This document shows, in pieces, positions 1 to 64,000 of a DNA stretch of 64,000 bases; the stretch's first letter is position 1; each line of letters begins with the position of its first letter. The notes below the pieces were generated by a model. That model ran no database searches, had not been told where the DNA came from, and was given only the letters and a program-made list of their open reading frames with translations. A program made the position numbers and the translations under genes. Origin of the DNA: Altererythrobacter sp. XM-24bin4 (lineage in GTDB: Bacteria > Pseudomonadota > Alphaproteobacteria > Sphingomonadales > Sphingomonadaceae); NCBI GenBank assembly GCA_003149575.1, contig QCWG01000001.1, forward strand, positions 1,083,183 to 1,147,182, in the 5' to 3' direction.

Positions 1-214
1 TCACGCCGAGCAGGGTTTGCGTCTGCTCGCCATCATTGGCCGCGCCAACCAGCTCTGCAATGGCAGTCGGCTGGTCACCCGCGGGTTGATACTCGCTGAC
101 CAGCTCGAACTTCTTGCCGGGCATGGATTTTTCCGGGCGGGCAGGGCGGTGCGGGACAAATTCCTCGCCGGTCTCCGGCTCGTTCAGCCCGCGTCTGATC
201 ACCAATTCAGCCAT
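1..214 (-). CDS. uvrB: UvrB, excinuclease ABC subunit B (N-terminal part only)
   Basis: The ATG lies at 214-212 and the frame runs off the left edge of the window, so only the first 71 codons are present. The protein begins with a short extension, followed by [20 protein letters not shown] and QTLLGV, the classic UvrB entry into its helicase domain just before the Walker A loop. UvrB is the damage-verifying helicase subunit of nucleotide excision repair, loaded by UvrA and partnered by UvrC. An imperfect SOS-like dyad sits just upstream of the start at 219-233. The identification is firm despite the truncation. Confidence 0.93.
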
Positions 215-218
215 AGCG

Positions 219-233
219 GAACATATGGGGGAC
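219..233 (-). promoter_or_regulatory. Possible LexA (SOS) box upstream of uvrB
   Basis: On the plus strand the sequence is GAAC-N7-GGAC, that is GTCC-N7-GTTC read toward uvrB. The alphaproteobacterial LexA operator is GTTC-N7-GTTC, so there is one mismatch. It ends 5 bases before the uvrB ATG, a plausible operator position for a damage-induced gene. One imperfect site can occur by chance, so this is a suggestion only. Confidence 0.3.
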
Positions 234-293
234 ATCGCGCAGATTCGCAACGATGCTTTCTGACCTTAGTCAGAGAATTTCGCACAATTTGAT

Positions 294-659
294 ATGACAA
301 TTTTCTTACTTGCGCAGAATATCGTTGCTGCGATCAAGGCTGGCGCATTGGACTATCTGGCATTGCCCATAAAGCCTGATCAGTTGCTGCGTACACTCTC
401 GAAACTTGAGCCCGAAGCAGAAGAGTTCCCTTTGGCGCGCAGGCGGGTGATCGAGGCGCGAAACCGGATTGAGAGCCTTTCAGGCCGCGAACGCCAAGTG
501 CTGGAATGGTTGAGCGCGGGTAGCAGCAACAAGGTGATAGCGCGCGAACTCGAGATCGGCCCCCGCACTGTCGAAATCCACCGTGCGAATATGATGGCGA
601 AGTTAGGCGCGCAACACGCGGCCTAGGCAGTGCGGCTCAAGCTGGAAGCAAAGCTTTAA
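294..659 (+). pseudogene. Remnant of a FixJ/NarL-type response regulator
   Basis: The frame encodes the end of a receiver domain (AAIKAGALDYLALPIKPDQLL, about residues 12-32), a linker, and a LuxR-type HTH (SGRERQVLEWLSAGSSNK, then IGPRTVEIHRANMMAKLGA). The conserved phosphoacceptor half of the receiver domain is missing: the frame is closed by a TAG at 267-269, and no other frame upstream supplies it. An amber codon at 624-626 interrupts the last helix; reading through it adds AVRLKLEAKL before a TAA at 657-659, which matches how this family normally ends. No ribosome binding site precedes the ATG at 294. Both damage points suggest a decayed gene. A 110-residue free HTH protein cannot be excluded. 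Confidence 0.6.
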
Positions 660-678
660 GACGCGTCAAATTGGGCAG

Positions 679-1344
679 TTATCTGCAAAATCCGCCACCG
701 CTGATCTCGACATGCAAATGGTCGCGATGCGCCGCGTTATAGTCTGGCCCCAGCACCGTGCCAAAGCGCCTGCAAGCGCTGTTATGCACCACGCGCAGGA
801 ATTCGCGCTCTTCACGGCTTCCACCGGACCAGGCACTTTTTACGTCAATGCGACGGCCATCCTGCAGCACAAATGCGCCCACATCAATCGCTTGCGCCGT
901 GGCGTGGGCGGATCTGCGCGAAGTGCCGGCGACATTGCGGCATGAGTAGCTACCCATGGTCTCGATCCGATCGATGGGCGAACCTAGGATCTTCCGTGCT
1001 GCGCGATCGACTCCAAACCGGGCCCAGGCGATGAAAATCTTCGCCGTCTCGCATTGAACCGGGCCGATATTGCTGATGCCCAGATCGGATGCATCTCCGC
1101 GCACAGCGGATAGCTGGACAGCGCGAGTGATGGCGCACCCGTTTCCATTGTACTCATCAGGTATGGGCGAGTAGCGCGAGCCTGTCTCGGTGATCGCAGC
1201 CAGGCACATTTGAGCATCCGGGCTAACAGCAACGGGCCGAGGCGCGGATTGCGGGTTTCGCGTGGATGACGATCCGCCAGGCACGGTGCCGCAAGCTGCC
1301 AAGGTCAATGTGGCGAGTAACAGGATTGATGAGCGAGCGAACAT
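679..1344 (-). CDS. Extensin-like family lipoprotein
   Basis: This 221-residue protein starts with a lipoprotein signal ending LTLAAC (lipid-bearing Cys18). The mature part carries the extensin-like C-terminal domain (Pfam PF06904): regularly spaced cysteines, a SRRSAHATAQAIDVGAF segment and a C-terminal HRDHLHVEISGGGFC. The H-x6-D and H-x-H residues resemble the zinc ligands of M15 D-Ala-D-Ala peptidases, so a role in periplasmic cell-wall processing is possible but inferred. The gene stands alone between two decayed genes, and its ribosome binding site is weak. Confidence 0.85.
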   Translation of the reverse strand: MFARSSILLLATLTLAACGTVPGGSSSTRNPQSAPRPVAVSPDAQMCLAAITETGSRYSPIPDEYNGNGCAITRAVQLSAVRGDASDLGISNIGPVQCETAKIFIAWARFGVDRAARKILGSPIDRIETMGSYSCRNVAGTSRRSAHATAQAIDVGAFVLQDGRRIDVKSAWSGGSREEREFLRVVHNSACRRFGTVLGPDYNAAHRDHLHVEISGGGFCR

Positions 1345-1399
1345 GGCTGGGATTTTGAGGATATATGATTAACTAAAAGTAAACGTGGGAACAGCTGTT

Positions 1400-1777
1400 T
1401 TAGCTAGGCAGCTCTTCTGCGACCTGCTCCCAAAGTTCGATTTTCACGCCATTGGGGTCCAGTATCCATGCAAACTTGCCATAGCCTTCGTCCACCGTGT
1501 CGAGCACTTTCACGCCCTTCTTCTTGATCTGTTTTACGAAGGCATCAAGGTCATCGACCCGCAGATTGATCATGAAACCGCGCGTGCCCGGCTTCATATA
1601 GGTGTCATCCTTGAAATGGCTGATCAGCGAATAGGGGTTGCGCTTGGTTTCCTAGCTCCACGCCAACTGCGGGCCATATTCGCCATCCAGCCCCAGCTTT
1701 TCGCGATACCATGCAGGTGTCGCTTCGGGGTCTTCCACCATATAAAACACGCCGCCAAGCCCGGTAATCTTAGCCAT
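1400..1777 (-). pseudogene. VOC/glyoxalase-family protein interrupted by an amber codon
   Basis: The ATG at 1777 follows a good GGAG ribosome binding site. The first 41 codons read MAKITGLGGVFYMVEDPEA and continue to QLAWS, then a TAG occurs at 1654-1652. The same frame stays open for another 83 codons (NPYSLISHFKDD, GFMINLRVDDLDAFV, DEGYGKFAWILDPNGVKIEL), giving a complete 125-residue vicinal-oxygen-chelate domain if the TAG were sense. The HIT of the family motif DPxGxxxEL at the C terminus is intact. The gene is therefore broken by a single nonsense codon, or carries a sequencing error. The metal ligands and substrate are not assignable. Confidence 0.75.
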
Positions 1778-1832
1778 TTTCGCTCTCCTTGCGGCGAGTC
1801 TAAACACACTCGCGAAAAGAAGAAATAGTGCG

Positions 1833-3644
1833 TTAGAAGCCTTGTGCTTGCCCGTCTTTCCGCATCTCTGTCGCGCCGGTGAGCACGCCGGTGTCCGGAT
1901 CGCGTGCAATCGCCTGATAACCGCCGAACATGATGCCGTTGGTCACCACACGGACATTGTGACCCATCGCTTCTAGTGCTGCGATGGTCTCTGCCGGAAT
2001 ACCAGGTTCAACATTCAACGTCCCCAGCGGATCCTTCGCTGGGCCGGTTAACGGTTCGGTCGGTTGGCGACCGCCGTCATGATTGATACGCGCAGCATCG
2101 CCCGCTTCTTGCAGGTTCATGCCATAGTCGACGATATTGATCAGCACCTGGACGTGGCCTTGCGGCTGCATACCGCCGCCCATTAGACCCAGTGTCATGA
2201 ACGGCTTCCCGTCCTTCTTCACGAAGGCCGGAATAATGGTCTGAAACGGGCGTTTGTTCGGCTCATATGCATTGGGGTGCGCGGGATCGAGGCTGAACAA
2301 CTCTCCGCGATCCTGAAACATGAAGCCGAGGCCGTCGGGCGTCAGCCCGCCGCCCATACCGCGATAGTTTGACTGGATCAGGCTGACCATCAACCCGTCC
2401 CCGTCAACCACGGTTAGGTAGGTCGTGTCGCCGGGACCTTCCAGCTTGGGCTCTGGCTTTGGCTCGCCCGGTGCGAACTCCGGCGTGGCGCGTGCCGGAT
2501 CGATCAAGTCAAAACGAGCTTTGCCATATGCGTCGCTCAATAGATCCATCGGAAAAGCCCCGAAGTCGGGATCGGCATAGAAACGCGCGACATCGGCATA
2601 GGCGAGCCGCTTGGTTTCGGTGATATAGTGGATCACCTCAGGGCTGCCGCGTTCCCACTGGGCAAGGTCCACATTCTTCAGGATGTTGACCATTTGCAGC
2701 GCTGCGAAGCCTTGCCCGTTGGGTGGCAATTCGCACAGTTCGAACCCGTTGCGGTATCCTACGCAGGCTGGCTCTACCCACTCCGACCGGTGGCTGGCGA
2801 AGTCATCCAGCGTGTAGGCGCTGCCTTGCCGCTGAAGGTAATCGACCATCACTCGTGCGCTCTCGCCCTTGTAGAACTCATCGCGGCCATTCTGGGCGAT
2901 CCGCTCCAGCGTGTTGGCCAGATCAGGGTTCTTGAAGATTTCGCCAGCTTTCGGCGCGCCGTCTGCGAACCAGGTGGCGCGCGCGTTGGCAAAGTCGAAC
3001 AGGTTTGAGCGAGCTTCAAAGGCGCGCAGATTCCGTTCGAAATAGTGGCCGATGATGGGCGCAACCGGATGGCCTTCGCGGGCGTATTTGATGGTTGGGG
3101 CAAGCACGTCTGCCATCGGCAATTGGCCAAAGCGATTGTGCATTTCGAACCAGCCATCAACCGTGCCGGGAATAGTGACAGGCAGTGGTCCAACCGGCGG
3201 CAAGCTGTCTCCGCCATCCAGTTTTTCCAGAAGTTGGTCCAATGTTTGTCCAGCCGGGCTGCGGCCGGAGCCATTGATGCCGTAAAGCTGGTCAGACTTG
3301 GGGTCATAGATAATCGCAAAGAGATCGCCCCCGATGCCGTTGCCGGTCGGCTCCATCAGGCCAAGCGCCGCATTAGCCGCAATCGCCGCATCAACCGCGT
3401 TGCCGCCGTCCTTCAGAATATCGAGTGCGATCTGGGTCGCGAGCGGGTGCGCAGTAGCTGCCATGCCATGCTGTGCATGGACCGGACTGCGTGACCACGG
3501 CGCGCCGACCGGACGTCCGCCTGCACCGATCTGTTCGTGCACCGGTCGGGCCTTCTGCTCTTCAGCGGAATGGTCGTCTGCAAGTGTCGGTGCGGTCAGT
3601 GCCATCGAGGCCAGTGCAGCAAAGGTGAGTTTGGTCGGTTTCAT
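1833..3644 (-). CDS. ggt: Gamma-glutamyltransferase, secreted
   Basis: This enzyme cleaves gamma-glutamyl bonds of glutathione and transfers the glutamyl group to water or amino acids, in the periplasm. The protein of about 603 residues has a signal peptide (MKPTKLTFAALASMALTAP), the large-subunit motif GNAVDAAIAANAALGL and MEPTGNGIGGD, then DTTYLTVVD, where Thr407 should become the N-terminal nucleophile after self-cleavage. GGGMQPQGHVQVL near the end is also typical. The ATG at 3644 follows GGAGAGAGAC, so it is preferred over an ATG 24 bases upstream. It sits directly behind a putP fragment and may have lost its original promoter context. Confidence 0.95.
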   Translation of the reverse strand: MKPTKLTFAALASMALTAPTLADDHSAEEQKARPVHEQIGAGGRPVGAPWSRSPVHAQHGMAATAHPLATQIALDILKDGGNAVDAAIAANAALGLMEPTGNGIGGDLFAIIYDPKSDQLYGINGSGRSPAGQTLDQLLEKLDGGDSLPPVGPLPVTIPGTVDGWFEMHNRFGQLPMADVLAPTIKYAREGHPVAPIIGHYFERNLRAFEARSNLFDFANARATWFADGAPKAGEIFKNPDLANTLERIAQNGRDEFYKGESARVMVDYLQRQGSAYTLDDFASHRSEWVEPACVGYRNGFELCELPPNGQGFAALQMVNILKNVDLAQWERGSPEVIHYITETKRLAYADVARFYADPDFGAFPMDLLSDAYGKARFDLIDPARATPEFAPGEPKPEPKLEGPGDTTYLTVVDGDGLMVSLIQSNYRGMGGGLTPDGLGFMFQDRGELFSLDPAHPNAYEPNKRPFQTIIPAFVKKDGKPFMTLGLMGGGMQPQGHVQVLINIVDYGMNLQEAGDAARINHDGGRQPTEPLTGPAKDPLGTLNVEPGIPAETIAALEAMGHNVRVVTNGIMFGGYQAIARDPDTGVLTGATEMRKDGQAQGF

Positions 3645-3668
3645 GTCTCTCTCCGATATCGTGTGCAA

Positions 3669-3944
3669 TCAACCTCGGGCAGGCCGAGCGGTTCCTGTCG
3701 CCTTGCTGACAATCACAATTGCCAGCCACGCAGCAATGAATCCCGGCACAATTTCATACAGATATTGGCCGCCCATAAAGCTGGCATTGAGGCCGCTTGC
3801 GATCCAGATCGCAACAACTGCAGCGCCCGTGACAAGGCCAGCCACCGCGCCCGCGCCGGTCATCTTGTCCCACGTCAAAGCTAGGATGATCAGCGGGCCG
3901 AACGCTGCCCCAAATCCGGCCCAGGCATTTGAGAAGCGCGAGTG
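3669..3944 (-). pseudogene. C-terminal remnant of a sodium:solute symporter (PutP-like)
   Basis: The open frame from 3944 to the TGA at 3669 gives FSNAWAGFGAAFGPLIILAL, TWDKMTGAGAVAGLVTGA and YEIVPGFIAAWLAIVIVS, the last three membrane segments of sodium/proline symporters of the PutP type. The frame is closed by TGA and TAA immediately upstream (3950-3945), and the remaining roughly 400 residues expected for a full transporter are absent, because typA follows. This is the 3' stub left by a deletion. It ends 24 bases before the ggt start codon. Confidence 0.7.
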
Positions 3945-4030
3945 TTATCAGGGTACCTGTCTGCATGAAGCAGGCGGGTAACAGGCTGCAGCCGTAATGG
4001 CTACCGCTCTCGTCTCAGTCTGGGAAGAGC

Positions 4031-5869
4031 TTACGCTGCGTCCTTCTTGCGCTTGGCTTTCTTGCGCTCGTGCGGGCACAGCAGCGCTTTACGCAAGCGG
4101 ATTGAATGCGGCGTCACTTCGACCATTTCATCATCATCGATATAAGCGATCGATTGCTCGAGGCTCATCCGGCGCGGCGGTGTCAAGCGGATGGCATCGT
4201 CCTTGCCTGACGAACGCACGTTGGAAAGCTGCTTCGCCTTCATCGGATTTACTTCCAGATCGTCCGGCTTGGCGTTCTCTCCGATCACCATGCCTTCGTA
4301 GACTTTCATCTGTGCGCCAATGAACATTTCGCCGCGATCTTCGAGCATATTGAGCGCGTAAGCGTTGGATTCGCCATCTCCGTTGGAGATCAGAACGCCA
4401 TTGTTACGGCCGCCGACAGCGCCTTTGTAAGGGCCGTATTTTTCGAACAGGCGGTTCATAATGCCGGTCCCGCGGGTGTCGGACAGGAATTCACCGTGAT
4501 AACCGATAAGGCCGCGCGAAGGCGCAGAGAAAGTTATGCGGGTCTTGCCCATGCCCGATGGGCGCATCTCAGTCAGATCAGCTTTGCGCAATTGCATCTT
4601 CTCGACAACGGTGCCGGAATGCTCGTCATCAACGTCGATAACCACAGTTTCGTAAGGCTCCATGCGTTTGCCGTCTTCTTCGCGGAACAGGACTCGCGGG
4701 CGGGAAATGCCCAACTCAAAGCCTTCGCGGCGCATGGTTTCGATCAGCACGCCAAGCTGCAATTCGCCGCGGCCGGCAACTTCGAATGCATCTTTGTCTT
4801 CTGACTCGGTCACGCGGATTGCGACATTGGTCTCCGCCTCACGAAGAAGGCGGTCCCTGATCATGCGGCTGGTCACCTTGGTGCCTTCGCGCCCCGCCAG
4901 CGGGCTGTCATTGACGGCAAATCGCATTGCCAGCGTTGGCGGATCGATCGGTTGCGCGGCAATCGGCTCTTTGACAGCCGGATCAGCGATGGTGTTTGCA
5001 ACGGTAGCTTTCTCAAGCCCGGCCAAGGCGATGATGTCACCTGCCACGGCGCTTTCCACCGGAACCCGCTCAAGCCCGTCAAAACTCATCAGCTTGGTCG
5101 CACGGCCCACTTCAACTACATTGCCGTCCATGTCGATGGCGTGGATCGGATCATTCACCTTGAGCGAGCCTGACTGCACGCGGCCGGTCAGAACCCGGCC
5201 CATGAAATTGTCGCGGTCCAACAAGGTGGCAAGGAAACTGAACGGCCCGTCTTCATCCAGACCAGGGGATGGGACGTGGCTAACAATCCGTTTGAACAGC
5301 GGAGCAAGCGTGCCTTCACGCGCCTCCTGATCTTCGCTGGCATAGCCATCGCGGCCAGAGGCGTATAGCACCGGAAAATCGAGCTGCTCGTCATTTGCAT
5401 CAAGGCTTACGAACAGGTCAAAAACTTCGTCCAGAACTTCTTGAGGGCGGCCATCAGGGCGGTCGATCTTGTTGACGACCACAATCGGCCTGAGCCCCAG
5501 CGCCAGCGCCTTGCCGGTAACGAACTTCGTTTGCGGCATTGCACCTTCAGCCGCATCGACCAGCAGGATCACACCGTCGACCATGCTCAAGATACGCTCA
5601 ACTTCAGCGCCAAAGTCAGCGTGGCCAGGTGTATCAACGATGTTGATGCGCGTGGTTTCGCCATCGGCACCATGCCATTCAACACTGGTGCATTTAGCCA
5701 GAATAGTGATGCCGCGCTCTTTCTCCAGATCGCCTGAATCCATCGCGCGTTCTTCTACGCGCTGGTTTTCACGGAAGGTACCGGACTGGCGGAACAATTG
5801 GTCAACCAAAGTGGTCTTGCCATGGTCAACGTGAGCGATGATCGCGATATTGCGAAGCGAGCGAGACAT
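4031..5869 (-). CDS. typA: Ribosome-associated GTPase TypA/BipA
   Basis: The 612-residue translational GTPase has the P-loop AHVDHGKT (residues 12-19), ERGITI in switch I, DTPGHADF (G3) and NKID (G4), then the elongation-factor-like domains II, III and V and the BipA-specific C-terminal region. It acts on 50S assembly and translation under stress or cold. The ATG at 5869, giving [19 protein letters not shown], is chosen because family members begin within a few residues of the P-loop; the longer frame upstream adds unrelated sequence. The C-terminal tail is very basic (KRKKDAA). Confidence 0.97.
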
Positions 5870-6133
5870 AACGAACTTTCGAATATAAAGAGGGGGACGG
5901 CATGTTGCGCCGCACAATTTGGCGCGCCTCTAGCCTAAGCTGCATCACTTAACAAGCAGGTGACGTAACGGAAGGTGTGTCTAGCACGCAACATAGGATG
6001 ATTGCGTCGTCTATATGCCGCTGATTTACTTGTGCCTTGTTAATCACTTCCGTATTGAACAGGTCGAGATCGGTATAAAGCGTTCAAAATAAATGTCGCG
6101 CACCCCACCGGTCGCTTTTGAGAGGAGAACTCA

Positions 6134-8758
6134 ATGAACTTTGATAAGACCGGCTTTGCCGGATCAACTCGCTTTGCCCTGATGAGCGGTGCAGCGGTCC
6201 TTGCGTTTGCCATGCCCGCCGCGGCCCACGCGCAAGACACAGCTGACGACGACACGAGTGTTGAAGATGAATTCAGCGGTGCACCCGTTATCGTAGTTAC
6301 CGCGACAAAGCGTGAGCAGACACTTCAGGAAACCCCGATTTCGGTTTCTGTGACCTCAGGCGAAACGCTTGAAAATGCACAGATTCGTGACGTTCTCGAT
6401 CTCCAGACGGTTACTCCATCGCTGCGCGTCAGCCAGCTTCAAACTTCGTCTGCATCAACTTTCATAATTCGCGGTTTCGGCAACGGCGATAACAACTTCG
6501 GCATTGAGCCATCGGTTGGCGTATTCATCGACGGTGTTTTCCGTTCGCGTTCAGCAGCCGCGCTGTCTGACCTTTCAAACGTTCAACGCATCGAAGTCCT
6601 GAACGGCCCGCAATCGACATTGTTCGGCAAAAACGCGTCGGCCGGTGTAATCTCGGTCATCACACGCGAACCGCAGTTTACATTCGGCGGCAGCGTTGAA
6701 GCCAGCTACGGCAATTTCAATGCAATCGTTCTGAAGGGCGATGTAACCGGTCCATTGACTGACAACATCGCATTTTCGATTGATGGCAGCTACAACAAGC
6801 GCGACGGCTATGCGACGATCGTCAACCTCGACGAAGAGCAGAACAATCGTGATCGCTGGGCGACTCGTGCACAGCTTTTGTTTGAGCCAACCCCTGACCT
6901 GCGCATTCGCGCAATCGCTGACTACTCGGAAATCGATGAAATTTGTTGCCAGGTGGCAACGCTCGTTTCGGGCCCTGTGACCGGTGCGATCAACGCGGTT
7001 GGTGGACAATTGAGCACGGACTTCTTCGGTTACGAAGCATTCCTGAACTTCGTGCCCAACAACGAAGTGAAGAACTACGGCGGCTCAATCCAGGCAGACT
7101 GGAACACTGGCCCCATCAGCGTCACGTCGATCACGTCTTATCGTGAGCTGGAAAATTTCTTCCTGTCAGACATCGACTACACAAGCGCCGACATCGCGAC
7201 TGAAACGCGCGATCAGGCAGTTGAGACCTTTACGCAAGAACTCCGCATCGCGTCGGATTTCGACGGTCCGATCAACTTCCTGCTTGGCGGTTTCTACTTT
7301 GATGAGAAGATTAACCAAGACAGTGCGATCCCGAATGGCAGCCAGATCCGCAACGTATTTGAATTGCTCGCTGGCGGCAATCCAGTCGATGTTTTGACGG
7401 GTGCACCCAGCGTGTTTAACGGAGTAGAGGCTGCTCTCGGCCTGCCGCAGGAAAGCATTTTCCTCACGCCGTTGCTGACATCTGAAACGTTCAGCATGGA
7501 TAACACGTCATGGTCGATTTTTGGTACGGTCGACTTTGAGCCTGTTGATGGCCTCGTGTTCACCGCGGGCTTCAACTACACAGACGATAAGAAAGACTTC
7601 GCGCTAAGCCAGACGTCTTTCGATCCGCTTGGTCAGGTTAATCTGGTTGACGCATTTATCGTTGGCGGAATTGCGCAAGCACTTATGGTTACGCCAGGCA
7701 GTGTCGATGCGGCAACTATTGCCGGATTTGCTTCGAATCCGGCGACAGCGCCGATTTTCCAGGCGATTACTGCTGCAGCGCTTGATCCAGCTCAGAACCC
7801 GCTTCTCGCGCTTCAAGCGTTTCAGTTCCAACCGCCGTTCCTTGCCATCCCGAATGCTGTCGAAGACGGCAAGACCCGCGATGACAAGCTGACGTATCTC
7901 TTCCGCGCTTCTTACGAGGTTACGCCGGAAGTCAATGTCTACGCCAGCTACGCAACCGGCTTCAAGGCAAGCTCTGTCAACCTGTCGCGTGACAGTCGCC
8001 CGCTCAATACAGACTTTACGGCTGGTCCGGGCGGCTCGACAATCCTTGCGCCATCTTCGCCAATCTTGAATGCAGGTCTGGCTGTTCCAAACCTGGTTTC
8101 AGGCTCGCGTTTCGCAGGTCCGGAAGAGGCGGAAGTCTACGAAATCGGTCTGAAGGCTTCAATCGAAGGCGTGAACTTCAACCTCGCGCTGTTTGACCAG
8201 AGTATCGAAGGGTTCCAAAGCTTTGCCTTCACCGGCACGGGCTTTGCGCTTCGGAACGCTGGTAAGCAGTCGGTTCGCGGTTTCGAGATGGACGTCAATA
8301 TCCGTCCGACAGATGGCTTGGTCCTGACGTTTGCGGCAACGCACCTTGATCCGCTGTTTGACGATTTCCCCGGCAGCGTTCTGGGTGATCTGACAGGTGT
8401 ACGTCCGGCCGGTATTCCTGCCTGGGCAATTGCCACTTCGGCAACTTACACGCATGAGTTTGGTCTGTCGGGCAACCGTCTGATTACCCGCGTGGATTAC
8501 AACCACGAGAGCGACACACCGATCAACAACGGTCTGCCAACATTCGGCCCGAACAACTTCACGCGTGAAGTCAATCTGGTGAATGCGTCAATGACCTTTG
8601 CTATGGAGAACGGTATCGAAGTCGGCATCTGGGGCCGCAACCTGTTTGATGATCAGTACATTCTGACCATCTTCGATGGTGTGGCTCAGGCTGGTACTGT
8701 ATCTGGCTACCCAAGTGCACCGCGCACCTATGGCGGCGTAGTACGCTTTAAGTTCTGA
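6134..8758 (+). CDS. TonB-dependent outer-membrane receptor
   Basis: The 874-residue protein starts behind a strong GAGAGGAGA ribosome binding site. It has a signal peptide (cleavage near AAHAQD), a TonB box (VIVVTATKREQ), a plug domain (RDVLDLQTVTPSLRV, IRGFGNGDNN, VGVFIDGVF, RIEVLNGPQSTLFGKNASAG) and a C-terminal beta barrel ending in a terminal phenylalanine (VVRFKF). Such receptors import siderophores, vitamins or oligosaccharides; the substrate cannot be read from the sequence. Two long, alanine/proline-rich, low-aromatic insertions interrupt the barrel at about residues 410-453 and 504-580. No neighbouring transport or catabolic genes suggest a substrate. A terminator follows. Confidence 0.93.
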   Translation: MNFDKTGFAGSTRFALMSGAAVLAFAMPAAAHAQDTADDDTSVEDEFSGAPVIVVTATKREQTLQETPISVSVTSGETLENAQIRDVLDLQTVTPSLRVSQLQTSSASTFIIRGFGNGDNNFGIEPSVGVFIDGVFRSRSAAALSDLSNVQRIEVLNGPQSTLFGKNASAGVISVITREPQFTFGGSVEASYGNFNAIVLKGDVTGPLTDNIAFSIDGSYNKRDGYATIVNLDEEQNNRDRWATRAQLLFEPTPDLRIRAIADYSEIDEICCQVATLVSGPVTGAINAVGGQLSTDFFGYEAFLNFVPNNEVKNYGGSIQADWNTGPISVTSITSYRELENFFLSDIDYTSADIATETRDQAVETFTQELRIASDFDGPINFLLGGFYFDEKINQDSAIPNGSQIRNVFELLAGGNPVDVLTGAPSVFNGVEAALGLPQESIFLTPLLTSETFSMDNTSWSIFGTVDFEPVDGLVFTAGFNYTDDKKDFALSQTSFDPLGQVNLVDAFIVGGIAQALMVTPGSVDAATIAGFASNPATAPIFQAITAAALDPAQNPLLALQAFQFQPPFLAIPNAVEDGKTRDDKLTYLFRASYEVTPEVNVYASYATGFKASSVNLSRDSRPLNTDFTAGPGGSTILAPSSPILNAGLAVPNLVSGSRFAGPEEAEVYEIGLKASIEGVNFNLALFDQSIEGFQSFAFTGTGFALRNAGKQSVRGFEMDVNIRPTDGLVLTFAATHLDPLFDDFPGSVLGDLTGVRPAGIPAWAIATSATYTHEFGLSGNRLITRVDYNHESDTPINNGLPTFGPNNFTREVNLVNASMTFAMENGIEVGIWGRNLFDDQYILTIFDGVAQAGTVSGYPSAPRTYGGVVRFKF

Positions 8759-8781
8759 TCACACGGACTTGGTTTGAGTTT

Positions 8782-8814
8782 AAGGGGGTCGGTGAAAACC
8801 GGCCCCTTTTTATC
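8782..8814 (+). terminator. Intrinsic terminator after the TonB receptor
   Basis: A GGGGTCGGT stem, a short GAAA-type loop and ACCGGCCCC (nine pairs, one G-U) are followed by a run of five T. It lies 24 bases after the TonB receptor stop codon. Confidence 0.85.
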
Positions 8815-8873
8815 GATTTTGCAAGAATTGCCGGCACACTTCGCAAGGACATACAGTTCGAGGGAGTGTCACA

Positions 8874-9320
8874 ATGAGCAACTATGCAGGTTTCTGGATA
8901 CGCGTGGCCGCGCAATTTGTGATATATTCGGTGATGGGAATTAGCGTCTTCGGCGCGACGTCGCTCGACCCTGAGGCGAATGAAATCTTCACAACGACAA
9001 TCGGGCTCGTGACTTATGCTTTGGTTATTGTCGGTTCGATTGCGTACTTCGTCTTGATGGAAAGCTCTTCCAAGCAAGGCACACTGGGCAAGATGGCGGT
9101 GGGCATCATCGTAACTGATACGAACGGCAACCGTATTACCTGGCTGCGTGCGCTTGGCCGTTACTTTGCCAAGATTCTGTCCGGAATAGTCTTGCTCATC
9201 GGCCACATCATGGTTGCCTTCACAGAGCGCAAGCAAGGCCTGCATGACATGATCTGCAGCACATTGGTGGTAAAGGGGCGCCCGGGCGAAGGCTCCGTCG
9301 ACCCGACAGTATTTGACTGA
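8874..9320 (+). CDS. RDD-family integral membrane protein
   Basis: This 148-residue protein opens with YAGFWIRVAAQ, the arginine-containing entry of the RDD domain, and has three likely membrane helices (about residues 10-30, 45-65 and 105-125). GTLGKMAVGIIV and the final GLHDMIC segment, with its conserved aspartate, complete the domain. Members of this family have been linked to ion or compatible-solute transport, but most are uncharacterised. A good ribosome binding site (GAGGGAG) precedes the ATG. It forms its own unit between two terminators. Confidence 0.85.
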   Translation: MSNYAGFWIRVAAQFVIYSVMGISVFGATSLDPEANEIFTTTIGLVTYALVIVGSIAYFVLMESSSKQGTLGKMAVGIIVTDTNGNRITWLRALGRYFAKILSGIVLLIGHIMVAFTERKQGLHDMICSTLVVKGRPGEGSVDPTVFD

Positions 9321-9328
9321 TTGATTGT

Positions 9329-9354
9329 TAGGAGCGGGCTCTGGCCCGCTCCTA
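9329..9354. terminator. Convergent hairpin between RDD gene and ABC permease
   Basis: A perfect 11-base inverted repeat (TAGGAGCGGGC / GCCCGCTCCTA) with a TCTG loop. Its right arm contains the TAG stop codon of the minus-strand permease. There is no long T run on either side, so it may work with other factors or mainly protect 3' ends. Confidence 0.65.
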
Positions 9355-11883
9355 GAGCTCTCTAAGCGCTTGGGCGGGTTTTGCTCTTAACAAGGGGAGC
9401 GACCCGCCTATTGCGAATGCCAGCACGAGGACCAATCCGATGCCGAGCACGCTGAGCACTTGCGTCCAGTCCGGCAGCCAGTCGAACTCAAACAGTTGGG
9501 TGATGACAAACCACGCGAGTGTTGACCCAAGCGCTAACGCCACAGCAGCCAGCAGTAGCGCCAGCAATCCATACTCCACGAGCTGCAGACCCAAAACTTG
9601 ACGCCGGCTGGCGCCCATAACGCGCAGAACGACGGTGTCATAGGTACGCGAAGCACGCGCAGCCGCTATGGCGCCCATCAGCACAGCAAGACCAGCCAAC
9701 ACCGCCACAGAAGCCGCCGCAAGCGTCGCTGCGCCGACCTGTTCCAGAATTGTGCGAGCTTCGATCAGCACCTGACCGATTTCGATCACGGAACTTGAAG
9801 GGAAAGTTGCAACCATCTGGCGCAGCAGGGCGCCCGATTGACTGTCATCGGTCAGCTCGATTGTGGCTGCCAGATTGTGCGGAGCATCGGCAATGGCATT
9901 GCTGCTGAAGACCAGCGCATAGTTGAAGCCCATGCTCTCCCAATCGATGACGCGCAGGTTTGCAATGCGGACATCGCGCTCGATGCCCAACACGCCGATC
10001 GTGATGTAATCGCCTATTTCAAGCCCAGCCGCGCGCGCCGCGTCAGCCTCGATAGAGACGAGCGGTTCGCCGTCATAGCTTTCGTCCCACCACTCACCTT
10101 CAGCCAGTGAATTTCCTGGTGGTAGCGTGTCTGTATAGGTGAGGCCCCGCTCACCACGCAGGAACCAAGCGCCATCGGGTATTTTCTCGAGGTCTGCAAC
10201 GCGGACCATGTCATCCTGTGGGCCAAATGCCAGCACAGAGCCGCGCAAGGCAGGTACTGTGCGGATCGTGGCTTCGCTGTCGAGATTGGTCACTAGATTG
10301 CGGAAATCGGCTTCGCCATCGCGCGGGATGTCGAGTACGAAATAGTCCGGCGCTTCTTGCGGCACGCGGCTTTCGATATTGCCGTTAATCGCGCTCTGGA
10401 TGGCTGCAAGCAGGACGAAGGACGCCAGGCCAAAGCCCAGAGCCGTCACAAGCGCCCCTGTCGGCGCGCCCGGACGGTGCAGATTGGCGACTGCTGAACG
10501 CAGCAAAGGGTTGCTCGTGCGCGGTGCACGCCTAGCTGCCAATCGGATCGCAAATCCGATCAGGGCCAGCGCGATCAACGCGCCACCAGCACCGATCAGG
10601 AAGCCACCTGAAAGCATGGGTTGATTGGTTGTCAGCAAAGCCAGCGCGCAAATGGCGACGATGCCAAGGCCAGTCCAGACTAGAGCACGCAGATCGCGGG
10701 CGAGGGGGGAAACGCGTGCCCGCATCAGCGCCATCGCCGGAAACGTTTTTGCGCGCAGCAGCGGCGTTGCAGCAAAGGAGAACGCGACCAATAGGCCGTA
10801 AGCGCCGGCGAGCAAGAGAGGAGCGGGCTCGATCACAAACCCGCCTTCAACCGGCAGTAGGCCTTGGAGTGCCGTACCAAGCAGCGGGGTGACCAGAACG
10901 CCGGTGGCGATGCCTGCCAAGCTGCCGACAAGCGCCGCCGCGCCGATTTGCAGTGCGTAGATCTTTACAATGTCTCGGCTGGAAGCGCCAAGCACCTTGA
11001 ATGTCGCGATGGAGTTGCGCCGAGCGTCAAGATAGCTCGAAACGCCGCCACCTATGCCGATTCCGGCGATTACCAGTGCGGCCAATCCGACCAGCGTCAG
11101 GAAATCGCTCATATTGCTAACAAACCGGTCTGCGCCGGGAGATGCGCGGTCACGATCACGGAAATCGAAGCCTGAATTGGGGAAACGCTCTTCCAGCTGT
11201 TCGCGCACTGCATCGGGTTCTTGCCTTCTGTCGAAGGCGATGCGGTATTTGCTTTCATACAGCGCGCCGGGCGCGATCAGGCCCGCACGCAGTGGATAAT
11301 CCGCAGCGACAATGATAGGCGACCCTAGCTGGAAGCCTTCCGATAAACGGTCCGGCTCGTTCGCGATCACACCGGCAGCGGTCAAAGTACCTGTGCCAAC
11401 GCGGAATGATTCGCCCAATTTGATGTCGAGCCGGTCCAGCGCGCCTTGGCCAAGCCATGCTTCGCCAGCGGCGGGGGCGCCCACTTCGCGCCCATCTGCC
11501 AAAGTAAGTACACCATACAGCGGCCAGCGTTCATCGACGGCTTTCAGTTGCACTGGCGCTGCTGCGTCATCGGTACTCGCCATGGCTTGCATTCGCGTGC
11601 CGCCCGATAGCGTGCCGTACTGACCCAGCCCCGTCTTCTCTTCGTCGGTCAGATCGCGCTGCCAGACTTCGACTTCCAGATCGCCGCCGAGCAGCTCCTG
11701 CCCGCGATTGGCCAGTTCCCGCTCGATCGCAGCTGTCAGCGTTCCTATCGCAGCAAGCGCCGCCGTACCCAGAAATATGCACACCAGCAGCAGGCGTAGG
11801 CCCTTGAAGCGCGCATTGAGATCGCGCTTGGCTATGCGCCAGGCCATCGCCCAGCTCATCGGAGTGGCAGATGCGGCGGTCAT
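9352..11883 (-). CDS. ABC exporter permease, YbbP/FtsX type
   Basis: The 843-residue protein has an N-terminal helix (about 30-50), a large periplasmic domain (about 55-250), a cluster of transmembrane helices with FtsX-like sequence (LDARRNSIATFKVLGASSRD) from about 260 to 500, a second periplasmic domain, and a final FtsX module (RASRTYDTVVLRVMGASRRQ) before about residue 835. This is the YbbP arrangement of a duplicated FtsX unit. It overlaps the ATP-binding gene upstream by ATGA. In E. coli ybbA, ybbP and tesA are also neighbours, as here. The exported substrate is unknown. Confidence 0.9.
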   Translation of the reverse strand: MTAASATPMSWAMAWRIAKRDLNARFKGLRLLLVCIFLGTAALAAIGTLTAAIERELANRGQELLGGDLEVEVWQRDLTDEEKTGLGQYGTLSGGTRMQAMASTDDAAAPVQLKAVDERWPLYGVLTLADGREVGAPAAGEAWLGQGALDRLDIKLGESFRVGTGTLTAAGVIANEPDRLSEGFQLGSPIIVAADYPLRAGLIAPGALYESKYRIAFDRRQEPDAVREQLEERFPNSGFDFRDRDRASPGADRFVSNMSDFLTLVGLAALVIAGIGIGGGVSSYLDARRNSIATFKVLGASSRDIVKIYALQIGAAALVGSLAGIATGVLVTPLLGTALQGLLPVEGGFVIEPAPLLLAGAYGLLVAFSFAATPLLRAKTFPAMALMRARVSPLARDLRALVWTGLGIVAICALALLTTNQPMLSGGFLIGAGGALIALALIGFAIRLAARRAPRTSNPLLRSAVANLHRPGAPTGALVTALGFGLASFVLLAAIQSAINGNIESRVPQEAPDYFVLDIPRDGEADFRNLVTNLDSEATIRTVPALRGSVLAFGPQDDMVRVADLEKIPDGAWFLRGERGLTYTDTLPPGNSLAEGEWWDESYDGEPLVSIEADAARAAGLEIGDYITIGVLGIERDVRIANLRVIDWESMGFNYALVFSSNAIADAPHNLAATIELTDDSQSGALLRQMVATFPSSSVIEIGQVLIEARTILEQVGAATLAAASVAVLAGLAVLMGAIAAARASRTYDTVVLRVMGASRRQVLGLQLVEYGLLALLLAAVALALGSTLAWFVITQLFEFDWLPDWTQVLSVLGIGLVLVLAFAIGGSLPLLRAKPAQALREL

Positions 11884-12584
11884 GCTGCTGTGCTGGCAGA
11901 GGCGGTGTCAGAAACGATCACGCCGTCTGCCATCGTGACCACGCGCTCACACCGCTCAGCCAGTGCGCGATCATGCGTGATCATTAACAGTGTCGCGCCG
12001 GTCTCTGCGCGGCGTGCGAACAGCAATTCGATGATGTCTTGCCCGGTTGTCGCGTCCAGATTGCCGGTCGGCTCGTCGGCAAAGATCAGCTGCGGGCGTG
12101 GCGCGATCGCGCGCGCAATCGCTACGCGCTGTTGCTCTCCGCCGGAAAGCTGGGTTGGATAGTGGTGCAGCCGGTGGCCCAGACCGACAGAGGTAAGCTC
12201 CGCTTCGGCGCGAGCCGTTGCGCCTTCGGTGCCAGCCAATTCCATCGGCGTGGCAACATTTTCAGCGGCTGTCATGGTTGGCAGCAAGTGAAACGCCTGA
12301 AGTACAATGCCGATGCGGCCACGGCGGGCCTGCGCCAGCGCATCTTCATCCATGCTGGTGAAGTCTTCACCTGCCACGATCAGGTTGCCGCCACTGGCGC
12401 GCTCCAGTCCGGAAAGCACCGCCATCAGCGAGCTTTTGCCAGAACCGGATGCGCCGAGCAGCGCGACGATCTCTCCTTGCGCAACGTCAAGGTCGATCCC
12501 GCGCAGGATTTCAACCGGCGCGGCACTGCTGCCCAGCGTTAGAGTGAGATTTCGGGCGGAAATTGCGAGAGGGGGCTTGGTCAC
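11880..12584 (-). CDS. ABC exporter ATP-binding protein, YbbA type
   Basis: This nucleotide-binding subunit of 234 residues has Walker A GASGSGKSS (44-52), the Q-loop LQAFHLLP, the signature LSGGEQQRVAIARA, Walker B LIFADEPTGNLD and the switch histidine in MITHD. It energises the YbbP permease encoded just downstream with a 4-base overlap. A GTG at 12584 is chosen: the longer frame to an ATG at 12638 would run across the divergent lipoprotein's start at 12633 and adds residues not typical of the family. Confidence 0.93.
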   Translation of the reverse strand: MTKPPLAISARNLTLTLGSSAAPVEILRGIDLDVAQGEIVALLGASGSGKSSLMAVLSGLERASGGNLIVAGEDFTSMDEDALAQARRGRIGIVLQAFHLLPTMTAAENVATPMELAGTEGATARAEAELTSVGLGHRLHHYPTQLSGGEQQRVAIARAIAPRPQLIFADEPTGNLDATTGQDIIELLFARRAETGATLLMITHDRALAERCERVVTMADGVIVSDTASASTAA

Positions 12585-12632
12585 AGGGTTCGCATTCGCA
12601 TAGGGGTTACATCCGCACAAGGAGACTCGCAG

Positions 12633-13337
12633 ATGCAAAAAGGCGTTTGGTCGATCATACTGGCCCTTTCACTGGCGGCCTGCAGCAGCGAAGTGCCTGC
12701 TGAGGGGCCAGCAAGCACGGGTTCGGACACCAATGTTGCAGAGGCGCCTCCGGTTCCCGTCATGGGCCCTGAAATGGATATTGTCGCGTTCGGCAACAGC
12801 CTGTTCGCGGGCTACAATGTCGACAAGGAAGATAGCTATCCCTCGAAATTGCAGAATGCATTGCGGGCGAGGGGCGTAAATGCGCGCGTGTCCAACGCCG
12901 GCATTTCGGGCGATACGAGCGCGGCTGGATTGCAGCGCTTTGCTTTTACACTGGACGCGCAGGACTATGAGCCCGAGCTAGTGATCATTGAGCTGGGCGG
13001 AAACGACTTGCTGCGCGGACTTTCGCCGGATCAAACGCGAGCGAACATTGCCGCGATGATCGAGAAAGCTCAGCGACGCGGCATTCAGGTGCTGCTGATG
13101 GGAATGCGTGCGCCGCCAAACTATGGCCCTGAATATCAGGCTGAATTCGATGCACTTTATAGCGATCTTGCGCGCGAATATGGCACTGCGCTGATCCCGT
13201 TCTGGCTGGAATCGATCTATCAGGATCCGACGTTGTTTCAGTCTGACCGCATTCATCCGACTGAGATCGGGATTGAGCGGCTTGTGGGGGCGACAGTCGA
13301 GCAAGTGCAGGGCGCCTTGCCTGACGATGAAGGCTAG
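12633..13337 (+). CDS. SGNH-hydrolase lipoprotein, TesA/arylesterase type
   Basis: The 234-residue product begins with a lipobox (LSLAAC, Cys17) and a Pro/Ala linker, then a TesA-like SGNH domain: block I FGNSLFAGY (serine 56), block III ELGGNDLLRG and block V SDRIHPTEIG with the catalytic Asp-His pair. It should hydrolyse esters or thioesters at the envelope. The usual GDSL motif is GNSL because codon 55 (12795-12797) reads AAC. The gene is divergent from ybbA-ybbP, the same association seen in E. coli. Its stop codon overlaps the convergent recF stop. Confidence 0.88.
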   Translation: MQKGVWSIILALSLAACSSEVPAEGPASTGSDTNVAEAPPVPVMGPEMDIVAFGNSLFAGYNVDKEDSYPSKLQNALRARGVNARVSNAGISGDTSAAGLQRFAFTLDAQDYEPELVIIELGGNDLLRGLSPDQTRANIAAMIEKAQRRGIQVLLMGMRAPPNYGPEYQAEFDALYSDLAREYGTALIPFWLESIYQDPTLFQSDRIHPTEIGIERLVGATVEQVQGALPDDEG

Positions 13338-14410
13338 ACTCGCTCCACTGTTCCGCCGCTAACCAGCCACACAGCGGCTTCTTCGAGAATATCCTCAAAC
13401 GGGCCGGCCTCCGTCCCGGTCAGCCAGACTTGCGCTTTGCCCATCCGCAGACGCTCGAACAGCGCGGCCCGCCGGACAGGGTCCAGATGTGCGGCGACCT
13501 CATCGAGCAACAGGACGCCGGGGCGCCCCTCCGCTGCCAGCACGGCATGCGCCAGTGTCAGCGCGATCAGCATCGCTTTCTGCTCGCCAGTTGAGCAGGA
13601 CGCGGCGGCTTGACCGCTGCCAGTCATCACCACGTCCAATTCGTCGCGATGCGGACCGGTGAGGGTGCGTCCCGCCGCACGGTCTCGCCCTCGGGTGCGG
13701 GCCAGTTCTGCGCGCAGTTCCTCGCGCCCGGCCGGGCCGCCGGGCAGATAGGTCAGGTTTGGTTTGGCAAAAGGGGCGTCGGGCAGGGCGGTAAGTTCGT
13801 CCGTCAGCGTTGCCACCAGTTCCGCGCGATTGGCGCTGATGGCTGCACCATACTCGGCGACCTGCGCTTCGATTGCGTCGAGCCAAGTTGCCTCGCGGTT
13901 CTCCTCCAACAGCTTGTTCCGCTCGCGCAGAGCGGTTTCATAGCGTGAGACATGGCGAGCGTGATCTGGCCGCAATGCAAGCGCCAACCGGTCCAGATAA
14001 CGCCGCCGTGCGCCCGCGCTGTCCATGAACAACCCGTCCATCGCCGGGGTCAGCCATCCGATTGCGAGCCATTCGCTTAAGGACTGCGCGCTTGTCTCTG
14101 CGCCGTTGATACGGACCAGGCGGCGTCCGGGACGATCTGCTTCAACATAGGTGCCGAGCCGCGCGCTTTCGTGCCCTTGCTCGATCAGGCTGGCGCCGAT
14201 CTGGAAACCGCCTTCCCCTTGCTGCCCGGGCAAGTCTGACAGTGGCGCACGCCGCAATCCGCGGCCGGGGGCAAGCAGAGAGATCGCCTCAAGGATATTG
14301 GTTTTGCCCGCGCCGTTTTCTCCCCACAACAGGTTGAGTTGCGCTGTCCCGCGCAGCTCGGTCTGGCGGTGGTTGCGAAAATGGGAAAGGGCGATGCGAT
14401 CAAGCGCCAT
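13334..14410 (-). CDS. recF: DNA recombination and repair protein RecF
   Basis: The 358-residue SMC-like ATPase has the N-terminal FRNH motif, Walker A GENGAGKT (30-37), the signature CSTGEQKAMLIALTLAHA and Walker B LLLDEVAAHLD. RecF works with RecO and RecR to load RecA at single-strand gaps. The usual dnaN/gyrB neighbours are not present. The ATG at 14410 is chosen because MALDRIALSHFRNH matches the family start; an in-frame ATG lies 12 bases upstream. The last bases overlap the convergent SGNH lipoprotein stop codon. Confidence 0.95.
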   Translation of the reverse strand: MALDRIALSHFRNHRQTELRGTAQLNLLWGENGAGKTNILEAISLLAPGRGLRRAPLSDLPGQQGEGGFQIGASLIEQGHESARLGTYVEADRPGRRLVRINGAETSAQSLSEWLAIGWLTPAMDGLFMDSAGARRRYLDRLALALRPDHARHVSRYETALRERNKLLEENREATWLDAIEAQVAEYGAAISANRAELVATLTDELTALPDAPFAKPNLTYLPGGPAGREELRAELARTRGRDRAAGRTLTGPHRDELDVVMTGSGQAAASCSTGEQKAMLIALTLAHAVLAAEGRPGVLLLDEVAAHLDPVRRAALFERLRMGKAQVWLTGTEAGPFEDILEEAAVWLVSGGTVERV

Positions 14411-14494
14411 ATTACATTGCATCGCTTAGCATTTCGCCGCGAATTGACCATCGTGCAGCACTAAGAAATCACCAATCCCGAATGTTGGGAAAAA

Positions 14495-15277
14495 TCACAT
14501 CGCGGAGATACCGCCATCCAGCTTTATCTCAGCGCCTGTCATGAAGCGGCTTTCATCGCTTGCCAGATAGACCACTGCGTTGGCGATATCGTTGGGTTCG
14601 CCGACGAACTTCAACGGGATCTGACGCGCCAGCTTTTCCAGCAAAACATCCTTGTCGAGGCTATGTGCCTTTGCTGTCCCGTCCAGGATCGGCGTGTCGA
14701 CAAAAGTCGGGTGGATGGAATTGCTGCGGATCTGCATATTGTTCTTGGCGCAATGCAGCGCGATCGATTTGGACAGCATCCAAACGGCCGCTTTTGACGC
14801 GTTGTAGGCCGGCATCGTGTCGCTGGCGATCAAGCCGGCAATCGAGCTGATGTTGATGATAGAGCCGGGCGCATGTTCGCGCATGAGCGGCAAGGCCTTC
14901 TGGCAGCCGTGAAAAATCGAATCGACATTGACGGAAAAGCAGCGCTGCCAGTCTTCGAACTTGCAGGTCTCGATATTGCCGGCAACGCCGATGCCGGCAT
15001 TGTTGACGAGGACATTCAATCCGCCAAGTTCTGCATCTGCCGTTTCGATCGCGCGCTCCCAATGATCGGGATTGGTTACGTCATGCTGGATGCCATATGC
15101 GTGGCCGGCACCCATTTCTTCGACAATTGAAGCAGCGGTCGCCTGCGCACCGTCACCATTGATATCGGTACAAAGAACGCGCGCGCCTTCTTCTGCTAGC
15201 CGCCTCGCATGCGCAGCGCCAAGGCCTTGCGCCGCGCCAGTCACCAAAGCGAGCTTGCCCGCACATCTTCCAGCCAT
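14495..15277 (-). CDS. Short-chain dehydrogenase/reductase
   Basis: The 260-residue Rossmann enzyme has the nucleotide loop VTGAAQGLGAAHARRLAEEG, an Asp in CTDIN that favours NAD(H), NNAGIG, the catalytic serine in INISSIAGL and the YNASKAA motif. The C-terminal end (SRFMTGAEIKLDGGISAM) is typical of SDRs acting on 3-alpha/20-beta-hydroxysteroids or cyclohexanol-type alcohols. The substrate is not assignable. The ATG at 15277 has a GAGAGGA ribosome binding site and lies 5 bases after the NUDIX gene, so they are cotranscribed. Confidence 0.92.
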   Translation of the reverse strand: MAGRCAGKLALVTGAAQGLGAAHARRLAEEGARVLCTDINGDGAQATAASIVEEMGAGHAYGIQHDVTNPDHWERAIETADAELGGLNVLVNNAGIGVAGNIETCKFEDWQRCFSVNVDSIFHGCQKALPLMREHAPGSIINISSIAGLIASDTMPAYNASKAAVWMLSKSIALHCAKNNMQIRSNSIHPTFVDTPILDGTAKAHSLDKDVLLEKLARQIPLKFVGEPNDIANAVVYLASDESRFMTGAEIKLDGGISAM

Positions 15278-15282
15278 TTGTT

Positions 15283-15828
15283 TCAATCCTCTCTGATAAG
15301 TCCGGTCGCAGCCATCAACATGGCGATACGTACATCCACACCGTGGCCCTTTGCGCGCCAATCTGCAACGAATTGCGGCAGGTCACGCAAGTTTACGCGG
15401 TGCACCGTGATGTCTTCACTGGCGGTTCCGCCACCCTCGCTCACTTTCGTAAGACCATGCGCGCGCAACAGAGTGAAACTTTCAGAGACCATGCCGGGGC
15501 TGGAGTAAAACTCGCCCAGATTCTCCATGCGTTCCGCGCGATAACCGGTTTCCTCTTCCAACTCGCGCTTGGCAGCGTCTTCGGCCAATTCGCCTGCTTT
15601 GCCTTCGTCGTCTCCGATCAGGCCAGCTGGGATTTCCAGGCATATCTTGCCTAGCGGTACGCGATACTGCTCGACCAAGATCACGTGGCCGTCATCTATC
15701 GCGATGATCGCAGCGGCACGAATGCCTCGGGTGCGGGCAACATATTCCCAGCGGCCGCGGGTCTTGGTGGTGATGAATTTGCCCTGCCACTCGATGTTTT
15801 CGGGCTTGCTCGCGTCTGGATCGCTCAT
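15283..15828 (-). CDS. NUDIX hydrolase, ADP-ribose pyrophosphatase type
   Basis: The 181-residue protein carries a NUDIX box whose core is E-x7-RELEEETGY, preceded by CLEIPAGLIGDDEG, the pattern of ADP-sugar pyrophosphatases. EQYRVPLGK and FYSSPGMVSE are further family marks. It should split ADP-ribose or related nucleotide sugars. It is the middle gene of a three-gene unit (49-residue ORF, NUDIX, SDR) on the minus strand. Confidence 0.92.
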   Translation of the reverse strand: MSDPDASKPENIEWQGKFITTKTRGRWEYVARTRGIRAAAIIAIDDGHVILVEQYRVPLGKICLEIPAGLIGDDEGKAGELAEDAAKRELEEETGYRAERMENLGEFYSSPGMVSESFTLLRAHGLTKVSEGGGTASEDITVHRVNLRDLPQFVADWRAKGHGVDVRIAMLMAATGLIRED

Positions 15829-15839
15829 GGAGCGGGGTC

Positions 15840-15989
15840 TTAAACTTCAATCAATCGATCAGGCAACTCGTTCTGGTCATCTTCATCGCGCGGGAATTGT
15901 TGGGCGAGCACCTCACCAATGTCGCGAACGCCCGCTGCCATTCCTTCTGCGATGCAACCGCGTTTGATCTGCTCAAGCATGTCCGCCAT
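15840..15989 (-). CDS. Small conserved-looking ORF of unknown function
   Basis: A 49-residue frame, shorter than common gene-finder cut-offs, starts at an ATG at 15989 (or 15980) and stops at 15840, 11 bases before the NUDIX start. The product has an amphipathic start (MADMLEQIKRGC, IAEGMAAGVRDIGEVL) and an acidic tail (RDEDDQNELPDRL). Position and composition suggest a real leading gene of the NUDIX-SDR operon, but no family is recognised and no clear ribosome binding site is seen. It lies next to, and divergent from, ssrA. Confidence 0.5.
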   Translation of the reverse strand: MADMLEQIKRGCIAEGMAAGVRDIGEVLAQQFPRDEDDQNELPDRLIEV

Positions 15990-16049
15990 CGCATCGCCCA
16001 GACATCGCGCTTTTTGAGCTGATCACTTCCCATTAAGCTGAATGCGCCT

Positions 16050-16400
16050 ATATAGGGCGCGTCGGTTTCGGCCGACTATGACGATAAATTGCGGCGTGCA
16101 ATAGGCACAACGGACCCGGGGGCAGTACCCGGCGGCTCCACCATAAAGCCCTGAAATCAGGGTGTTCTGACGGGGCCGAACTAGGATCGACGTGTGTTGA
16201 AAAGCGTTGTTTTCGTCCGGGTTGAGAAACCCCGTTAAAGGCTCATTACACACAAGTGCCAATGATAATGAAGCACTCGCAGTTGCAGCGTAATTTTAAG
16301 GCCTAACGGTCTGAATTTACAAAGCTAAAGCGCGGTTGGACCCACCGGGCAACAGAAGCGGATTCCGGGGGCCCGGGGGGGCCTAGCAACAGAACCCCCC
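16050..16400 (+). ncRNA. ssrA: tmRNA, circularly permuted two-piece form
   Basis: tmRNA rescues stalled ribosomes by acting as tRNA(Ala) and as a short message. The acceptor piece comes first: a T arm around CCGGGGGCAGTACCCGG, then GGCGGCTCCACCA ending at 16143. A 28-base spacer (16144-16171) that is presumably removed follows. The coding piece begins GGGGCCGAAC at 16172, and its first seven bases pair with the acceptor strand CGGCTCC. The tag frame at 16258-16293 encodes ANDNEALAVAA then TAA, with the hydrophobic end recognised by ClpXP-type proteases. This order is the permuted form of alphaproteobacteria. The outer ends are approximate; the 3' part holds two GCAACAGAA segments. Confidence 0.93.
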
Positions 16401-16525
16401 ACCTGTTCCCATTACCATTCCAACTCTCGGCCTCTTCATGGCCTTGCCAAGTTTTGAAAACTGCTCCAGTTTCATTTCGGGATTGATGGCGCTGAGCTGT
16501 GTTCAAGCGCCGGGAGAGGATCACA

Positions 16526-17761
16526 ATGAAGAAGCTATTTGCCGTCACGGCGTTGTCATTCGCGCTTGCTGCATGTTCTGCTCAGGAATCTGCCGATGAA
16601 ATGCCGCTGGGCGACCCGGGCTATGAAGAAGTGCTTATGGCGCAACTGCTTGATGCGCAGCCGGGCGATGTCATCACGATCCCCGAAGGCAAATTTCCGA
16701 TAACGCGCAGCCTCAGCCTGACGGTCGACGGCGTGACCATTCGCGGTGCCGGCATGGATAAGTCGATCCTTTCATTCAAAGGGCAGGTATCTGGCGCGGA
16801 AGGGCTGCTCGTTACCGCGTCCGACTTTACAATCGAAGGGCTGGCGATCGAAGACACGATCGGAGATGCGCTGAAAATCAGTGAAGGCAACAACATTACG
16901 ATCCGCGGTGTGCGCACTGAATGGACTGATGGCTACAAGACCGAAAACGGGGCTTACGGCATTTATCCCGTGCAGACGACCAATGTGCTGATGGAAGACA
17001 ATGTCGCAATCGGCGCGTCAGACGCAGGCATCTATGTCGGACAGTCCGCCAATGTCATCGTGCGCCGCAACCGCGCGGAATGGAACGTCGCCGGGATTGA
17101 GATCGAAAATACTGTCGATGCCGATGTCTACGAAAATGTCGCGACTAATAACACCGGCGGTATCCTGGTGTTCAACATGCCCAACCTGCCCCAGCTGGGA
17201 GAGCGCACCCGCGTGTTCAACAATCGGGTGGTGGACAACAACACAGAGAACTTCGGCCATGAAGGCACCCCAGTGGCCAGTGTGCCTGCTGGCTCTGGCA
17301 TCGTCATCACCTCCAACGACAAGGTTGAAGTGTTCGATAACGAAATCAGGAATAACCAGACCGCCAATATCATCATCTCAAGTGTCTTTTCGACCAATTA
17401 TTCCGGCCTCAGCGCTCAGCCGAACTACGATCCATATCCTGAAGGCATCTACATCTACGGCAACACGCTGGAAGGCGGGGGCGATTCGCCTGACGGGCTC
17501 GATCTCAAGGCTCTAAAGACCATGATGTTCGGCATTAACGGCAGCTTCCCTGACGTGCTGTGGGATGGCTTCGTCAATCCGGACAAGGTGGTGAATGGCA
17601 AACTGCCGGTGGATCAGCGGATCTGCATTGAGGATAGCAGCGTGGGAATCATCAATGTCGATGGCCCGAATGAATTCGCCAATCCCAATACCGAAGATGC
17701 CGATCACCGGTGCACACTGCCCAAGCTTCCTGGTGTCAAGTTAGAGAACGCTGACGCATGA
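16526..17761 (+). CDS. Parallel beta-helix repeat lipoprotein
   Basis: This 411-residue protein begins with a lipoprotein signal (LAAC, Cys17) behind a GGGAGAGGA ribosome binding site at 16511-16519. The mature part is a right-handed parallel beta-helix: repeats such as VTIRGAGMDKSIL, ITIRGVRTEW, VLMEDNVAIGASDAGIYVG, VIVRRNRAEWNVAGIEIEN and VEVFDNEIRNN succeed each other at roughly 22-residue spacing. It fits the family named for these repeats that is found beside HNE_0200-type diheme proteins (TIGR03805/TIGR03806, from memory). The next gene is exactly of that type and overlaps by ATGA, so the two are almost surely one functional unit at the cell surface or periplasm. Substrate unknown. Confidence 0.85.
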   Translation: MKKLFAVTALSFALAACSAQESADEMPLGDPGYEEVLMAQLLDAQPGDVITIPEGKFPITRSLSLTVDGVTIRGAGMDKSILSFKGQVSGAEGLLVTASDFTIEGLAIEDTIGDALKISEGNNITIRGVRTEWTDGYKTENGAYGIYPVQTTNVLMEDNVAIGASDAGIYVGQSANVIVRRNRAEWNVAGIEIENTVDADVYENVATNNTGGILVFNMPNLPQLGERTRVFNNRVVDNNTENFGHEGTPVASVPAGSGIVITSNDKVEVFDNEIRNNQTANIIISSVFSTNYSGLSAQPNYDPYPEGIYIYGNTLEGGGDSPDGLDLKALKTMMFGINGSFPDVLWDGFVNPDKVVNGKLPVDQRICIEDSSVGIINVDGPNEFANPNTEDADHRCTLPKLPGVKLENADA

Positions 17762-18918
17762 TCGAGACAATGCGTGCTGGATTGCTGGCAGCGGCGGCTG
17801 GCGCGGCTCTGGCGCTGTCTGCGTGCGGAGAGACCACGCAGGGCGGGCCGGATGTAATTGCGTCGACTGTGCCGGTTTTCCACGCCGAGGGGCGACCTGA
17901 GAAGCTGAGCGAGTGGAACCTGTTGCGGGTTGCGGATGGCGGATTGGTACTGAACGACCGCGTGACCGCTTATGATCTTAATTCCTCACTCTTCACCGAC
18001 TACACACACAAGTTGCGCACGGTGTGGCTGCCCGCTGGCGAGGCGGCGAAATACGATGGCGAAGAGACATTCGACTTCCCGGTTGGCACGGTCATCTCGA
18101 AGACGTTCTATTACCCGCGCGAAGGCGACGCGGTTCTGCTGGCGGATGACACGACTGCCAAGCGTTTGAACAGCGGCTTTGCGCTGGCCGATGTGCGGCT
18201 GATCGAAACGCGTTTGCTCGTCCGGCGAGAGGCAGGGTGGGAAGCGCTGCCCTATGTCTGGAATGCGGAGCAAACAGACGCGGTGCTCAAGCGCACCGGC
18301 GACGCGCAGACGTTGACGCTAACCAGCGGAGACGGTTCTTCGAGCGAGTTTACATACATCGTGCCCAACGCGAACCAGTGTGCCGGTTGTCATGCGACCA
18401 ATGCGACGACGCGCGAAGTGATGCCGATTGGCCCCAAGGCTCGGCATCTCAACCGCGATTTTTCTTATGCGGAAGGTGCGGAAAACCAGCTGGCTGAATG
18501 GAGCAGGCTAGGCCTGCTGTCCGGCGCGCCGGAACCGGGCGAAGCGCCGCGAAACGCGGTTTGGAGCGATGCGAGTCTGTCATTGGAGAGCCGCGCGCGC
18601 GCCTATCTCGATATCAATTGCGCACATTGCCATAATCGCGTGGGTCCGGCGGACACATCAGGCCTGCTGCTGGAGCATGATGCGCCGGTCGGCCCTTCGT
18701 TGGGCCTGTGCAAACTGCCGATTGCAGCAGGGAAGGGCACAGGCGGGCGTCTGTTCGGGATTGTGCCGGGCAAGGCCGATCAATCGATCTTCACTTACCG
18801 GATGGAATCGACCGACCCTTCGATCATGATGCCCGAACTGGGGCGTTCCCTATCGCATGCAGAGGGCACGCAACTGATTGCAGAGTGGATCGCGGCGATG
18901 GACGGGAGCTGCGCTTAG
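17758..18918 (+). CDS. Diheme c-type lipoprotein of the HNE_0200/SO_2930 type
   Basis: The 386-residue product has a lipobox (ALSAC, Cys23). It has two haem-binding CxxCH motifs, CAGCH near residue 208 and CAHCH near residue 288, far apart on either side of a conserved NATTREVMPIGPKARHLNRD segment. The C-terminal part includes FTYRMESTDPSIMMPELGRS, a pattern seen in periplasmic cytochromes where a distal Met can serve as haem ligand. An electron-transfer or oxidative role is likely, but the substrate is unknown. It starts inside the stop codon of the beta-helix gene. It is convergent with the small membrane protein, 3 bases apart. Confidence 0.85.
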   Translation: MIETMRAGLLAAAAGAALALSACGETTQGGPDVIASTVPVFHAEGRPEKLSEWNLLRVADGGLVLNDRVTAYDLNSSLFTDYTHKLRTVWLPAGEAAKYDGEETFDFPVGTVISKTFYYPREGDAVLLADDTTAKRLNSGFALADVRLIETRLLVRREAGWEALPYVWNAEQTDAVLKRTGDAQTLTLTSGDGSSSEFTYIVPNANQCAGCHATNATTREVMPIGPKARHLNRDFSYAEGAENQLAEWSRLGLLSGAPEPGEAPRNAVWSDASLSLESRARAYLDINCAHCHNRVGPADTSGLLLEHDAPVGPSLGLCKLPIAAGKGTGGRLFGIVPGKADQSIFTYRMESTDPSIMMPELGRSLSHAEGTQLIAEWIAAMDGSCA

Positions 18919-18921
18919 GCG

Positions 18922-19176
18922 CTATTCGTGTACAGAGGTTTCTGCCGCTTCGGCTGCGCGCTTTTCCTGCTCGTATGTGATCGCATCGAGGATCTTCGCG
19001 CCGCCCAGGAACACCGCGCCGGCAGTGGCTGCCCACAACAGATAACCGCCAAAACCGGGATATTCGAGCGTGTAATGCACGCCGCGAGTCATTGCGCCAA
19101 GGGCCAACGCATAGATGATCAGATACGCTTCCCAGCGCGTCTTGATCACAAACAGCCGGCCAATCTTGCGCAGCAT
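18922..19176 (-). CDS. Small two-helix membrane protein
   Basis: An 84-residue protein with two hydrophobic helices (about 18-36 and 46-66), a basic N terminus (MLRKIGRLFVIKTRWEAYL) and an acidic amphipathic tail (YEQEKRAAEAAE). A clean AAGGAA ribosome binding site precedes the ATG at 19176, so this start is preferred over one 21 bases upstream. No known domain is recognised, so its function is unknown. Confidence 0.72.
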   Translation of the reverse strand: MLRKIGRLFVIKTRWEAYLIIYALALGAMTRGVHYTLEYPGFGGYLLWAATAGAVFLGGAKILDAITYEQEKRAAEAAETSVHE

Positions 19177-19260
19177 GCGGTTCCTTTCGCCTTCCAACCG
19201 CAGACAGCGACTGGTGAATGAAAGGTTATCCTATGCAAAGCGTCTCTGGTGTAAAGTGCG

Positions 19261-20511
19261 TTAACCCAGTTCGGTAAGGTTAAGCGCTTCCAGAAGTGCA
19301 TAACGTGCCGATCTGACACTGTTTTTCAGGGCTTCATTGCCCATATCGGCGGGATCGATCTTTTCCGGCCAATTCGCCGCGATCACCGACTCGATCAAAT
19401 CGGCCTTGGCCTCGTTGATCAGAAAGCGCGGGTCGACCGTCGCTGGATCGCATACAACGCGCAGGCGCAAACACGCGGGTCCGCCGCCATTGGCCATTGA
19501 TTGGCGTACGTCGACCGGGATCACCTCACGGATCGGACCGTTGCTGGCCATCATCTGCTCGCACCAGCGCCAGACGCTCGCGCTTTCGCGGCATTCCTCC
19601 GGCACGATCAGCGCCATCCCGCCGTCTGGCAGCGTCAGCAATTGCGCGTTGAAGAGGTAAGTCTTGATCGCATCTGCCAGGCTCACCGCGCTATCAGGCA
19701 CTTCCACCACTTGTAGTGCGGGAAAGGCCGCGCGCATGGCGTCATAGGCGCCTTGACGATCTGCAAAGGCGAGTTCATGTGCGAAAACCACGGTTTCATT
19801 GGCGACCGCCACCACATCATTGTGGAATGCACCTCCCTCGATGGCTGCCGGGTTCTGTTCGATGAAAACGGCGCGCGTGGGATCTAGTCCATGCAAGCGC
19901 GCAACCGCGCGGCTGGCCTGTTCATGCTGGCGCGCCGGGAATTTGCCGCCTTGCTTGCCATACACGAACACTTCGACACCCGCTTCGCCATGTTTCTCGC
20001 ACAAGCGCATATGGTTGGCAGCGCCTTCATCACCGAACGTCGGCGGCACGGCATCGTGCACTGTGAAATGGTCTGCATTGCCAAATGCAATGTCTAGCAT
20101 AGCCTTGGTGTCCGGCCATTCCTGGCTGCGATGGAGCATTGTCACAAGGTTTGCCGGGGTGAGGTGGCATTTGCCATCAGCGGTGTCGGCAGCCGGACTG
20201 ACGGTGGCCGCATTGGCGGTCCACATGCTGCTTGCGGACCACGCAGCAGCGAGCAGAGCGCGCTCGGCGGTCTCGTCAACAGCCAGCGAATGCAGCAGAC
20301 TGTCATTGGGGCGCGGCAGGGGCAGCAGGAAACCCTGCACGCCAAGGCGGGCCAGATTGCCGCGCATTTTCTCCACGCCTTGCAGCGCCGCCGCGCGCGG
20401 ATAGGACGGGTCGCCCTTGTGGCTCGCGCTGGCGATATTGCCTAGACTTAGTCCGGCATAATTGTGTGAAGGGCCAACAATCCCGTCAAAATTGATCTCG
20501 GTTACGCTCAC
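19261..20511 (-). CDS. astB: N-succinylarginine dihydrolase
   Basis: AstB converts N2-succinylarginine to N2-succinylornithine with release of CO2 and ammonia, the second step of the arginine succinyltransferase pathway. The 416-residue protein shows NFDGIVGPSHNYAGLS at the N terminus and the catalytic motifs FHNDVVAV (His) and GGGPACLRLR (nucleophile Cys). It begins with an ATGA overlap on astA, so the two enzymes are translationally coupled. AstC, AstD and AstE are not in this window. Confidence 0.96.
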   Translation of the reverse strand: MSVTEINFDGIVGPSHNYAGLSLGNIASASHKGDPSYPRAAALQGVEKMRGNLARLGVQGFLLPLPRPNDSLLHSLAVDETAERALLAAAWSASSMWTANAATVSPAADTADGKCHLTPANLVTMLHRSQEWPDTKAMLDIAFGNADHFTVHDAVPPTFGDEGAANHMRLCEKHGEAGVEVFVYGKQGGKFPARQHEQASRAVARLHGLDPTRAVFIEQNPAAIEGGAFHNDVVAVANETVVFAHELAFADRQGAYDAMRAAFPALQVVEVPDSAVSLADAIKTYLFNAQLLTLPDGGMALIVPEECRESASVWRWCEQMMASNGPIREVIPVDVRQSMANGGGPACLRLRVVCDPATVDPRFLINEAKADLIESVIAANWPEKIDPADMGNEALKNSVRSARYALLEALNLTELG

Positions 20512-21524
20512 CGCGCCACGCTCCAGACCTGATCACCAGCCTTGACGTCCAATACATCTGCGGCTTGTGCGTCGATAGAGATCGTGCCGTCTTCGTTTAG
20601 CGCCCGCGCGCCATAACAGGCACGGAAAGTGCTGAGCCTGCCGGTGGCCAGAATCGCGCGTTCGCCTTGCTCGAGGTTGATGCCTGCGATCTGTCGCTGC
20701 ACGCTTTCCTTGACACTCTTGATGTCGTCAGTGCGGGCAATCATGCTTGGTCCGCCGTCAAAAATGTCGACGTAGTTTTCGTAGCGAAAGCCTTCATTCT
20801 CCAGCATCCGCATGGCGGCGCGTCCGGTGGGATGCGGCACGCCGATCACGCTGCGCGCGTCATCGTTCAGCATGGCAATATAGACCGGATGCTTGGGCAT
20901 CAGATCGGCGATAAACTGATTGCCATTGATCGCATTGAAATAGTCTGCGTCCTGAAAGCTCATGCCGAAGAAGCGGCCTGCCACGCCATCCCAGAAGGGC
21001 GAGCCGCCGCGTTCATCAATAATCCCGCGCAGTTCCGCCAGCGTACGGTCGCCAAACCGGCTGCGATGCATTGCAATGAACAGATAGCGGCTGCGCGCGA
21101 GCAGCAGGCCTAGCCCACCGGCGCGCTCATTCGGATGCAGGAACAGCCCGCCGACTTCGCTAGAGCCTTCAAGGTCTGTTACCAAGCTCAGCAATTCAGC
21201 GCGAACCGTGCGGTCCAACTCCTGCGAATATTGAGTCAGGGTATTCAGGCGATAGGAATAGAACGGCCATTGTTGGCCCACTTGTGTCATCAATTGGCAC
21301 GTGCCGCGGATTGCACCTGTTTGGGCGTTCTCCAATACCAGCACAAACTGTTCATCAGCGATTTCATCACCATCATTCGCGAAGGCTTCGCTCGCGCGTT
21401 CCAGTTTTGCGCCCAGTGCTGCCCGATCAGGCGGCAGGTTGGTGAACCCGCCCCCGGTCAGCTTTGCCATCTCGTAAAGCGGCTCCAGGTCGGCGGCGCG
21501 CGCGGCGCGCAGGCGGAAAGTCAA
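20508..21524 (-). CDS. astA: Arginine N-succinyltransferase
   Basis: AstA transfers succinate from succinyl-CoA to arginine, the first step of the AST catabolic pathway. The 338-residue protein is typical in length and shows LRAARAADLEPLYEMA, GGGFTNLPPDR, EVGGLFLHPNERAGGLGLL and the C-terminal FRACYGA. The start is a TTG at 21524, overlapping the TGA of the M20 hydrolase as TTGA; the longer frame upstream lies inside that gene and is a shadow. The tight coupling suggests one operon: hydrolase, astA, astB. Confidence 0.95.
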   Translation of the reverse strand: MTFRLRAARAADLEPLYEMAKLTGGGFTNLPPDRAALGAKLERASEAFANDGDEIADEQFVLVLENAQTGAIRGTCQLMTQVGQQWPFYSYRLNTLTQYSQELDRTVRAELLSLVTDLEGSSEVGGLFLHPNERAGGLGLLLARSRYLFIAMHRSRFGDRTLAELRGIIDERGGSPFWDGVAGRFFGMSFQDADYFNAINGNQFIADLMPKHPVYIAMLNDDARSVIGVPHPTGRAAMRMLENEGFRYENYVDIFDGGPSMIARTDDIKSVKESVQRQIAGINLEQGERAILATGRLSTFRACYGARALNEDGTISIDAQAADVLDVKAGDQVWSVAR

Positions 21525-22735
21525 TGCAGCTCTCCGTTCGCAATGCGAGTGATGACCAGAGCAGAGAGCGATGCACGCTCTGCCAAGCTTGGCACTATCA
21601 GAAATTCTTCCGGGCTGTGGATTGCCCCTCCGCGCACACCCATAGTATCGACCACTGGCACGCCGCAAGCCGCGATATTGTTGCCATCGCACACCCCGCC
21701 GGTGGATTGCCACTTGATGTCTTGGCCCAGCTCTGCGCCGCATGCCTTGACGAGATCGAACAGAGCTTGCGCGCGGTCATCAACCGGCTTGGGCGGTCTG
21801 GTGACGCCACCATGGCGATGGATGCCCACTTCGTGCTCTGCTTCGACCTGCCTCAGGACATCGGCCAGATTGTGGTCAAAGCCCTCCATCGCTTCGGTTG
21901 ACTTTGGGCGAATATTGAAGCGCAGCACTGCGTGGTCCGGCACCACATTGTTCGCCGCGCCGCCTTCCAGTTTTGCAGGATTGATCGTGATATCATCGCG
22001 CTCCATTGCTTTAAGGCGCAGGATCAGGTCAGCTGCGGCGACGACAGCATTGCGGCCTTCATGCGGATTGCGGCCTGCATGCGCGCTTTTGCCGGTGAAA
22101 GTGATCGAATAATTGCCTGTGCCGCCACGCGCATGGGCCAGTGTGCCATCGGGCAATGCGGCTGGCTCATAGGTAAGCGCCGCGAGTTTACCTTGCGCCA
22201 ATTCTGCGATAAGATCGCGTGACGCAAGCGAGCCGGTTTCCTCGTCTGAATTGATCAGCACATCATAACCCAGCGATCCGATCGCGCCGCTGGCCTCCGC
22301 CGCTATAAGGGCATGCAGCATGACGGCGATCCCGCCCTTCATGTCCGCCACGCCTGGCCCGTTCAAAGTATCATCATCAAGCCAGGTCTGATTCTGGAAT
22401 GAATGATCGGCCGGAAAGACTGTGTCCATGTGGCCAGTGAGGAGAATGCGGCGATTGGCCTTAGCGCGCACGCGCAACACCAGATGTTTGCCATGTGGCT
22501 TTTCAAACTCGCGACCATTGGGATCGATGGCTGTGACCTGTGCAGGCTCAACCAGTTCGGCATCACCGGGCAGCGCTGAAAAGGCTTCCGCCAGAACGTT
22601 TGCCTGCTGCGCTAGCCCTTCCAGATTGGCAGTGCCGGTGTTGATCGCGCACCAGCTTTGCACCTGTTCCAGCATGGCAACTGAATCGATCCGCTCCATC
22701 AAAGCGGCGGCATTGGATGATGGATTTTCTTGCAT
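21521..22735 (-). CDS. M20-family metallohydrolase of the AST operon
   Basis: The protein of about 404 residues has the two-zinc M20 pattern: LTGHMDTVFP (His, Asp), GVADMKGG (bridging Asp), DEETGS (Glu pair) and a dimerisation lid with GKSAHAGRNPHEGRNA. Relatives are acetylornithine deacetylases, carboxypeptidase G2 and succinyl-diaminopimelate desuccinylases. As the first gene of a unit with astA and astB it could remove succinate from an N-succinyl amino acid, in place of AstE, but this is inference. The ATG at 22735 is chosen; upstream in-frame ATGs would extend it by an unrelated basic stretch. Confidence 0.85.
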   Translation of the reverse strand: MQENPSSNAAALMERIDSVAMLEQVQSWCAINTGTANLEGLAQQANVLAEAFSALPGDAELVEPAQVTAIDPNGREFEKPHGKHLVLRVRAKANRRILLTGHMDTVFPADHSFQNQTWLDDDTLNGPGVADMKGGIAVMLHALIAAEASGAIGSLGYDVLINSDEETGSLASRDLIAELAQGKLAALTYEPAALPDGTLAHARGGTGNYSITFTGKSAHAGRNPHEGRNAVVAAADLILRLKAMERDDITINPAKLEGGAANNVVPDHAVLRFNIRPKSTEAMEGFDHNLADVLRQVEAEHEVGIHRHGGVTRPPKPVDDRAQALFDLVKACGAELGQDIKWQSTGGVCDGNNIAACGVPVVDTMGVRGGAIHSPEEFLIVPSLAERASLSALVITRIANGELH

Positions 22736-22911
22736 TGCCCGCTGCTCTAGCCGTGCCGTAACGTTAGGCCAAGTCGTGTGTTGATTGCGCGTGAAAGTAC
22801 GGTTGCAAAGGCGCAAGGCTTTGGCCATAGCGGCCCTCGCTCCTCCCCGGGTACAATTCAAATGACTGCCTGCCGCGCAAAGCGGTGGCTCTATCTGTAC
22901 GAGGGCGTGAA

Positions 22912-25008
22912 GTGAGCGAATTTGTGAACCGTGCCGGGATTAGGATCGATCCCCGACTGGCGACTTTCCTGGAATCTGAAGTGCTGGCGCCGCTTGAGCG
23001 CGATGCCGGCGCGTTTTGGCAGGGGTTTGCGGATTTGCTGGGCGTATTTGCCCCGCGCAATGCAGCACTGCTTGCCAAGCGCGAAGAGCTGCAAGCCAAG
23101 ATCGATGCATGGCATTCTGAACGCCGCGGCAAGCCACTTGATCAAGGCGAATATCAAACCTTGCTGCGCGAGATCGGATACCTCGTTCCGGAACCAGACG
23201 ATTTCACTATTGGCAGCCAGAACGTTGATGCGGAGATCGCAACTATGGCCGGGCCGCAGCTGGTGGTTCCGATCCTCAATGCGCGCTTCTTGCTAAACGC
23301 TGCCAATGCGCGCTGGGGCAGCCTGTATGATGCATTCTATGGCACAGACGCGCTGGACGCACCTCCTGTGCAACCGGGGGGATATGATCAGGCCCGCGGC
23401 GACGCAGTGATTGCACGCGGTCGCGAATTTCTCGATTCCGCTTTGCCGCTCGTGGACCAGAGTTGGGCAGATCTGGCGGACGAGAACGACGGAAAATTGC
23501 AGGATGAAAGTCAATATGTCGGCAAGACAGAACGTGGCTTGCTGTTCCAGAACAATGGTTTGCACATCGAAGTTGTGTTCGATGCTGAACATCCGGTCGG
23601 CAAGACGGATAAAGCTGGCATTGCGGACATCATCATCGAAAGCGCGCTCACAGCAATTGCCGATTGCGAGGATTCTGTCGCGGCGGTCGATGCCGAGGAC
23701 AAGCTGCTCGCCTACACCAATTGGCTGGGCGTGATCCGCGGCGATCTGCAGGAAAGCTTTGACAAGGGCGGCCGCACGCTGACCCGCCAACTGTCTGATG
23801 ATAAGCCATACACTGACCGGGGCGGGAACAACCAGAGCCTCCCCGGGCGCAGCTTGTTGTTCGTGCGCAATGTCGGCCATCTTATGACCAATCCGGCGAT
23901 CCGGTTGGCCACTGGCGGGGAAGTGCCCGAAGGCATTATGGATGCGGTCTTCACGAGTGCGATCAGCACACTGGATGTTGAAGGTCACGCGAAATACGGC
24001 AACTCGAAACACGGCAGCATCTACATTGTGAAGCCCAAGATGCACGGGCCGGAAGAATGCGCCTTCACCAATGACCTGTTCAATGCGGTCGAGGATCTGC
24101 TCGGCCTGCCGCGTCACACGATCAAGGTTGGCGTGATGGACGAAGAGCGCCGCACCAGCGCGAACCTCGGCGCCTGTATCCATGCAGTGAAAGACCGCGT
24201 GGTGTTCATCAACACCGGCTTCCTTGATCGCACAGGCGATGAAATCCACACCTCGATGCAAGCGGGCCCGATGATGCGCAAGGGGGAGATCAAGGGCTCC
24301 AAGTGGCTTGCCGCTTATGAGAAGCGCAATGTTGCGATCGGCCTCAAACATGGCCTTTCCGGGCGCGCGCAGATCGGCAAGGGCATGTGGCCTGCGCCTG
24401 ATTTGATGAAACAGATGATGACGGAGAAGATCGGTCATCTGAAAGCAGGCGCGAACACCGCCTGGGTTCCATCGCCCACCGCCGCCACCCTGCATGCGCT
24501 GCACTATCACGCCTGTGATGTGTTTGCAGAGCAAGCGCATGTCACAGATGTTCCGCCGCTCGATGATTTGCTCACTATTCCGTTGGCCGAAGGCACCAAC
24601 TGGTCTGAAGACGAGCTGCGCGAGGAACTGGATAACAATGCCCAAGGGTTACTGGGTTATGTCGTGCGCTGGGTGGATGCAGGGGTTGGCTGCTCGAAAG
24701 TGCCGGACATCAATGATGTTGGCCTGATGGAAGACCGCGCAACCTTGCGCATCAGCTCTCAGCATATGGCGAACTGGCTGTTGCACGGTGTGGTGACAAA
24801 GGATCAGGTGATGGACAGTCTGCGCCGTATGGCGGCCAAGGTCGACGCGCAGAACGCAGGCGATCCTTTTTACGAGCCGATGGTAGGCAATGAAGATGCC
24901 CCAGCGTTTCGCGCGGCCTGCGACCTCGTGTTCAAAGGCGTGGAGCAGCCGTCTGGCTATACCGAACCGCTCTTGCATCAGTGGCGGCTGGTCAAGAAGG
25001 CTAGCTGA
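22912..25008 (+). CDS. glcB: Malate synthase G
   Basis: GlcB condenses glyoxylate and acetyl-CoA to malate in the glyoxylate route. At 698 residues it matches the G isoform (about 720) rather than the shorter A form. Seen motifs include the Arg-containing [20 protein letters not shown], the [12 protein letters not shown] segment, [13 protein letters not shown] and [20 protein letters not shown]. The GTG at 22912, seven bases after GAGGG, is chosen over an upstream GTG. Its 3' end overlaps the convergent rsmA by 8 bases. Divergent from the AST operon across about 176 bases. Confidence 0.96.
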
Positions 25009-25822
25009 GTTCGCGGGCAAGTTCGACGAATTCGTCGACACTCAATGTCTCCGCGCGGCGAGTTGGATCGATTCCGATTTTTTCCAAGGCTTCTAGCGCT
25101 CCGGGCACGGATTTGAGGCTTTGGCGAAGCATCTTGCGGCGTTGGCCAAAGGCGGCCTCGGTCAAACGTTCTAGCGTGCGGGAACTCACACCCTCTGGTG
25201 CGTTGACCGGCGTCACATGAACAATTGCGCTCATCACTTTGGGTGGCGGTGTGAAGGCGCTGCGGTGCACTTTCATAGCCAGTCTGGCCTGACTGCGCCA
25301 TTGCGCCAGCACAGCAAGTCGCCCGTAAGCACCTCCGCCTTCCTTGGCGACAATCCGCTGCGCGACCTCTTGCTGGAACATCAGTGTAAGCGAAACCCAT
25401 TGCTGCGGCCAAGTCTCTCCACCGAGCCACCTTACGAATAGCGCCGTACCCACATTATAGGGCAGGTTTGCCACCACGTGGAAAGGCTCTCCGCCCATCA
25501 ATTGGCCATGGTCGATCTTCATCGCATCGCCTTCGATCACGGAAAGCTGATCGGGAAATGCGTCGCTGAGTTCGGCCAGCGCAGGCAAGCATCGGCTGTC
25601 CATCTCGATCGCGGTAACGCGCGCGCCAGCCTTCAGCAAGGCGCGGGTCAGCCCGCCAGGGCCGGGACCAATTTCCAGCACAGACTGGCCGTGCAGATCC
25701 CCCGGAATGGCGGCTATCCGGTCCAGCAATTGCGCATCGAACAGAAAATTCTGCCCCAGCACCTTGGACGCGCTGAGCCCGTGCCGGGCGATAACTTCAC
25801 GAAGCGGAGGAAGCTCAGCCAT
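25001..25822 (-). CDS. rsmA: 16S rRNA (adenine-N6,N6) dimethyltransferase
   Basis: RsmA/KsgA dimethylates two adenines at the 3' end of 16S rRNA late in 30S assembly. The 273-residue protein has [10 protein letters not shown], the SAM-binding [16 protein letters not shown], the catalytic NLPYNVGTA and [12 protein letters not shown], followed by the RNA-binding helical tail. It is the last gene of lptD-surA-pdxA-rsmA and overlaps pdxA by 8 bases. Its end overlaps glcB. Confidence 0.97.
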
Positions 25823-26834
25823 GGGCGTAGCGCCGCGCAGCCATTTCGCCGGCCATGCGGATCGCGGCGATCATTGCACCCGGATCAGCGATGCCTTTGC
25901 CAGCGATGTCAAAAGCGGTTCCGTGATCGGGCGATGTGCGGATAATCGGCAGGCCCAGCGTGACGTTCACGCCTTCATCAAATTCCAACGCTTTCAAAGG
26001 GATCAGCGCTTGATCGTGATACATGCACAGCGCGGCATCATATCCCAACCGGGCACGCGGTGTGAACATCGCATCGGCGGAATGCGGCCCGGTTACATTG
26101 AGCCCTTCGCTCTGCAACTCAGCGATGGCTGGTGCGATCGTCTCAATCTCTTCGCGGCCAAATTTTCCGCCTTCACCAGCATGCGGGTTTAGCCCGGTGA
26201 CGGCGATGCGGGGGTTTTCGATGCCAAAGTCGCGCTTCAATGCGGCGGCGACAATGCGGCCGCGTGTGGCGATCAGGTTGGTCGAGATCAGGCTCGGAAC
26301 ATCAGCCAGCGGGCAGTGGACTGTCAGCGGGACAGTACGCAGGCTTGGCCCGGCCAGCATCATCACAGAGGTATTCTCTGGCAATCCGCAAGCTGCCGCG
26401 AGAAACTCGGTCTGCCCTGGATGTTGGAAGCCCACTTCTTCGAGTAGCTTCTTGGCGATCGGAGCGGTCACAACAGCGCTTGCCATGCCGCCCACGGCCA
26501 GCTGCGTGGCTTGCTCCAGTGAAGTGAGCGCGAGCTTTGCGCCTGCGGTGCTGGGTGCGCCGGGGTGACAGGCGACATCCTTGTCACCAAGCACCGGCAG
26601 CGCGGTATCAAAGACGTTGCTAGCCTGTGAAAGCGAGCTGATCTGAGTGATCGGACAATCAACACCAAGCGTTTCTGCCGCAGCGCGCAATACTCCGCTA
26701 CCGCCAACAACGGCGAATGGCTTCAACCCCATTTCTGACCGTTGGCGCCACGCATGCACGATGATTTCAGGCCCAATGCCCGATGGATCACCGAGTGATA
26801 TCGCTAAAGGAAGGTGTTCGCCTGTGCTGCTCAA
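25815..26834 (-). CDS. pdxA: 4-hydroxythreonine-4-phosphate dehydrogenase
   Basis: PdxA oxidises 4-phosphohydroxy-L-threonine in pyridoxal 5'-phosphate synthesis. The 339-residue protein begins [12 protein letters not shown] and supplies three metal-binding histidines in [20 protein letters not shown] and [25 protein letters not shown] near the end is diagnostic. It overlaps surA upstream by ATGA and rsmA downstream by 8 bases, so the operon is translationally chained. Confidence 0.97.
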
Positions 26835-28162
26835 TTGTAGTCGATGTACGCGTCATTGCGCAGATCGCGCAGGTAACGCTGTGCGCGTTTGTTAACCCGT
26901 TCATCTTCGAGCTGGTTCATCATATCATCAAAGCTTGGCCCGCCAACCACTTCAGGATCGTCACGACCGCACAGCATCAGAACCCGCACGCCTTCCTCGA
27001 TAGACCCGAATGGAGGTGTGGGCTGACCAACTTGAAGATTAAGCACGATGTTCTGCAGCTGCTCCGGCAGCGAACGCGCCCGGATCTGGTCATTGGTTAC
27101 AACACTTGCTCCCAGAGAACCTGCAACCGCATCCGCATCACCGCATCCGCGCATATTCTGAACACCGGTCGAGAATGCCTGGACTTGCTGTGCCGCCAAT
27201 TCTTCGCTGATTCCCGGTTCGAAACTGATCGAGATTTGCTTCAGGCTCAGCACCGCATCGCGCGGATCAGCCATCAGCACCTGACGCTTGTCGACCAGAT
27301 ATACAATCCAGAAGCCGCCCGGAATTTCGACGGGGCCGACCAGTTGGCCCGGCTGCATTTCGTTTACGATCGCTTCGAGCTGGGTCGAGCGCAATTGTGC
27401 AAGGCGAAGCCAGCCAAGATCGCCGCCAGTGGCCGCTGTCGATGCCTGCGAGAACTGACGCGCGTAGCCTTGGAAACTACCGCCCTGGCGGAGTTGTTGC
27501 ATGATCTGCTGACCATTTTCGAGCACTGCGTTGCCATTTTCAGGTGTTGCAGCAAGGAAGATCTCAGCAAGGCGAAATTCTTCGGTTCCGCGCGATTCTT
27601 CCATCCGCTTGAGAAGCTCGTTAACTTCCTCCTCGGACACGTTCACAAACGGTGCAATGTTGCGGCGAAGCAGGTTCGACCAAGCCAATTCGCCTTCGAT
27701 CTGGCGTTTGAGCGAAGCTGGCGACGAACCAATCGAAATCAGATATTCGTCCATCGCGCCGGTTTCCTGGCCGAAGTTTTGTACCGCCAAGGTACTGTAG
27801 CGGTCGGTTACTTCCGCCTGTGTCACTTCGATCTCTTGCGATTGCGCTGCTTGAATCTGCAGCGTTTCATCGATCAGATTACGCAAGACCTGCATGCGCA
27901 GCCGCGCGAGTTCTTCCTCCGACAACTGATTGTTGGATGCGGAAAGCACCAAAGCAACACGTTGATCGATGTCCGTGCCGGTAATGACATGGCCATTCAC
28001 AATCGCAGTTGCGGTTCGGACATTGGGGTTAGCTTCGCCGAGCAGCGAAATATCAGCTGGAATGCCCAATGGGTCATCCAAGGTTTGCGCAGATGCAGAG
28101 GCCGGCAAAAGCGCCAAGGCTGCAAGTGAAACAAGACAATTTTTCAAGATATTACGTGTCAC
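26831..28162 (-). CDS. surA: Periplasmic peptidyl-prolyl isomerase, SurA type
   Basis: The 443-residue protein has a signal peptide (LAALALLPASASAQ), a SurA N-terminal chaperone domain (NGHVITGTDIDQRVALVL), and one clear parvulin domain (FRLAEIFLAAT, then LRQGGSFQGYARQFS and GGDLGWLRLAQL). A second degenerate segment follows. It chaperones outer-membrane proteins, including LptD, encoded just upstream in the same unit. A GTG at 28162 fits; 161 bases separate it from lptD. Confidence 0.92.
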   Translation of the reverse strand: MTRNILKNCLVSLAALALLPASASAQTLDDPLGIPADISLLGEANPNVRTATAIVNGHVITGTDIDQRVALVLSASNNQLSEEELARLRMQVLRNLIDETLQIQAAQSQEIEVTQAEVTDRYSTLAVQNFGQETGAMDEYLISIGSSPASLKRQIEGELAWSNLLRRNIAPFVNVSEEEVNELLKRMEESRGTEEFRLAEIFLAATPENGNAVLENGQQIMQQLRQGGSFQGYARQFSQASTAATGGDLGWLRLAQLRSTQLEAIVNEMQPGQLVGPVEIPGGFWIVYLVDKRQVLMADPRDAVLSLKQISISFEPGISEELAAQQVQAFSTGVQNMRGCGDADAVAGSLGASVVTNDQIRARSLPEQLQNIVLNLQVGQPTPPFGSIEEGVRVLMLCGRDDPEVVGGPSFDDMMNQLEDERVNKRAQRYLRDLRNDAYIDYN

Positions 28163-28323
28163 TTAGTCAATCCATTTGCTGGCGAAATCTTCGCCCCGTC
28201 TATTCACGCCAATTGGCAAAAACTGGCTGAACCCGAGCTGAGCCTGATTGGGCCCCCTCTATTCATGCGGCAGATAACCGCTTTCAGCGCGCCTGCCAAC
28301 GGTTGAAGCTGGGCTATCGCGAC

Positions 28324-30636
28324 TTATCGCAAGCCAAGATTGCGCAATGCAAACGTCAGCTGAAATGTGTCGCCCCGTTCCGCGTCGCCCGCAGTCACAT
28401 AATCGCGCCGCCAAGTGAAGCCGAATTCCAGGCATTCATCGCGGTAGGCGATGCCCAACCTTGTGCGGATCGGCTCGAAACCATCGCTTGAGAACGTGGG
28501 GTCTTCATTGCGGTCTGTCAGGTTGACGATGCCCGATCCAAAAATGGACCAATGCCGCGCGAACGCGACCCGGGCCGCGGCACGCAATTCTTCGCGGTCC
28601 TGCAAATCCTCAAAGTCCTCGATATCGCGGTTCAATCGCAGATACCCCACTTCGACATAGGTGCGTGAGTTACCCACAGTCGCGTCGAATTCATTGCGGC
28701 GCACCTGGAAATTGTCTTTGTCGATGCGGAAGCGGTGGGTCAGCTTGACTGTGTCTTTGAAGCGCAGCTCTGCACGCCCGACGAAGTCCGAGACGCGTTC
28801 CGACAATCCCGTACCATCGGGCAAAATCGCGCGCTGCGTGTCGAAGCGATAGGATTGACCGACTGTGGTTTTGACGCGCCAGCCGGGACGCTGCAATTCC
28901 CAATCGAGACCATAAGTTAAGCGCACGCCATCTTCGACGCGGTCATACCCCGGGAAACGGTTGAGCGCGAAGAGATTTGAGTCTTCCAGATCGATCGCTC
29001 GCGAATCCTCATTGGGAATTTCAAGATTACGAATAGCAGGGCTTGCGACCAGCTGAAGCCGGGGCTTGAATACTTGCGTGCCGCCAAAAGCTTCGCCGAC
29101 GAATGGCCATTCGACGTCCACCGCACCCATCGCGATCGCGCGGCCTTCCCAGCCTTCATTGCCGCGATAGATTTCCGTGGTGGTGAAACCGTTCTCATCG
29201 CTGTGATAGACATCGCTTCGCGCAAGTGCGCTGAATGTCACAACCTGACCAAGTCCTGTGAGTCGACGCAGATCCCATCTCGCACCGGCGAACGCGCGCT
29301 GCGTGTCCTGGCCTTCGTCACGCACCAGGCTCAGAGTGTTGGCTTGAAGCTCAACTGTGCCGCCAAGCACCGGGTCGGCCATGCGATGACGGAAATCGAT
29401 CGCGGGCAGTGCCATCGGCACCTGACCCTGGCGCGCATCCAATCGCAATGTCTGAGTGGCCCATCCCGCTATCGAGAAATAGGTCTGATCGTTCGTCCGC
29501 TCGATATTGAAAGTCGAACGCAGCCGGTCATCCCGGCTGATGTCATAGCGGCGCAGGAATGTGCGGTCGCTCGCGAGGCGGATTGATCCGGTCAGGCTCC
29601 ACTCTGGATTGAACTGGAATCTTCCGTTCGCAAACAGATAACCCCGCAAATCGCGCTCTGTCGTCGGATTGCCGGTAAAGGTTGAGATACGCCGACTATG
29701 CGTTCCATATCCGCTGATCTGATAGGCACCCTTCTTGGTCAGCTGGCGCCATTCCGCTGACACAAGCGGGGTTGCCTGCGTGAAGAACCGCGTGCCGAGC
29801 GTCAGGTCCTTGTTGTCGGCAAGCCGCAGATAATATTCGCCGCTGACCTCCACGCCGTTCGATTCCGATATCCTTAGATCGGGAACCAGAAAACCGGAGA
29901 TCGCGCTGCCGTCGGTTCGGAACGCCAAGCCCGGCATGGGCAGAATGCGTGCGCCGAACAATTCCAAAACGGCGCCGTCAAAGCTGACCGTGCTGTCTTC
30001 AGGATTGTAGATTATCCGCTTGGCGGTGATCCGCCAGCTGGGCGTTTTATCGCAACCTTCCAGAGTGGTGACTGCACATGCCGTATATGCAGCATCGTTC
30101 AAGATGACATCGCCATCAGCTGCACGCTGCCCGCCACGCGCAGCCAATCTTCCGCCCGCCCGAAGCGAAACGAGCAATTCGTTGATCGCGCCAGCTTCGA
30201 AACGTTCGGTCAGCTCGAGCGAATCCGTCAACAGCTGATTGCCGCTTTCATCGACCAGGCGCACATTGCCCGAGGCGTAGATTGTGCCGCTCTGACGGTC
30301 CCAGCGGATATTGTCGGCACGAACAGATTGGTCTTCGCTCGAAAGCAGCACATTGCCACTGGCAGTTATGACCTCGCCGTCATTCTCGTTGTCGTAATCG
30401 AGATTGTCCGCTTCAAATGCGATGATCCGACCGTCTGTAACCGGCGGCAATGCCTCTGGATCAAGCTCGGTGACTTGTTCTTCGAGCGGCTTCAGCGCGT
30501 CGGGAGCGATGCCCGCTTCATCCTGCGCGAGCGCCGGCTGTACGCCCATGAACAAAGCCAGCGCGGCGGGCACCGCACTAAGCGACAATTTGAGACGTGA
30601 GTGGGCAGGCAGGCAATGCTGCAAAGGCAGGGACAT
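28324..30636 (-). CDS. lptD: LPS-assembly outer-membrane protein LptD
   Basis: LptD inserts lipopolysaccharide into the outer leaflet with LptE. The 770-residue protein has a signal peptide (ALALFMGVQPALAQ), an OstA/LptA-like periplasmic domain (FEADNLDYDNENDGEVITASGN and IRWDRQSGTIYASGNVRL), the GYGTHSRR region and a long beta barrel ending in LTFALRNLGLR. Two cysteines in YTACAVTTLEGC and one in RDECLEF are candidates for disulfides. The ATG at 30636 is chosen since it directly precedes the signal peptide. First gene of lptD-surA-pdxA-rsmA. Confidence 0.95.
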   Translation of the reverse strand: MSLPLQHCLPAHSRLKLSLSAVPAALALFMGVQPALAQDEAGIAPDALKPLEEQVTELDPEALPPVTDGRIIAFEADNLDYDNENDGEVITASGNVLLSSEDQSVRADNIRWDRQSGTIYASGNVRLVDESGNQLLTDSLELTERFEAGAINELLVSLRAGGRLAARGGQRAADGDVILNDAAYTACAVTTLEGCDKTPSWRITAKRIIYNPEDSTVSFDGAVLELFGARILPMPGLAFRTDGSAISGFLVPDLRISESNGVEVSGEYYLRLADNKDLTLGTRFFTQATPLVSAEWRQLTKKGAYQISGYGTHSRRISTFTGNPTTERDLRGYLFANGRFQFNPEWSLTGSIRLASDRTFLRRYDISRDDRLRSTFNIERTNDQTYFSIAGWATQTLRLDARQGQVPMALPAIDFRHRMADPVLGGTVELQANTLSLVRDEGQDTQRAFAGARWDLRRLTGLGQVVTFSALARSDVYHSDENGFTTTEIYRGNEGWEGRAIAMGAVDVEWPFVGEAFGGTQVFKPRLQLVASPAIRNLEIPNEDSRAIDLEDSNLFALNRFPGYDRVEDGVRLTYGLDWELQRPGWRVKTTVGQSYRFDTQRAILPDGTGLSERVSDFVGRAELRFKDTVKLTHRFRIDKDNFQVRRNEFDATVGNSRTYVEVGYLRLNRDIEDFEDLQDREELRAAARVAFARHWSIFGSGIVNLTDRNEDPTFSSDGFEPIRTRLGIAYRDECLEFGFTWRRDYVTAGDAERGDTFQLTFALRNLGLR

Positions 30637-30749
30637 GGCTTGCCTATCGCACCGCTCGCGCCTAATCGCAATCGCGATTGGCCATACCGTTCCACAACGG
30701 TGTTTAACTGGCCGCAGACTAACATGCATTCAATCGTTCTGGAGCCTTC

Positions 30750-32216
30750 ATGCAGATCAAATTCTCAGACACTTCACCCTCTAATCCCGGCCTTATTGCT
30801 TATGTCGTCAATCAAGGCAGCATGCCGGCGGCAGTTGAACCTGTGCTGTCTAACGGAGCGAAAGCGGCGCGTTTCAAGGGGCGCGGCGGCCAGTTTTTCG
30901 AAGGCTTCGTTGAACGTTGCGATCACACGGTTCGCGTGGCAATCGCGGGGGCAGGGGATACAGGCGCAGACGCGACCAAACGCGAAGAGGCGTTGGAAAA
31001 AGCAGGTGCAGCTCTGGCGGCCAAATATCTGACCTCGGGTGAGAACGAGATTGTGCTGGACCTGAGCGAAGCGGGCCTGAACGCAGCGGAAACCGCATCT
31101 GTCTTGCTTGGCTTGCGTCTGCGCAGCTGGCGGCATGATGCGTATCGCACGAAGCTGAAGGATGAGCAGAAAGTCTCCCTGAATAGCGCGATTGTGGTGG
31201 GTGCAAGTGAAGGCACCGAAGCTGCTTGGGATGTAGCAGCGGCCGTGGCCGAGGGTGTCGAATTCACTCGAGACTTGATCGCAGAACCTGCCAACAAGCT
31301 ATATCCGGTCAGCTTCGTGGAGATGTGCCAGAAGCGTTTTGAAGGCACAGGCGCTGAGCTGACAGTGCTTGACGAAGACCAGATGGCAGAGCTCGGCATG
31401 GGCGCACTGCTCGGAGTAGGGCAGGGCAGCACTCAGCCTTCACGTATGCTTGCGATCAAATGGAATGGCGGCAAGGACGGCGATGCGCCGATCGCATTTG
31501 TCGGCAAAGGCGTAACATTCGACACTGGCGGCATTTCGTTGAAGCCGCCTGTCGGCATGTGGGATATGAAATGGGACATGGGCGGATCTGGGGCAGTGGC
31601 GGGCGCGATGCTCGCTCTGGTAAAGCGCAAAGCCAAAGCCAACATCGTCGGCGTGGTCGGGCTGGTCGAGAATATGCCGGATGGCAATGCGCAGCGCCCC
31701 GGGGACATTGTGACCTCGATGAGCGGACAGACGATCGAAGTGCTCAATACCGACGCTGAAGGGCGGCTTGTGTTGTGCGACGCGCTGACTTGGACGCAGC
31801 GCACCTTCAAGCCTTCGCGGATTGTCGACCTGGCGACCCTTACTGGCGCGATGATCATCGCACTGGGCAAGGAATATGGGGGTATGTTTGCCAACGATGA
31901 TGATCTGGCCGATGAACTGGCTACGGCGGGCAAGCAGGTTGGTGACAAATTGTGGCGCCTCCCGCTGGGCCCAGAATATGACAAGCTGATCAATTCGCCG
32001 ATCTGCGACATGAAGAATATCGGCCCGCGCGAAGGCGGATCGATCACGGCGGCGCAATTCCTGCAGCGTTTCATCGAAAACGACACGCCTTGGGCGCACT
32101 TGGACATCGCCGGCATGGTTTTCTCTGACAAGGCGGGCCGCACGTGGGACAAGGGGGCAACCGGTTATGGCACGCGCTTGCTTGATGCGTTTATTCGCAA
32201 CACGGCTGAGGGGTAA
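30750..32216 (+). CDS. pepA: Leucyl aminopeptidase (M17)
   Basis: The 488-residue two-zinc aminopeptidase has [17 protein letters not shown] (metal-binding Asp and catalytic Lys), the second metal cluster [14 protein letters not shown] and the catalytic Arg within it, and the C-terminal [14 protein letters not shown] and WAHLDIAG. It acts in cytosolic peptide turnover; E. coli PepA also binds DNA, but nothing here shows that. Divergent from lptD across 113 bases. It heads pepA-DUF2256-holC. Confidence 0.96.
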
Positions 32217-32227
32217 GCCAGCTTCTG

Positions 32228-32380
32228 ATGGCCCGTATGCGCAAAAAGTCCGAGCTGCCCAGCAAGACTTGTGCGCATTGCGGGCTACCGTTCACCTGGC
32301 GCAAGAAGTGGGAACGTGACTGGGACAATGTGCTCTATTGTTCGGAGCGTTGCCGCAGGAGCAAGGGATCGACGGGATGA
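32228..32380 (+). CDS. DUF2256 zinc-ribbon microprotein
   Basis: A 50-residue protein of the DUF2256 family with two cysteine pairs, [12 protein letters not shown] and [10 protein letters not shown], separated by a conserved [12 protein letters not shown] core. The basic [13 protein letters not shown] start is typical. The four cysteines suggest one bound zinc. It begins 11 bases after pepA and its TGA overlaps the holC ATG, so it sits in the middle of the pepA-holC unit. DUF2256 genes are often near cryptochrome/photolyase genes in other bacteria; here the nearest photolyase is 28 kb away. Confidence 0.88.
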
Positions 32381-32838
32381 GCGCGAGAGTTGATTTCTAC
32401 CAGCTCAGCCGTGACCCGGTAGAACAGGTCGCGGTCATGTTGGCCCGCAAGGTCTTGCAAGCGGGCAAGCGGCTGCTGATTGTCAGTGACAATCCCGGTC
32501 AGCGCGCAGCGATCGGCAAGGAATTGTGGCGCGGCGGGGGCGCAGAAGAATTCCTCGCCAATGGTCAGGCCGATGCAGCTCATGCAAACAATCAGCCAAT
32601 CTTGCTATCGGACAGCATGGATGCGGCGAATGGCGCTAGCATGGTGATGTTCGTTGATGGGAAATGGCGCTCTGAAGCCCTGAAATTTGAGCGCGCGCTG
32701 CTGCTTTTTGATTCCGAAGCAACGGAGGCTGCACGCGGGTTGTGGCGAGAACTGGACGACGCCGAAAATGTTGAGCGCGAGATCCACAAGCAGGATGAGA
32801 ACGGGCGTTGGCAGGCAGGGGCCGGAGCAGGGCGCTAG
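32377..32838 (+). CDS. holC: DNA polymerase III chi subunit
   Basis: HolC belongs to the clamp-loader complex and contacts single-strand binding protein. The 153-residue product has [20 protein letters not shown] at the start, [23 protein letters not shown] and VMFVDG in order. The pepA-holC neighbourhood is widely conserved. An ATGA overlap joins it to the DUF2256 gene; the C terminus is a Gly/Ala-rich tail. Confidence 0.93.
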
Positions 32839-32926
32839 GCTCGCTAGGGCTTGCAGTTGACGCAACTCGGCGCTAGTGGCGCGCGCAATCAAAATTACCC
32901 CCAAATATTCGCAAGGAACACATGCC

Positions 32927-33349
32927 ATGGCGGTTACCCGCACATTCTCGATCATCAAGCCGGACGCGACCAAGCGTAACCTGACCGGTGCGATCACAAA
33001 AATGCTCGAAGACGCGGGCCTGCGCGTTGTCGCATCGAAGCGCATTCACATGACCCGCGAGCAGGCCGAAGGCTTTTACGCGGTTCATAGCGAGCGTCCT
33101 TTCTTCGGTGAGCTGGTTGATTTCATGATGAGTGAGCCGGTTGTTGTTCAGGTCCTCGAAGGTGAAGACGCTGTGAAACGCAATCGCGACATCATGGGTG
33201 CGACTAATCCTGCTGAAGCCGCTGAAGGCACCATCCGCAAGGAACACGCACTGTCGATCGGCGAAAACTCGGTCCACGGTTCGGACAGCGAAGAGAATGC
33301 GAAGATCGAAATCGACTTCTTCTTCAAACCCGAAGAAATCGTCGGTTAA
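32927..33349 (+). CDS. ndk: Nucleoside diphosphate kinase
   Basis: NDK balances NTP pools by a phosphohistidine mechanism. The 140-residue protein starts [18 protein letters not shown] and carries ENSVHGSDS with the catalytic histidine near residue 117. The ATG at 32927 follows AAGGAA; the upstream frame extension is not homologous. It is followed by a strong terminator and stands as its own unit, 88 bases after holC. Confidence 0.97.
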
Positions 33350-33371
33350 GCGCGCTTACAAGGCGTATTTG

Positions 33372-33407
33372 AAAAGGCCTCGCAGCAGAAATGCTGCGGG
33401 GCCTTTT
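33372..33407 (+). terminator. Intrinsic terminator after ndk
   Basis: A 16-base-pair stem (AAAAGGCCTCGCAGCA / TGCTGCGGGGCCTTTT, one G-U) with a GAAA loop and four T at the end. It is symmetrical enough to work on both strands. Confidence 0.88.
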
Positions 33408-33498
33408 CGATTCAGGGGCTTGAGCGCTGGATTCGCGCTGCAAGACACAATCAGCTATCCTGATTTGGGTCACCTGAATGATTCTGGGGGAGGGAATC

Positions 33499-34236
33499 AT
33501 GGGCAGATTGCTGTTGATGTTGGTTTCACTGACATTTTATACCGCCGCCGTTGCGGCTCTACTTTTTCTGATCGGCTGGGTCGGCGCGTTCGATTTCATG
33601 CCGCTAACAGTCGACAAGGGACGCGAAGGTCCATTGGCTACTGCTCTGTTGGTCAATGTCGGCCTGATTGCACTTTTTGGCGTTCAACACACCGTAATGG
33701 CTCGCCCCACTTTCAAGGAAGCGTGGACAAAGGTAATTCCTGCGCCGGTCGAGCGCAGCTTTTACCTGCTTGCTACTGTTTTGGTATTGGGCGCACTATT
33801 TCATTACTGGCACCCGATCGAAGGAACCATCTGGTCGATCCAGAACGAAGCAGCGCGCACGGCAATCTGGGCTGTGTTCTGGCTTGGTTGGGCGATCCTG
33901 CTGCTGTCGACTTTCCTGCTCAATCATTTCGAATTGTTCGGATTGCAGCAGGCTTGGCACAATCTCACGGGAAAGAATGCATCGCCGCCGCAGATGCGTA
34001 CGCCGCTGTTCTACAAGCTGGTGCGTCACCCTCTTTACACCGGCTTCTTCCTGGGGCTTTGGGCGACGCCTGACATGACATACAGTCATGCCTTCATGGC
34101 CGCCGGGTTCACGATCTACATCGTGATCGGGATTGCCTATGAGGAGCGAGATTTGCTGGATGTCTTTGGCCAGGAATATGCCGAGTATCGCAAGCGGGTC
34201 GGTGCGTTCCTGCCGGGGATCGGCAAAGTCCCCTAA
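33499..34236 (+). CDS. MddA/NnrU-like membrane S-methyltransferase
   Basis: The 245-residue protein has about five membrane segments and a C-terminal SAM-binding signature (FYKLVRHPLYTGFFLGLWA, then YEERDLLDVFGQEYAEYRKR) shared by isoprenylcysteine methyltransferases and methanethiol S-methyltransferase MddA. FGVQHTVMARPTFK and LNHFELFGLQQAW match the MddA/NnrU branch. It would methylate methanethiol to dimethyl sulphide or a related small thiol. GGGAGGG precedes the ATG at 33499. Its stop codon overlaps the convergent sulfotransferase gene by 3-4 bases. Confidence 0.85.
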   Translation: MGRLLLMLVSLTFYTAAVAALLFLIGWVGAFDFMPLTVDKGREGPLATALLVNVGLIALFGVQHTVMARPTFKEAWTKVIPAPVERSFYLLATVLVLGALFHYWHPIEGTIWSIQNEAARTAIWAVFWLGWAILLLSTFLLNHFELFGLQQAWHNLTGKNASPPQMRTPLFYKLVRHPLYTGFFLGLWATPDMTYSHAFMAAGFTIYIVIGIAYEERDLLDVFGQEYAEYRKRVGAFLPGIGKVP

Positions 34237-35441
34237 ACCGGTTTTCCTGATTTGAACCTTTGCAACTGGGCGGCGTGCGCTCTGTGCGCGCCGCCTTTGC
34301 TGCTCGTCATTTCCTTGAGCATTTTAGCGCTCGCCTGCGGCGTCAGCTCGATATCGAGTTCGCGATAGATGCGCGCAATCTCGCTTTCCCAATCGGCACC
34401 CAGCTCATCGAAATGGACATGCGCGACTGTGCCATTGAAATCTGCAAGCGCTGCCTGGACGCGCGAATGGCGCAGCTCCAGCTTGCGACGCCATTCGGCT
34501 TCGATCCACTCAAGGTCTACTTCGTCCGACTGGATCGCCATCTGATTGGCTACTACTGACATCGAACTGTGCAAGACATCCTCGTCATGACGGTTCGCCA
34601 CCACCAACCGGGCATTGGGGAATTGTGCAAGCAGAGCCGGCAGTTCTTCGGCGATCTGTGGAACCTTCAACACGCGGGGCTTGTCGGCATTGCCGTGATG
34701 CGCGGCGTCGATGCGCAAAATTCTGGCAAATTCGCGATAAAGCGGTGAAGGGTCGCATTCTTCGCAAAAACGCGTGAAGCTCGGCACATGCCATTGCGTG
34801 TCATAGGTACTGTGACCAAATGCGCTTGCAAGCCAGCCGAGTTCCTCTTCAGCGCGCCGTGAACCCATCGGGTGGAGCGCATCAATCCAAGGGTCGAGCT
34901 TTCGCGCTATCGCGAGCATCATCGCGCCCGATAGCGGACGCATATCAGGCCTTCGTGGCACCGGGTTCCAGCTGTCGCAAAACCGCGTGGCGCTGTGTGC
35001 CGGGTCAGCCGCCAGCAAGCGGTGAATACGCGTTGTCCCGCTGCGCATTTGGCCAATCACTATGATCGGCGGCGCCAGTTCAGTTTTCAGCAATTCAGGC
35101 TTGTTCGACCAAAGTTGCCCCAGACCCAGCCGCTGTTTGATTACCCGTACGATCTGACCATGCGCCATGGTTTTGCCAAGCGCATTGAGTTTGGATTCAG
35201 CAGATACGGCGCTGCACAAAGCAATCAACCGTTCGCGAAAATCGATCACGTCCTCTTGGCTTCGTCCGCCATGTTCAGCAGCGATTCTGGTGCCCTTGGC
35301 GGCGCGGCGCCACAGATCATTGGGATCAATAGAAGGTGGGGCCACACCTTTAGCCCATCCTAATTCCAGCGCGGCGCAGGCTTTGTCGACCAAGGGCGTC
35401 CGCGCCAATGGGTGCGGGCGCTCTGGAGGCAGCACACCCAC
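34233..35441 (-). CDS. Sulfotransferase-family protein
   Basis: The 402-residue protein has the PAPS-binding loop IGQMRSGTTRIHRLLAADP, near residues 128-145, and a later NARLVVANRHDEDVLHSSM segment in the position of the 3'-phosphate loop. It would transfer sulfate from PAPS to an unknown hydroxyl acceptor, in the cytosol. The GTG at 35441 starts two bases after purN and so lies in the purM-purN unit. This placement behind purine genes is unusual and may reflect shared promoter use only. Confidence 0.82.
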   Translation of the reverse strand: MGVLPPERPHPLARTPLVDKACAALELGWAKGVAPPSIDPNDLWRRAAKGTRIAAEHGGRSQEDVIDFRERLIALCSAVSAESKLNALGKTMAHGQIVRVIKQRLGLGQLWSNKPELLKTELAPPIIVIGQMRSGTTRIHRLLAADPAHSATRFCDSWNPVPRRPDMRPLSGAMMLAIARKLDPWIDALHPMGSRRAEEELGWLASAFGHSTYDTQWHVPSFTRFCEECDPSPLYREFARILRIDAAHHGNADKPRVLKVPQIAEELPALLAQFPNARLVVANRHDEDVLHSSMSVVANQMAIQSDEVDLEWIEAEWRRKLELRHSRVQAALADFNGTVAHVHFDELGADWESEIARIYRELDIELTPQASAKMLKEMTSSKGGAHRAHAAQLQRFKSGKPV

Positions 35442-35443
35442 GC

Positions 35444-36031
35444 TCAGGCGGTGACCTGGGCTGCCCGGGCTACATAGCTTGCCAGTGCGCGGGGGTAGAG
35501 CTGATACTCAGCCAGCTTGACCCGCTCGGCGAGCGTGTCAGGCGTGTCTTCGGGCAGAATGGTGACTTTTACCTGCTCAAGGATTGCGCCTGAATCGAGT
35601 TCCGGCGTCACCAGATGAACGGTCGCGCCGCCATGCCTGTCGCCAGCCTCAATCGCACGTGCATGCGTGTTTAGCCCTTTGTATTTGGGCAGCAGCGAAG
35701 GGTGGATATTGATTATCTTGCCCGTCCAGCGCGAGACAAACTCTTCGGACAGGATGCGCATGTATCCGGCCAGAACGATATAGTCCGCGTCCGCATCCTG
35801 CGCCGCGCGCTCCATCACCGCGTCGTGATCGGCGCGCTCCAAGCCTTTGTGCGAATGGGCAAAGGTCGCAATGCCTTCGGCTCTAGCCAACGAAAGCCCG
35901 TCTGCGCCTGGCCGGTTACTGGCGACTAGAACGACTTCATAGGGGCAATCTGGCAGCCTGCTGGCGTAAAGCAGCGCGGCCATATTAGTGCCGCTGCCGG
36001 AAATAAAAATGGCGACCTTTGCCTTAGGCAA
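35444..36031 (-). CDS. purN: Phosphoribosylglycinamide formyltransferase
   Basis: PurN formylates GAR with 10-formyl-tetrahydrofolate in purine synthesis. The protein has [17 protein letters not shown] at the N terminus and the catalytic Asn-His of [13 protein letters not shown], followed by [12 protein letters not shown] with the catalytic Asp. The start is a TTG at 36031 inside the last codons of purM, overlapping by 8 bases; longer upstream frames are purM shadows. 195 residues, normal length. Confidence 0.95.
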
Positions 36032-37127
36032 GGTGCTTTGCTTCCCAGTCGGTCGTGGCCGACCATGTCCCTTGGCTGCCCTTGACGGTGCAGCCCCGAT
36101 CGCCCGCTTCGATTGTGCCGATGGTGAAGGCATTCTCGCCTGCATCTGCCAGCCGGGTAAGGACAGCATCCTGATGATCCGGCGCAACCGCAAGCACCAT
36201 TCCGGTGCCGCCATTGAAGGTACGCGCCATTTCCGCCGGTTCGATATTCCCCTGCGCTTGCAGGAAGGCCATCAGCCGGGGCTGCTCCCAGCTATCGGCA
36301 TCGACCATCGCATGCGCGCCTTCGGGCAGAACGCGCGGGATGTTTTCAAGCAATCCGCCGCCGGTGATATGCGCCATTCCGTCGATCAACCCTTCGCGAA
36401 CCAGCGGCAGCAGCGATGTGACATAGATTCGCGTTGGCTCGATCAGCGTATCAATCAGCAGTCGATCTGAATCGAACAGGGCAGGGCGATCCAGTTTCCA
36501 TCCCTTGTCGGCAGCAAGACGCCGCACCAGCGAATACCCGTTCGAATGCACGCCCGAGGAAGCAAGCCCGATCAACATATGGCCCGGCGCAACTTTCTCT
36601 CCGGTCAGCTGTTCGCCGCGTTCAACCGCGCCAACACAGAATCCAGCCAGATCATAATCACCTGCGGCATACATGCCGGGCATCTCAGCAGTTTCCCCGC
36701 CAATCAACGCGCATCCCGCTTGTTTGCAGCCTTCGGCGATGCCCGCAATCACGCGTTCCGCAACCCCATTTTCCAGCTTGCCGGTGGCAAAATAGTCCAG
36801 GAAGAACAGCGGTTCTGCGCCTTGCACGATCAGATCGTTGACGCACATGGCGACCAGATCGATCCCGACTGTGTCATGCCGGTCGTGATCGATCGCCAGC
36901 TTCAGCTTGGTGCCGACGCCATCGTTGCCCGCAACCAGTAGAGGGTCTTTATAGCCAGCCGCCTTGGGGTCGAAAAAGCCGCCAAATCCGCCGATTTCGC
37001 CATCCGCACCAGGGCGCATTGTCGCTTTCACCAGGGAACCGATCGCCTTGACCAAGCGGTTGCCGGCATCAATCGAGACGCCTGCGTCTTCGTAAGTATA
37101 GCTTTCGGGCGGTGTGTTATTGGCCAT
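36024..37127 (-). CDS. purM: Phosphoribosylformylglycinamidine cyclo-ligase
   Basis: PurM closes the imidazole ring to give AIR, using ATP. The 367-residue protein shows [23 protein letters not shown], the [14 protein letters not shown] motif and [18 protein letters not shown]. The ATG at 37127 with AGAGGTGG upstream is chosen; the long upstream frame is antisense to the divergent DUF2066-like gene. purM and purN are coupled by an 8-base overlap, and the divergent gene begins 73 bases away. Confidence 0.96.
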
Positions 37128-37200
37128 AATGTCCACCTCTTTAGCCTTTCGAGCTTGGAATTCCACTCGCCTTTGGGCAAAAGGCATCAGCTTTTCCCCT

Positions 37201-38472
37201 ATGACTGTATCATCTGCCTTCATGCGCCTTACGCAACCGCTTCCAAGCCGCACAATTGTGGTTGCGATTCTCGGCGTAATCGCGCTTGTCGCGGGCCTTG
37301 CTGCGCTGACAGCACAGGTCACCGGGGATCGCGGAATTGCGCCGGTCGCGTCGAGCAGTGACATCGATGTGACAGGAATTGAGGTCGACGTGCGCGGTGA
37401 CACCGCTGAAGAGGCGCGCGCAGCCGGCTGGCGCAAGGCTCAGCGCGATGCTTGGGCGAAGATTGGTGGGCCGAACCTACCGGATTCGCAGATTGACGGT
37501 ATGGTCTCGGCCATCGTGATCGAGCGGGAACTCATCGGGCCGCGCCGCTACCGTGCCAGCCTCGGCGTTATTTTTGATCGCAATCGCGCAGGCCAGTACC
37601 TTGGCGGTGGTTCACGTGGTCGGTCGTCTGCACCGATGCTCTTGCTGCCGGTGACTGCGAGTGCGGGCACCTACACCATGTATGAAGTTCGCAATCCGTG
37701 GCAGCGGGCCTGGGCGGAATTCAATCCGGGCACCAGCCGCATCAACTATGTTCGCCCTGCTGGCGCCGGTGGAGACTTGCTGCTGCTCAACCATGGGCAG
37801 AGCATGCGCCGCAGCCGAACCTGGTGGCGCGTGATCCTCGATCAATTTGCAGCCGCCGATGTGCTCGTGCCGGTCGCGCGGCTTGAGTATTCTTACCCGG
37901 GCGGGCCCGTAGAGGGGACGTTCACTGCGCGCTACGGCCCGGATAACCGCTATCTCGACAGTTTTACCATGGACGCGGTATCGCCGGCGGAACTGCCCGA
38001 AATGCTATCTGAAGCAGTGTCACGTATGGACAGCATTTTCGAAGCAGCTTTGGCCGCAGGTGTATTGCGGCCAGACCCGACTTTGAACATCAGTACGACG
38101 GCTGAGATGGATCCCGCTTTGGCACGGCTGATCGAAATCGGGCGAGCGATCCAAAGCCGAGAAGCGGCCATTACAGCCGGAGAGCTGGATCCGACAGCTC
38201 CCGCAGTCGCGCCGAACGCGACCGAACCCGCAATCGTCAGTTCCTATGTCGTCCAATTTGGCAGCCCCGATGCGGCCTCGATCGACGCGACATTGGCTGC
38301 GGTGCGCAGTGTGCCCGGCGTTCGCGGAGCGGCAACAACCAGCCTCGCGTTTGGCGGCACTTCGGTCATGCGTGTCAGCTTTGGCGGATCGCTTGATGCA
38401 TTGGCGCAGGGCCTGCGAGAGCGCGGCTATAATGTGACGCAAGGCGCAGACGCGCTCGCAATCAGTCGATAG
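37201..38472 (+). CDS. DUF2066-like membrane-anchored protein
   Basis: A 423-residue protein with one N-terminal membrane helix ([19 protein letters not shown]), then an alpha/beta body: [20 protein letters not shown] resembles the DUF2066 N-terminal helix, and there are repeated alanine-rich helices and a C-terminal ACT/HMA-like fold ([38 protein letters not shown]). It probably faces the periplasm; the function is unknown. The ATG at 37201 or 37222 may be used. It lies directly upstream of hdaA by 18 bases, a conserved-looking pairing. Confidence 0.72.
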
Positions 38473-38490
38473 GTTCGAAAGAGCCCCACC

Positions 38491-39102
38491 ATGCCGTCAC
38501 AGATTGCGCTTCCATTATCACTTTCCGGTTCAGGCGACCCTTCTCGCATAGTGATTGGGAACGCCAATAAGGCGGCCTATGAAGCGCTATTGAAGCCCGA
38601 GCGCTGGCCCTTCAACACGGCGGTCCTCACCGGACCTGAACGTTCCGGAAAAAGCCTGTTCGGCAAATGGGCGCTGGGGCAGGGCATAGCGGTAGTCGAT
38701 GGTGCTGACGCCTGGGATGAAGCGGAACTTTTCCACCGTTGGAACCGCGCGCAGGAATCGGGTGAGCCGCTTCTATTGATTTCAAATCGCCAGCCGTGGG
38801 ACATCACATTGCCCGATTTGAAATCCCGCCTGAGTGGTTCGTTGCAGCTTGAGATTGGTGTGCCGGATGACGATATGGCGGCGCATCTGATCGAAGCGAT
38901 CGCTGTTCAGCGCGGGCTTGCACTGGCTGATGGAGCTGTCGATTATCTGGTTCCACGGGCGGAGCGCAGCTTCGCGGGAATTGAGCGACTCGTGGTTGCA
39001 ATTGATCGTTTGAGCCTTGAACGCAAAGCCCCTGCCACCATGTCGCTGTGGCGGGACGCATTAGAAGGCACACGGGGCCCGGAGCAGGCACGCTTGCTTT
39101 AA
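38491..39102 (+). CDS. hdaA: DnaA-inactivating protein HdaA
   Basis: HdaA, with the sliding clamp, stimulates ATP hydrolysis by DnaA to prevent re-initiation. The 203-residue protein opens MPSQIALPLSL, whose QxALPL is the clamp-binding motif. It keeps a AAA+ core with Walker A GPERSGKS, LLLISNRQPWD and the arginine-bearing SRLSGSLQLEI segment. The region after it (ERSFAGIERLVVAID) is the lid domain. The lack of the DnaA domain IV and the short length separate it from DnaA. Confidence 0.9.
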   Translation: MPSQIALPLSLSGSGDPSRIVIGNANKAAYEALLKPERWPFNTAVLTGPERSGKSLFGKWALGQGIAVVDGADAWDEAELFHRWNRAQESGEPLLLISNRQPWDITLPDLKSRLSGSLQLEIGVPDDDMAAHLIEAIAVQRGLALADGAVDYLVPRAERSFAGIERLVVAIDRLSLERKAPATMSLWRDALEGTRGPEQARLL

Positions 39103-39128
39103 AGGCTGTTTGGTGGGAGTATTTGAAT

Positions 39129-39833
39129 ATGTTCGACCAGCTCAAAGGCTATCTGGACTCAGTCAAGGCGCGCGATCCGTCACCGCGTTCGCGTTGGGAA
39201 ATCCTTTTTTATCCAGGTGTTTGGGCGCTGGGGCTCCACCGCGTCGCGCATTGGTTGTACGAAGCCAAGCTTTATTTTCTAGCGCGGTTCGTGAACCATT
39301 TTTCGCGATTTCTGACAGCAATCGATATTCACCCCGGGGCGGAAATCGGGAAGAATTTCTTTATCGATCACGGTTTCACGGTGGTTGGAGAAACAGCGCA
39401 AATCGGTGACAATGTCACGATCTACCAGAATGTGACATTAGGTGGGACAAACCCGACCAACGGCGTGGGGGGCAAGCGCCATCCCACCATCGGGGACAAT
39501 GTCATCATCGGTTCGGGCGCGCAAATCATCGGTCCGATCACCTTGGGTGAGCGTGCACGCGTCGGTGCAAATGCAGTTGTTGTGGAAGATGTCCCTGCGG
39601 GAGCAACCATGGTGGGGTTCAAGGCACGCTCGACCCTGATCCCGGCCGAGGAATGGATGCGCGAGTTTGTTCCTTATGGCATTACGCCGGAATGCGAAGA
39701 TGCTGAAGGCAATCGCATCGATTGCATCGAAAAGCTGGAAGTTGAATTGAAAGTCCTGAAAGCAGAGATCGAAGCATTGAAGGCCGAACACGAGCTCAAT
39801 GTGCCCCCACAACGCAGCGGGACTGACGATTGA
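39129..39833 (+). CDS. cysE: Serine O-acetyltransferase
   Basis: CysE acetylates serine with acetyl-CoA, the first step of cysteine synthesis. The 234-residue protein has a short helical N domain, then left-handed beta-helix hexapeptides (DIHPGAEIGKNFFIDHG, IGDNVTIYQNVTLGGT) with the catalytic Asp/His, and the loop KRHPTIGDNVIIGSGAQIIG. A coiled-coil tail (EKLEVELKVLKAEIEALKA) follows, long for this family, with an acidic end. A GGGAG ribosome binding site supports the ATG at 39129. Stop and next start overlap (TGATG). Confidence 0.94.
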   Translation: MFDQLKGYLDSVKARDPSPRSRWEILFYPGVWALGLHRVAHWLYEAKLYFLARFVNHFSRFLTAIDIHPGAEIGKNFFIDHGFTVVGETAQIGDNVTIYQNVTLGGTNPTNGVGGKRHPTIGDNVIIGSGAQIIGPITLGERARVGANAVVVEDVPAGATMVGFKARSTLIPAEEWMREFVPYGITPECEDAEGNRIDCIEKLEVELKVLKAEIEALKAEHELNVPPQRSGTDD

Positions 39834-40198
39834 TGAATTCTCGTATGCGTTCGGGGATGGCTGGATCAGTCGTCGCGTTTCCCGGACGTGCTCCAAACCA
39901 GATTGCATTTGACCGCGAAGAATTACAACGCATTCTCGATCTCTATGGCCGAATGGTCGCGGCCGGTGAATGGCGTGACTATGCGATGGATTTCACCAAG
40001 GACGTAGCGGTGTTTGCGGCCTTTCGGCGCACAGCCGAGCAACCTCAAACACGGATCGAGAAACGCCCTGCCTTGCGCGGCAAACAAGGCATGTGGGCGC
40101 TGTTTGGCGAACAAGGCCAGGTATTAAAGCGCGGGCACGAGCTGGCCGGCGTGCTGGCGCCGATCGAACGGCGGCTGGTGAGGGCAATCGATATCTAA
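39833..40198 (+). CDS. DUF2794 protein
   Basis: A 121-residue protein whose core (LYGRMVAAGEWRDYAMDF, then VAVFAAFRRTAEQPQTRIEK) is the DUF2794 pattern, a small family found mostly in alphaproteobacteria. No enzymatic motif is evident, and the end is LKRGHELAGVLAPIERRLVRA. It starts within the cysE stop codon, so the two are translated in tandem. A bidirectional hairpin follows. Confidence 0.88.
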   Translation: MNSRMRSGMAGSVVAFPGRAPNQIAFDREELQRILDLYGRMVAAGEWRDYAMDFTKDVAVFAAFRRTAEQPQTRIEKRPALRGKQGMWALFGEQGQVLKRGHELAGVLAPIERRLVRAIDI

Positions 40199-40205
40199 GC
40201 CTTAA

Positions 40206-40240
40206 GGAAAAAGGGCCCGCGCCTAGGCACGAGCCCTTTC
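40206..40240. terminator. Bidirectional terminator between DUF2794 and SDR genes
   Basis: A stem of about 14 pairs (AAAGGGCTCGTGCC / GGCGCGGGCCCTTT on the minus strand, with G-U pairs). On the minus strand it ends in five T, which suits it to the SDR gene at 40424-41359; on the plus strand it ends in three T after DUF2794. Confidence 0.8.
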
Positions 40241-40423
40241 CGGTCCAACTCGAAGTTATCGAGTATTACGTTGCCGCTGCTGTTATCGGCAGACGGGCCT
40301 GAAGATCCTGCGGCAGAGGCTGGACAACGGCCCAGCGGATCGGAGTCCAGAACGCCGACAGTGTGAGCAGGGCAGAGCCGATTACCAGCGCAGTCAGCGC
40401 AACATTCAGCTCTACAGCGAGAA

Positions 40424-41359
40424 TTATCCGCGTGCGCTGGACGGTGCGGCGTCTGCGCCAAGCACTTTCTGCATCGCTTTCAGGATATTACCGCTCTGTT
40501 CGCTGCCCGATTGCGGGGCAGTGAGGTTCGAGAATTCGCTGATCTTGTCCCAGTTCGCGGCAAAGCCTTCGACTGTGCGGTCTTCTTCCTTGAGCCAAAC
40601 CGCATCATTCATAACGGTCCAGCTGCTGTGATAGCCGCCTGCGCCCGCGCCAACGATTGCGTTGGTGGGCGAATCTTCGCTGACCAGGAACAGCGCAGCA
40701 GGAACAACGTTGACCGGATCGAATAGCTTGAATGCTTCTTCCGGGAAAAGGTCTTCCGTCATGCGTGTACCCGCAACCGGCGACAGCGTGTTCACGCGAA
40801 TGTTGTACTTCGCGCCTTCAAGCTGAAGCGTCTTGGTGAGGCCAGCCAGACCCAGTTTCGCTGCGCCATAGTTAGCCTGGCCAAAGTTGCCGAACAGGCC
40901 GGTCGACGATGCTGTCATCAAGATACGGCCATAGGCTTGCTCACGGAAGGTTTCCCAGCATGCCTTGGTGACGAACGCTGAGCCGGTCAGGTGTACCTTC
41001 AACACAAACTCAAAATCTTCCGGGCTCATCTTTGCGAAGGTCTTATCGCGAAGCACACCGGCATTGTTGATCAAGACATGCACGCCGCCCCATTTCTGTT
41101 TGGCGTCGGCGACCATCTTTTCCATCTGTTCGTATTCAGTGACAGAACCGCCGTTCGACATGGCTTCGCCGCCCATGGCCTCGATTTCCTCGACCACTTT
41201 CAGCGCCATGTCCGAATGGCCTGTGCCATCCCGCGAACCGCCAAGGTCATTCACCACGACCTTCGCACCGCGACGTGCCAGTTCCAGCGCATACTCACGG
41301 CCCAGACCGCCGCCAGCGCCGGTTACAATGGCTACTTTGTCCTTGAAGTTGATGCTCAT
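40424..41359 (-). CDS. Short-chain dehydrogenase, 17-beta-HSD4/MFE-2 type
   Basis: The 311-residue enzyme has the long loop GAGGGLGREYALELARRGA, the DLGGSRDGTGHSD insertion typical of peroxisomal multifunctional-enzyme dehydrogenase domains, LINNAGVLRDKTFAKM, TASSTGLFGNFGQANYGAAK with the catalytic Ser-Tyr-Lys and a C-terminal helical extension. It should oxidise 3-hydroxyacyl-CoA or a related hydroxy substrate. An AGGAGAGGA ribosome binding site precedes the ATG. It is monocistronic with its own terminator downstream. Confidence 0.92.
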   Translation of the reverse strand: MSINFKDKVAIVTGAGGGLGREYALELARRGAKVVVNDLGGSRDGTGHSDMALKVVEEIEAMGGEAMSNGGSVTEYEQMEKMVADAKQKWGGVHVLINNAGVLRDKTFAKMSPEDFEFVLKVHLTGSAFVTKACWETFREQAYGRILMTASSTGLFGNFGQANYGAAKLGLAGLTKTLQLEGAKYNIRVNTLSPVAGTRMTEDLFPEEAFKLFDPVNVVPAALFLVSEDSPTNAIVGAGAGGYHSSWTVMNDAVWLKEEDRTVEGFAANWDKISEFSNLTAPQSGSEQSGNILKAMQKVLGADAAPSSARG

Positions 41360-41494
41360 GGGGGATCCTCTCCTGCTTATCCGGCCGCCTCAGGCCTTCC
41401 GTTTACGTAATATGCGGCCTGCGTGGCACTTTCTTTGCTGCGTTGCAACAGGCGGTTGCAGCGAGGCTGTATTCCGTAGCGGCAATCGTGCGTC

Positions 41495-42178
41495 TCAGAG
41501 CGCTTCCAGAGCCGGAATCAGCGCTTTGAGCGAATCAATAACCGCATCCGCGCCCAGATCCTGTGCCGGCAGATCGCAATAGCCGTAGGCTGCAGCGACA
41601 ACCGGTACACCCGCTCCTTGCGCGGCTTTTACATCATAGGTCGAGTCGCCGACAAATACGAAACGTTGCGCTTCGCATCTTTTCCGGGCTTCAATCACCG
41701 GATCAGGTGCAGGTTTGGCGAGAAACTTGCCATCCTCACCGCGCCCCATCGAATCCCCGCCAATGATCCCTACGAAGTGGTGAGCCAGACCAAGCTCTGT
41801 CAGCACCTTGGTCGCAAACTCTTCAAACTTGTTGGTCACCACCGCCATTTTGACACCGCGCATCGTGAGTTCATCAAGCACGCTTTCGGCATGTGGGTAT
41901 GGAGCTGTATAGACCGCGTTGTGCTCCGCATAATATCGCAGCATCTCCTTATAGAGCGCGCGGAAATCGTCTTCGGGCATACCGCCCTGTCCCTCGACCG
42001 CCTTTGCCAGCATGATCTTTGCCCCACCGCCGATCAGGTCTTTCGAACTGTCCACGGGCACGGGTTTCATGCCGCCTAGCTTGAGCGCATGGTTCACCGC
42101 TGCGCCCAAATCACGAAATGTGTCGAGCAAGGTCCCGTCGAGATCGAACCCGACACCATCAAAGGGAAAATCAGTCAT
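41495..42178 (-). CDS. gph: HAD-family phosphoglycolate phosphatase
   Basis: The 227-residue HAD hydrolase has FDLDGTLLDTFRDL (nucleophile Asp), VVTNKFE (motif II, Thr), KPAPDPVIEARKR (motif III, Lys) and FVGDSTYDVKAA (motif IV). These match Gph, which removes phosphate from 2-phosphoglycolate after oxidative damage repair. The ATG at 42178 is the internal one; the long upstream frame is a shadow of glmU. It is divergent from glmU by about 60 bases. Confidence 0.87.
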   Translation of the reverse strand: MTDFPFDGVGFDLDGTLLDTFRDLGAAVNHALKLGGMKPVPVDSSKDLIGGGAKIMLAKAVEGQGGMPEDDFRALYKEMLRYYAEHNAVYTAPYPHAESVLDELTMRGVKMAVVTNKFEEFATKVLTELGLAHHFVGIIGGDSMGRGEDGKFLAKPAPDPVIEARKRCEAQRFVFVGDSTYDVKAAQGAGVPVVAAAYGYCDLPAQDLGADAVIDSLKALIPALEAL

Positions 42179-42237
42179 GCACCGCGCCGTGGAGGATGGT
42201 TCTTCAAACCGCAAGCGTTTGGTGCCATATCGCTCAT

Positions 42238-43593
42238 ATGAGTGATTTAGCTGCGATCGTTCTTGCTGCGGGCAAGGGCACACGAATGAAGAGCGACCTG
42301 CACAAGGTGCTGCACCCGATTGCTGGACGGGCGATGCTTGACCATCTGCTTGCATCGCTGGACGAGCTGGCACCGAAACAGACCGTCGTCGTGGTCGGCG
42401 ACAAGGCAGATCAGATTGCGCGGGCGGTTGGAGGTCGGGCTGAAACCGTCCCGCAGGAGCCACAACTGGGCACAGGCCATGCTGTGCAGAATGCGCAGGA
42501 TACGCTCACCGGCTTTAGCGGTGATGTGCTGGTGCTTTACGGAGATGTCCCATTCGTTCGCGCAGAAACAATGCGCTCGATGCTGGAGCGTCTGCATGGC
42601 GCAGATGAGCCCGCTTGTGTGGTTTTGGGCTTCGAGCCCGCCGATCCAGGGCATTATGGCCGCGTCATTGCCAACAATGCTGGCAGCATATCCAAAATGA
42701 TCGAATTCAAGGATGCTAGCGAGGAAGAGCGTGCCTGCAGTCTGTGTAACTCTGGCCTACTCGCCGCCAGGAGCGAAGATCTGTTCGCGCTGCTCGCGCG
42801 GGTCAGCAATGACAATGCGCAGAGTGAATACTACCTGCCTGATATCGTCAATATCGCGATCGGAGACGGCCGGGCTTGCGCGGTGGTGGTATGCGATGAT
42901 CCGAGCGAAGTAACCGGGATCAACAGCCGCGGCGAATTGGCTGCTGCCGAAGCTGCGTGGCAAGCTGCGCGCCGTGAAGCCGCGCTGGCCGATGGCGCAA
43001 CGCTGGTCGCGCCCGAAACCGTCTTCTTCAGCCATGACACCCGGCTGGGCCGCGACGTTATGGTTGAGCCTAATGTCGTATTCGGTCCGGGCGTTACGGT
43101 CGCCGATGGGGCATGGATCAAGAGCTTCAGCCATATCGAAGGCGCGAATATAGGTACGCGCGCGCAAGTCGGCCCCTTTGCTCGGCTGCGCCCGGGGGCA
43201 GTGCTGGAAGAGAATGCCTTTGTCGGCAATTTCGTGGAGATGAAGAAAGCGACGCTCGGCCCCGGGGCAAAGGCCAGCCACCTCACCTATCTGGGTGATG
43301 CAACAGTGGGCGAAAACGCCAATATCGGTGCGGGCACCATTACCTGTAATTACGACGGCTATTTCAAATACAAGACCGAGATTGGCCCGCGCGCCTTCAT
43401 TGGATCGAACAGTTCGCTTATCGCGCCGGTAAAGATCGGTGCGGATGCCATTGTGGCTGCGGGCAGCGCGGTCAGCCGTGACGTTGGCGACGGGGACCTG
43501 CGCATGGTGCGTGGAGAGCAGATCGTGAAGCCCGGCTGGGCGGACCGGTTTCACGACGCGATGAAGAAGAAGAAAGCGGCGAAGAAAGATTGA
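42238..43593 (+). CDS. glmU: Bifunctional GlcNAc-1-P uridylyltransferase / GlcN-1-P acetyltransferase
   Basis: GlmU makes UDP-GlcNAc for cell wall and LPS. The 451-residue protein has the pyrophosphorylase signature LAAGKGTRMKSDLHKVLHPI and the VLYGDVPFV metal site, then a left-handed beta-helix with repeats such as IGTRAQVGPFARLRPGAVL, and the acetyltransferase NYDGYFKYKT region. The basic tail (DAMKKKKAAKKD) is unusually lysine-rich. The ATG at 42238 is chosen, and a GTG-started HNH gene follows after 7 bases. Confidence 0.96.
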   Translation: MSDLAAIVLAAGKGTRMKSDLHKVLHPIAGRAMLDHLLASLDELAPKQTVVVVGDKADQIARAVGGRAETVPQEPQLGTGHAVQNAQDTLTGFSGDVLVLYGDVPFVRAETMRSMLERLHGADEPACVVLGFEPADPGHYGRVIANNAGSISKMIEFKDASEEERACSLCNSGLLAARSEDLFALLARVSNDNAQSEYYLPDIVNIAIGDGRACAVVVCDDPSEVTGINSRGELAAAEAAWQAARREAALADGATLVAPETVFFSHDTRLGRDVMVEPNVVFGPGVTVADGAWIKSFSHIEGANIGTRAQVGPFARLRPGAVLEENAFVGNFVEMKKATLGPGAKASHLTYLGDATVGENANIGAGTITCNYDGYFKYKTEIGPRAFIGSNSSLIAPVKIGADAIVAAGSAVSRDVGDGDLRMVRGEQIVKPGWADRFHDAMKKKKAAKKD

Positions 43594-43600
43594 GGCGCGT

Positions 43601-43876
43601 GTGAGCGAAGCCGCTTGCCTCACCTGCTGGTTGTGCGAACGTCCGTTCGAAACGCTTATGCAGTGGCACCACACGGTTCCGAAGGCGAAGAAGGGCCGCG
43701 AAACTGTGGCTATCCATCCGATCTGCCACAAGGCGATCCACGCGAACTTTACCAATGCCGAACTTGCAAGAATGGGCGCAGATCAGGGGGCGATCCGCGC
43801 CCATCCGGAGATTGCCAAATTCGTGAATTGGGTCAGCTCCAAGCCGCCTGACTTTCACGCACCGACCAGGAAATAG
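43601..43876 (+). CDS. Mini HNH-like protein
   Basis: This 91-residue protein has an HNH-like cluster: cysteines C6, C9 and C12 in SEAACLTCWLCERPF, HH at 23-24 (WHHTVPKAKKGRE), H39, C42-H43 and H47 (IHPICHKAIHANFT). The spacing fits a treble-clef zinc-bound HNH nuclease fold, but the polar residues expected of a catalytic His-Asn-His set are uncertain. It could be a nuclease or a DNA-binding zinc protein. A GTG at 43601 begins just after glmU, so the genes are probably cotranscribed. Confidence 0.75.
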   Translation: MSEAACLTCWLCERPFETLMQWHHTVPKAKKGRETVAIHPICHKAIHANFTNAELARMGADQGAIRAHPEIAKFVNWVSSKPPDFHAPTRK

Positions 43877-43950
43877 TGCGTTCGATCAGGCGGCTAGCGT
43901 GACGATACGGGTTGCGACCCTTGGTAGCTGCGACCCTGTCGGACTAAACC

Positions 43951-44240
43951 TCAGGCTTCTTCCAACTCTCCGCCTCTGGCCAGCTCGCGATTGCGCAGCT
44001 CCAGCGGTTGTTTTGGAGTGACCTTCTGTGCGTGGCGGGCATCCACCTGCTGTTCCCACTGGCGGAACTCGCGTGACTCAGCAGATAGCGCCACCGCGCT
44101 TCGTCGAAGCTTATCAGCTTCTCTCGTACGGCTTGCACAACCTCTTCCTTGCGCGCTTTGGACCAGTGAATATCGTGATTCCGAGGCAGACCGGCACGCT
44201 TGATTGCGTCAGTCACATTCTCATTTGGGGCGTATACCAT
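43951..44240 (-). pseudogene. Frameshifted SciP-like (DUF1153) regulator
   Basis: The ATG at 44240, behind a GGAG-type site, reads MVYAPNENVTDAIKRAG, then DIHWSKARKEEVVQAVREKL and ISFDEARWRYLLSH, the helix-turn-helix pattern of DUF1153/SciP proteins. At about 44068-44078 the frame is lost; the continuation (EFRQWEQQVDARHAQKVTPK through LRNREL) appears in the other frame and ends at a TGA at 43951. Adding one base gives 96 codons, close to SciP length. No slippery sequence is visible at the join, so a single-base loss or a sequencing error is likelier than programmed shifting. Confidence 0.65.
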
Positions 44241-44461
44241 CGACTTTCTCCAACAAAACCATAACCCCCGCGGAAACAAATCGTGGATTTTCTGAGTTAA
44301 TTCGGACTTTCGAAAGATGGTTCTTTTTGAGTTAAACACTCGATCGGTGCTGCTTATGCGACGAACCGCGCAAGGTTATCCGGGTTAGCTGACGGGTCAG
44401 TGCAAAGATGGAACCAATACGCTTCTCATTCGCTTGAAATCTCAAGACGAAGGGGATTCGT

Positions 44462-45118
44462 ATGGCATTCGGGAAAGTGTTCTTGGCATTGGCTGGAGCT
44501 GCAGCCGCGGGGCTCGTCTTTGCGCCCGCCCACGCTCAGGAGGATGAGGAGCAGCCAGCGTATCAAGCGCTGGTTGAAGAGGATCGATTTGAGGTTCGTC
44601 AGTATGAGCCTATGCTGGTCGCTGAAGTCACCCATCGCGGCGAACGGGGCAGAGCGCTGAATGCGGGTTTCCGCCGCCTTGCCGCTTACATTTTCGCTCA
44701 AGAACGGCCTCGCCGCGACCAGGGCGATGATCAGAGCGAAGCTATCGCCATGACTTCTCCGGTTATCGTCGATCAAACCGAAGAGATCGCGATGACATCA
44801 CCTGTGATGCAGGATCCCGGCCAAGAGGGGGCATGGCGCACGCGGTTCGTGATGCCCCGCAAATACACCTTGGAGACACTGCCAGAAGCGGCAGAGGACA
44901 TCACGTTGTCCGAAGTTCCTGCGCGCAGGATGGCTGTGGTTCGGTTTGCCGGCGCCTCGAGCAGCCGCAATTTGGAACGGGCCGAGGTCATTCTGCGCGA
45001 ATGGATGAATGAGAAGGATATCGAAGCGATCGGCGCGCCTGAATATGCCTTTTATGACAGCCCGATGGTGCCGCCCCAATATCGTCGTAACGAGGTGCTG
45101 ATTCCGGTTGCCGAGTAA
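44462..45118 (+). CDS. SOUL-family haem-binding protein, secreted
   Basis: The 218-residue protein has an N-terminal signal peptide (cleavage near AHAQE), then a SOUL domain: VRQYEPMLVAEVTHRGE, IAMTSPVIVD and a second EIAMTSPVMQ, MPRKYTLETLPEA, and the final YRRNEVLIPV. The paired AMTSP boxes are typical. SOUL proteins bind haem or tetrapyrrole, so a haem-related role in the periplasm is suggested. GAAGGGGAT is a fair ribosome binding site. It shares a 221-base upstream region with the SciP-like gene. Confidence 0.9.
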   Translation: MAFGKVFLALAGAAAAGLVFAPAHAQEDEEQPAYQALVEEDRFEVRQYEPMLVAEVTHRGERGRALNAGFRRLAAYIFAQERPRRDQGDDQSEAIAMTSPVIVDQTEEIAMTSPVMQDPGQEGAWRTRFVMPRKYTLETLPEAAEDITLSEVPARRMAVVRFAGASSSRNLERAEVILREWMNEKDIEAIGAPEYAFYDSPMVPPQYRRNEVLIPVAE

Positions 45119-45128
45119 CCCCCAAATG

Positions 45129-45157
45129 AAAAGGGCGACCCGAACAGGCCGCCCTTA
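45129..45157. terminator. Convergent terminator between SOUL and prolyl oligopeptidase genes
   Basis: AAGGGCGACC, a CGAACA loop and GGCCGCCCTT form a ten-base-pair stem with one mismatch. A near-identical hairpin lies on the other side of the peptidase gene at 47419-47448. T-rich sequence follows on the plus strand after 15 bases, and a short TTTT run follows on the minus strand. Confidence 0.7.
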
Positions 45158-45177
45158 TGCATTTGTTTTTCAGTAAC

Positions 45178-47343
45178 TTACTCGCCGTCACCACTGTCCA
45201 TCAGCTGTTGCATGAGATAGACATATTGCAGCGCCTGTAGCTTCGCGCGTTGTTCATTATCGACGCCGCCCGAGTGCCCGCCAGTCATGTCTTCGAAGTA
45301 GAAGTAAGGCTGGCCCAATTCCTTCAGCTTGGCTGCACCCTTGCGCGCGTGCGCAGGATGGGTGCGGTCATCTGCCGTCGATGCCCATAGGAACGGAGTG
45401 GGGTAGTCCACGCCTTCGACGATCTTCTGATAGGGAGAGTAACCCCCGATCCATGCGCGTTGCTCTGGAATGCGTGGATCGCCATATTCGCCGATCCACG
45501 AGGCGCCGCGCCCGATCAGGTGATAGCGCAGCATATCGAACAATGGGATCTGCACGATTGCGCCGCCGAACAGGTCAGGGCGCTGTGTGAAGGCGGTTCC
45601 GACCAGCAATCCGCCTTGGCTGCCTCCCTGAATGCCGAGGTGCTGAGGCGAGGTGAAGCCCTTGTCGACCAGATCCTGACCGACAGCGATAAAGTCATCC
45701 CATGTGCGTTGCTTGTTCTCGCGGATCGCGGTCTGGTGCCAGCCGGGGCCGAATTCACCGCCCCCGCGCAGGTTTGCCAGCACATAGGCCCCGCCATTTT
45801 CAAGCCACAGCTTGCCTGTCGTGCCAAGGTAGCCGGGCAGGCGCGGAACCTGGAAGCCTCCATAACCGGTCATCAGCGTTGCTGTGATGCCGTCCATCTC
45901 CATACCTTCTGGCTTGACGATGAAATAAGGAATCTTGGTCCCGTCAGCGCTCGTGGCCTCGTGCTGCTCGACTTCCATACCCGCCTTGTCAAATCGGCTG
46001 GGTGACTGCTTGAGCGCCAGTGGAGTGCCGCCGTCCGAATAATACAGCGTGGTAGGATTGAGGAAATCCGTAACCGTGAACATGATCTGGTCGGTTTCAG
46101 AAGACGATGCCGCAATGCCTACGGTTGCATTGTCTGGCAGATCAACCTGCTTGCTGACCCACGCGCCATCTTCGAAATCGAATTGGACGACCTTGCCAAC
46201 GACATTGTCGAGCATGCCCACGAATAGCGAATTGCCCGTGATAGCGCCGCCGCGTTTCGTCTGGCGTTCAGCGGGAGCCCATACCAGCGTTTTCTTCGCG
46301 CCGTTTGGATCGGCTTTCCATTCTTCCAGATCGACCGCGATCAAGCTGTCCGCCGGGAAGGTTTGGCCATCAACCTCCCAATCGACATCGGTCGAATAGA
46401 GAATGTGGCCGTCCACAATGCCGTAGGGCGATGTTTTGAGTGGAATATCAAGGCGTAGCCACTCGCCATCTTTCTCGACGTAGTATTCGACCTCATGGAA
46501 GCTGACTGATCTATACGCGATCCGGGCATGCACCGTCGCGTCATTGTCGCGAAGCAGATAGGCGCCCGAAGATACATCGGTCTTCTCTCCGCGGAAGATT
46601 TCCGGCGCATCCTCAATTGATGCGCCACGTGTCCAGATGCGGGTTGTGTAGGGATATTCGCTCTCGGTCTGCAGTTCTTCGCTGAAGTTGCGTGTGACGA
46701 GCATGGTGTCTTCATCGACCCATTGGATGCCGCCCTGGCTCTTTTGATCCAGCACAAATCCATCTTCGACAAACTCCTTCGACGAGGTGTCAAATTCGCG
46801 CAGTATAGTCGCGTCTTCGCCACCATCCGAAAGTGCAATCATGCATCTGTTGAGTGCCGGGGGCAGGCAGGATGAGCCTTTGTAGACCCATTCCATGCCT
46901 TCAGCCGTTGCGAGGGCATCAACGTCAAGGATGATCTCCCATTCGGGATCATCGGTTTGATAGCTTTCCAGAGTTGTCCGGCGAAGTAGACCCTTCGGGT
47001 TTTCCTTGTCCTGCCAGAAATTGTAGAGGCCATCCGGGCGGAAGGAGACGAAAGGAATGCGGTCCTCGCTATCGAGGATTTCCAAAGCATCGTTCTTAAG
47101 CTGTTCGAAGCGCGGATCGGCTTCCATATGCGCCAAGGTGCGTTCGTTCTCTGCCCGTACCCAGGCAAGCGCCTCTTCGCTGCGGGCTTCTTCCAGCCAG
47201 ATATAGGGATCCTGTTCAGGGCCAGGCACACCGTCTTCGGCGGCTTCAGCCTCATGCTCGTGGTGGCCGTGGCCATCTGCAAATGCCGGGGATGTGGTCA
47301 TGGCAAGTGCACCTGCCAGGGCAATTGTCGAAACAATTTTCAA
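45178..47343 (-). CDS. Prolyl oligopeptidase (S9A), secreted
   Basis: The 721-residue enzyme has a signal peptide (ALAMTTSPAFADG), a His-rich linker, a seven-bladed beta-propeller and a C-terminal alpha/beta-hydrolase with GGSQGG (catalytic Ser), TADDRTHPAHA (Asp) and DMTGGHSGG (His). The sequence PQDPYIWLEEARSEEALAWVRAEN type entry is typical of the S9A family. It cleaves short proline-containing peptides in the periplasm or outside. The gene stands alone between two sibling terminators. Confidence 0.93.
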   Translation of the reverse strand: MKIVSTIALAGALAMTTSPAFADGHGHHEHEAEAAEDGVPGPEQDPYIWLEEARSEEALAWVRAENERTLAHMEADPRFEQLKNDALEILDSEDRIPFVSFRPDGLYNFWQDKENPKGLLRRTTLESYQTDDPEWEIILDVDALATAEGMEWVYKGSSCLPPALNRCMIALSDGGEDATILREFDTSSKEFVEDGFVLDQKSQGGIQWVDEDTMLVTRNFSEELQTESEYPYTTRIWTRGASIEDAPEIFRGEKTDVSSGAYLLRDNDATVHARIAYRSVSFHEVEYYVEKDGEWLRLDIPLKTSPYGIVDGHILYSTDVDWEVDGQTFPADSLIAVDLEEWKADPNGAKKTLVWAPAERQTKRGGAITGNSLFVGMLDNVVGKVVQFDFEDGAWVSKQVDLPDNATVGIAASSSETDQIMFTVTDFLNPTTLYYSDGGTPLALKQSPSRFDKAGMEVEQHEATSADGTKIPYFIVKPEGMEMDGITATLMTGYGGFQVPRLPGYLGTTGKLWLENGGAYVLANLRGGGEFGPGWHQTAIRENKQRTWDDFIAVGQDLVDKGFTSPQHLGIQGGSQGGLLVGTAFTQRPDLFGGAIVQIPLFDMLRYHLIGRGASWIGEYGDPRIPEQRAWIGGYSPYQKIVEGVDYPTPFLWASTADDRTHPAHARKGAAKLKELGQPYFYFEDMTGGHSGGVDNEQRAKLQALQYVYLMQQLMDSGDGE

Positions 47344-47418
47344 ATATCCTCTCCTTTGGGGGAATTCCGTCGATAGTTATGTGGCGGTTGCAACGTCGAA
47401 TGTGAAGGAGATTCCAAC

Positions 47419-47448
47419 GAAAAAGGGCGACCAATTGGCCGCCCTTTC
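47419..47448 (-). terminator. Terminator of the atp operon
   Basis: On the minus strand AAAGGGCGGCC-AATT-GGTCGCCCTTT (one mismatch) is followed by TTTTTC. It lies 25 bases after the atpC stop codon, and resembles the hairpin at 45129-45157 in sequence. Confidence 0.88.
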
Positions 47449-47472
47449 CAATTTCATCTGTGTCGAGGAGGG

Positions 47473-47730
47473 TTATTCTTCGATCTTTTCTGCCAACACT
47501 GTCAGCCCTTTTTCGCCCACTTCGGCGAAACCGCCGCGCACTTCGATCAACTCAGGTTCTACGCCTTCCTTGGCGTAAACCTGAACCGCACCGTCGCGGA
47601 TGGTCGACATGAAAGGCGCATGGCCTTCCAGTACACCGAATTCACCTTCGGTGCCGGGGACGACGACCATATGGACGTCTTCCGAGCGGACCAGCTTGGC
47701 CGGAGTAACGAGTTCAAAGTGCAGTGCCAT
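47473..47730 (-). CDS. atpC: ATP synthase F1 epsilon subunit
   Basis: The 85-residue protein is the beta-sandwich domain ([39 protein letters not shown]) without the C-terminal helical hairpin that inhibits ATP hydrolysis in longer epsilons. The lack of the inhibitory hairpin (length 130 or more in E. coli) is common in alphaproteobacteria, where a separate zeta subunit takes over. Last gene of the operon. Confidence 0.95.
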
Positions 47731-47750
47731 TGTCTTTTCCTTGGCCCGGC

Positions 47751-49211
<1,461 letters not shown>

Positions 49212-49235
49212 CTATGTCCTGCCTTGGTCAAATAC

Positions 49236-49580
49236 TTACGCGCCGGTGGCGCAAACTGTTTCAGTGTCGGTCAACACCCACTCGCCATCGCCTGCGGTTA
49301 AGGTTGCCTTATTGCGGAGGTATTCGTCTTCACCCAAACCGTACTCGCAAATCACGTCGTCACTGCCCATGCCTGCACGACGGCAGGCAGCGGTGTTAAC
49401 CGGCTTTGCGTTCGGGCATGACGCCGCGAAAACGGTTGAGAAAATTTCCTGATTTGGAGCTGGAAGTGCGGGTTCAACCGGCGCTTCGACAACTGCTTCT
49501 GCTTCTGGCGCAGGTGCGGGTTCTTCACCGCAAGCCGCGAGAGCGAACACGGGGAGAAGCGGGAGGATGATCTTCTTCAC
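49236..49580 (-). CDS. Cysteine-containing lipoprotein inside the atp operon
   Basis: A 114-residue protein from a GTG at 49580 with an AGGAC ribosome binding site. It has a lipobox (FALAAC, Cys17), a Glu/Pro/Ala linker (residues 18-42), then a compact domain with cysteines at 55, 66, 78 and 110, likely two disulfides, containing ASCPNAKPVNTAACRRAGMG and DDVICEYGLGEDEYLRNKATL. It is expected in the periplasm, so it is not an F1 part. It lies between atpG (15 bases) and atpD (27 bases) on the same strand, so it is transcribed with F1. No function is known to me. It could be a chance insertion, or a redox/assembly partner of the membrane. Confidence 0.8.
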   Translation of the reverse strand: MKKIILPLLPVFALAACGEEPAPAPEAEAVVEAPVEPALPAPNQEIFSTVFAASCPNAKPVNTAACRRAGMGSDDVICEYGLGEDEYLRNKATLTAGDGEWVLTDTETVCATGA

Positions 49581-49595
49581 TGTTTCGTCCTGTTG

Positions 49596-50465
49596 TTAAA
49601 GCGCTTCCGCGCCAGCGATAATTTCGATCAGTTCAGTGGTAATCGCGGCCTGACGGCTGCGGTTGTACTGAATGGTCAGCTTGTTGATGAGGTCGCCTGC
49701 GTTACGCGTGGCGTTGTCCATCGCAGTCATCGAAGCGCCTTGCTCGGATGCTTCACGTTCCAGCAGTGCGCCGAAGATTTGCGTCTTCACGTATCGTGGC
49801 AGCAATTCCTCGAGGATTTCCTCTTCGCCTGGCTCATATTCAACAACTGCATCGCCGCCGCTTGCTTCCTCTGGAGAAGGAACCGGGATCAATTGTGCTG
49901 TCGTCGGAGTCTGAACCAGCGCAGACTGGAAGGTAGGGGCGACAAGATGGGCAACATCGAACGCGCCATCTTCGAACATCGCGATGAGTTCGTCTGCGAC
50001 CGCGTCTGCTTCTTCGAATCCTGGCGTCTTCACGTTCGAGGTGTCGAAATGCTTCGCGATCTTGTTCGCATAATCACGCTTGATCGGTGCGCGGCCTTTC
50101 TTGCCAACAAGATAGAACTGAACGTCCTTGCCTTCAGCAATCAGCTTCTTCGCCTGAAGCTTGGCTTCCTTGACGATGTTCGAGTTCAATCCGCCGCACA
50201 GGCCCTTGTCCGTGTTGACCACGACCAGCAGGTGTTTCTGGTTCGAACCAGTGCCAGCCAGCAGTTTCGGCGCGCTATCGCCGCTAACCTTGGTCGCGAG
50301 CGATGCCATCACCGCCGCCAGACGCTCTGCGTATGGGCGTGCAGCTTCGGCAGCTGACTGCGCACGGCGCAATTTCGCCGCTGCGACCATCTGTTTGGCC
50401 TTGGTGATCTTCTGAGTCGATTTTACCGACCCGATCCGATCCTTGAGTTCTTTAAGCGAGGCCAT
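49596..50465 (-). CDS. atpG: ATP synthase F1 gamma subunit
   Basis: The 289-residue rotor subunit begins [23 protein letters not shown] and ends with [27 protein letters not shown], the paired helices that form the central shaft. [12 protein letters not shown] is a further signature. An alphaproteobacterial-type insertion rich in Glu/Pro (about residues 195-220) is present. The downstream lipoprotein gene begins 15 bases later. Confidence 0.97.
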
Positions 50466-50494
50466 GGTGGCTCCCTAGTCAGTCTCTCTCAGGC

Positions 50495-52036
<1,542 letters not shown>

Positions 52037-52591
52037 TTAGGCCTTCATTGCCTGCGCTAGGGAATTCAAACGGGTACGAATCGAGCCATCAATGCGCTGC
52101 GATCCAATGGTGACGACGAGTCCGCCCAGAAGATCCGGATCGACACTCGGGTTGATTTTGACTGCGCGACCCTGGCGGGCCGTCAACTTGTCGTTCAGAG
52201 CTGAGAGCTGCCCATCTGTCAGAGCATGCGCAGTGGTGACTTCTGCAGTCACTTCCCCGCGCTGAGCCGCTGCAATCATCTGGAAAGCGCGGATCATGTT
52301 GCCCAGCGCCGACAGCCGGCGATTGCTAGCCAGAACACCAAGAAAATTCTTTGTCAGTCCGCTCACGCCAAGGTGATCGGCAACCGCTGCAATCGCGCTG
52401 CCTTGCGCGGCGCGGCTCAATTCAGGGTTGGTTGTGACTGCCTGAAGGTCGCTCGATTCGGAAAGCGCAGCAGACAGTTTTTCAAGGTCCGTCTCAACGG
52501 CCGTGACTGTCCCGCTTTCAGAAGCGAGGTCGAACAATGCTGAGGCGTAACGCCCTGCAAGGCTAGCCTGAATACCGGCGGAAATATCCAC
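52037..52591 (-). CDS. atpH: ATP synthase F1 delta subunit
   Basis: The delta subunit links F1 to the peripheral stalk. The 184-residue frame begins at a GTG at 52591 (behind GAGGACC) with [22 protein letters not shown], the family entry, and ends [28 protein letters not shown]. Upstream in-frame extension to 52693 is unrelated. It is the first gene of the operon; the Fo genes are not adjacent. Confidence 0.93.
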
Positions 52592-52797
52592 GCGCTGAAG
52601 GTCCTCGATTGGATCTGCGAAAATAACGATGCAACGCTTAAACCGTTCCGGATGCGTTGGAGCACCCCGGCAAAGCTGGCGCGCGCCTAGCATCGCATAT
52701 GCTGCGATGCAACCCGATTGAGCGGGAATCTATGGACTCATTTGGCGTAACTCTGCAGAAGCCGGTGAAACAGCGGAATTCGCAGGGGAGAGAGACG

Positions 52798-53625
52798 ATG
52801 AAACTGACGCCGATGGCGCCCAAATGTGGGGTCGAGATTTCAGGTGTTACGCTGGCGACATGCAGCGATTCTGAAATGGATGAGATCAAGCAGGTCATCT
52901 ATGAGCATGGCGTGGCGGTGTTTCGCGATCAGGAGTTCTCACCCGAAGATCACATTCGCTTTGGCAAGCGTTGGGGCGGGATCGATGTGAACAATTATTT
53001 TCCGCTACAGGAAGAGTATAACGAGATCGCTATCGTCAAGAAGGAAGCCGACGAGCAGACCAATATTGGCGGCGCCTGGCATACCGATCATTCCTATGAC
53101 CAGATCCCGGCGATGGGTTCCGTATTGGTGGCGCGCGAGCTGCCTCCTCAGGGCGGGGACACGCTGTGGGCGCATATGGGCGCGGCCTATGATGCTCTGC
53201 CCGACGATATCAAAGAGGAGATTGACGGGTTGGAAGCGTTCCATACCGCTGATCATGTATATAAGGCCGACGGCATCTATGCGCAGACCGACATGGGCAA
53301 AAATTTGCGCGGGCAGGATCTGAAGACCGGCGCAGTGCATCCGGTGGTGATCCGCCATCCACATACCGGCCGCAAAATGCTTTATGTCAACGGCGGTTTC
53401 ACGATCAACTTTGTCGGTCAGTCCCGAGAAGAGAGTCTGCCGCTGCTGCAAAAGCTGCTCGATGCAGCGCTAACCGACGACAATCAGTGTCGCCTGCAAT
53501 GGAAGCCCGGCACGATTGCGATCTGGGACAACCGCACCACGTGGCACAATGCGATGAATGACTATCAGGGCCACCGCCGCGAGATGCACCGCATCACGCT
53601 AAGCGGGGAAGCGCTGGCAGCTTAA
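52798..53625 (+). CDS. TauD/TfdA-family Fe(II)/2-oxoglutarate dioxygenase
   Basis: The 275-residue protein has the facial-triad HxD in WHTDHSYDQIPAMGSVL and the distal His within TTWHNAMNDYQGHRREMHR, with the 2-oxoglutarate-binding Arg near the end. MKLTPMAPKCGVEISGVTL is the usual TauD entry. It may oxidise taurine, a herbicide-like or fatty sulfonate, but no neighbours tell which. GGGGAGAGAG precedes the ATG at 52798. It is divergent from the atp operon. Confidence 0.9.
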   Translation: MKLTPMAPKCGVEISGVTLATCSDSEMDEIKQVIYEHGVAVFRDQEFSPEDHIRFGKRWGGIDVNNYFPLQEEYNEIAIVKKEADEQTNIGGAWHTDHSYDQIPAMGSVLVARELPPQGGDTLWAHMGAAYDALPDDIKEEIDGLEAFHTADHVYKADGIYAQTDMGKNLRGQDLKTGAVHPVVIRHPHTGRKMLYVNGGFTINFVGQSREESLPLLQKLLDAALTDDNQCRLQWKPGTIAIWDNRTTWHNAMNDYQGHRREMHRITLSGEALAA

Positions 53626-53629
53626 GCAG

Positions 53630-55216
53630 TCATTCCTCGCTGGCCGCCAGGTCGCTACCACCCGCTGTAGCACGCGGCTCGCAGGAATATACCAACCGCT
53701 CGTTCGGGCGTGCAGGAAGCAACGAGATCACGCTTTGCTGTCGCTCACCAAGGCTGTTCGCCGCCTCGCTGACGCTGCATCTGGGCGCTTCATAGTTGGC
53801 GCGTATGTCGCGCACTTGTGCCATATCATTCCGGCCCAGAAGATAGCGCTCGCTGAGGAAGGTGCGTGTTGCCGGATCGTAGCGATTGACCGAAACGACT
53901 TCCTCATCGTCCGGAACAAGCACGCGGGTCCATTCGCCCGAGTTGAGCCCATATTGCGTGCGTGTGTTGACGCAGCCATCCGCAGCCCAGTCAAACTCGA
54001 CATCATCTGTACGCGCGCCGGTAACACGGCTGCGTTCGGGCACCAGAGTGCAGATCATCGTGCCTTCGCTTGCATTTGAGGCGATGGGCGGCGCTTCGCC
54101 ATTCTCGCCCTTGTTGAGTGCGGCCTCGACTCGGCGGTCAATCTCGTCAATGCCTGGCCGGCTGATCCACAGGATCAATGCGCCAATGAAAGCCACGCCT
54201 GCGATACCGGCTGCAATCATAAAGCGCCGTTCAGCGCCTTCCTTTCCGCGCGCATTGGCCGCGACATAGCCCGCGCCAATTGCGATCATCAACAGGATCA
54301 GCGCAGCAGCCATCGCATTCTCGCGCTCGCTTTGCACAGACAGCTGAGCTTCCAGTTGGGCGCGGTCGCGGCGTTCGCGCAGTTCGGCTTTGCGCGCTTC
54401 GATCCGTTCGCGGGCTTCCTCGCGTTGCTGCTCGATCCGCGTGCGCTCCGACGCTTCAACCTCGTCGATGCTGCGGCAAGGCAATGCATTGACGCTCGGT
54501 TCGACGTCGTTCTCGCGCAGGAAAGGCAGCAGTTCGCGGATCGATACAGCGAAGTAGAACTCGGCATCCGACCCATCCGAATCCGCGCCAAAGCTGTTCA
54601 CGCCTAACACCCCGCCGCAACTGTCGAGCAGCGGCCCGCCCGAGTTGCCGCGCGCGATCGGCGCGGTGTGCAGTATCGTGTCAAATTGGCGGCTGGGCCG
54701 CGCGCCAGACAGGAAGCCGCGGCTTTTCACCGGCGGTTGCGCAAGGAAAATGTCACTAATCTCCAGTCCCTGGGCACGATCGACATTCATCGGATAACCA
54801 ACGGCTGAAACTTCACCCATGTCGCCGACAAGACTGCCGGAGATGGTAAGCGGCGGCAGGCGCATGGCATTGTCGATAATCTCGATCAGTGCCAGATCGT
54901 TGCGCGGGCTGACGGATATGGCGCGGGCATAGGCTGCGTCGTCACCCTCGGATGGGACTACGCCAATTCGCAATGTGTCATCCTGCAATGCTTCGCGAAT
55001 GACATGCGCATTGGTGACGATCCGCGTCGGGGAGACCGCAAAGCCAGAGCCATGGCTGACCGGATAGACTTCGCGTCCGTCGCTGCCGACGATGACCACG
55101 CGCACCACACCGCGTGCGGCGGCGTCAATATCTGCACCATCGGCCAGCGCGATATGTGGCGTGAGCAGCGCAATCAAAGCGGCAAAGAGAGTGATTATCC
55201 GACCCATAGACGCCAT
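53630..55216 (-). CDS. Membrane-anchored trypsin-like protease with cytosolic coiled coil
   Basis: The 528-residue protein has a signal peptide (residues 1-25, cleaving near LADG), a trypsin/DegP-like domain with triad His71 (VTNAHV), Asp107 (RNDLALI) and Ser192 (ARGNSGGPL), a charged coiled coil (about 250-295), two membrane helices (about 300-322 and 332-353) and a C-terminal domain with cysteines. There is no PDZ domain. The order is odd: protease before the coiled coil and membrane. The ATG at 55216 or 55207 may be used. Convergent with the dioxygenase gene. Confidence 0.8.
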   Translation of the reverse strand: MASMGRIITLFAALIALLTPHIALADGADIDAAARGVVRVVIVGSDGREVYPVSHGSGFAVSPTRIVTNAHVIREALQDDTLRIGVVPSEGDDAAYARAISVSPRNDLALIEIIDNAMRLPPLTISGSLVGDMGEVSAVGYPMNVDRAQGLEISDIFLAQPPVKSRGFLSGARPSRQFDTILHTAPIARGNSGGPLLDSCGGVLGVNSFGADSDGSDAEFYFAVSIRELLPFLRENDVEPSVNALPCRSIDEVEASERTRIEQQREEARERIEARKAELRERRDRAQLEAQLSVQSERENAMAAALILLMIAIGAGYVAANARGKEGAERRFMIAAGIAGVAFIGALILWISRPGIDEIDRRVEAALNKGENGEAPPIASNASEGTMICTLVPERSRVTGARTDDVEFDWAADGCVNTRTQYGLNSGEWTRVLVPDDEEVVSVNRYDPATRTFLSERYLLGRNDMAQVRDIRANYEAPRCSVSEAANSLGERQQSVISLLPARPNERLVYSCEPRATAGGSDLAASEE

Positions 55217-55288
55217 ATTTGACGCGGGCGGGCTTTGATCGCAAGCTTCGGGATGCAGTGAATGGCGCATTACCCTATTAATCTGAAC

Positions 55289-56326
55289 ATGACCGATGAA
55301 TTGATCCCTAACGAAACCGCATGGTCCGCTGTTATGCGGCGGGACCGCGCATTTGATGGCCGCTTTGTAACCGGCGTGCTGACCACCGGCATCTATTGCC
55401 GGCCCAGCTGCGCTGCGCGGCATCCGGACCGCAAGAACGTGCGCTTTTATGCCACTGGTGAAGAAGCACGGGCGGCGGGGCTTCGCGCTTGCAAGCGATG
55501 CCTGCCTGACGATGTCGGCCGCGATGAAGCAGCGGTGCTGGCCGCGATTGAAGAGATCAAAGCGTCGGAGGGCGCGCCGACGCTGGACGAGCTTGCGACC
55601 ATCACCGGCTATTCGCCCACACATTTCCAACGGGTGTTCAAGCGGGCGACCGGACTGTCGCCGGCAGCCTATGCAAGGGCATTGCGCGAAGAACGAGCCA
55701 AGGATGCCTTGATCGGCGCAAACCGGGTCAGCGATGCGATTTACGATGCCGGATACGAAGCGCCGAGCCGATTTTATGAAGGAGTGGAAGGCAAGATGGG
55801 CATAACCGCCAGCGACTGGAAAAACGGCGGTGCGGGCCGTGTGATCCATTGGACAGTGGTCACAACGTCGATTGCGCCCATGCTTGTCGCTGCAACCGAC
55901 AAGGGTGTGTGCTGTCTAAGCTTCAACAAGGGTGAAGAGGAGTTGCGCGCCCGCTTCCCAAACGCGGAACTGATCGGCGGTGGTGATGCATTTCGCGAAC
56001 TTTTTGAGCAGGTTATCGCTGCCGTAGAAGACCCTACGCTCGACAATTCGCACATCCCCCTGGATGTGAAGGGCACCGCGTTCCAGCAGCGCTGCTGGCA
56101 GGCTTTGCGGCAGATCCCGGCTGGTGAAACGCGCAGTTATGGCGATCAAGCGGCGATGCTGGGCAATCCCAAGGCGAGCCGTGCCGTCGGTAGCGCGAAT
56201 GGCGCAAACAACATTGCGGTGCTGATCCCTTGCCACCGCGTTGTGCCGGCGAGCGGAGGCGTGGGCGGCTATGCCTATGGACCCGAGATCAAGGCCGAAC
56301 TTCTGAAGCGCGAGCGCAATGATTGA
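55289..56326 (+). CDS. ada: Ada-type bifunctional DNA repair methyltransferase/activator
   Basis: The protein of about 345 residues has an N-terminal zinc domain that takes methyl groups from phosphotriesters (GIYCRPSCAARHPDRKNVRF, then LRACKRC), an AraC-type helix-turn-helix (ITGYSPTHFQRVFKRATGLS) and a C-terminal O6-alkylguanine methyltransferase with the acceptor in PCHRVVPASG. It both removes alkyl damage and switches on alkylation-response genes. An ATG at 55262 would extend it by nine residues. It is divergent from the protease gene. Confidence 0.95.
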   Translation: MTDELIPNETAWSAVMRRDRAFDGRFVTGVLTTGIYCRPSCAARHPDRKNVRFYATGEEARAAGLRACKRCLPDDVGRDEAAVLAAIEEIKASEGAPTLDELATITGYSPTHFQRVFKRATGLSPAAYARALREERAKDALIGANRVSDAIYDAGYEAPSRFYEGVEGKMGITASDWKNGGAGRVIHWTVVTTSIAPMLVAATDKGVCCLSFNKGEEELRARFPNAELIGGGDAFRELFEQVIAAVEDPTLDNSHIPLDVKGTAFQQRCWQALRQIPAGETRSYGDQAAMLGNPKASRAVGSANGANNIAVLIPCHRVVPASGGVGGYAYGPEIKAELLKRERND

Positions 56327-56390
56327 AACCTTTTGCTGGTTTTCTCCGTTGGCAATGTAAGAGAGTTTCTCGAACAGCGGAGCCAGAGTT

Positions 56391-57287
56391 ATGTGCGATG
56401 AAGAAAAGATCACCCGTTGGGCTCGCGAAGGGCTGACACGGCGCGAATTTGGTGTGCTTGGCGCCACTGCGGCGGTCGCGGCCTGCGCTCCTGGCAATGG
56501 CATGGCCCAAGATCAGGTAGAGACTGTGTCTTCGCCAGGATTCCCCGCGTGGACCGAGCAGGCGGTCAGTTTCGTCACCGACGATGGTACGATGGATGGC
56601 TGGCTTGTCTCCCCCACATCGGGCCCTGCACCTGCCGTAATAATCTGGCCCGATATCGCTGGTTTGAGAGAGAGCAAGAAAGCCATGGCCCGGCGGTTGG
56701 CTGACCGCGGATACACAGCGCTCGTGGTGAACCAGTATTACCGCGATACGCCAGCCCCCATTTGGAAGGATTTCGCCGACTTTGCGGGAAATGGCGGCTG
56801 GGGACGCGCCCGTGAAATGCGCGGGAAGTTGGATGCGGATGCAATCATGCGCGACGCAAACGCTACCGTTGCCTTCCTTGACAGCAGTGCGGAAGTCGAC
56901 AGCGAACGCGGCATCGGAACGCAGGGCTATTGCATGGGCGGCCCCTTCACAATGTGGAGCGCCGCCGCTGTCCCATCTCGCGTAAAGGCCGCAGCCAGCT
57001 TCCACGGGGGCGGGCTGGTGCGTGAAGGCAACCCAAATAGCCCGCACAGACTGTTTGGCCAGATGGACGCAAGCCTGCTTATCGCGATTGCGCAGGATGA
57101 CGATGCTGAAGCACCGGAAGAGAAAGACACACTGCGCGAGGCCGCTGCGGCTGCCGGACGCGATGCGACGGTTGAAGTCTTTGCCGGTGACCACGGTTGG
57201 TGCGTGCCCGATAGCCCCGCCTATACCGAAGCGGAAGCGGAACGAGCCTGGGCCGAGTTGCTTAACCTCTATGAGCGTGCACTCTAG
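56391..57287 (+). CDS. Tat-exported dienelactone-hydrolase family protein
   Basis: The 298-residue product opens with a Tat signal (LTRREFGVLGATAAVAAC) behind GGAG. The alpha/beta-hydrolase domain keeps the DLH nucleophile in GYCMGGPFTMW and the histidine in AGDHGWCVPD; the acid is in IAQDDDAEA. In DLH the segment before the first helix carries a Glu; here it is an Asp (IWPDIAGLRES), seen in distant members too. Its location next to ada gives no hint of function. The substrate is unknown. Confidence 0.88.
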   Translation: MCDEEKITRWAREGLTRREFGVLGATAAVAACAPGNGMAQDQVETVSSPGFPAWTEQAVSFVTDDGTMDGWLVSPTSGPAPAVIIWPDIAGLRESKKAMARRLADRGYTALVVNQYYRDTPAPIWKDFADFAGNGGWGRAREMRGKLDADAIMRDANATVAFLDSSAEVDSERGIGTQGYCMGGPFTMWSAAAVPSRVKAAASFHGGGLVREGNPNSPHRLFGQMDASLLIAIAQDDDAEAPEEKDTLREAAAAAGRDATVEVFAGDHGWCVPDSPAYTEAEAERAWAELLNLYERAL

Positions 57288-57500
57288 GGAGAACTGGAGC
57301 AAACCGCTCCACTATTCCAACAGCACGGAACACATGGAATACAGTTCAGGCGCGAAACCTGTTCGGTTCTGCGAAAGGCGATTTGACTGTATTATCAACA
57401 CTTTGAAAGAGTCTTCGCCCTTATCGCCAGTTCGCGCTGTGTAGGAGAGAGTTCCCTCGAAATCCGGACCTCATGTCGGAGCAGTCTCCGAAGCCGAAGC

Positions 57501-59390
57501 CTATTTTTGTTTAGGCCCGGCGCGCTTGCCTTTGGGCTTGCCCGCACCCTTGCCTTTGAAACCTGATTTGGGTTTTCCCGAAGATGGCTTGCCGGTGAAT
57601 GGGTCGCTTCTGCCTTCGCCGCCAGAGCGCGGCGTATCCTTCCTGTCGCGCTTGTCTTTGAAGCGAGGCTTGCCGCCATCACCCTTACCACCGGGGGCCT
57701 TCCCACCGGGCCCCTTGCGGAAAGGCTTGGCTCGCACATTCGGCGCGCCATGCTTGCGGTTATTGCGCGCTTCCACCCGCGGCCCTTCAGCGGATTCCTC
57801 GATCAGGATCGCATCCTGCTCGTCTTCGCTCGCTTCGGTACGTTTCAAGGTGTCCGCAAACTTTGGTGCGATTGCGCGAGGGATCTGGAACCAGCTCTCG
57901 TTCGGGCCAACCCGGATCGCGCCGATTTCATTGCGCGTAACATGTCCACGCCGGCAGATCAGCGGCATCAACCAACGCGGCTCTGCATTCTGACGGCGGC
58001 CTATGCCCATTTTGAACCAGACCACATCCTCGAAACCGGGGCGGTGACGTTCGGCCTTGGCCTTTTCGCGTGCTTCGGGTGTGTTGGCGAGCAGCTCTTC
58101 AGGTTGCGGCATCTTCGCGCGGTGCGCTTGCACAAGTGCTGCGGCGATGTCCTCTGCCGGAAGCCGTTCCATCAATTCAGCTGCGATCGCACGGTCATCA
58201 TCTTCATATTCAGCCGGTGCAGTCAGCTTTTCCATCAGCCGCGCGTGATCTTTCTTGTGGACCGCCTCCGGGGTCGGCGCATCCATCCACTTCGCTTCGA
58301 TCTTTGCACCGCGCATCATGCTCTCCACGCGCTTGCGGCGATTATAAGGCACGATGATTGCAGCGGTGCCTTTTTTGCCTGCCCGGCCTGTCCGGCCAGA
58401 GCGGTGCTGAAGCGTTTCGGCATCGCGCGGTGTCTCGACATGGATCACTAGGCTAAGCGTCGGCAAATCGAGGCCGCGTGCGGCAACGTCTGTTGCTACG
58501 CAAACGCGGGCGCGGCGGTCGCGCATGGCTTGTAATGCCTGATTGCGCTCTTGCTGGGAGTGTTCGCCTGACAGCGCCACCACACCGAAACCGCGGTTCT
58601 GCAAAGTCGCATGCAGCCGCCGCACGCTGTCGCGCGTTGCGCAGAAACAGATCGCTGATTCCGCTTCATGAAAACGCAGCAGGTTGACGACGGCGTTTTC
58701 GATTTCAGACGGACCAACGGTGATCGCCTGATAGCTGATGTCACCGTGTCCGCGATCTTCGCCCGCCAAAGAAAGGCGCAGCGCATTGGACTGATAACGT
58801 TCTGCCAGCCGCACAATCGCGCGCGGCATAGTGGCCGAAAACAGCAGCGTGCGGCGCGTATCCGGCGTTGCATCGAGAATTTCTTCCAAGTCGTCGCGGA
58901 AGCCCATGTCGAGCATCTCGTCCGCTTCATCGAGCACAACCCCGACCAGGGCAGAGAGGTCTAGCGCGCCGCGCTCCAGATGGTCGCGCAAGCGGCCCGG
59001 CGTACCAACAACAATGGCTGGGCCGGAACGAAGCGCGCGGCGTTCTTTGCTCGCATCCATTCCGCCCACACAGTTTGCAATGCGCAGGCCGGCCTTTTCA
59101 TAGAGCCAGCCGAGTTCGCGGCTGACTTGCAGGGCCAGTTCGCGTGTCGGCGCGATGACGAGCGCCAATGGGCGTTCGGTCAACGGTGTCCCGCGAATCT
59201 CTCCGAGCAGTTCGGGCGCAAGTGCCAGTCCAAACGCGACCGTTTTGCCAGAGCCGGTCTGCGCAGAAACGATCAAGTCGCGTCCCGCGGCATCGGGTGC
59301 GATGGTAGCGGCCTGAACAGGGGTGGGTGCAGAATAGCCGCGCTCGGCCAGAGCCTCGCCCAGGATCGGTGGTAGGGATTCAAAAGACAT
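57501..59390 (-). CDS. DEAD-box RNA helicase with long basic tail
   Basis: The 629-residue helicase has all core motifs: Q (PTPVQAATIA), I (AQTGSGKT), Ia (PTRELALQ), II (DEAD), III (SAT), IV-V (ATDVAARGLDLP) and VI (HRSGRTGRAG). A DbpA/CsdA-like RNA-binding domain follows, and then a roughly 80-residue glycine/lysine/arginine tail (GKAPGGKGDGGKPR repeats). It acts in rRNA maturation or cold growth. The start lies 174 bases from the GST stop, so it may have its own promoter. Confidence 0.92.
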   Translation of the reverse strand: MSFESLPPILGEALAERGYSAPTPVQAATIAPDAAGRDLIVSAQTGSGKTVAFGLALAPELLGEIRGTPLTERPLALVIAPTRELALQVSRELGWLYEKAGLRIANCVGGMDASKERRALRSGPAIVVGTPGRLRDHLERGALDLSALVGVVLDEADEMLDMGFRDDLEEILDATPDTRRTLLFSATMPRAIVRLAERYQSNALRLSLAGEDRGHGDISYQAITVGPSEIENAVVNLLRFHEAESAICFCATRDSVRRLHATLQNRGFGVVALSGEHSQQERNQALQAMRDRRARVCVATDVAARGLDLPTLSLVIHVETPRDAETLQHRSGRTGRAGKKGTAAIIVPYNRRKRVESMMRGAKIEAKWMDAPTPEAVHKKDHARLMEKLTAPAEYEDDDRAIAAELMERLPAEDIAAALVQAHRAKMPQPEELLANTPEAREKAKAERHRPGFEDVVWFKMGIGRRQNAEPRWLMPLICRRGHVTRNEIGAIRVGPNESWFQIPRAIAPKFADTLKRTEASEDEQDAILIEESAEGPRVEARNNRKHGAPNVRAKPFRKGPGGKAPGGKGDGGKPRFKDKRDRKDTPRSGGEGRSDPFTGKPSSGKPKSGFKGKGAGKPKGKRAGPKQK

Positions 59391-59564
59391 GGTATTTCAC
59401 TTGGGTAACGGCGCAGGAGTTCGCGCGGAGGGAGAGAGGCATGAGAATAACGCGCTCTTTGCACTCATCTCAAACGGGCGACGGCCAATGCCGCAAACGC
59501 CCGTGCCGCGCCCTATAGCGACAATTGCTCCACTTGGCTTGCGTTATTTTGCAAGTGCGAAGAG

Positions 59565-60197
59565 TCAGTCCAGCTTGGGCGGGAAACCCGGCTCGCATTT
59601 CGCCATCGCACGCTGGTAGGCATCGCGCGCGCCGATACGCTTAAGATAAGCCTTCAGGTTCGGCATGTGATCGATGCTCATGTCGTTGAACGCGCGCGCG
59701 GTCGTGAGTGAGAATCCCAGCATGATGTCGGCTGTCGTGAAATTTGATCCGCCGAAATAGTCCGCTTCACCAAGCGTGGCTTCCAGATGGGCCCAGGCAT
59801 TGGTAACGCGCTTCATCAGCGGCGGGGGCATTTCAGCTTGAACTGCATTCACCGCGATCATCATCATGCCATTGGTCATCAGCGTCGCATTGGCGAAGTG
59901 ATACCAATAGAGGTGGCGCGCAAAATCGGGGTCGGTGGGGCCGGGCACCAGCTGTGTATCAGGCGCATATTTGCCGACGATGTAATCCATGATCGCCCCG
60001 CTTTCTCCCAGCACGAGATCGCCATCCTCAATTACAGGCGCAATTTCCATTGGATGGAGCGCTTTGAGTTCGGGTGGGGCAAGCCGTGTTTCGGGATCGC
60101 GGTTATAGAGCTTCAGATCATATTCGAGCCCCAGCTCCTCGCAAAGCCAGACGATACGTTCGGATTGCGAAATGCGCAGGTGGTGGACGGTCAGCAT
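59565..60197 (-). CDS. Glutathione S-transferase family protein
   Basis: The 210-residue protein has a thioredoxin-like N domain (HHLRISQSERIVWLCEELGLEYDL) with an active-site Ser (SQSERI), the cis-proline segment PMEIAPVI, the glutathione-binding LGESGAIMDYI, and the helical C domain. It fits the theta/beta-like family used in detoxification. It is third in the priA-photolyase-GST unit, 12 bases after the photolyase. Confidence 0.9.
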   Translation of the reverse strand: MLTVHHLRISQSERIVWLCEELGLEYDLKLYNRDPETRLAPPELKALHPMEIAPVIEDGDLVLGESGAIMDYIVGKYAPDTQLVPGPTDPDFARHLYWYHFANATLMTNGMMMIAVNAVQAEMPPPLMKRVTNAWAHLEATLGEADYFGGSNFTTADIMLGFSLTTARAFNDMSIDHMPNLKAYLKRIGARDAYQRAMAKCEPGFPPKLD

Positions 60198-60209
60198 GTC
60201 TGGTTCTCC

Positions 60210-61772
60210 CTAGGTGTAGCGCGCCCAGCCTTTGCTGGCCGGCTGCAGAGAGTCGAGGAAATTCTCCGCACTATCAAGATATTCGCGCCGTTTCTCTTCG
60301 CCCATCCGGTCCCAGGTCGAATAGATTCGCCCGATGCGGTGATTGCTTTCCAGCTGGTCGCGATTTCGGTCCATGAAATGCCAATAGAGCGGGTTGAAGG
60401 GGCAGGCACCTTCGCCGGTTTTCTTCGACACGGAATAGCGGCATTGCTTGCAGTAATCGGACATCTTGTTGATGTAATTTCCGCTCGCCGCATAAGGCTT
60501 TGTCGCGAGCTTCCCGCCATCGGCATACAGGATCATGCCAACCACATTGGGCAGCTCAACCCAGTCATAGGCATCGGCATAGACCGCCAGAAACCAGTCC
60601 TGCACATCGCGTGGATTGATGCCGGCAAGCAGAGCGAAATTCCCGAGCACCATCAGCCTCTGGATATGGTGTGCGTGCGCGTTTTCGCGCGTAGAGCGAA
60701 TGCTGTCTGCCATGCACCGCATGTCGGTTTCGCCGGTCCAGTAAAATTGGGGAAGGGCGCGCTGGGCGTTCAGTGCGTTGCGGCTCTCCAGTTCTGGCAT
60801 GAAGTGCCAGTAGAAGCCGCGGACATACTCGCGCCAACCAATGATCTGGCGGATGAAGCCTTCAACCGAATTGAGCGGCGCATTGTCTTCTTCATAGGCT
60901 TGCTGAGCACGCTCGCACAGTTCCAGCGGGTCGAGCAGGCCCAGGTTGATGCTCGTTGACAGCATGGAGTGGTAGAGATCGTCAGACCCGTGCACCATCG
61001 CGTCCTGATAAGGGCCGAATTTCTCGATCCGTTCTGCGAAGAAGGCATCGGCGGCTTCCTCTGCCTGCGCGCGCGTAACGGGCCATTCGAAGTGCTCCAG
61101 CGATCCAAAGTGATTGCCAAACTGGCCTTCGACCAATTCGATCACTTCGCGTGTAATTTCGTCCGGTTCGAATTTCGGCCGTGCGGGCGGGTCCATGCTG
61201 TCTTTGGGAGGCTGGCGGTTTTCCTTGTCGAGATTCCATTCACCGCCGACAGGCTTGCCGTCGCCGCGCATGAGAAAACCGGTTTTCTTGCGCATTTCGC
61301 GATAGAAATACTCCATCGTCAGATGCTTGCGACCCTCGGCCCATGCCTCGAATTCGGCATGCGAGCAAAGGAAACGGTCATCGGGCAGAATCTCGACGTC
61401 ACAGACGAACTTGTCTGGCCATTCGTCCTGCATCTGGTGCACGCGCCACTCGCTCGCTTCCACCACATGGATTGCGCGGGGATCATAGCGCCCGATTGCG
61501 CGCGCGACTTCGCCGGTGATGCTGCCCGAATTGTCCGCATCGGTCAGCTTTATGTAATCGACCGTCCATCCGGCTTCCCGAAGTTCGGCCGCAAAATGCC
61601 GCATCGCGGAGAATATCAGCGCGATCTTTTGCTTGTGATGTTTGACGTAGGTCGCCTCGTCCCAAACCTCCATCATCAGGATGACGGTATCGTCCTGCGT
61701 GCGTCCGCGAAGGCTGGCCAGATTGCGGGTCAGCTGATCGCCGAGGATGGGGACAAGGATCGGTTGAGGCAT
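60210..61772 (-). CDS. Iron-sulphur (6-4) photolyase, PhrB/FeS-BCP type
   Basis: The 520-residue flavoprotein repairs (6-4) photoproducts with light. It belongs to the 4Fe-4S branch: a cysteine in MRCMADSIRS, and three more in DYCKQCRYSVSKKTGEGACPF near residues 435-455, match the cluster ligands of Agrobacterium PhrB. The N-terminal Rossmann domain (VPILGDQLTRNLASLRG) holds the antenna. It follows priA by 33 bases. Confidence 0.95.
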   Translation of the reverse strand: MPQPILVPILGDQLTRNLASLRGRTQDDTVILMMEVWDEATYVKHHKQKIALIFSAMRHFAAELREAGWTVDYIKLTDADNSGSITGEVARAIGRYDPRAIHVVEASEWRVHQMQDEWPDKFVCDVEILPDDRFLCSHAEFEAWAEGRKHLTMEYFYREMRKKTGFLMRGDGKPVGGEWNLDKENRQPPKDSMDPPARPKFEPDEITREVIELVEGQFGNHFGSLEHFEWPVTRAQAEEAADAFFAERIEKFGPYQDAMVHGSDDLYHSMLSTSINLGLLDPLELCERAQQAYEEDNAPLNSVEGFIRQIIGWREYVRGFYWHFMPELESRNALNAQRALPQFYWTGETDMRCMADSIRSTRENAHAHHIQRLMVLGNFALLAGINPRDVQDWFLAVYADAYDWVELPNVVGMILYADGGKLATKPYAASGNYINKMSDYCKQCRYSVSKKTGEGACPFNPLYWHFMDRNRDQLESNHRIGRIYSTWDRMGEEKRREYLDSAENFLDSLQPASKGWARYT

Positions 61773-61805
61773 AGCTACTCAATGAGCGAGCACGAGATTG
61801 GTGCC

Positions 61806-63971
61806 TCAAACAAAGCTGTAGGGGTCAATGTCGATCCCGATGCGCACGCCGGGCGGGAATTCCTGCGTTGCGATCCACTCCGTTATGACCTTTTGCAGGT
61901 TTGCGCTGCGCCGCGCGTTGACGAGGAAGCGGTGGCGGTATCGCCCGCGCAGCATGGCGAGCGGAGCCGGGGCAGGGCCCAGGATTGCGACATCGTCCAC
62001 ATGCGGGCGAATATCGCCCAGCCGGTTTGCCGCTTGCCGGGCTTCCGCATCGTCCTCAGACGAGATGATAATCGCCGCCCAGCGCCCGAATGGCGGCGCG
62101 CCGACATATCGCCGGGCTTCGGTTTCGGCTTCATAGAAAGCGTCCCGGTTGCCTTCAGCCAATGCGGCGATAACCGGCGCGTCAACATGGCGCGTCTGGA
62201 TTAGGACTTCGCCCGGCTTTGCTCCGCGTCCCGCGCGTCCGGCGGCTTGGGAAACTTGCTGATAGGTGCGCTCGCCCGCGCGTAAGTCTCCGCCCTCCAG
62301 GCCCAGATCCGCATCGACCACGCCCACCAGCGTCAGTTCGGGGAAGTGAAAGCCCTTGGTTACCAGCTGCGTACCGATGATGATATCGATCGCACCAGCC
62401 TCTGCCGCGGCGATGAACTCGGCGGCTTTCTCAGGTGAGTTGAGCGTATCCGAAGTTGCGACCGCGATGCGCGCTTCGGGAAACAGTTCGCGCACTTCAT
62501 CGGCAATCCGTTCAACCCCGGGCCCGCAAGCGACCAGACAATCGGGCTCGCCGCATTCGGGGCAAGTCGCGGGCGGCGTTTCCTCATGTCCGCAATGATG
62601 GCACGCCAGCCGCTGAGACAGGCGATGCTCGACCAGCCACGCGCTGCAATTTGTGCATTGAAACCGGAACCCGCAATTGCGGCATAGCGTTAGCGGGGCA
62701 TAGCCACGCCGGTTGAGGAACAGCAGCGATTGCTCTTTCTTCGCAAGCCGATCTTCCAGCGCTTCGACCAATCGCGGCGCGAGCCAGCGCTGCCGGTCGG
62801 GCGGTTCCTCAGTCAGGTCAATCGTGTCGATATGCGGAAGCTGTGCCCCGCCAAAGCGGCTGGGCAGATCGAGTTTTTCGTAGATGCCGCTTTCGGCCAT
62901 TTGCAGGCTTTCCAAGGCAGGCGTTGCGCTGGCGAGCACCACGGGAAAGCCTTCAAACCGCGCGCGCATTACAGAGACATCGCGCGCATTGTAGCGCACG
63001 CCGTCATCCTGTTTGAAGCTGACTTCGTGCGCCTCGTCGACCACAATCAGGCCGAGATTGGCATAGGGCAGGAACAACGCCGATCGCGCGCCGACCACGA
63101 CTTGCGCCGAACCCTCAGAAATCGCGCGCCATGCGCGACGTCGTTCAGTGGACTTTAGCGATGAATGCCATTGCACCGGCGCTGCGCCAAAGCGTCCTTC
63201 GAAACGATTGAGAAAATTCTCTGTCAGCGCGATCTCAGGCAGCAGGACCAGCACTTGCTTGCCCTTGCGAATGGCCGCTGCGACCGGTTCGAAATAGGTT
63301 TCGGTCTTGCCCGATCCGGTCACCCCGTCGAGCAGGAAAGGCGCAAATTCCTCGGCCTCCACAGCTTGAACCAGCCGGTCTGCCACTTCGCGTTGGTCGG
63401 GTGACAGATCAGGTACATCATGATCCGGGTTGGCGGGCGGGAATGGACGGTCGATTGCGACAGAGACCGGCTCGATAACCCCTTGCCCAACCATCCCGCG
63501 CAGAACAGCTTCGGATACGCCTGCGATGCCTGCAAGCTCGCGAATTGTTGCTTGCTCGCCTTGCAACGCTTCGATCGCTTGCTCGCGTTGCGGCGTCATC
63601 CTTTCGGGTATCCCGCCTGACAGCCGATATTCGGTCATGGTGGCCGGGCCATTGAGTGCGCCGCCGGACGAAATTACCATCCGTGCGACCGAGTTCATCG
63701 GGGCACAGTAATAGTCTGCTGTCCACTCTATCAAGCGGCGCAATGCGCTTGAGAGAGGCGGGACCGGAAGGACTTCAATAATCGGGCGAAGCTTGTGATC
63801 GGGTACTTCATCAGTAACAAGCCGATCAGGTTCCCAAACTATGCCGGTCAATTGGCGGGGGCCAAGCGGAGCGATAACGACATTGCCGGGCACAACCTCA
63901 ACCCCTTCGGGCACGCGGTAATCCAGCACACCCAAAGCACGGTTGAAAACAAGAAGGCGGATACGTCGCAT
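61806..63971 (-). CDS. priA: Primosomal replication restart helicase PriA
   Basis: PriA restarts stalled forks. The 721-residue protein has the 3'-end DNA-binding domain (NRALGVLDYRVPEGVEVVPGN), helicase Walker A LLDGVTGSGKTETYF, VVDEAHE in motif II, eight zinc-binding cysteines around LCRNCGFRFQCTNCSAW and HHCGHEETPPATCPECGE, and a C-terminal domain. Start taken at 63971 (MRRIRLLVFNRALG); an ATG at 63998 would add nine residues. Confidence 0.95.
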   Translation of the reverse strand: MRRIRLLVFNRALGVLDYRVPEGVEVVPGNVVIAPLGPRQLTGIVWEPDRLVTDEVPDHKLRPIIEVLPVPPLSSALRRLIEWTADYYCAPMNSVARMVISSGGALNGPATMTEYRLSGGIPERMTPQREQAIEALQGEQATIRELAGIAGVSEAVLRGMVGQGVIEPVSVAIDRPFPPANPDHDVPDLSPDQREVADRLVQAVEAEEFAPFLLDGVTGSGKTETYFEPVAAAIRKGKQVLVLLPEIALTENFLNRFEGRFGAAPVQWHSSLKSTERRRAWRAISEGSAQVVVGARSALFLPYANLGLIVVDEAHEVSFKQDDGVRYNARDVSVMRARFEGFPVVLASATPALESLQMAESGIYEKLDLPSRFGGAQLPHIDTIDLTEEPPDRQRWLAPRLVEALEDRLAKKEQSLLFLNRRGYAPLTLCRNCGFRFQCTNCSAWLVEHRLSQRLACHHCGHEETPPATCPECGEPDCLVACGPGVERIADEVRELFPEARIAVATSDTLNSPEKAAEFIAAAEAGAIDIIIGTQLVTKGFHFPELTLVGVVDADLGLEGGDLRAGERTYQQVSQAAGRAGRGAKPGEVLIQTRHVDAPVIAALAEGNRDAFYEAETEARRYVGAPPFGRWAAIIISSEDDAEARQAANRLGDIRPHVDDVAILGPAPAPLAMLRGRYRHRFLVNARRSANLQKVITEWIATQEFPPGVRIGIDIDPYSFV

Positions 63972-64000
63972 AAGAGCCTGCCAATATGGGCCTCTCATGC

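Follow-up and report, generated by a model that had tools for sequence, protein, structure and literature searches.

The window (the whole 64,000-nucleotide stretch of Altererythrobacter sp. XM-24bin4 DNA analysed here) carries an F1 operon, which on the minus strand reads atpH-atpA-atpG-X-atpD-atpC, the atp genes being named in line with matches to relatives. Gene X (49236..49580, minus strand) was read as an ORF with a GTG start and a TAA stop, encoding a 114-aa lipoprotein precursor. Its neighbours, both matched across relatives, are atpG (F1 gamma; 49596..50465, minus strand) upstream and atpD (F1 beta; 47751..49208, minus strand) downstream. The atpG stop codon occupies 49596-49598 and the atpD ATG 49206-49208, which leaves gaps of 15 nt between atpG and X and 27 nt between X and atpD. 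A Shine-Dalgarno-like AGGAC (49587..49591, minus strand) was read in the sequence 6 nt 5′ of the GTG. These positions agree with the sequence-only reading, which had placed a same-strand ORF here with a GTG start and a ribosome binding site, and the translation bears out the 114-residue product with Cys55, Cys66, Cys78 and Cys110 that it had described. A scan of the minus strand from 49000 to 49800 revealed no promoter- or terminator-like site. X is present as a single copy in the window's genome. It is a true cistron and not a chance ORF, since relatives occur at the same junction and its dN/dS is well below 1.

Residues 1-17 (49530..49580, minus strand) form a signal peptide that ends, by pattern, in the lipobox LAAC (residues 14-17, Cys last), with Cys17 as the putative lipidation residue. 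We infer the lipoprotein signal from this motif and from its conservation. Based on a pattern looser than the classical one ([LVIMFTA][ASTVIGLC][GAS]C within the first 34 residues), the lipobox was present in 62 of 69 family members located at the junction. The other seven were L101 and six forms in the genera g53, g72, g21 and g63 (L164, L165, L166, L168, L169 and L170), the latter six carrying a Sec-type signal instead. In some genera the lipid anchor is therefore lacking. For the window's X, the LPAM_1 model (PF08139) gave 15.3 bits, below its cut-off of 20. The residue following Cys17 is Gly, and under the E. coli Lol rule Gly after the lipidated Cys leads to the outer membrane, where X would accordingly reside if the rule applies. 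The translation then runs through a Pro/Ala/Glu-rich linker (residues 18-38; 49467..49529, minus strand), which over the 62 members has a mean length of 25 residues and fractions of 0.21 P, 0.21 A and 0.18 E. The mature protein is acidic, with a computed pI of 4.05. In these respects X resembles other bacterial lipoproteins (signal peptidase II substrates), which likewise combine such a signal with a flexible linker after the Cys; it differs from them in the members lacking a lipobox and in a domain that fits no Pfam or NCBIfam family. None of the models in these two collections fitted the domain at cut-off, and the sub-threshold matches lay over the signal peptide only; LptM (NF047847), for example, reached 14.3 bits against a cut-off of 27.7 and covered residues 1-18 only.

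The remaining part of the protein is a four-cysteine domain (residues 39-114; 49239..49466, minus strand) with the spacing C55-x10-C66-x11-C78-x31-C110. On the minus strand, the cysteine codons lie at 49416..49418 (Cys55), 49383..49385 (Cys66), 49347..49349 (Cys78) and 49251..49253 (Cys110). X was searched for a CxxC active-site motif, which is absent, so a thioredoxin-like redox role is unlikely. An AlphaFold2 model of residues 36-114, built from nine sequences (pLDDT 82.2, pTM 0.70), predicts a helix, four strands and a helix. It places Cys66 and Cys78 on adjacent strands, with Cys55 at one helix and Cys110 at the other. Three relatives found away from the operon (L175, L203 and L204) keep the middle two cysteines without the other two. 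Together with the predicted topology, these cysteine sets suggest the disulfide pairs 66-78 and 55-110. A Foldseek comparison of the model with the PDB returned nothing at E ≤ 0.001 (best E 0.39), and the X profile found no relative among PDB sequences (a single match, E 1.3). In a second structural comparison, the best match was to IseA (8i2e; Z 5.5 over 67 residues), and MTB12 (8z9b) and the N-terminal domain of PBP2a (3zg0) gave Z 5.3 over 70 residues and 4.7 over 64. These cystatin/NTF2-like folds score below the safe level for a shared fold, and naming the X fold after them was dropped, the matches being too weak.

With the single X sequence as query, 36 of 199 genomes in the GTDB family gave matches at E ≤ 1e-3, of which 26 were clear (E ≤ 2.1e-19) and 10 weak (E ≥ 1e-4), the latter covering mostly the signal and the linker. 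Twenty-four of the clear loci lay between atpG and atpD, and two (L024 and L025) lay elsewhere. Among named genomes, nine loci were found. Eight are junction loci from Altererythrobacter, Pelagerythrobacter and Qipengyuania; the ninth, a Flavobacterium match to residues 1-60 only, was set aside. With a 33-row profile, 83 matches at E ≤ 1e-3 were obtained in 397 family genomes. Fifty-one were clear (E ≤ 9.5e-33), the next match stood at 9.9e-6, and matches at E 1e-5 to 1e-3, mainly to the signal and linker, were excluded from the family. Two diverged members in longer gaps, L111 and L132, scored 29.4 and 21.4 bits versus a best of 7.4 among 1400 shuffles. L101 is a likely but weak member (9.7 bits versus a best of 8.0 in its own 1000 shuffles), and L104 is not safely placed in the family, two of its own 1000 shuffles scoring as high. 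The idea that L101 had lost Cys66 and Cys78 together was abandoned in view of its ambiguous alignment.

A wider profile, A4, which adds L111, L132 and L101, matched 60 of the 397 genomes at E ≤ 3.6e-10. Nine lower A4 matches (E 7e-13 to 3e-3; genera g21, g53, g63, g72, g94 and g95) were also taken up, and those in G023 and G276 (E 0.003 and 0.008) were left out. The search was blind to position, and six of the nine, the Sec-type forms listed above, nevertheless lay at the atpG-atpD junction. No atp gene adjoined L167, L174 or L175, and L174 (G156) was set aside as a chance match. L167, L175, L203 and L204 are off-operon relatives of the domain in other family genomes and hint at a wider unnamed exported family. 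At the order level, 32 of 196 genomes matched at E ≤ 0.05; apart from two weak matches (E 0.017 and 0.036), which were taken as chance, these belong to the same family. At the class level, the only match among 190 genomes was the window's own.

The start, Cys17, Cys55, Val61, Cys66, Cys78 and Cys110 were invariant in the 33-sequence alignment, and in 17 chosen rows reaching down to 18% identity the four cysteines alone were invariant. All four were found in 67 of the 69 junction members, the exceptions being the marginal L101 and L104. For 17 chosen pairs, dN/dS of X calculated by the Nei-Gojobori method (own script) was 0.05-0.40 with a median of 0.12, and for the first 170 codons of atpD it was 0.05-0.34, with zero in two near-identical pairs. 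Selection on X is uneven: two of the 17 pairs had a dN/dS of about 0.5 for the domain only, and one had 0.73 for the linker. At the nearest named locus, L031 from an Altererythrobacter MAG, AtpA, AtpG and AtpD are 97-99.8% identical to those of the window and X is 89% identical. Where X is present, then, its frame, lipobox and four cysteines are conserved with low nonsynonymous change, as anticipated for an operon component under purifying selection. Over 63 loci, X distances correlate with atpD distances (rho 0.46; none of 999 permutations reached this value), which speaks for largely vertical inheritance.

To describe the junction itself, we collected 161 loci with both atpG and atpD, 110 of which were distinct. 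The set was assembled with X as bait and supplemented with hand-chosen X-negative genomes, so its counts are not prevalences. L091 is outside the census, as the stretch taken contains no atpD. Among the distinct junctions, 39 had no X-like ORF, including two (L088 and L127) that hold another ORF, and 71 had a scored ORF: 67 firm members, the marginal L101 and L104, and two (L075 and L113) that are not of the family. The gaps of L087, L094 and L096 (55-58 nt) include what resembles a duplicate of the atpG 3′ end, possibly the scar of an insertion or deletion, and in those of L079 and L107 (113 and 117 nt) a short palindromic element around CCCAGCGAAAGCTGGG is present in inverted copies.

Taking the first in-frame ATG or GTG as the start of X, with ten hand choices, we found 20 of the 69 loci (marginal ones included) to have a start that overlaps the stop of atpG; the start follows that stop by 0-30 nt in 39 loci and by 31-100 nt in nine, and lies 226 nt after it in one. 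GTG serves as the start codon in 41 cases, ATG in 26 and TTG in two, and the median distance from the X stop to atpD is 22 nt. Because of the 20 overlaps, translational coupling of X to atpG is likely, and the suggestion that X is made at a rate tied to F1 gains ground, co-translation with atpG being probable. The same features could be taken to mean that the coding content is irrelevant and that the insert acts only as a spacer, or as a means of adjusting translation, between the gamma and beta genes. The enzyme requires three times as much F1 beta as gamma, and starts other than ATG in 43 of 69 loci, together with the overlaps, would suit such a device. However, a dN/dS of about 0.1 and invariant cysteines are not expected of a spacer, and junctions without X are often just about 20 nt long and contain no substitute; this explanation is extremely improbable.

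In the window's own genus, a profile search found X in four of 11 sampled genomes. Inspection of the seven negative junctions showed six gaps of 20-57 nt and, in L113, a different Cys-containing lipoprotein. A further set of 26 genomes was drawn from 25 genera, among those without an A4 match. In 25 of these the gap was empty and at most 111 nt long, and one (L188, G091; another genus) had an unrelated 205-aa lipoprotein, for which DUF6030 was sub-threshold (22.1 bits versus 26.7). Other occupants of the slot are a DUF4259 protein in L127 (E 3.6e-23), a lipoprotein without the X domain in L075 and a short membrane protein in L088. In L169, an OsmC-like gene (E 6.8e-21) lies between X and atpD, and L170 has a similar ORF, so that the slot can hold two passengers.

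These data bear on the possibility that X is a true ATP-synthase accessory that works on the periplasmic side of Fo or during assembly. Its position among the F1 genes, closely spaced from them or overlapping, speaks for such a role. An F1Fo accessory should nevertheless be present wherever the F1 operon is, and X is missing from seven of the 11 genomes of its own genus; the 60 family genomes with an A4 match also contrast with the 368 of 397 in which atpG was detected. Moreover, two genomes (G045 and G026) have X only off the operon, the type of anchor varies, and an exported X would be across the membrane from F1. X is not a fixed part of the ATP synthase, and the accessory role is very unlikely. 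The functions that the sequence-only reading had offered (F1 docking, redox or proton-leak control) find no support, given the absence from junctions of the same genus, the off-operon copies, the lost anchor and a slot shared with unrelated genes.

Copies away from the operon were considered separately. G026 has a 21-nt junction gap and, elsewhere, a copy broken by an in-frame TAG. G045 also has a short junction gap (the atpG match ends at 2376 and atpD begins at 2403), and its X copy is on a 200,048-base contig that agrees, in length and in the position of the match, with a plasmid of Croceibacterium sp. TMG7-5b_MA50; a plasmid search for X returned one record. G226 likewise has an X copy away from the atp genes. 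The ORFs around L114, L115, L116, L203 and L204 were read, and no functional partner was found in these contexts. Some off-operon copies are in island-like places, and transfer therefore also plays a part: besides the G045 plasmid, an MmeI-type restriction gene is located beside the broken copy L115, and an HsdM gene near the domain relative L203.

Such sites are what would be expected if X were a mobile or selfish element that settles in a permissive slot and persists through repeated transfer more than through its use, and the occupation of the slot by different genes and the patchy presence of X point the same way. On an atpD tree of 108 junctions (108 rows, 525 columns), X presence needs 25 changes, of which at least five are forced by starred branches, the tree being poorly resolved with 43 of 105 inner branches open. 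Gain and loss of X are not separable on so weak a tree. Nevertheless, the presence of X is more clustered than under shuffled labels (mean 34 changes; one of 500 shuffles as low), X is under purifying selection, and its divergence tracks that of atpD, all of which makes a chiefly mobile insert very improbable.

A further alternative is a periplasmic factor handling metal, haem or disulfides for the electron-transport chain, the need for which rises with ATP synthase without any contact with F1. It would be consistent with the four fixed cysteines and with the retention of the same F1 junction in divergent genera. In 16 of the 69 X proteins (L007, L009, L010, L015, L020-L022, L053, L061, L064-L066, L070, L071, L073 and L117), the last cysteine is directly followed by an EH(G/N/D)xHH-type tail, which possibly binds metal, and a multicopper-oxidase gene is found about 3.7 kb from the broken L115 copy. 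On the other hand, 53 of the 69 proteins, including that of the window, have no such tail; the seven X-negative genomes of the same genus all possess the atpG-atpD junction; and no electron-transport gene was recognised by eye among the ORFs around three off-operon copies. We regard this factor as unlikely. A bolder form of the idea is that X is a dedicated periplasmic partner of oxidative phosphorylation, which would sense or buffer metal or oxidation in the envelope through its cysteines and, in some lineages, the histidine tail, its dose being hard-wired to F1 through coupling to atpG; lineages without X would protect the energised membrane in some other way. This proposal is speculative and seems very improbable to us.

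Based on the above results, X is probably an envelope passenger with a small disulfide-held domain that uses the expression of the F1 operon. We suggest the following course. X would be co-transcribed with atpA-atpG-atpD, and ribosomes arriving from atpG would translate it, so that its amount may follow growth. The product would be exported, its domain held by two disulfides and, in the window's lineage, tethered by the lipid and a flexible Pro/Ala/Glu-rich arm, and it would work in the periplasm and not on F1. The domain may bind some partner in the periplasm or inhibit it, and a cystatin- or NTF2-like arrangement is weakly suggested by the model; given the weak fold matches, a binding or inhibitor domain is a guess. 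The passenger reading draws on the position of X, the conservation of its frame, purifying selection, the overlaps with atpG, the invariant cysteines, the absence from relatives and the off-operon copies. Against it stand the uneven selection on X and, further, the retention of the junction in divergent genera and the correlation with atpD, the last two of which would also fit an operon-relevant gene. The earlier remark that X might be just a hitchhiker comes closest to this picture, except that the gene is selected and hence not inert.

Passenger genes in conserved operons are a known kind of arrangement. In the atp operon of Rhodopseudomonas blastica, Tybulewicz et al. 1984 reportedly noted an additional frame between gamma and beta, which is like X in being a gene of unknown function at the same F1 junction of an alphaproteobacterium. 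The likeness concerns the junction; the X profile matched only the window's genome among the 190 of the class. The literature searched gave no account of gene X, and within it the X family and the recurrent use of the gamma-beta slot appear to be undescribed.

Even in an operon that ranks among the most conserved in bacteria, the gamma-beta slot of this GTDB family has been filled time and again by small genes. Several encode exported proteins, apparently linked through translation to a motor of the cytosol. X represents a protein family without a name that lends itself clearly to experiment, and it is a warning that operon neighbours alone are a poor guide to function.
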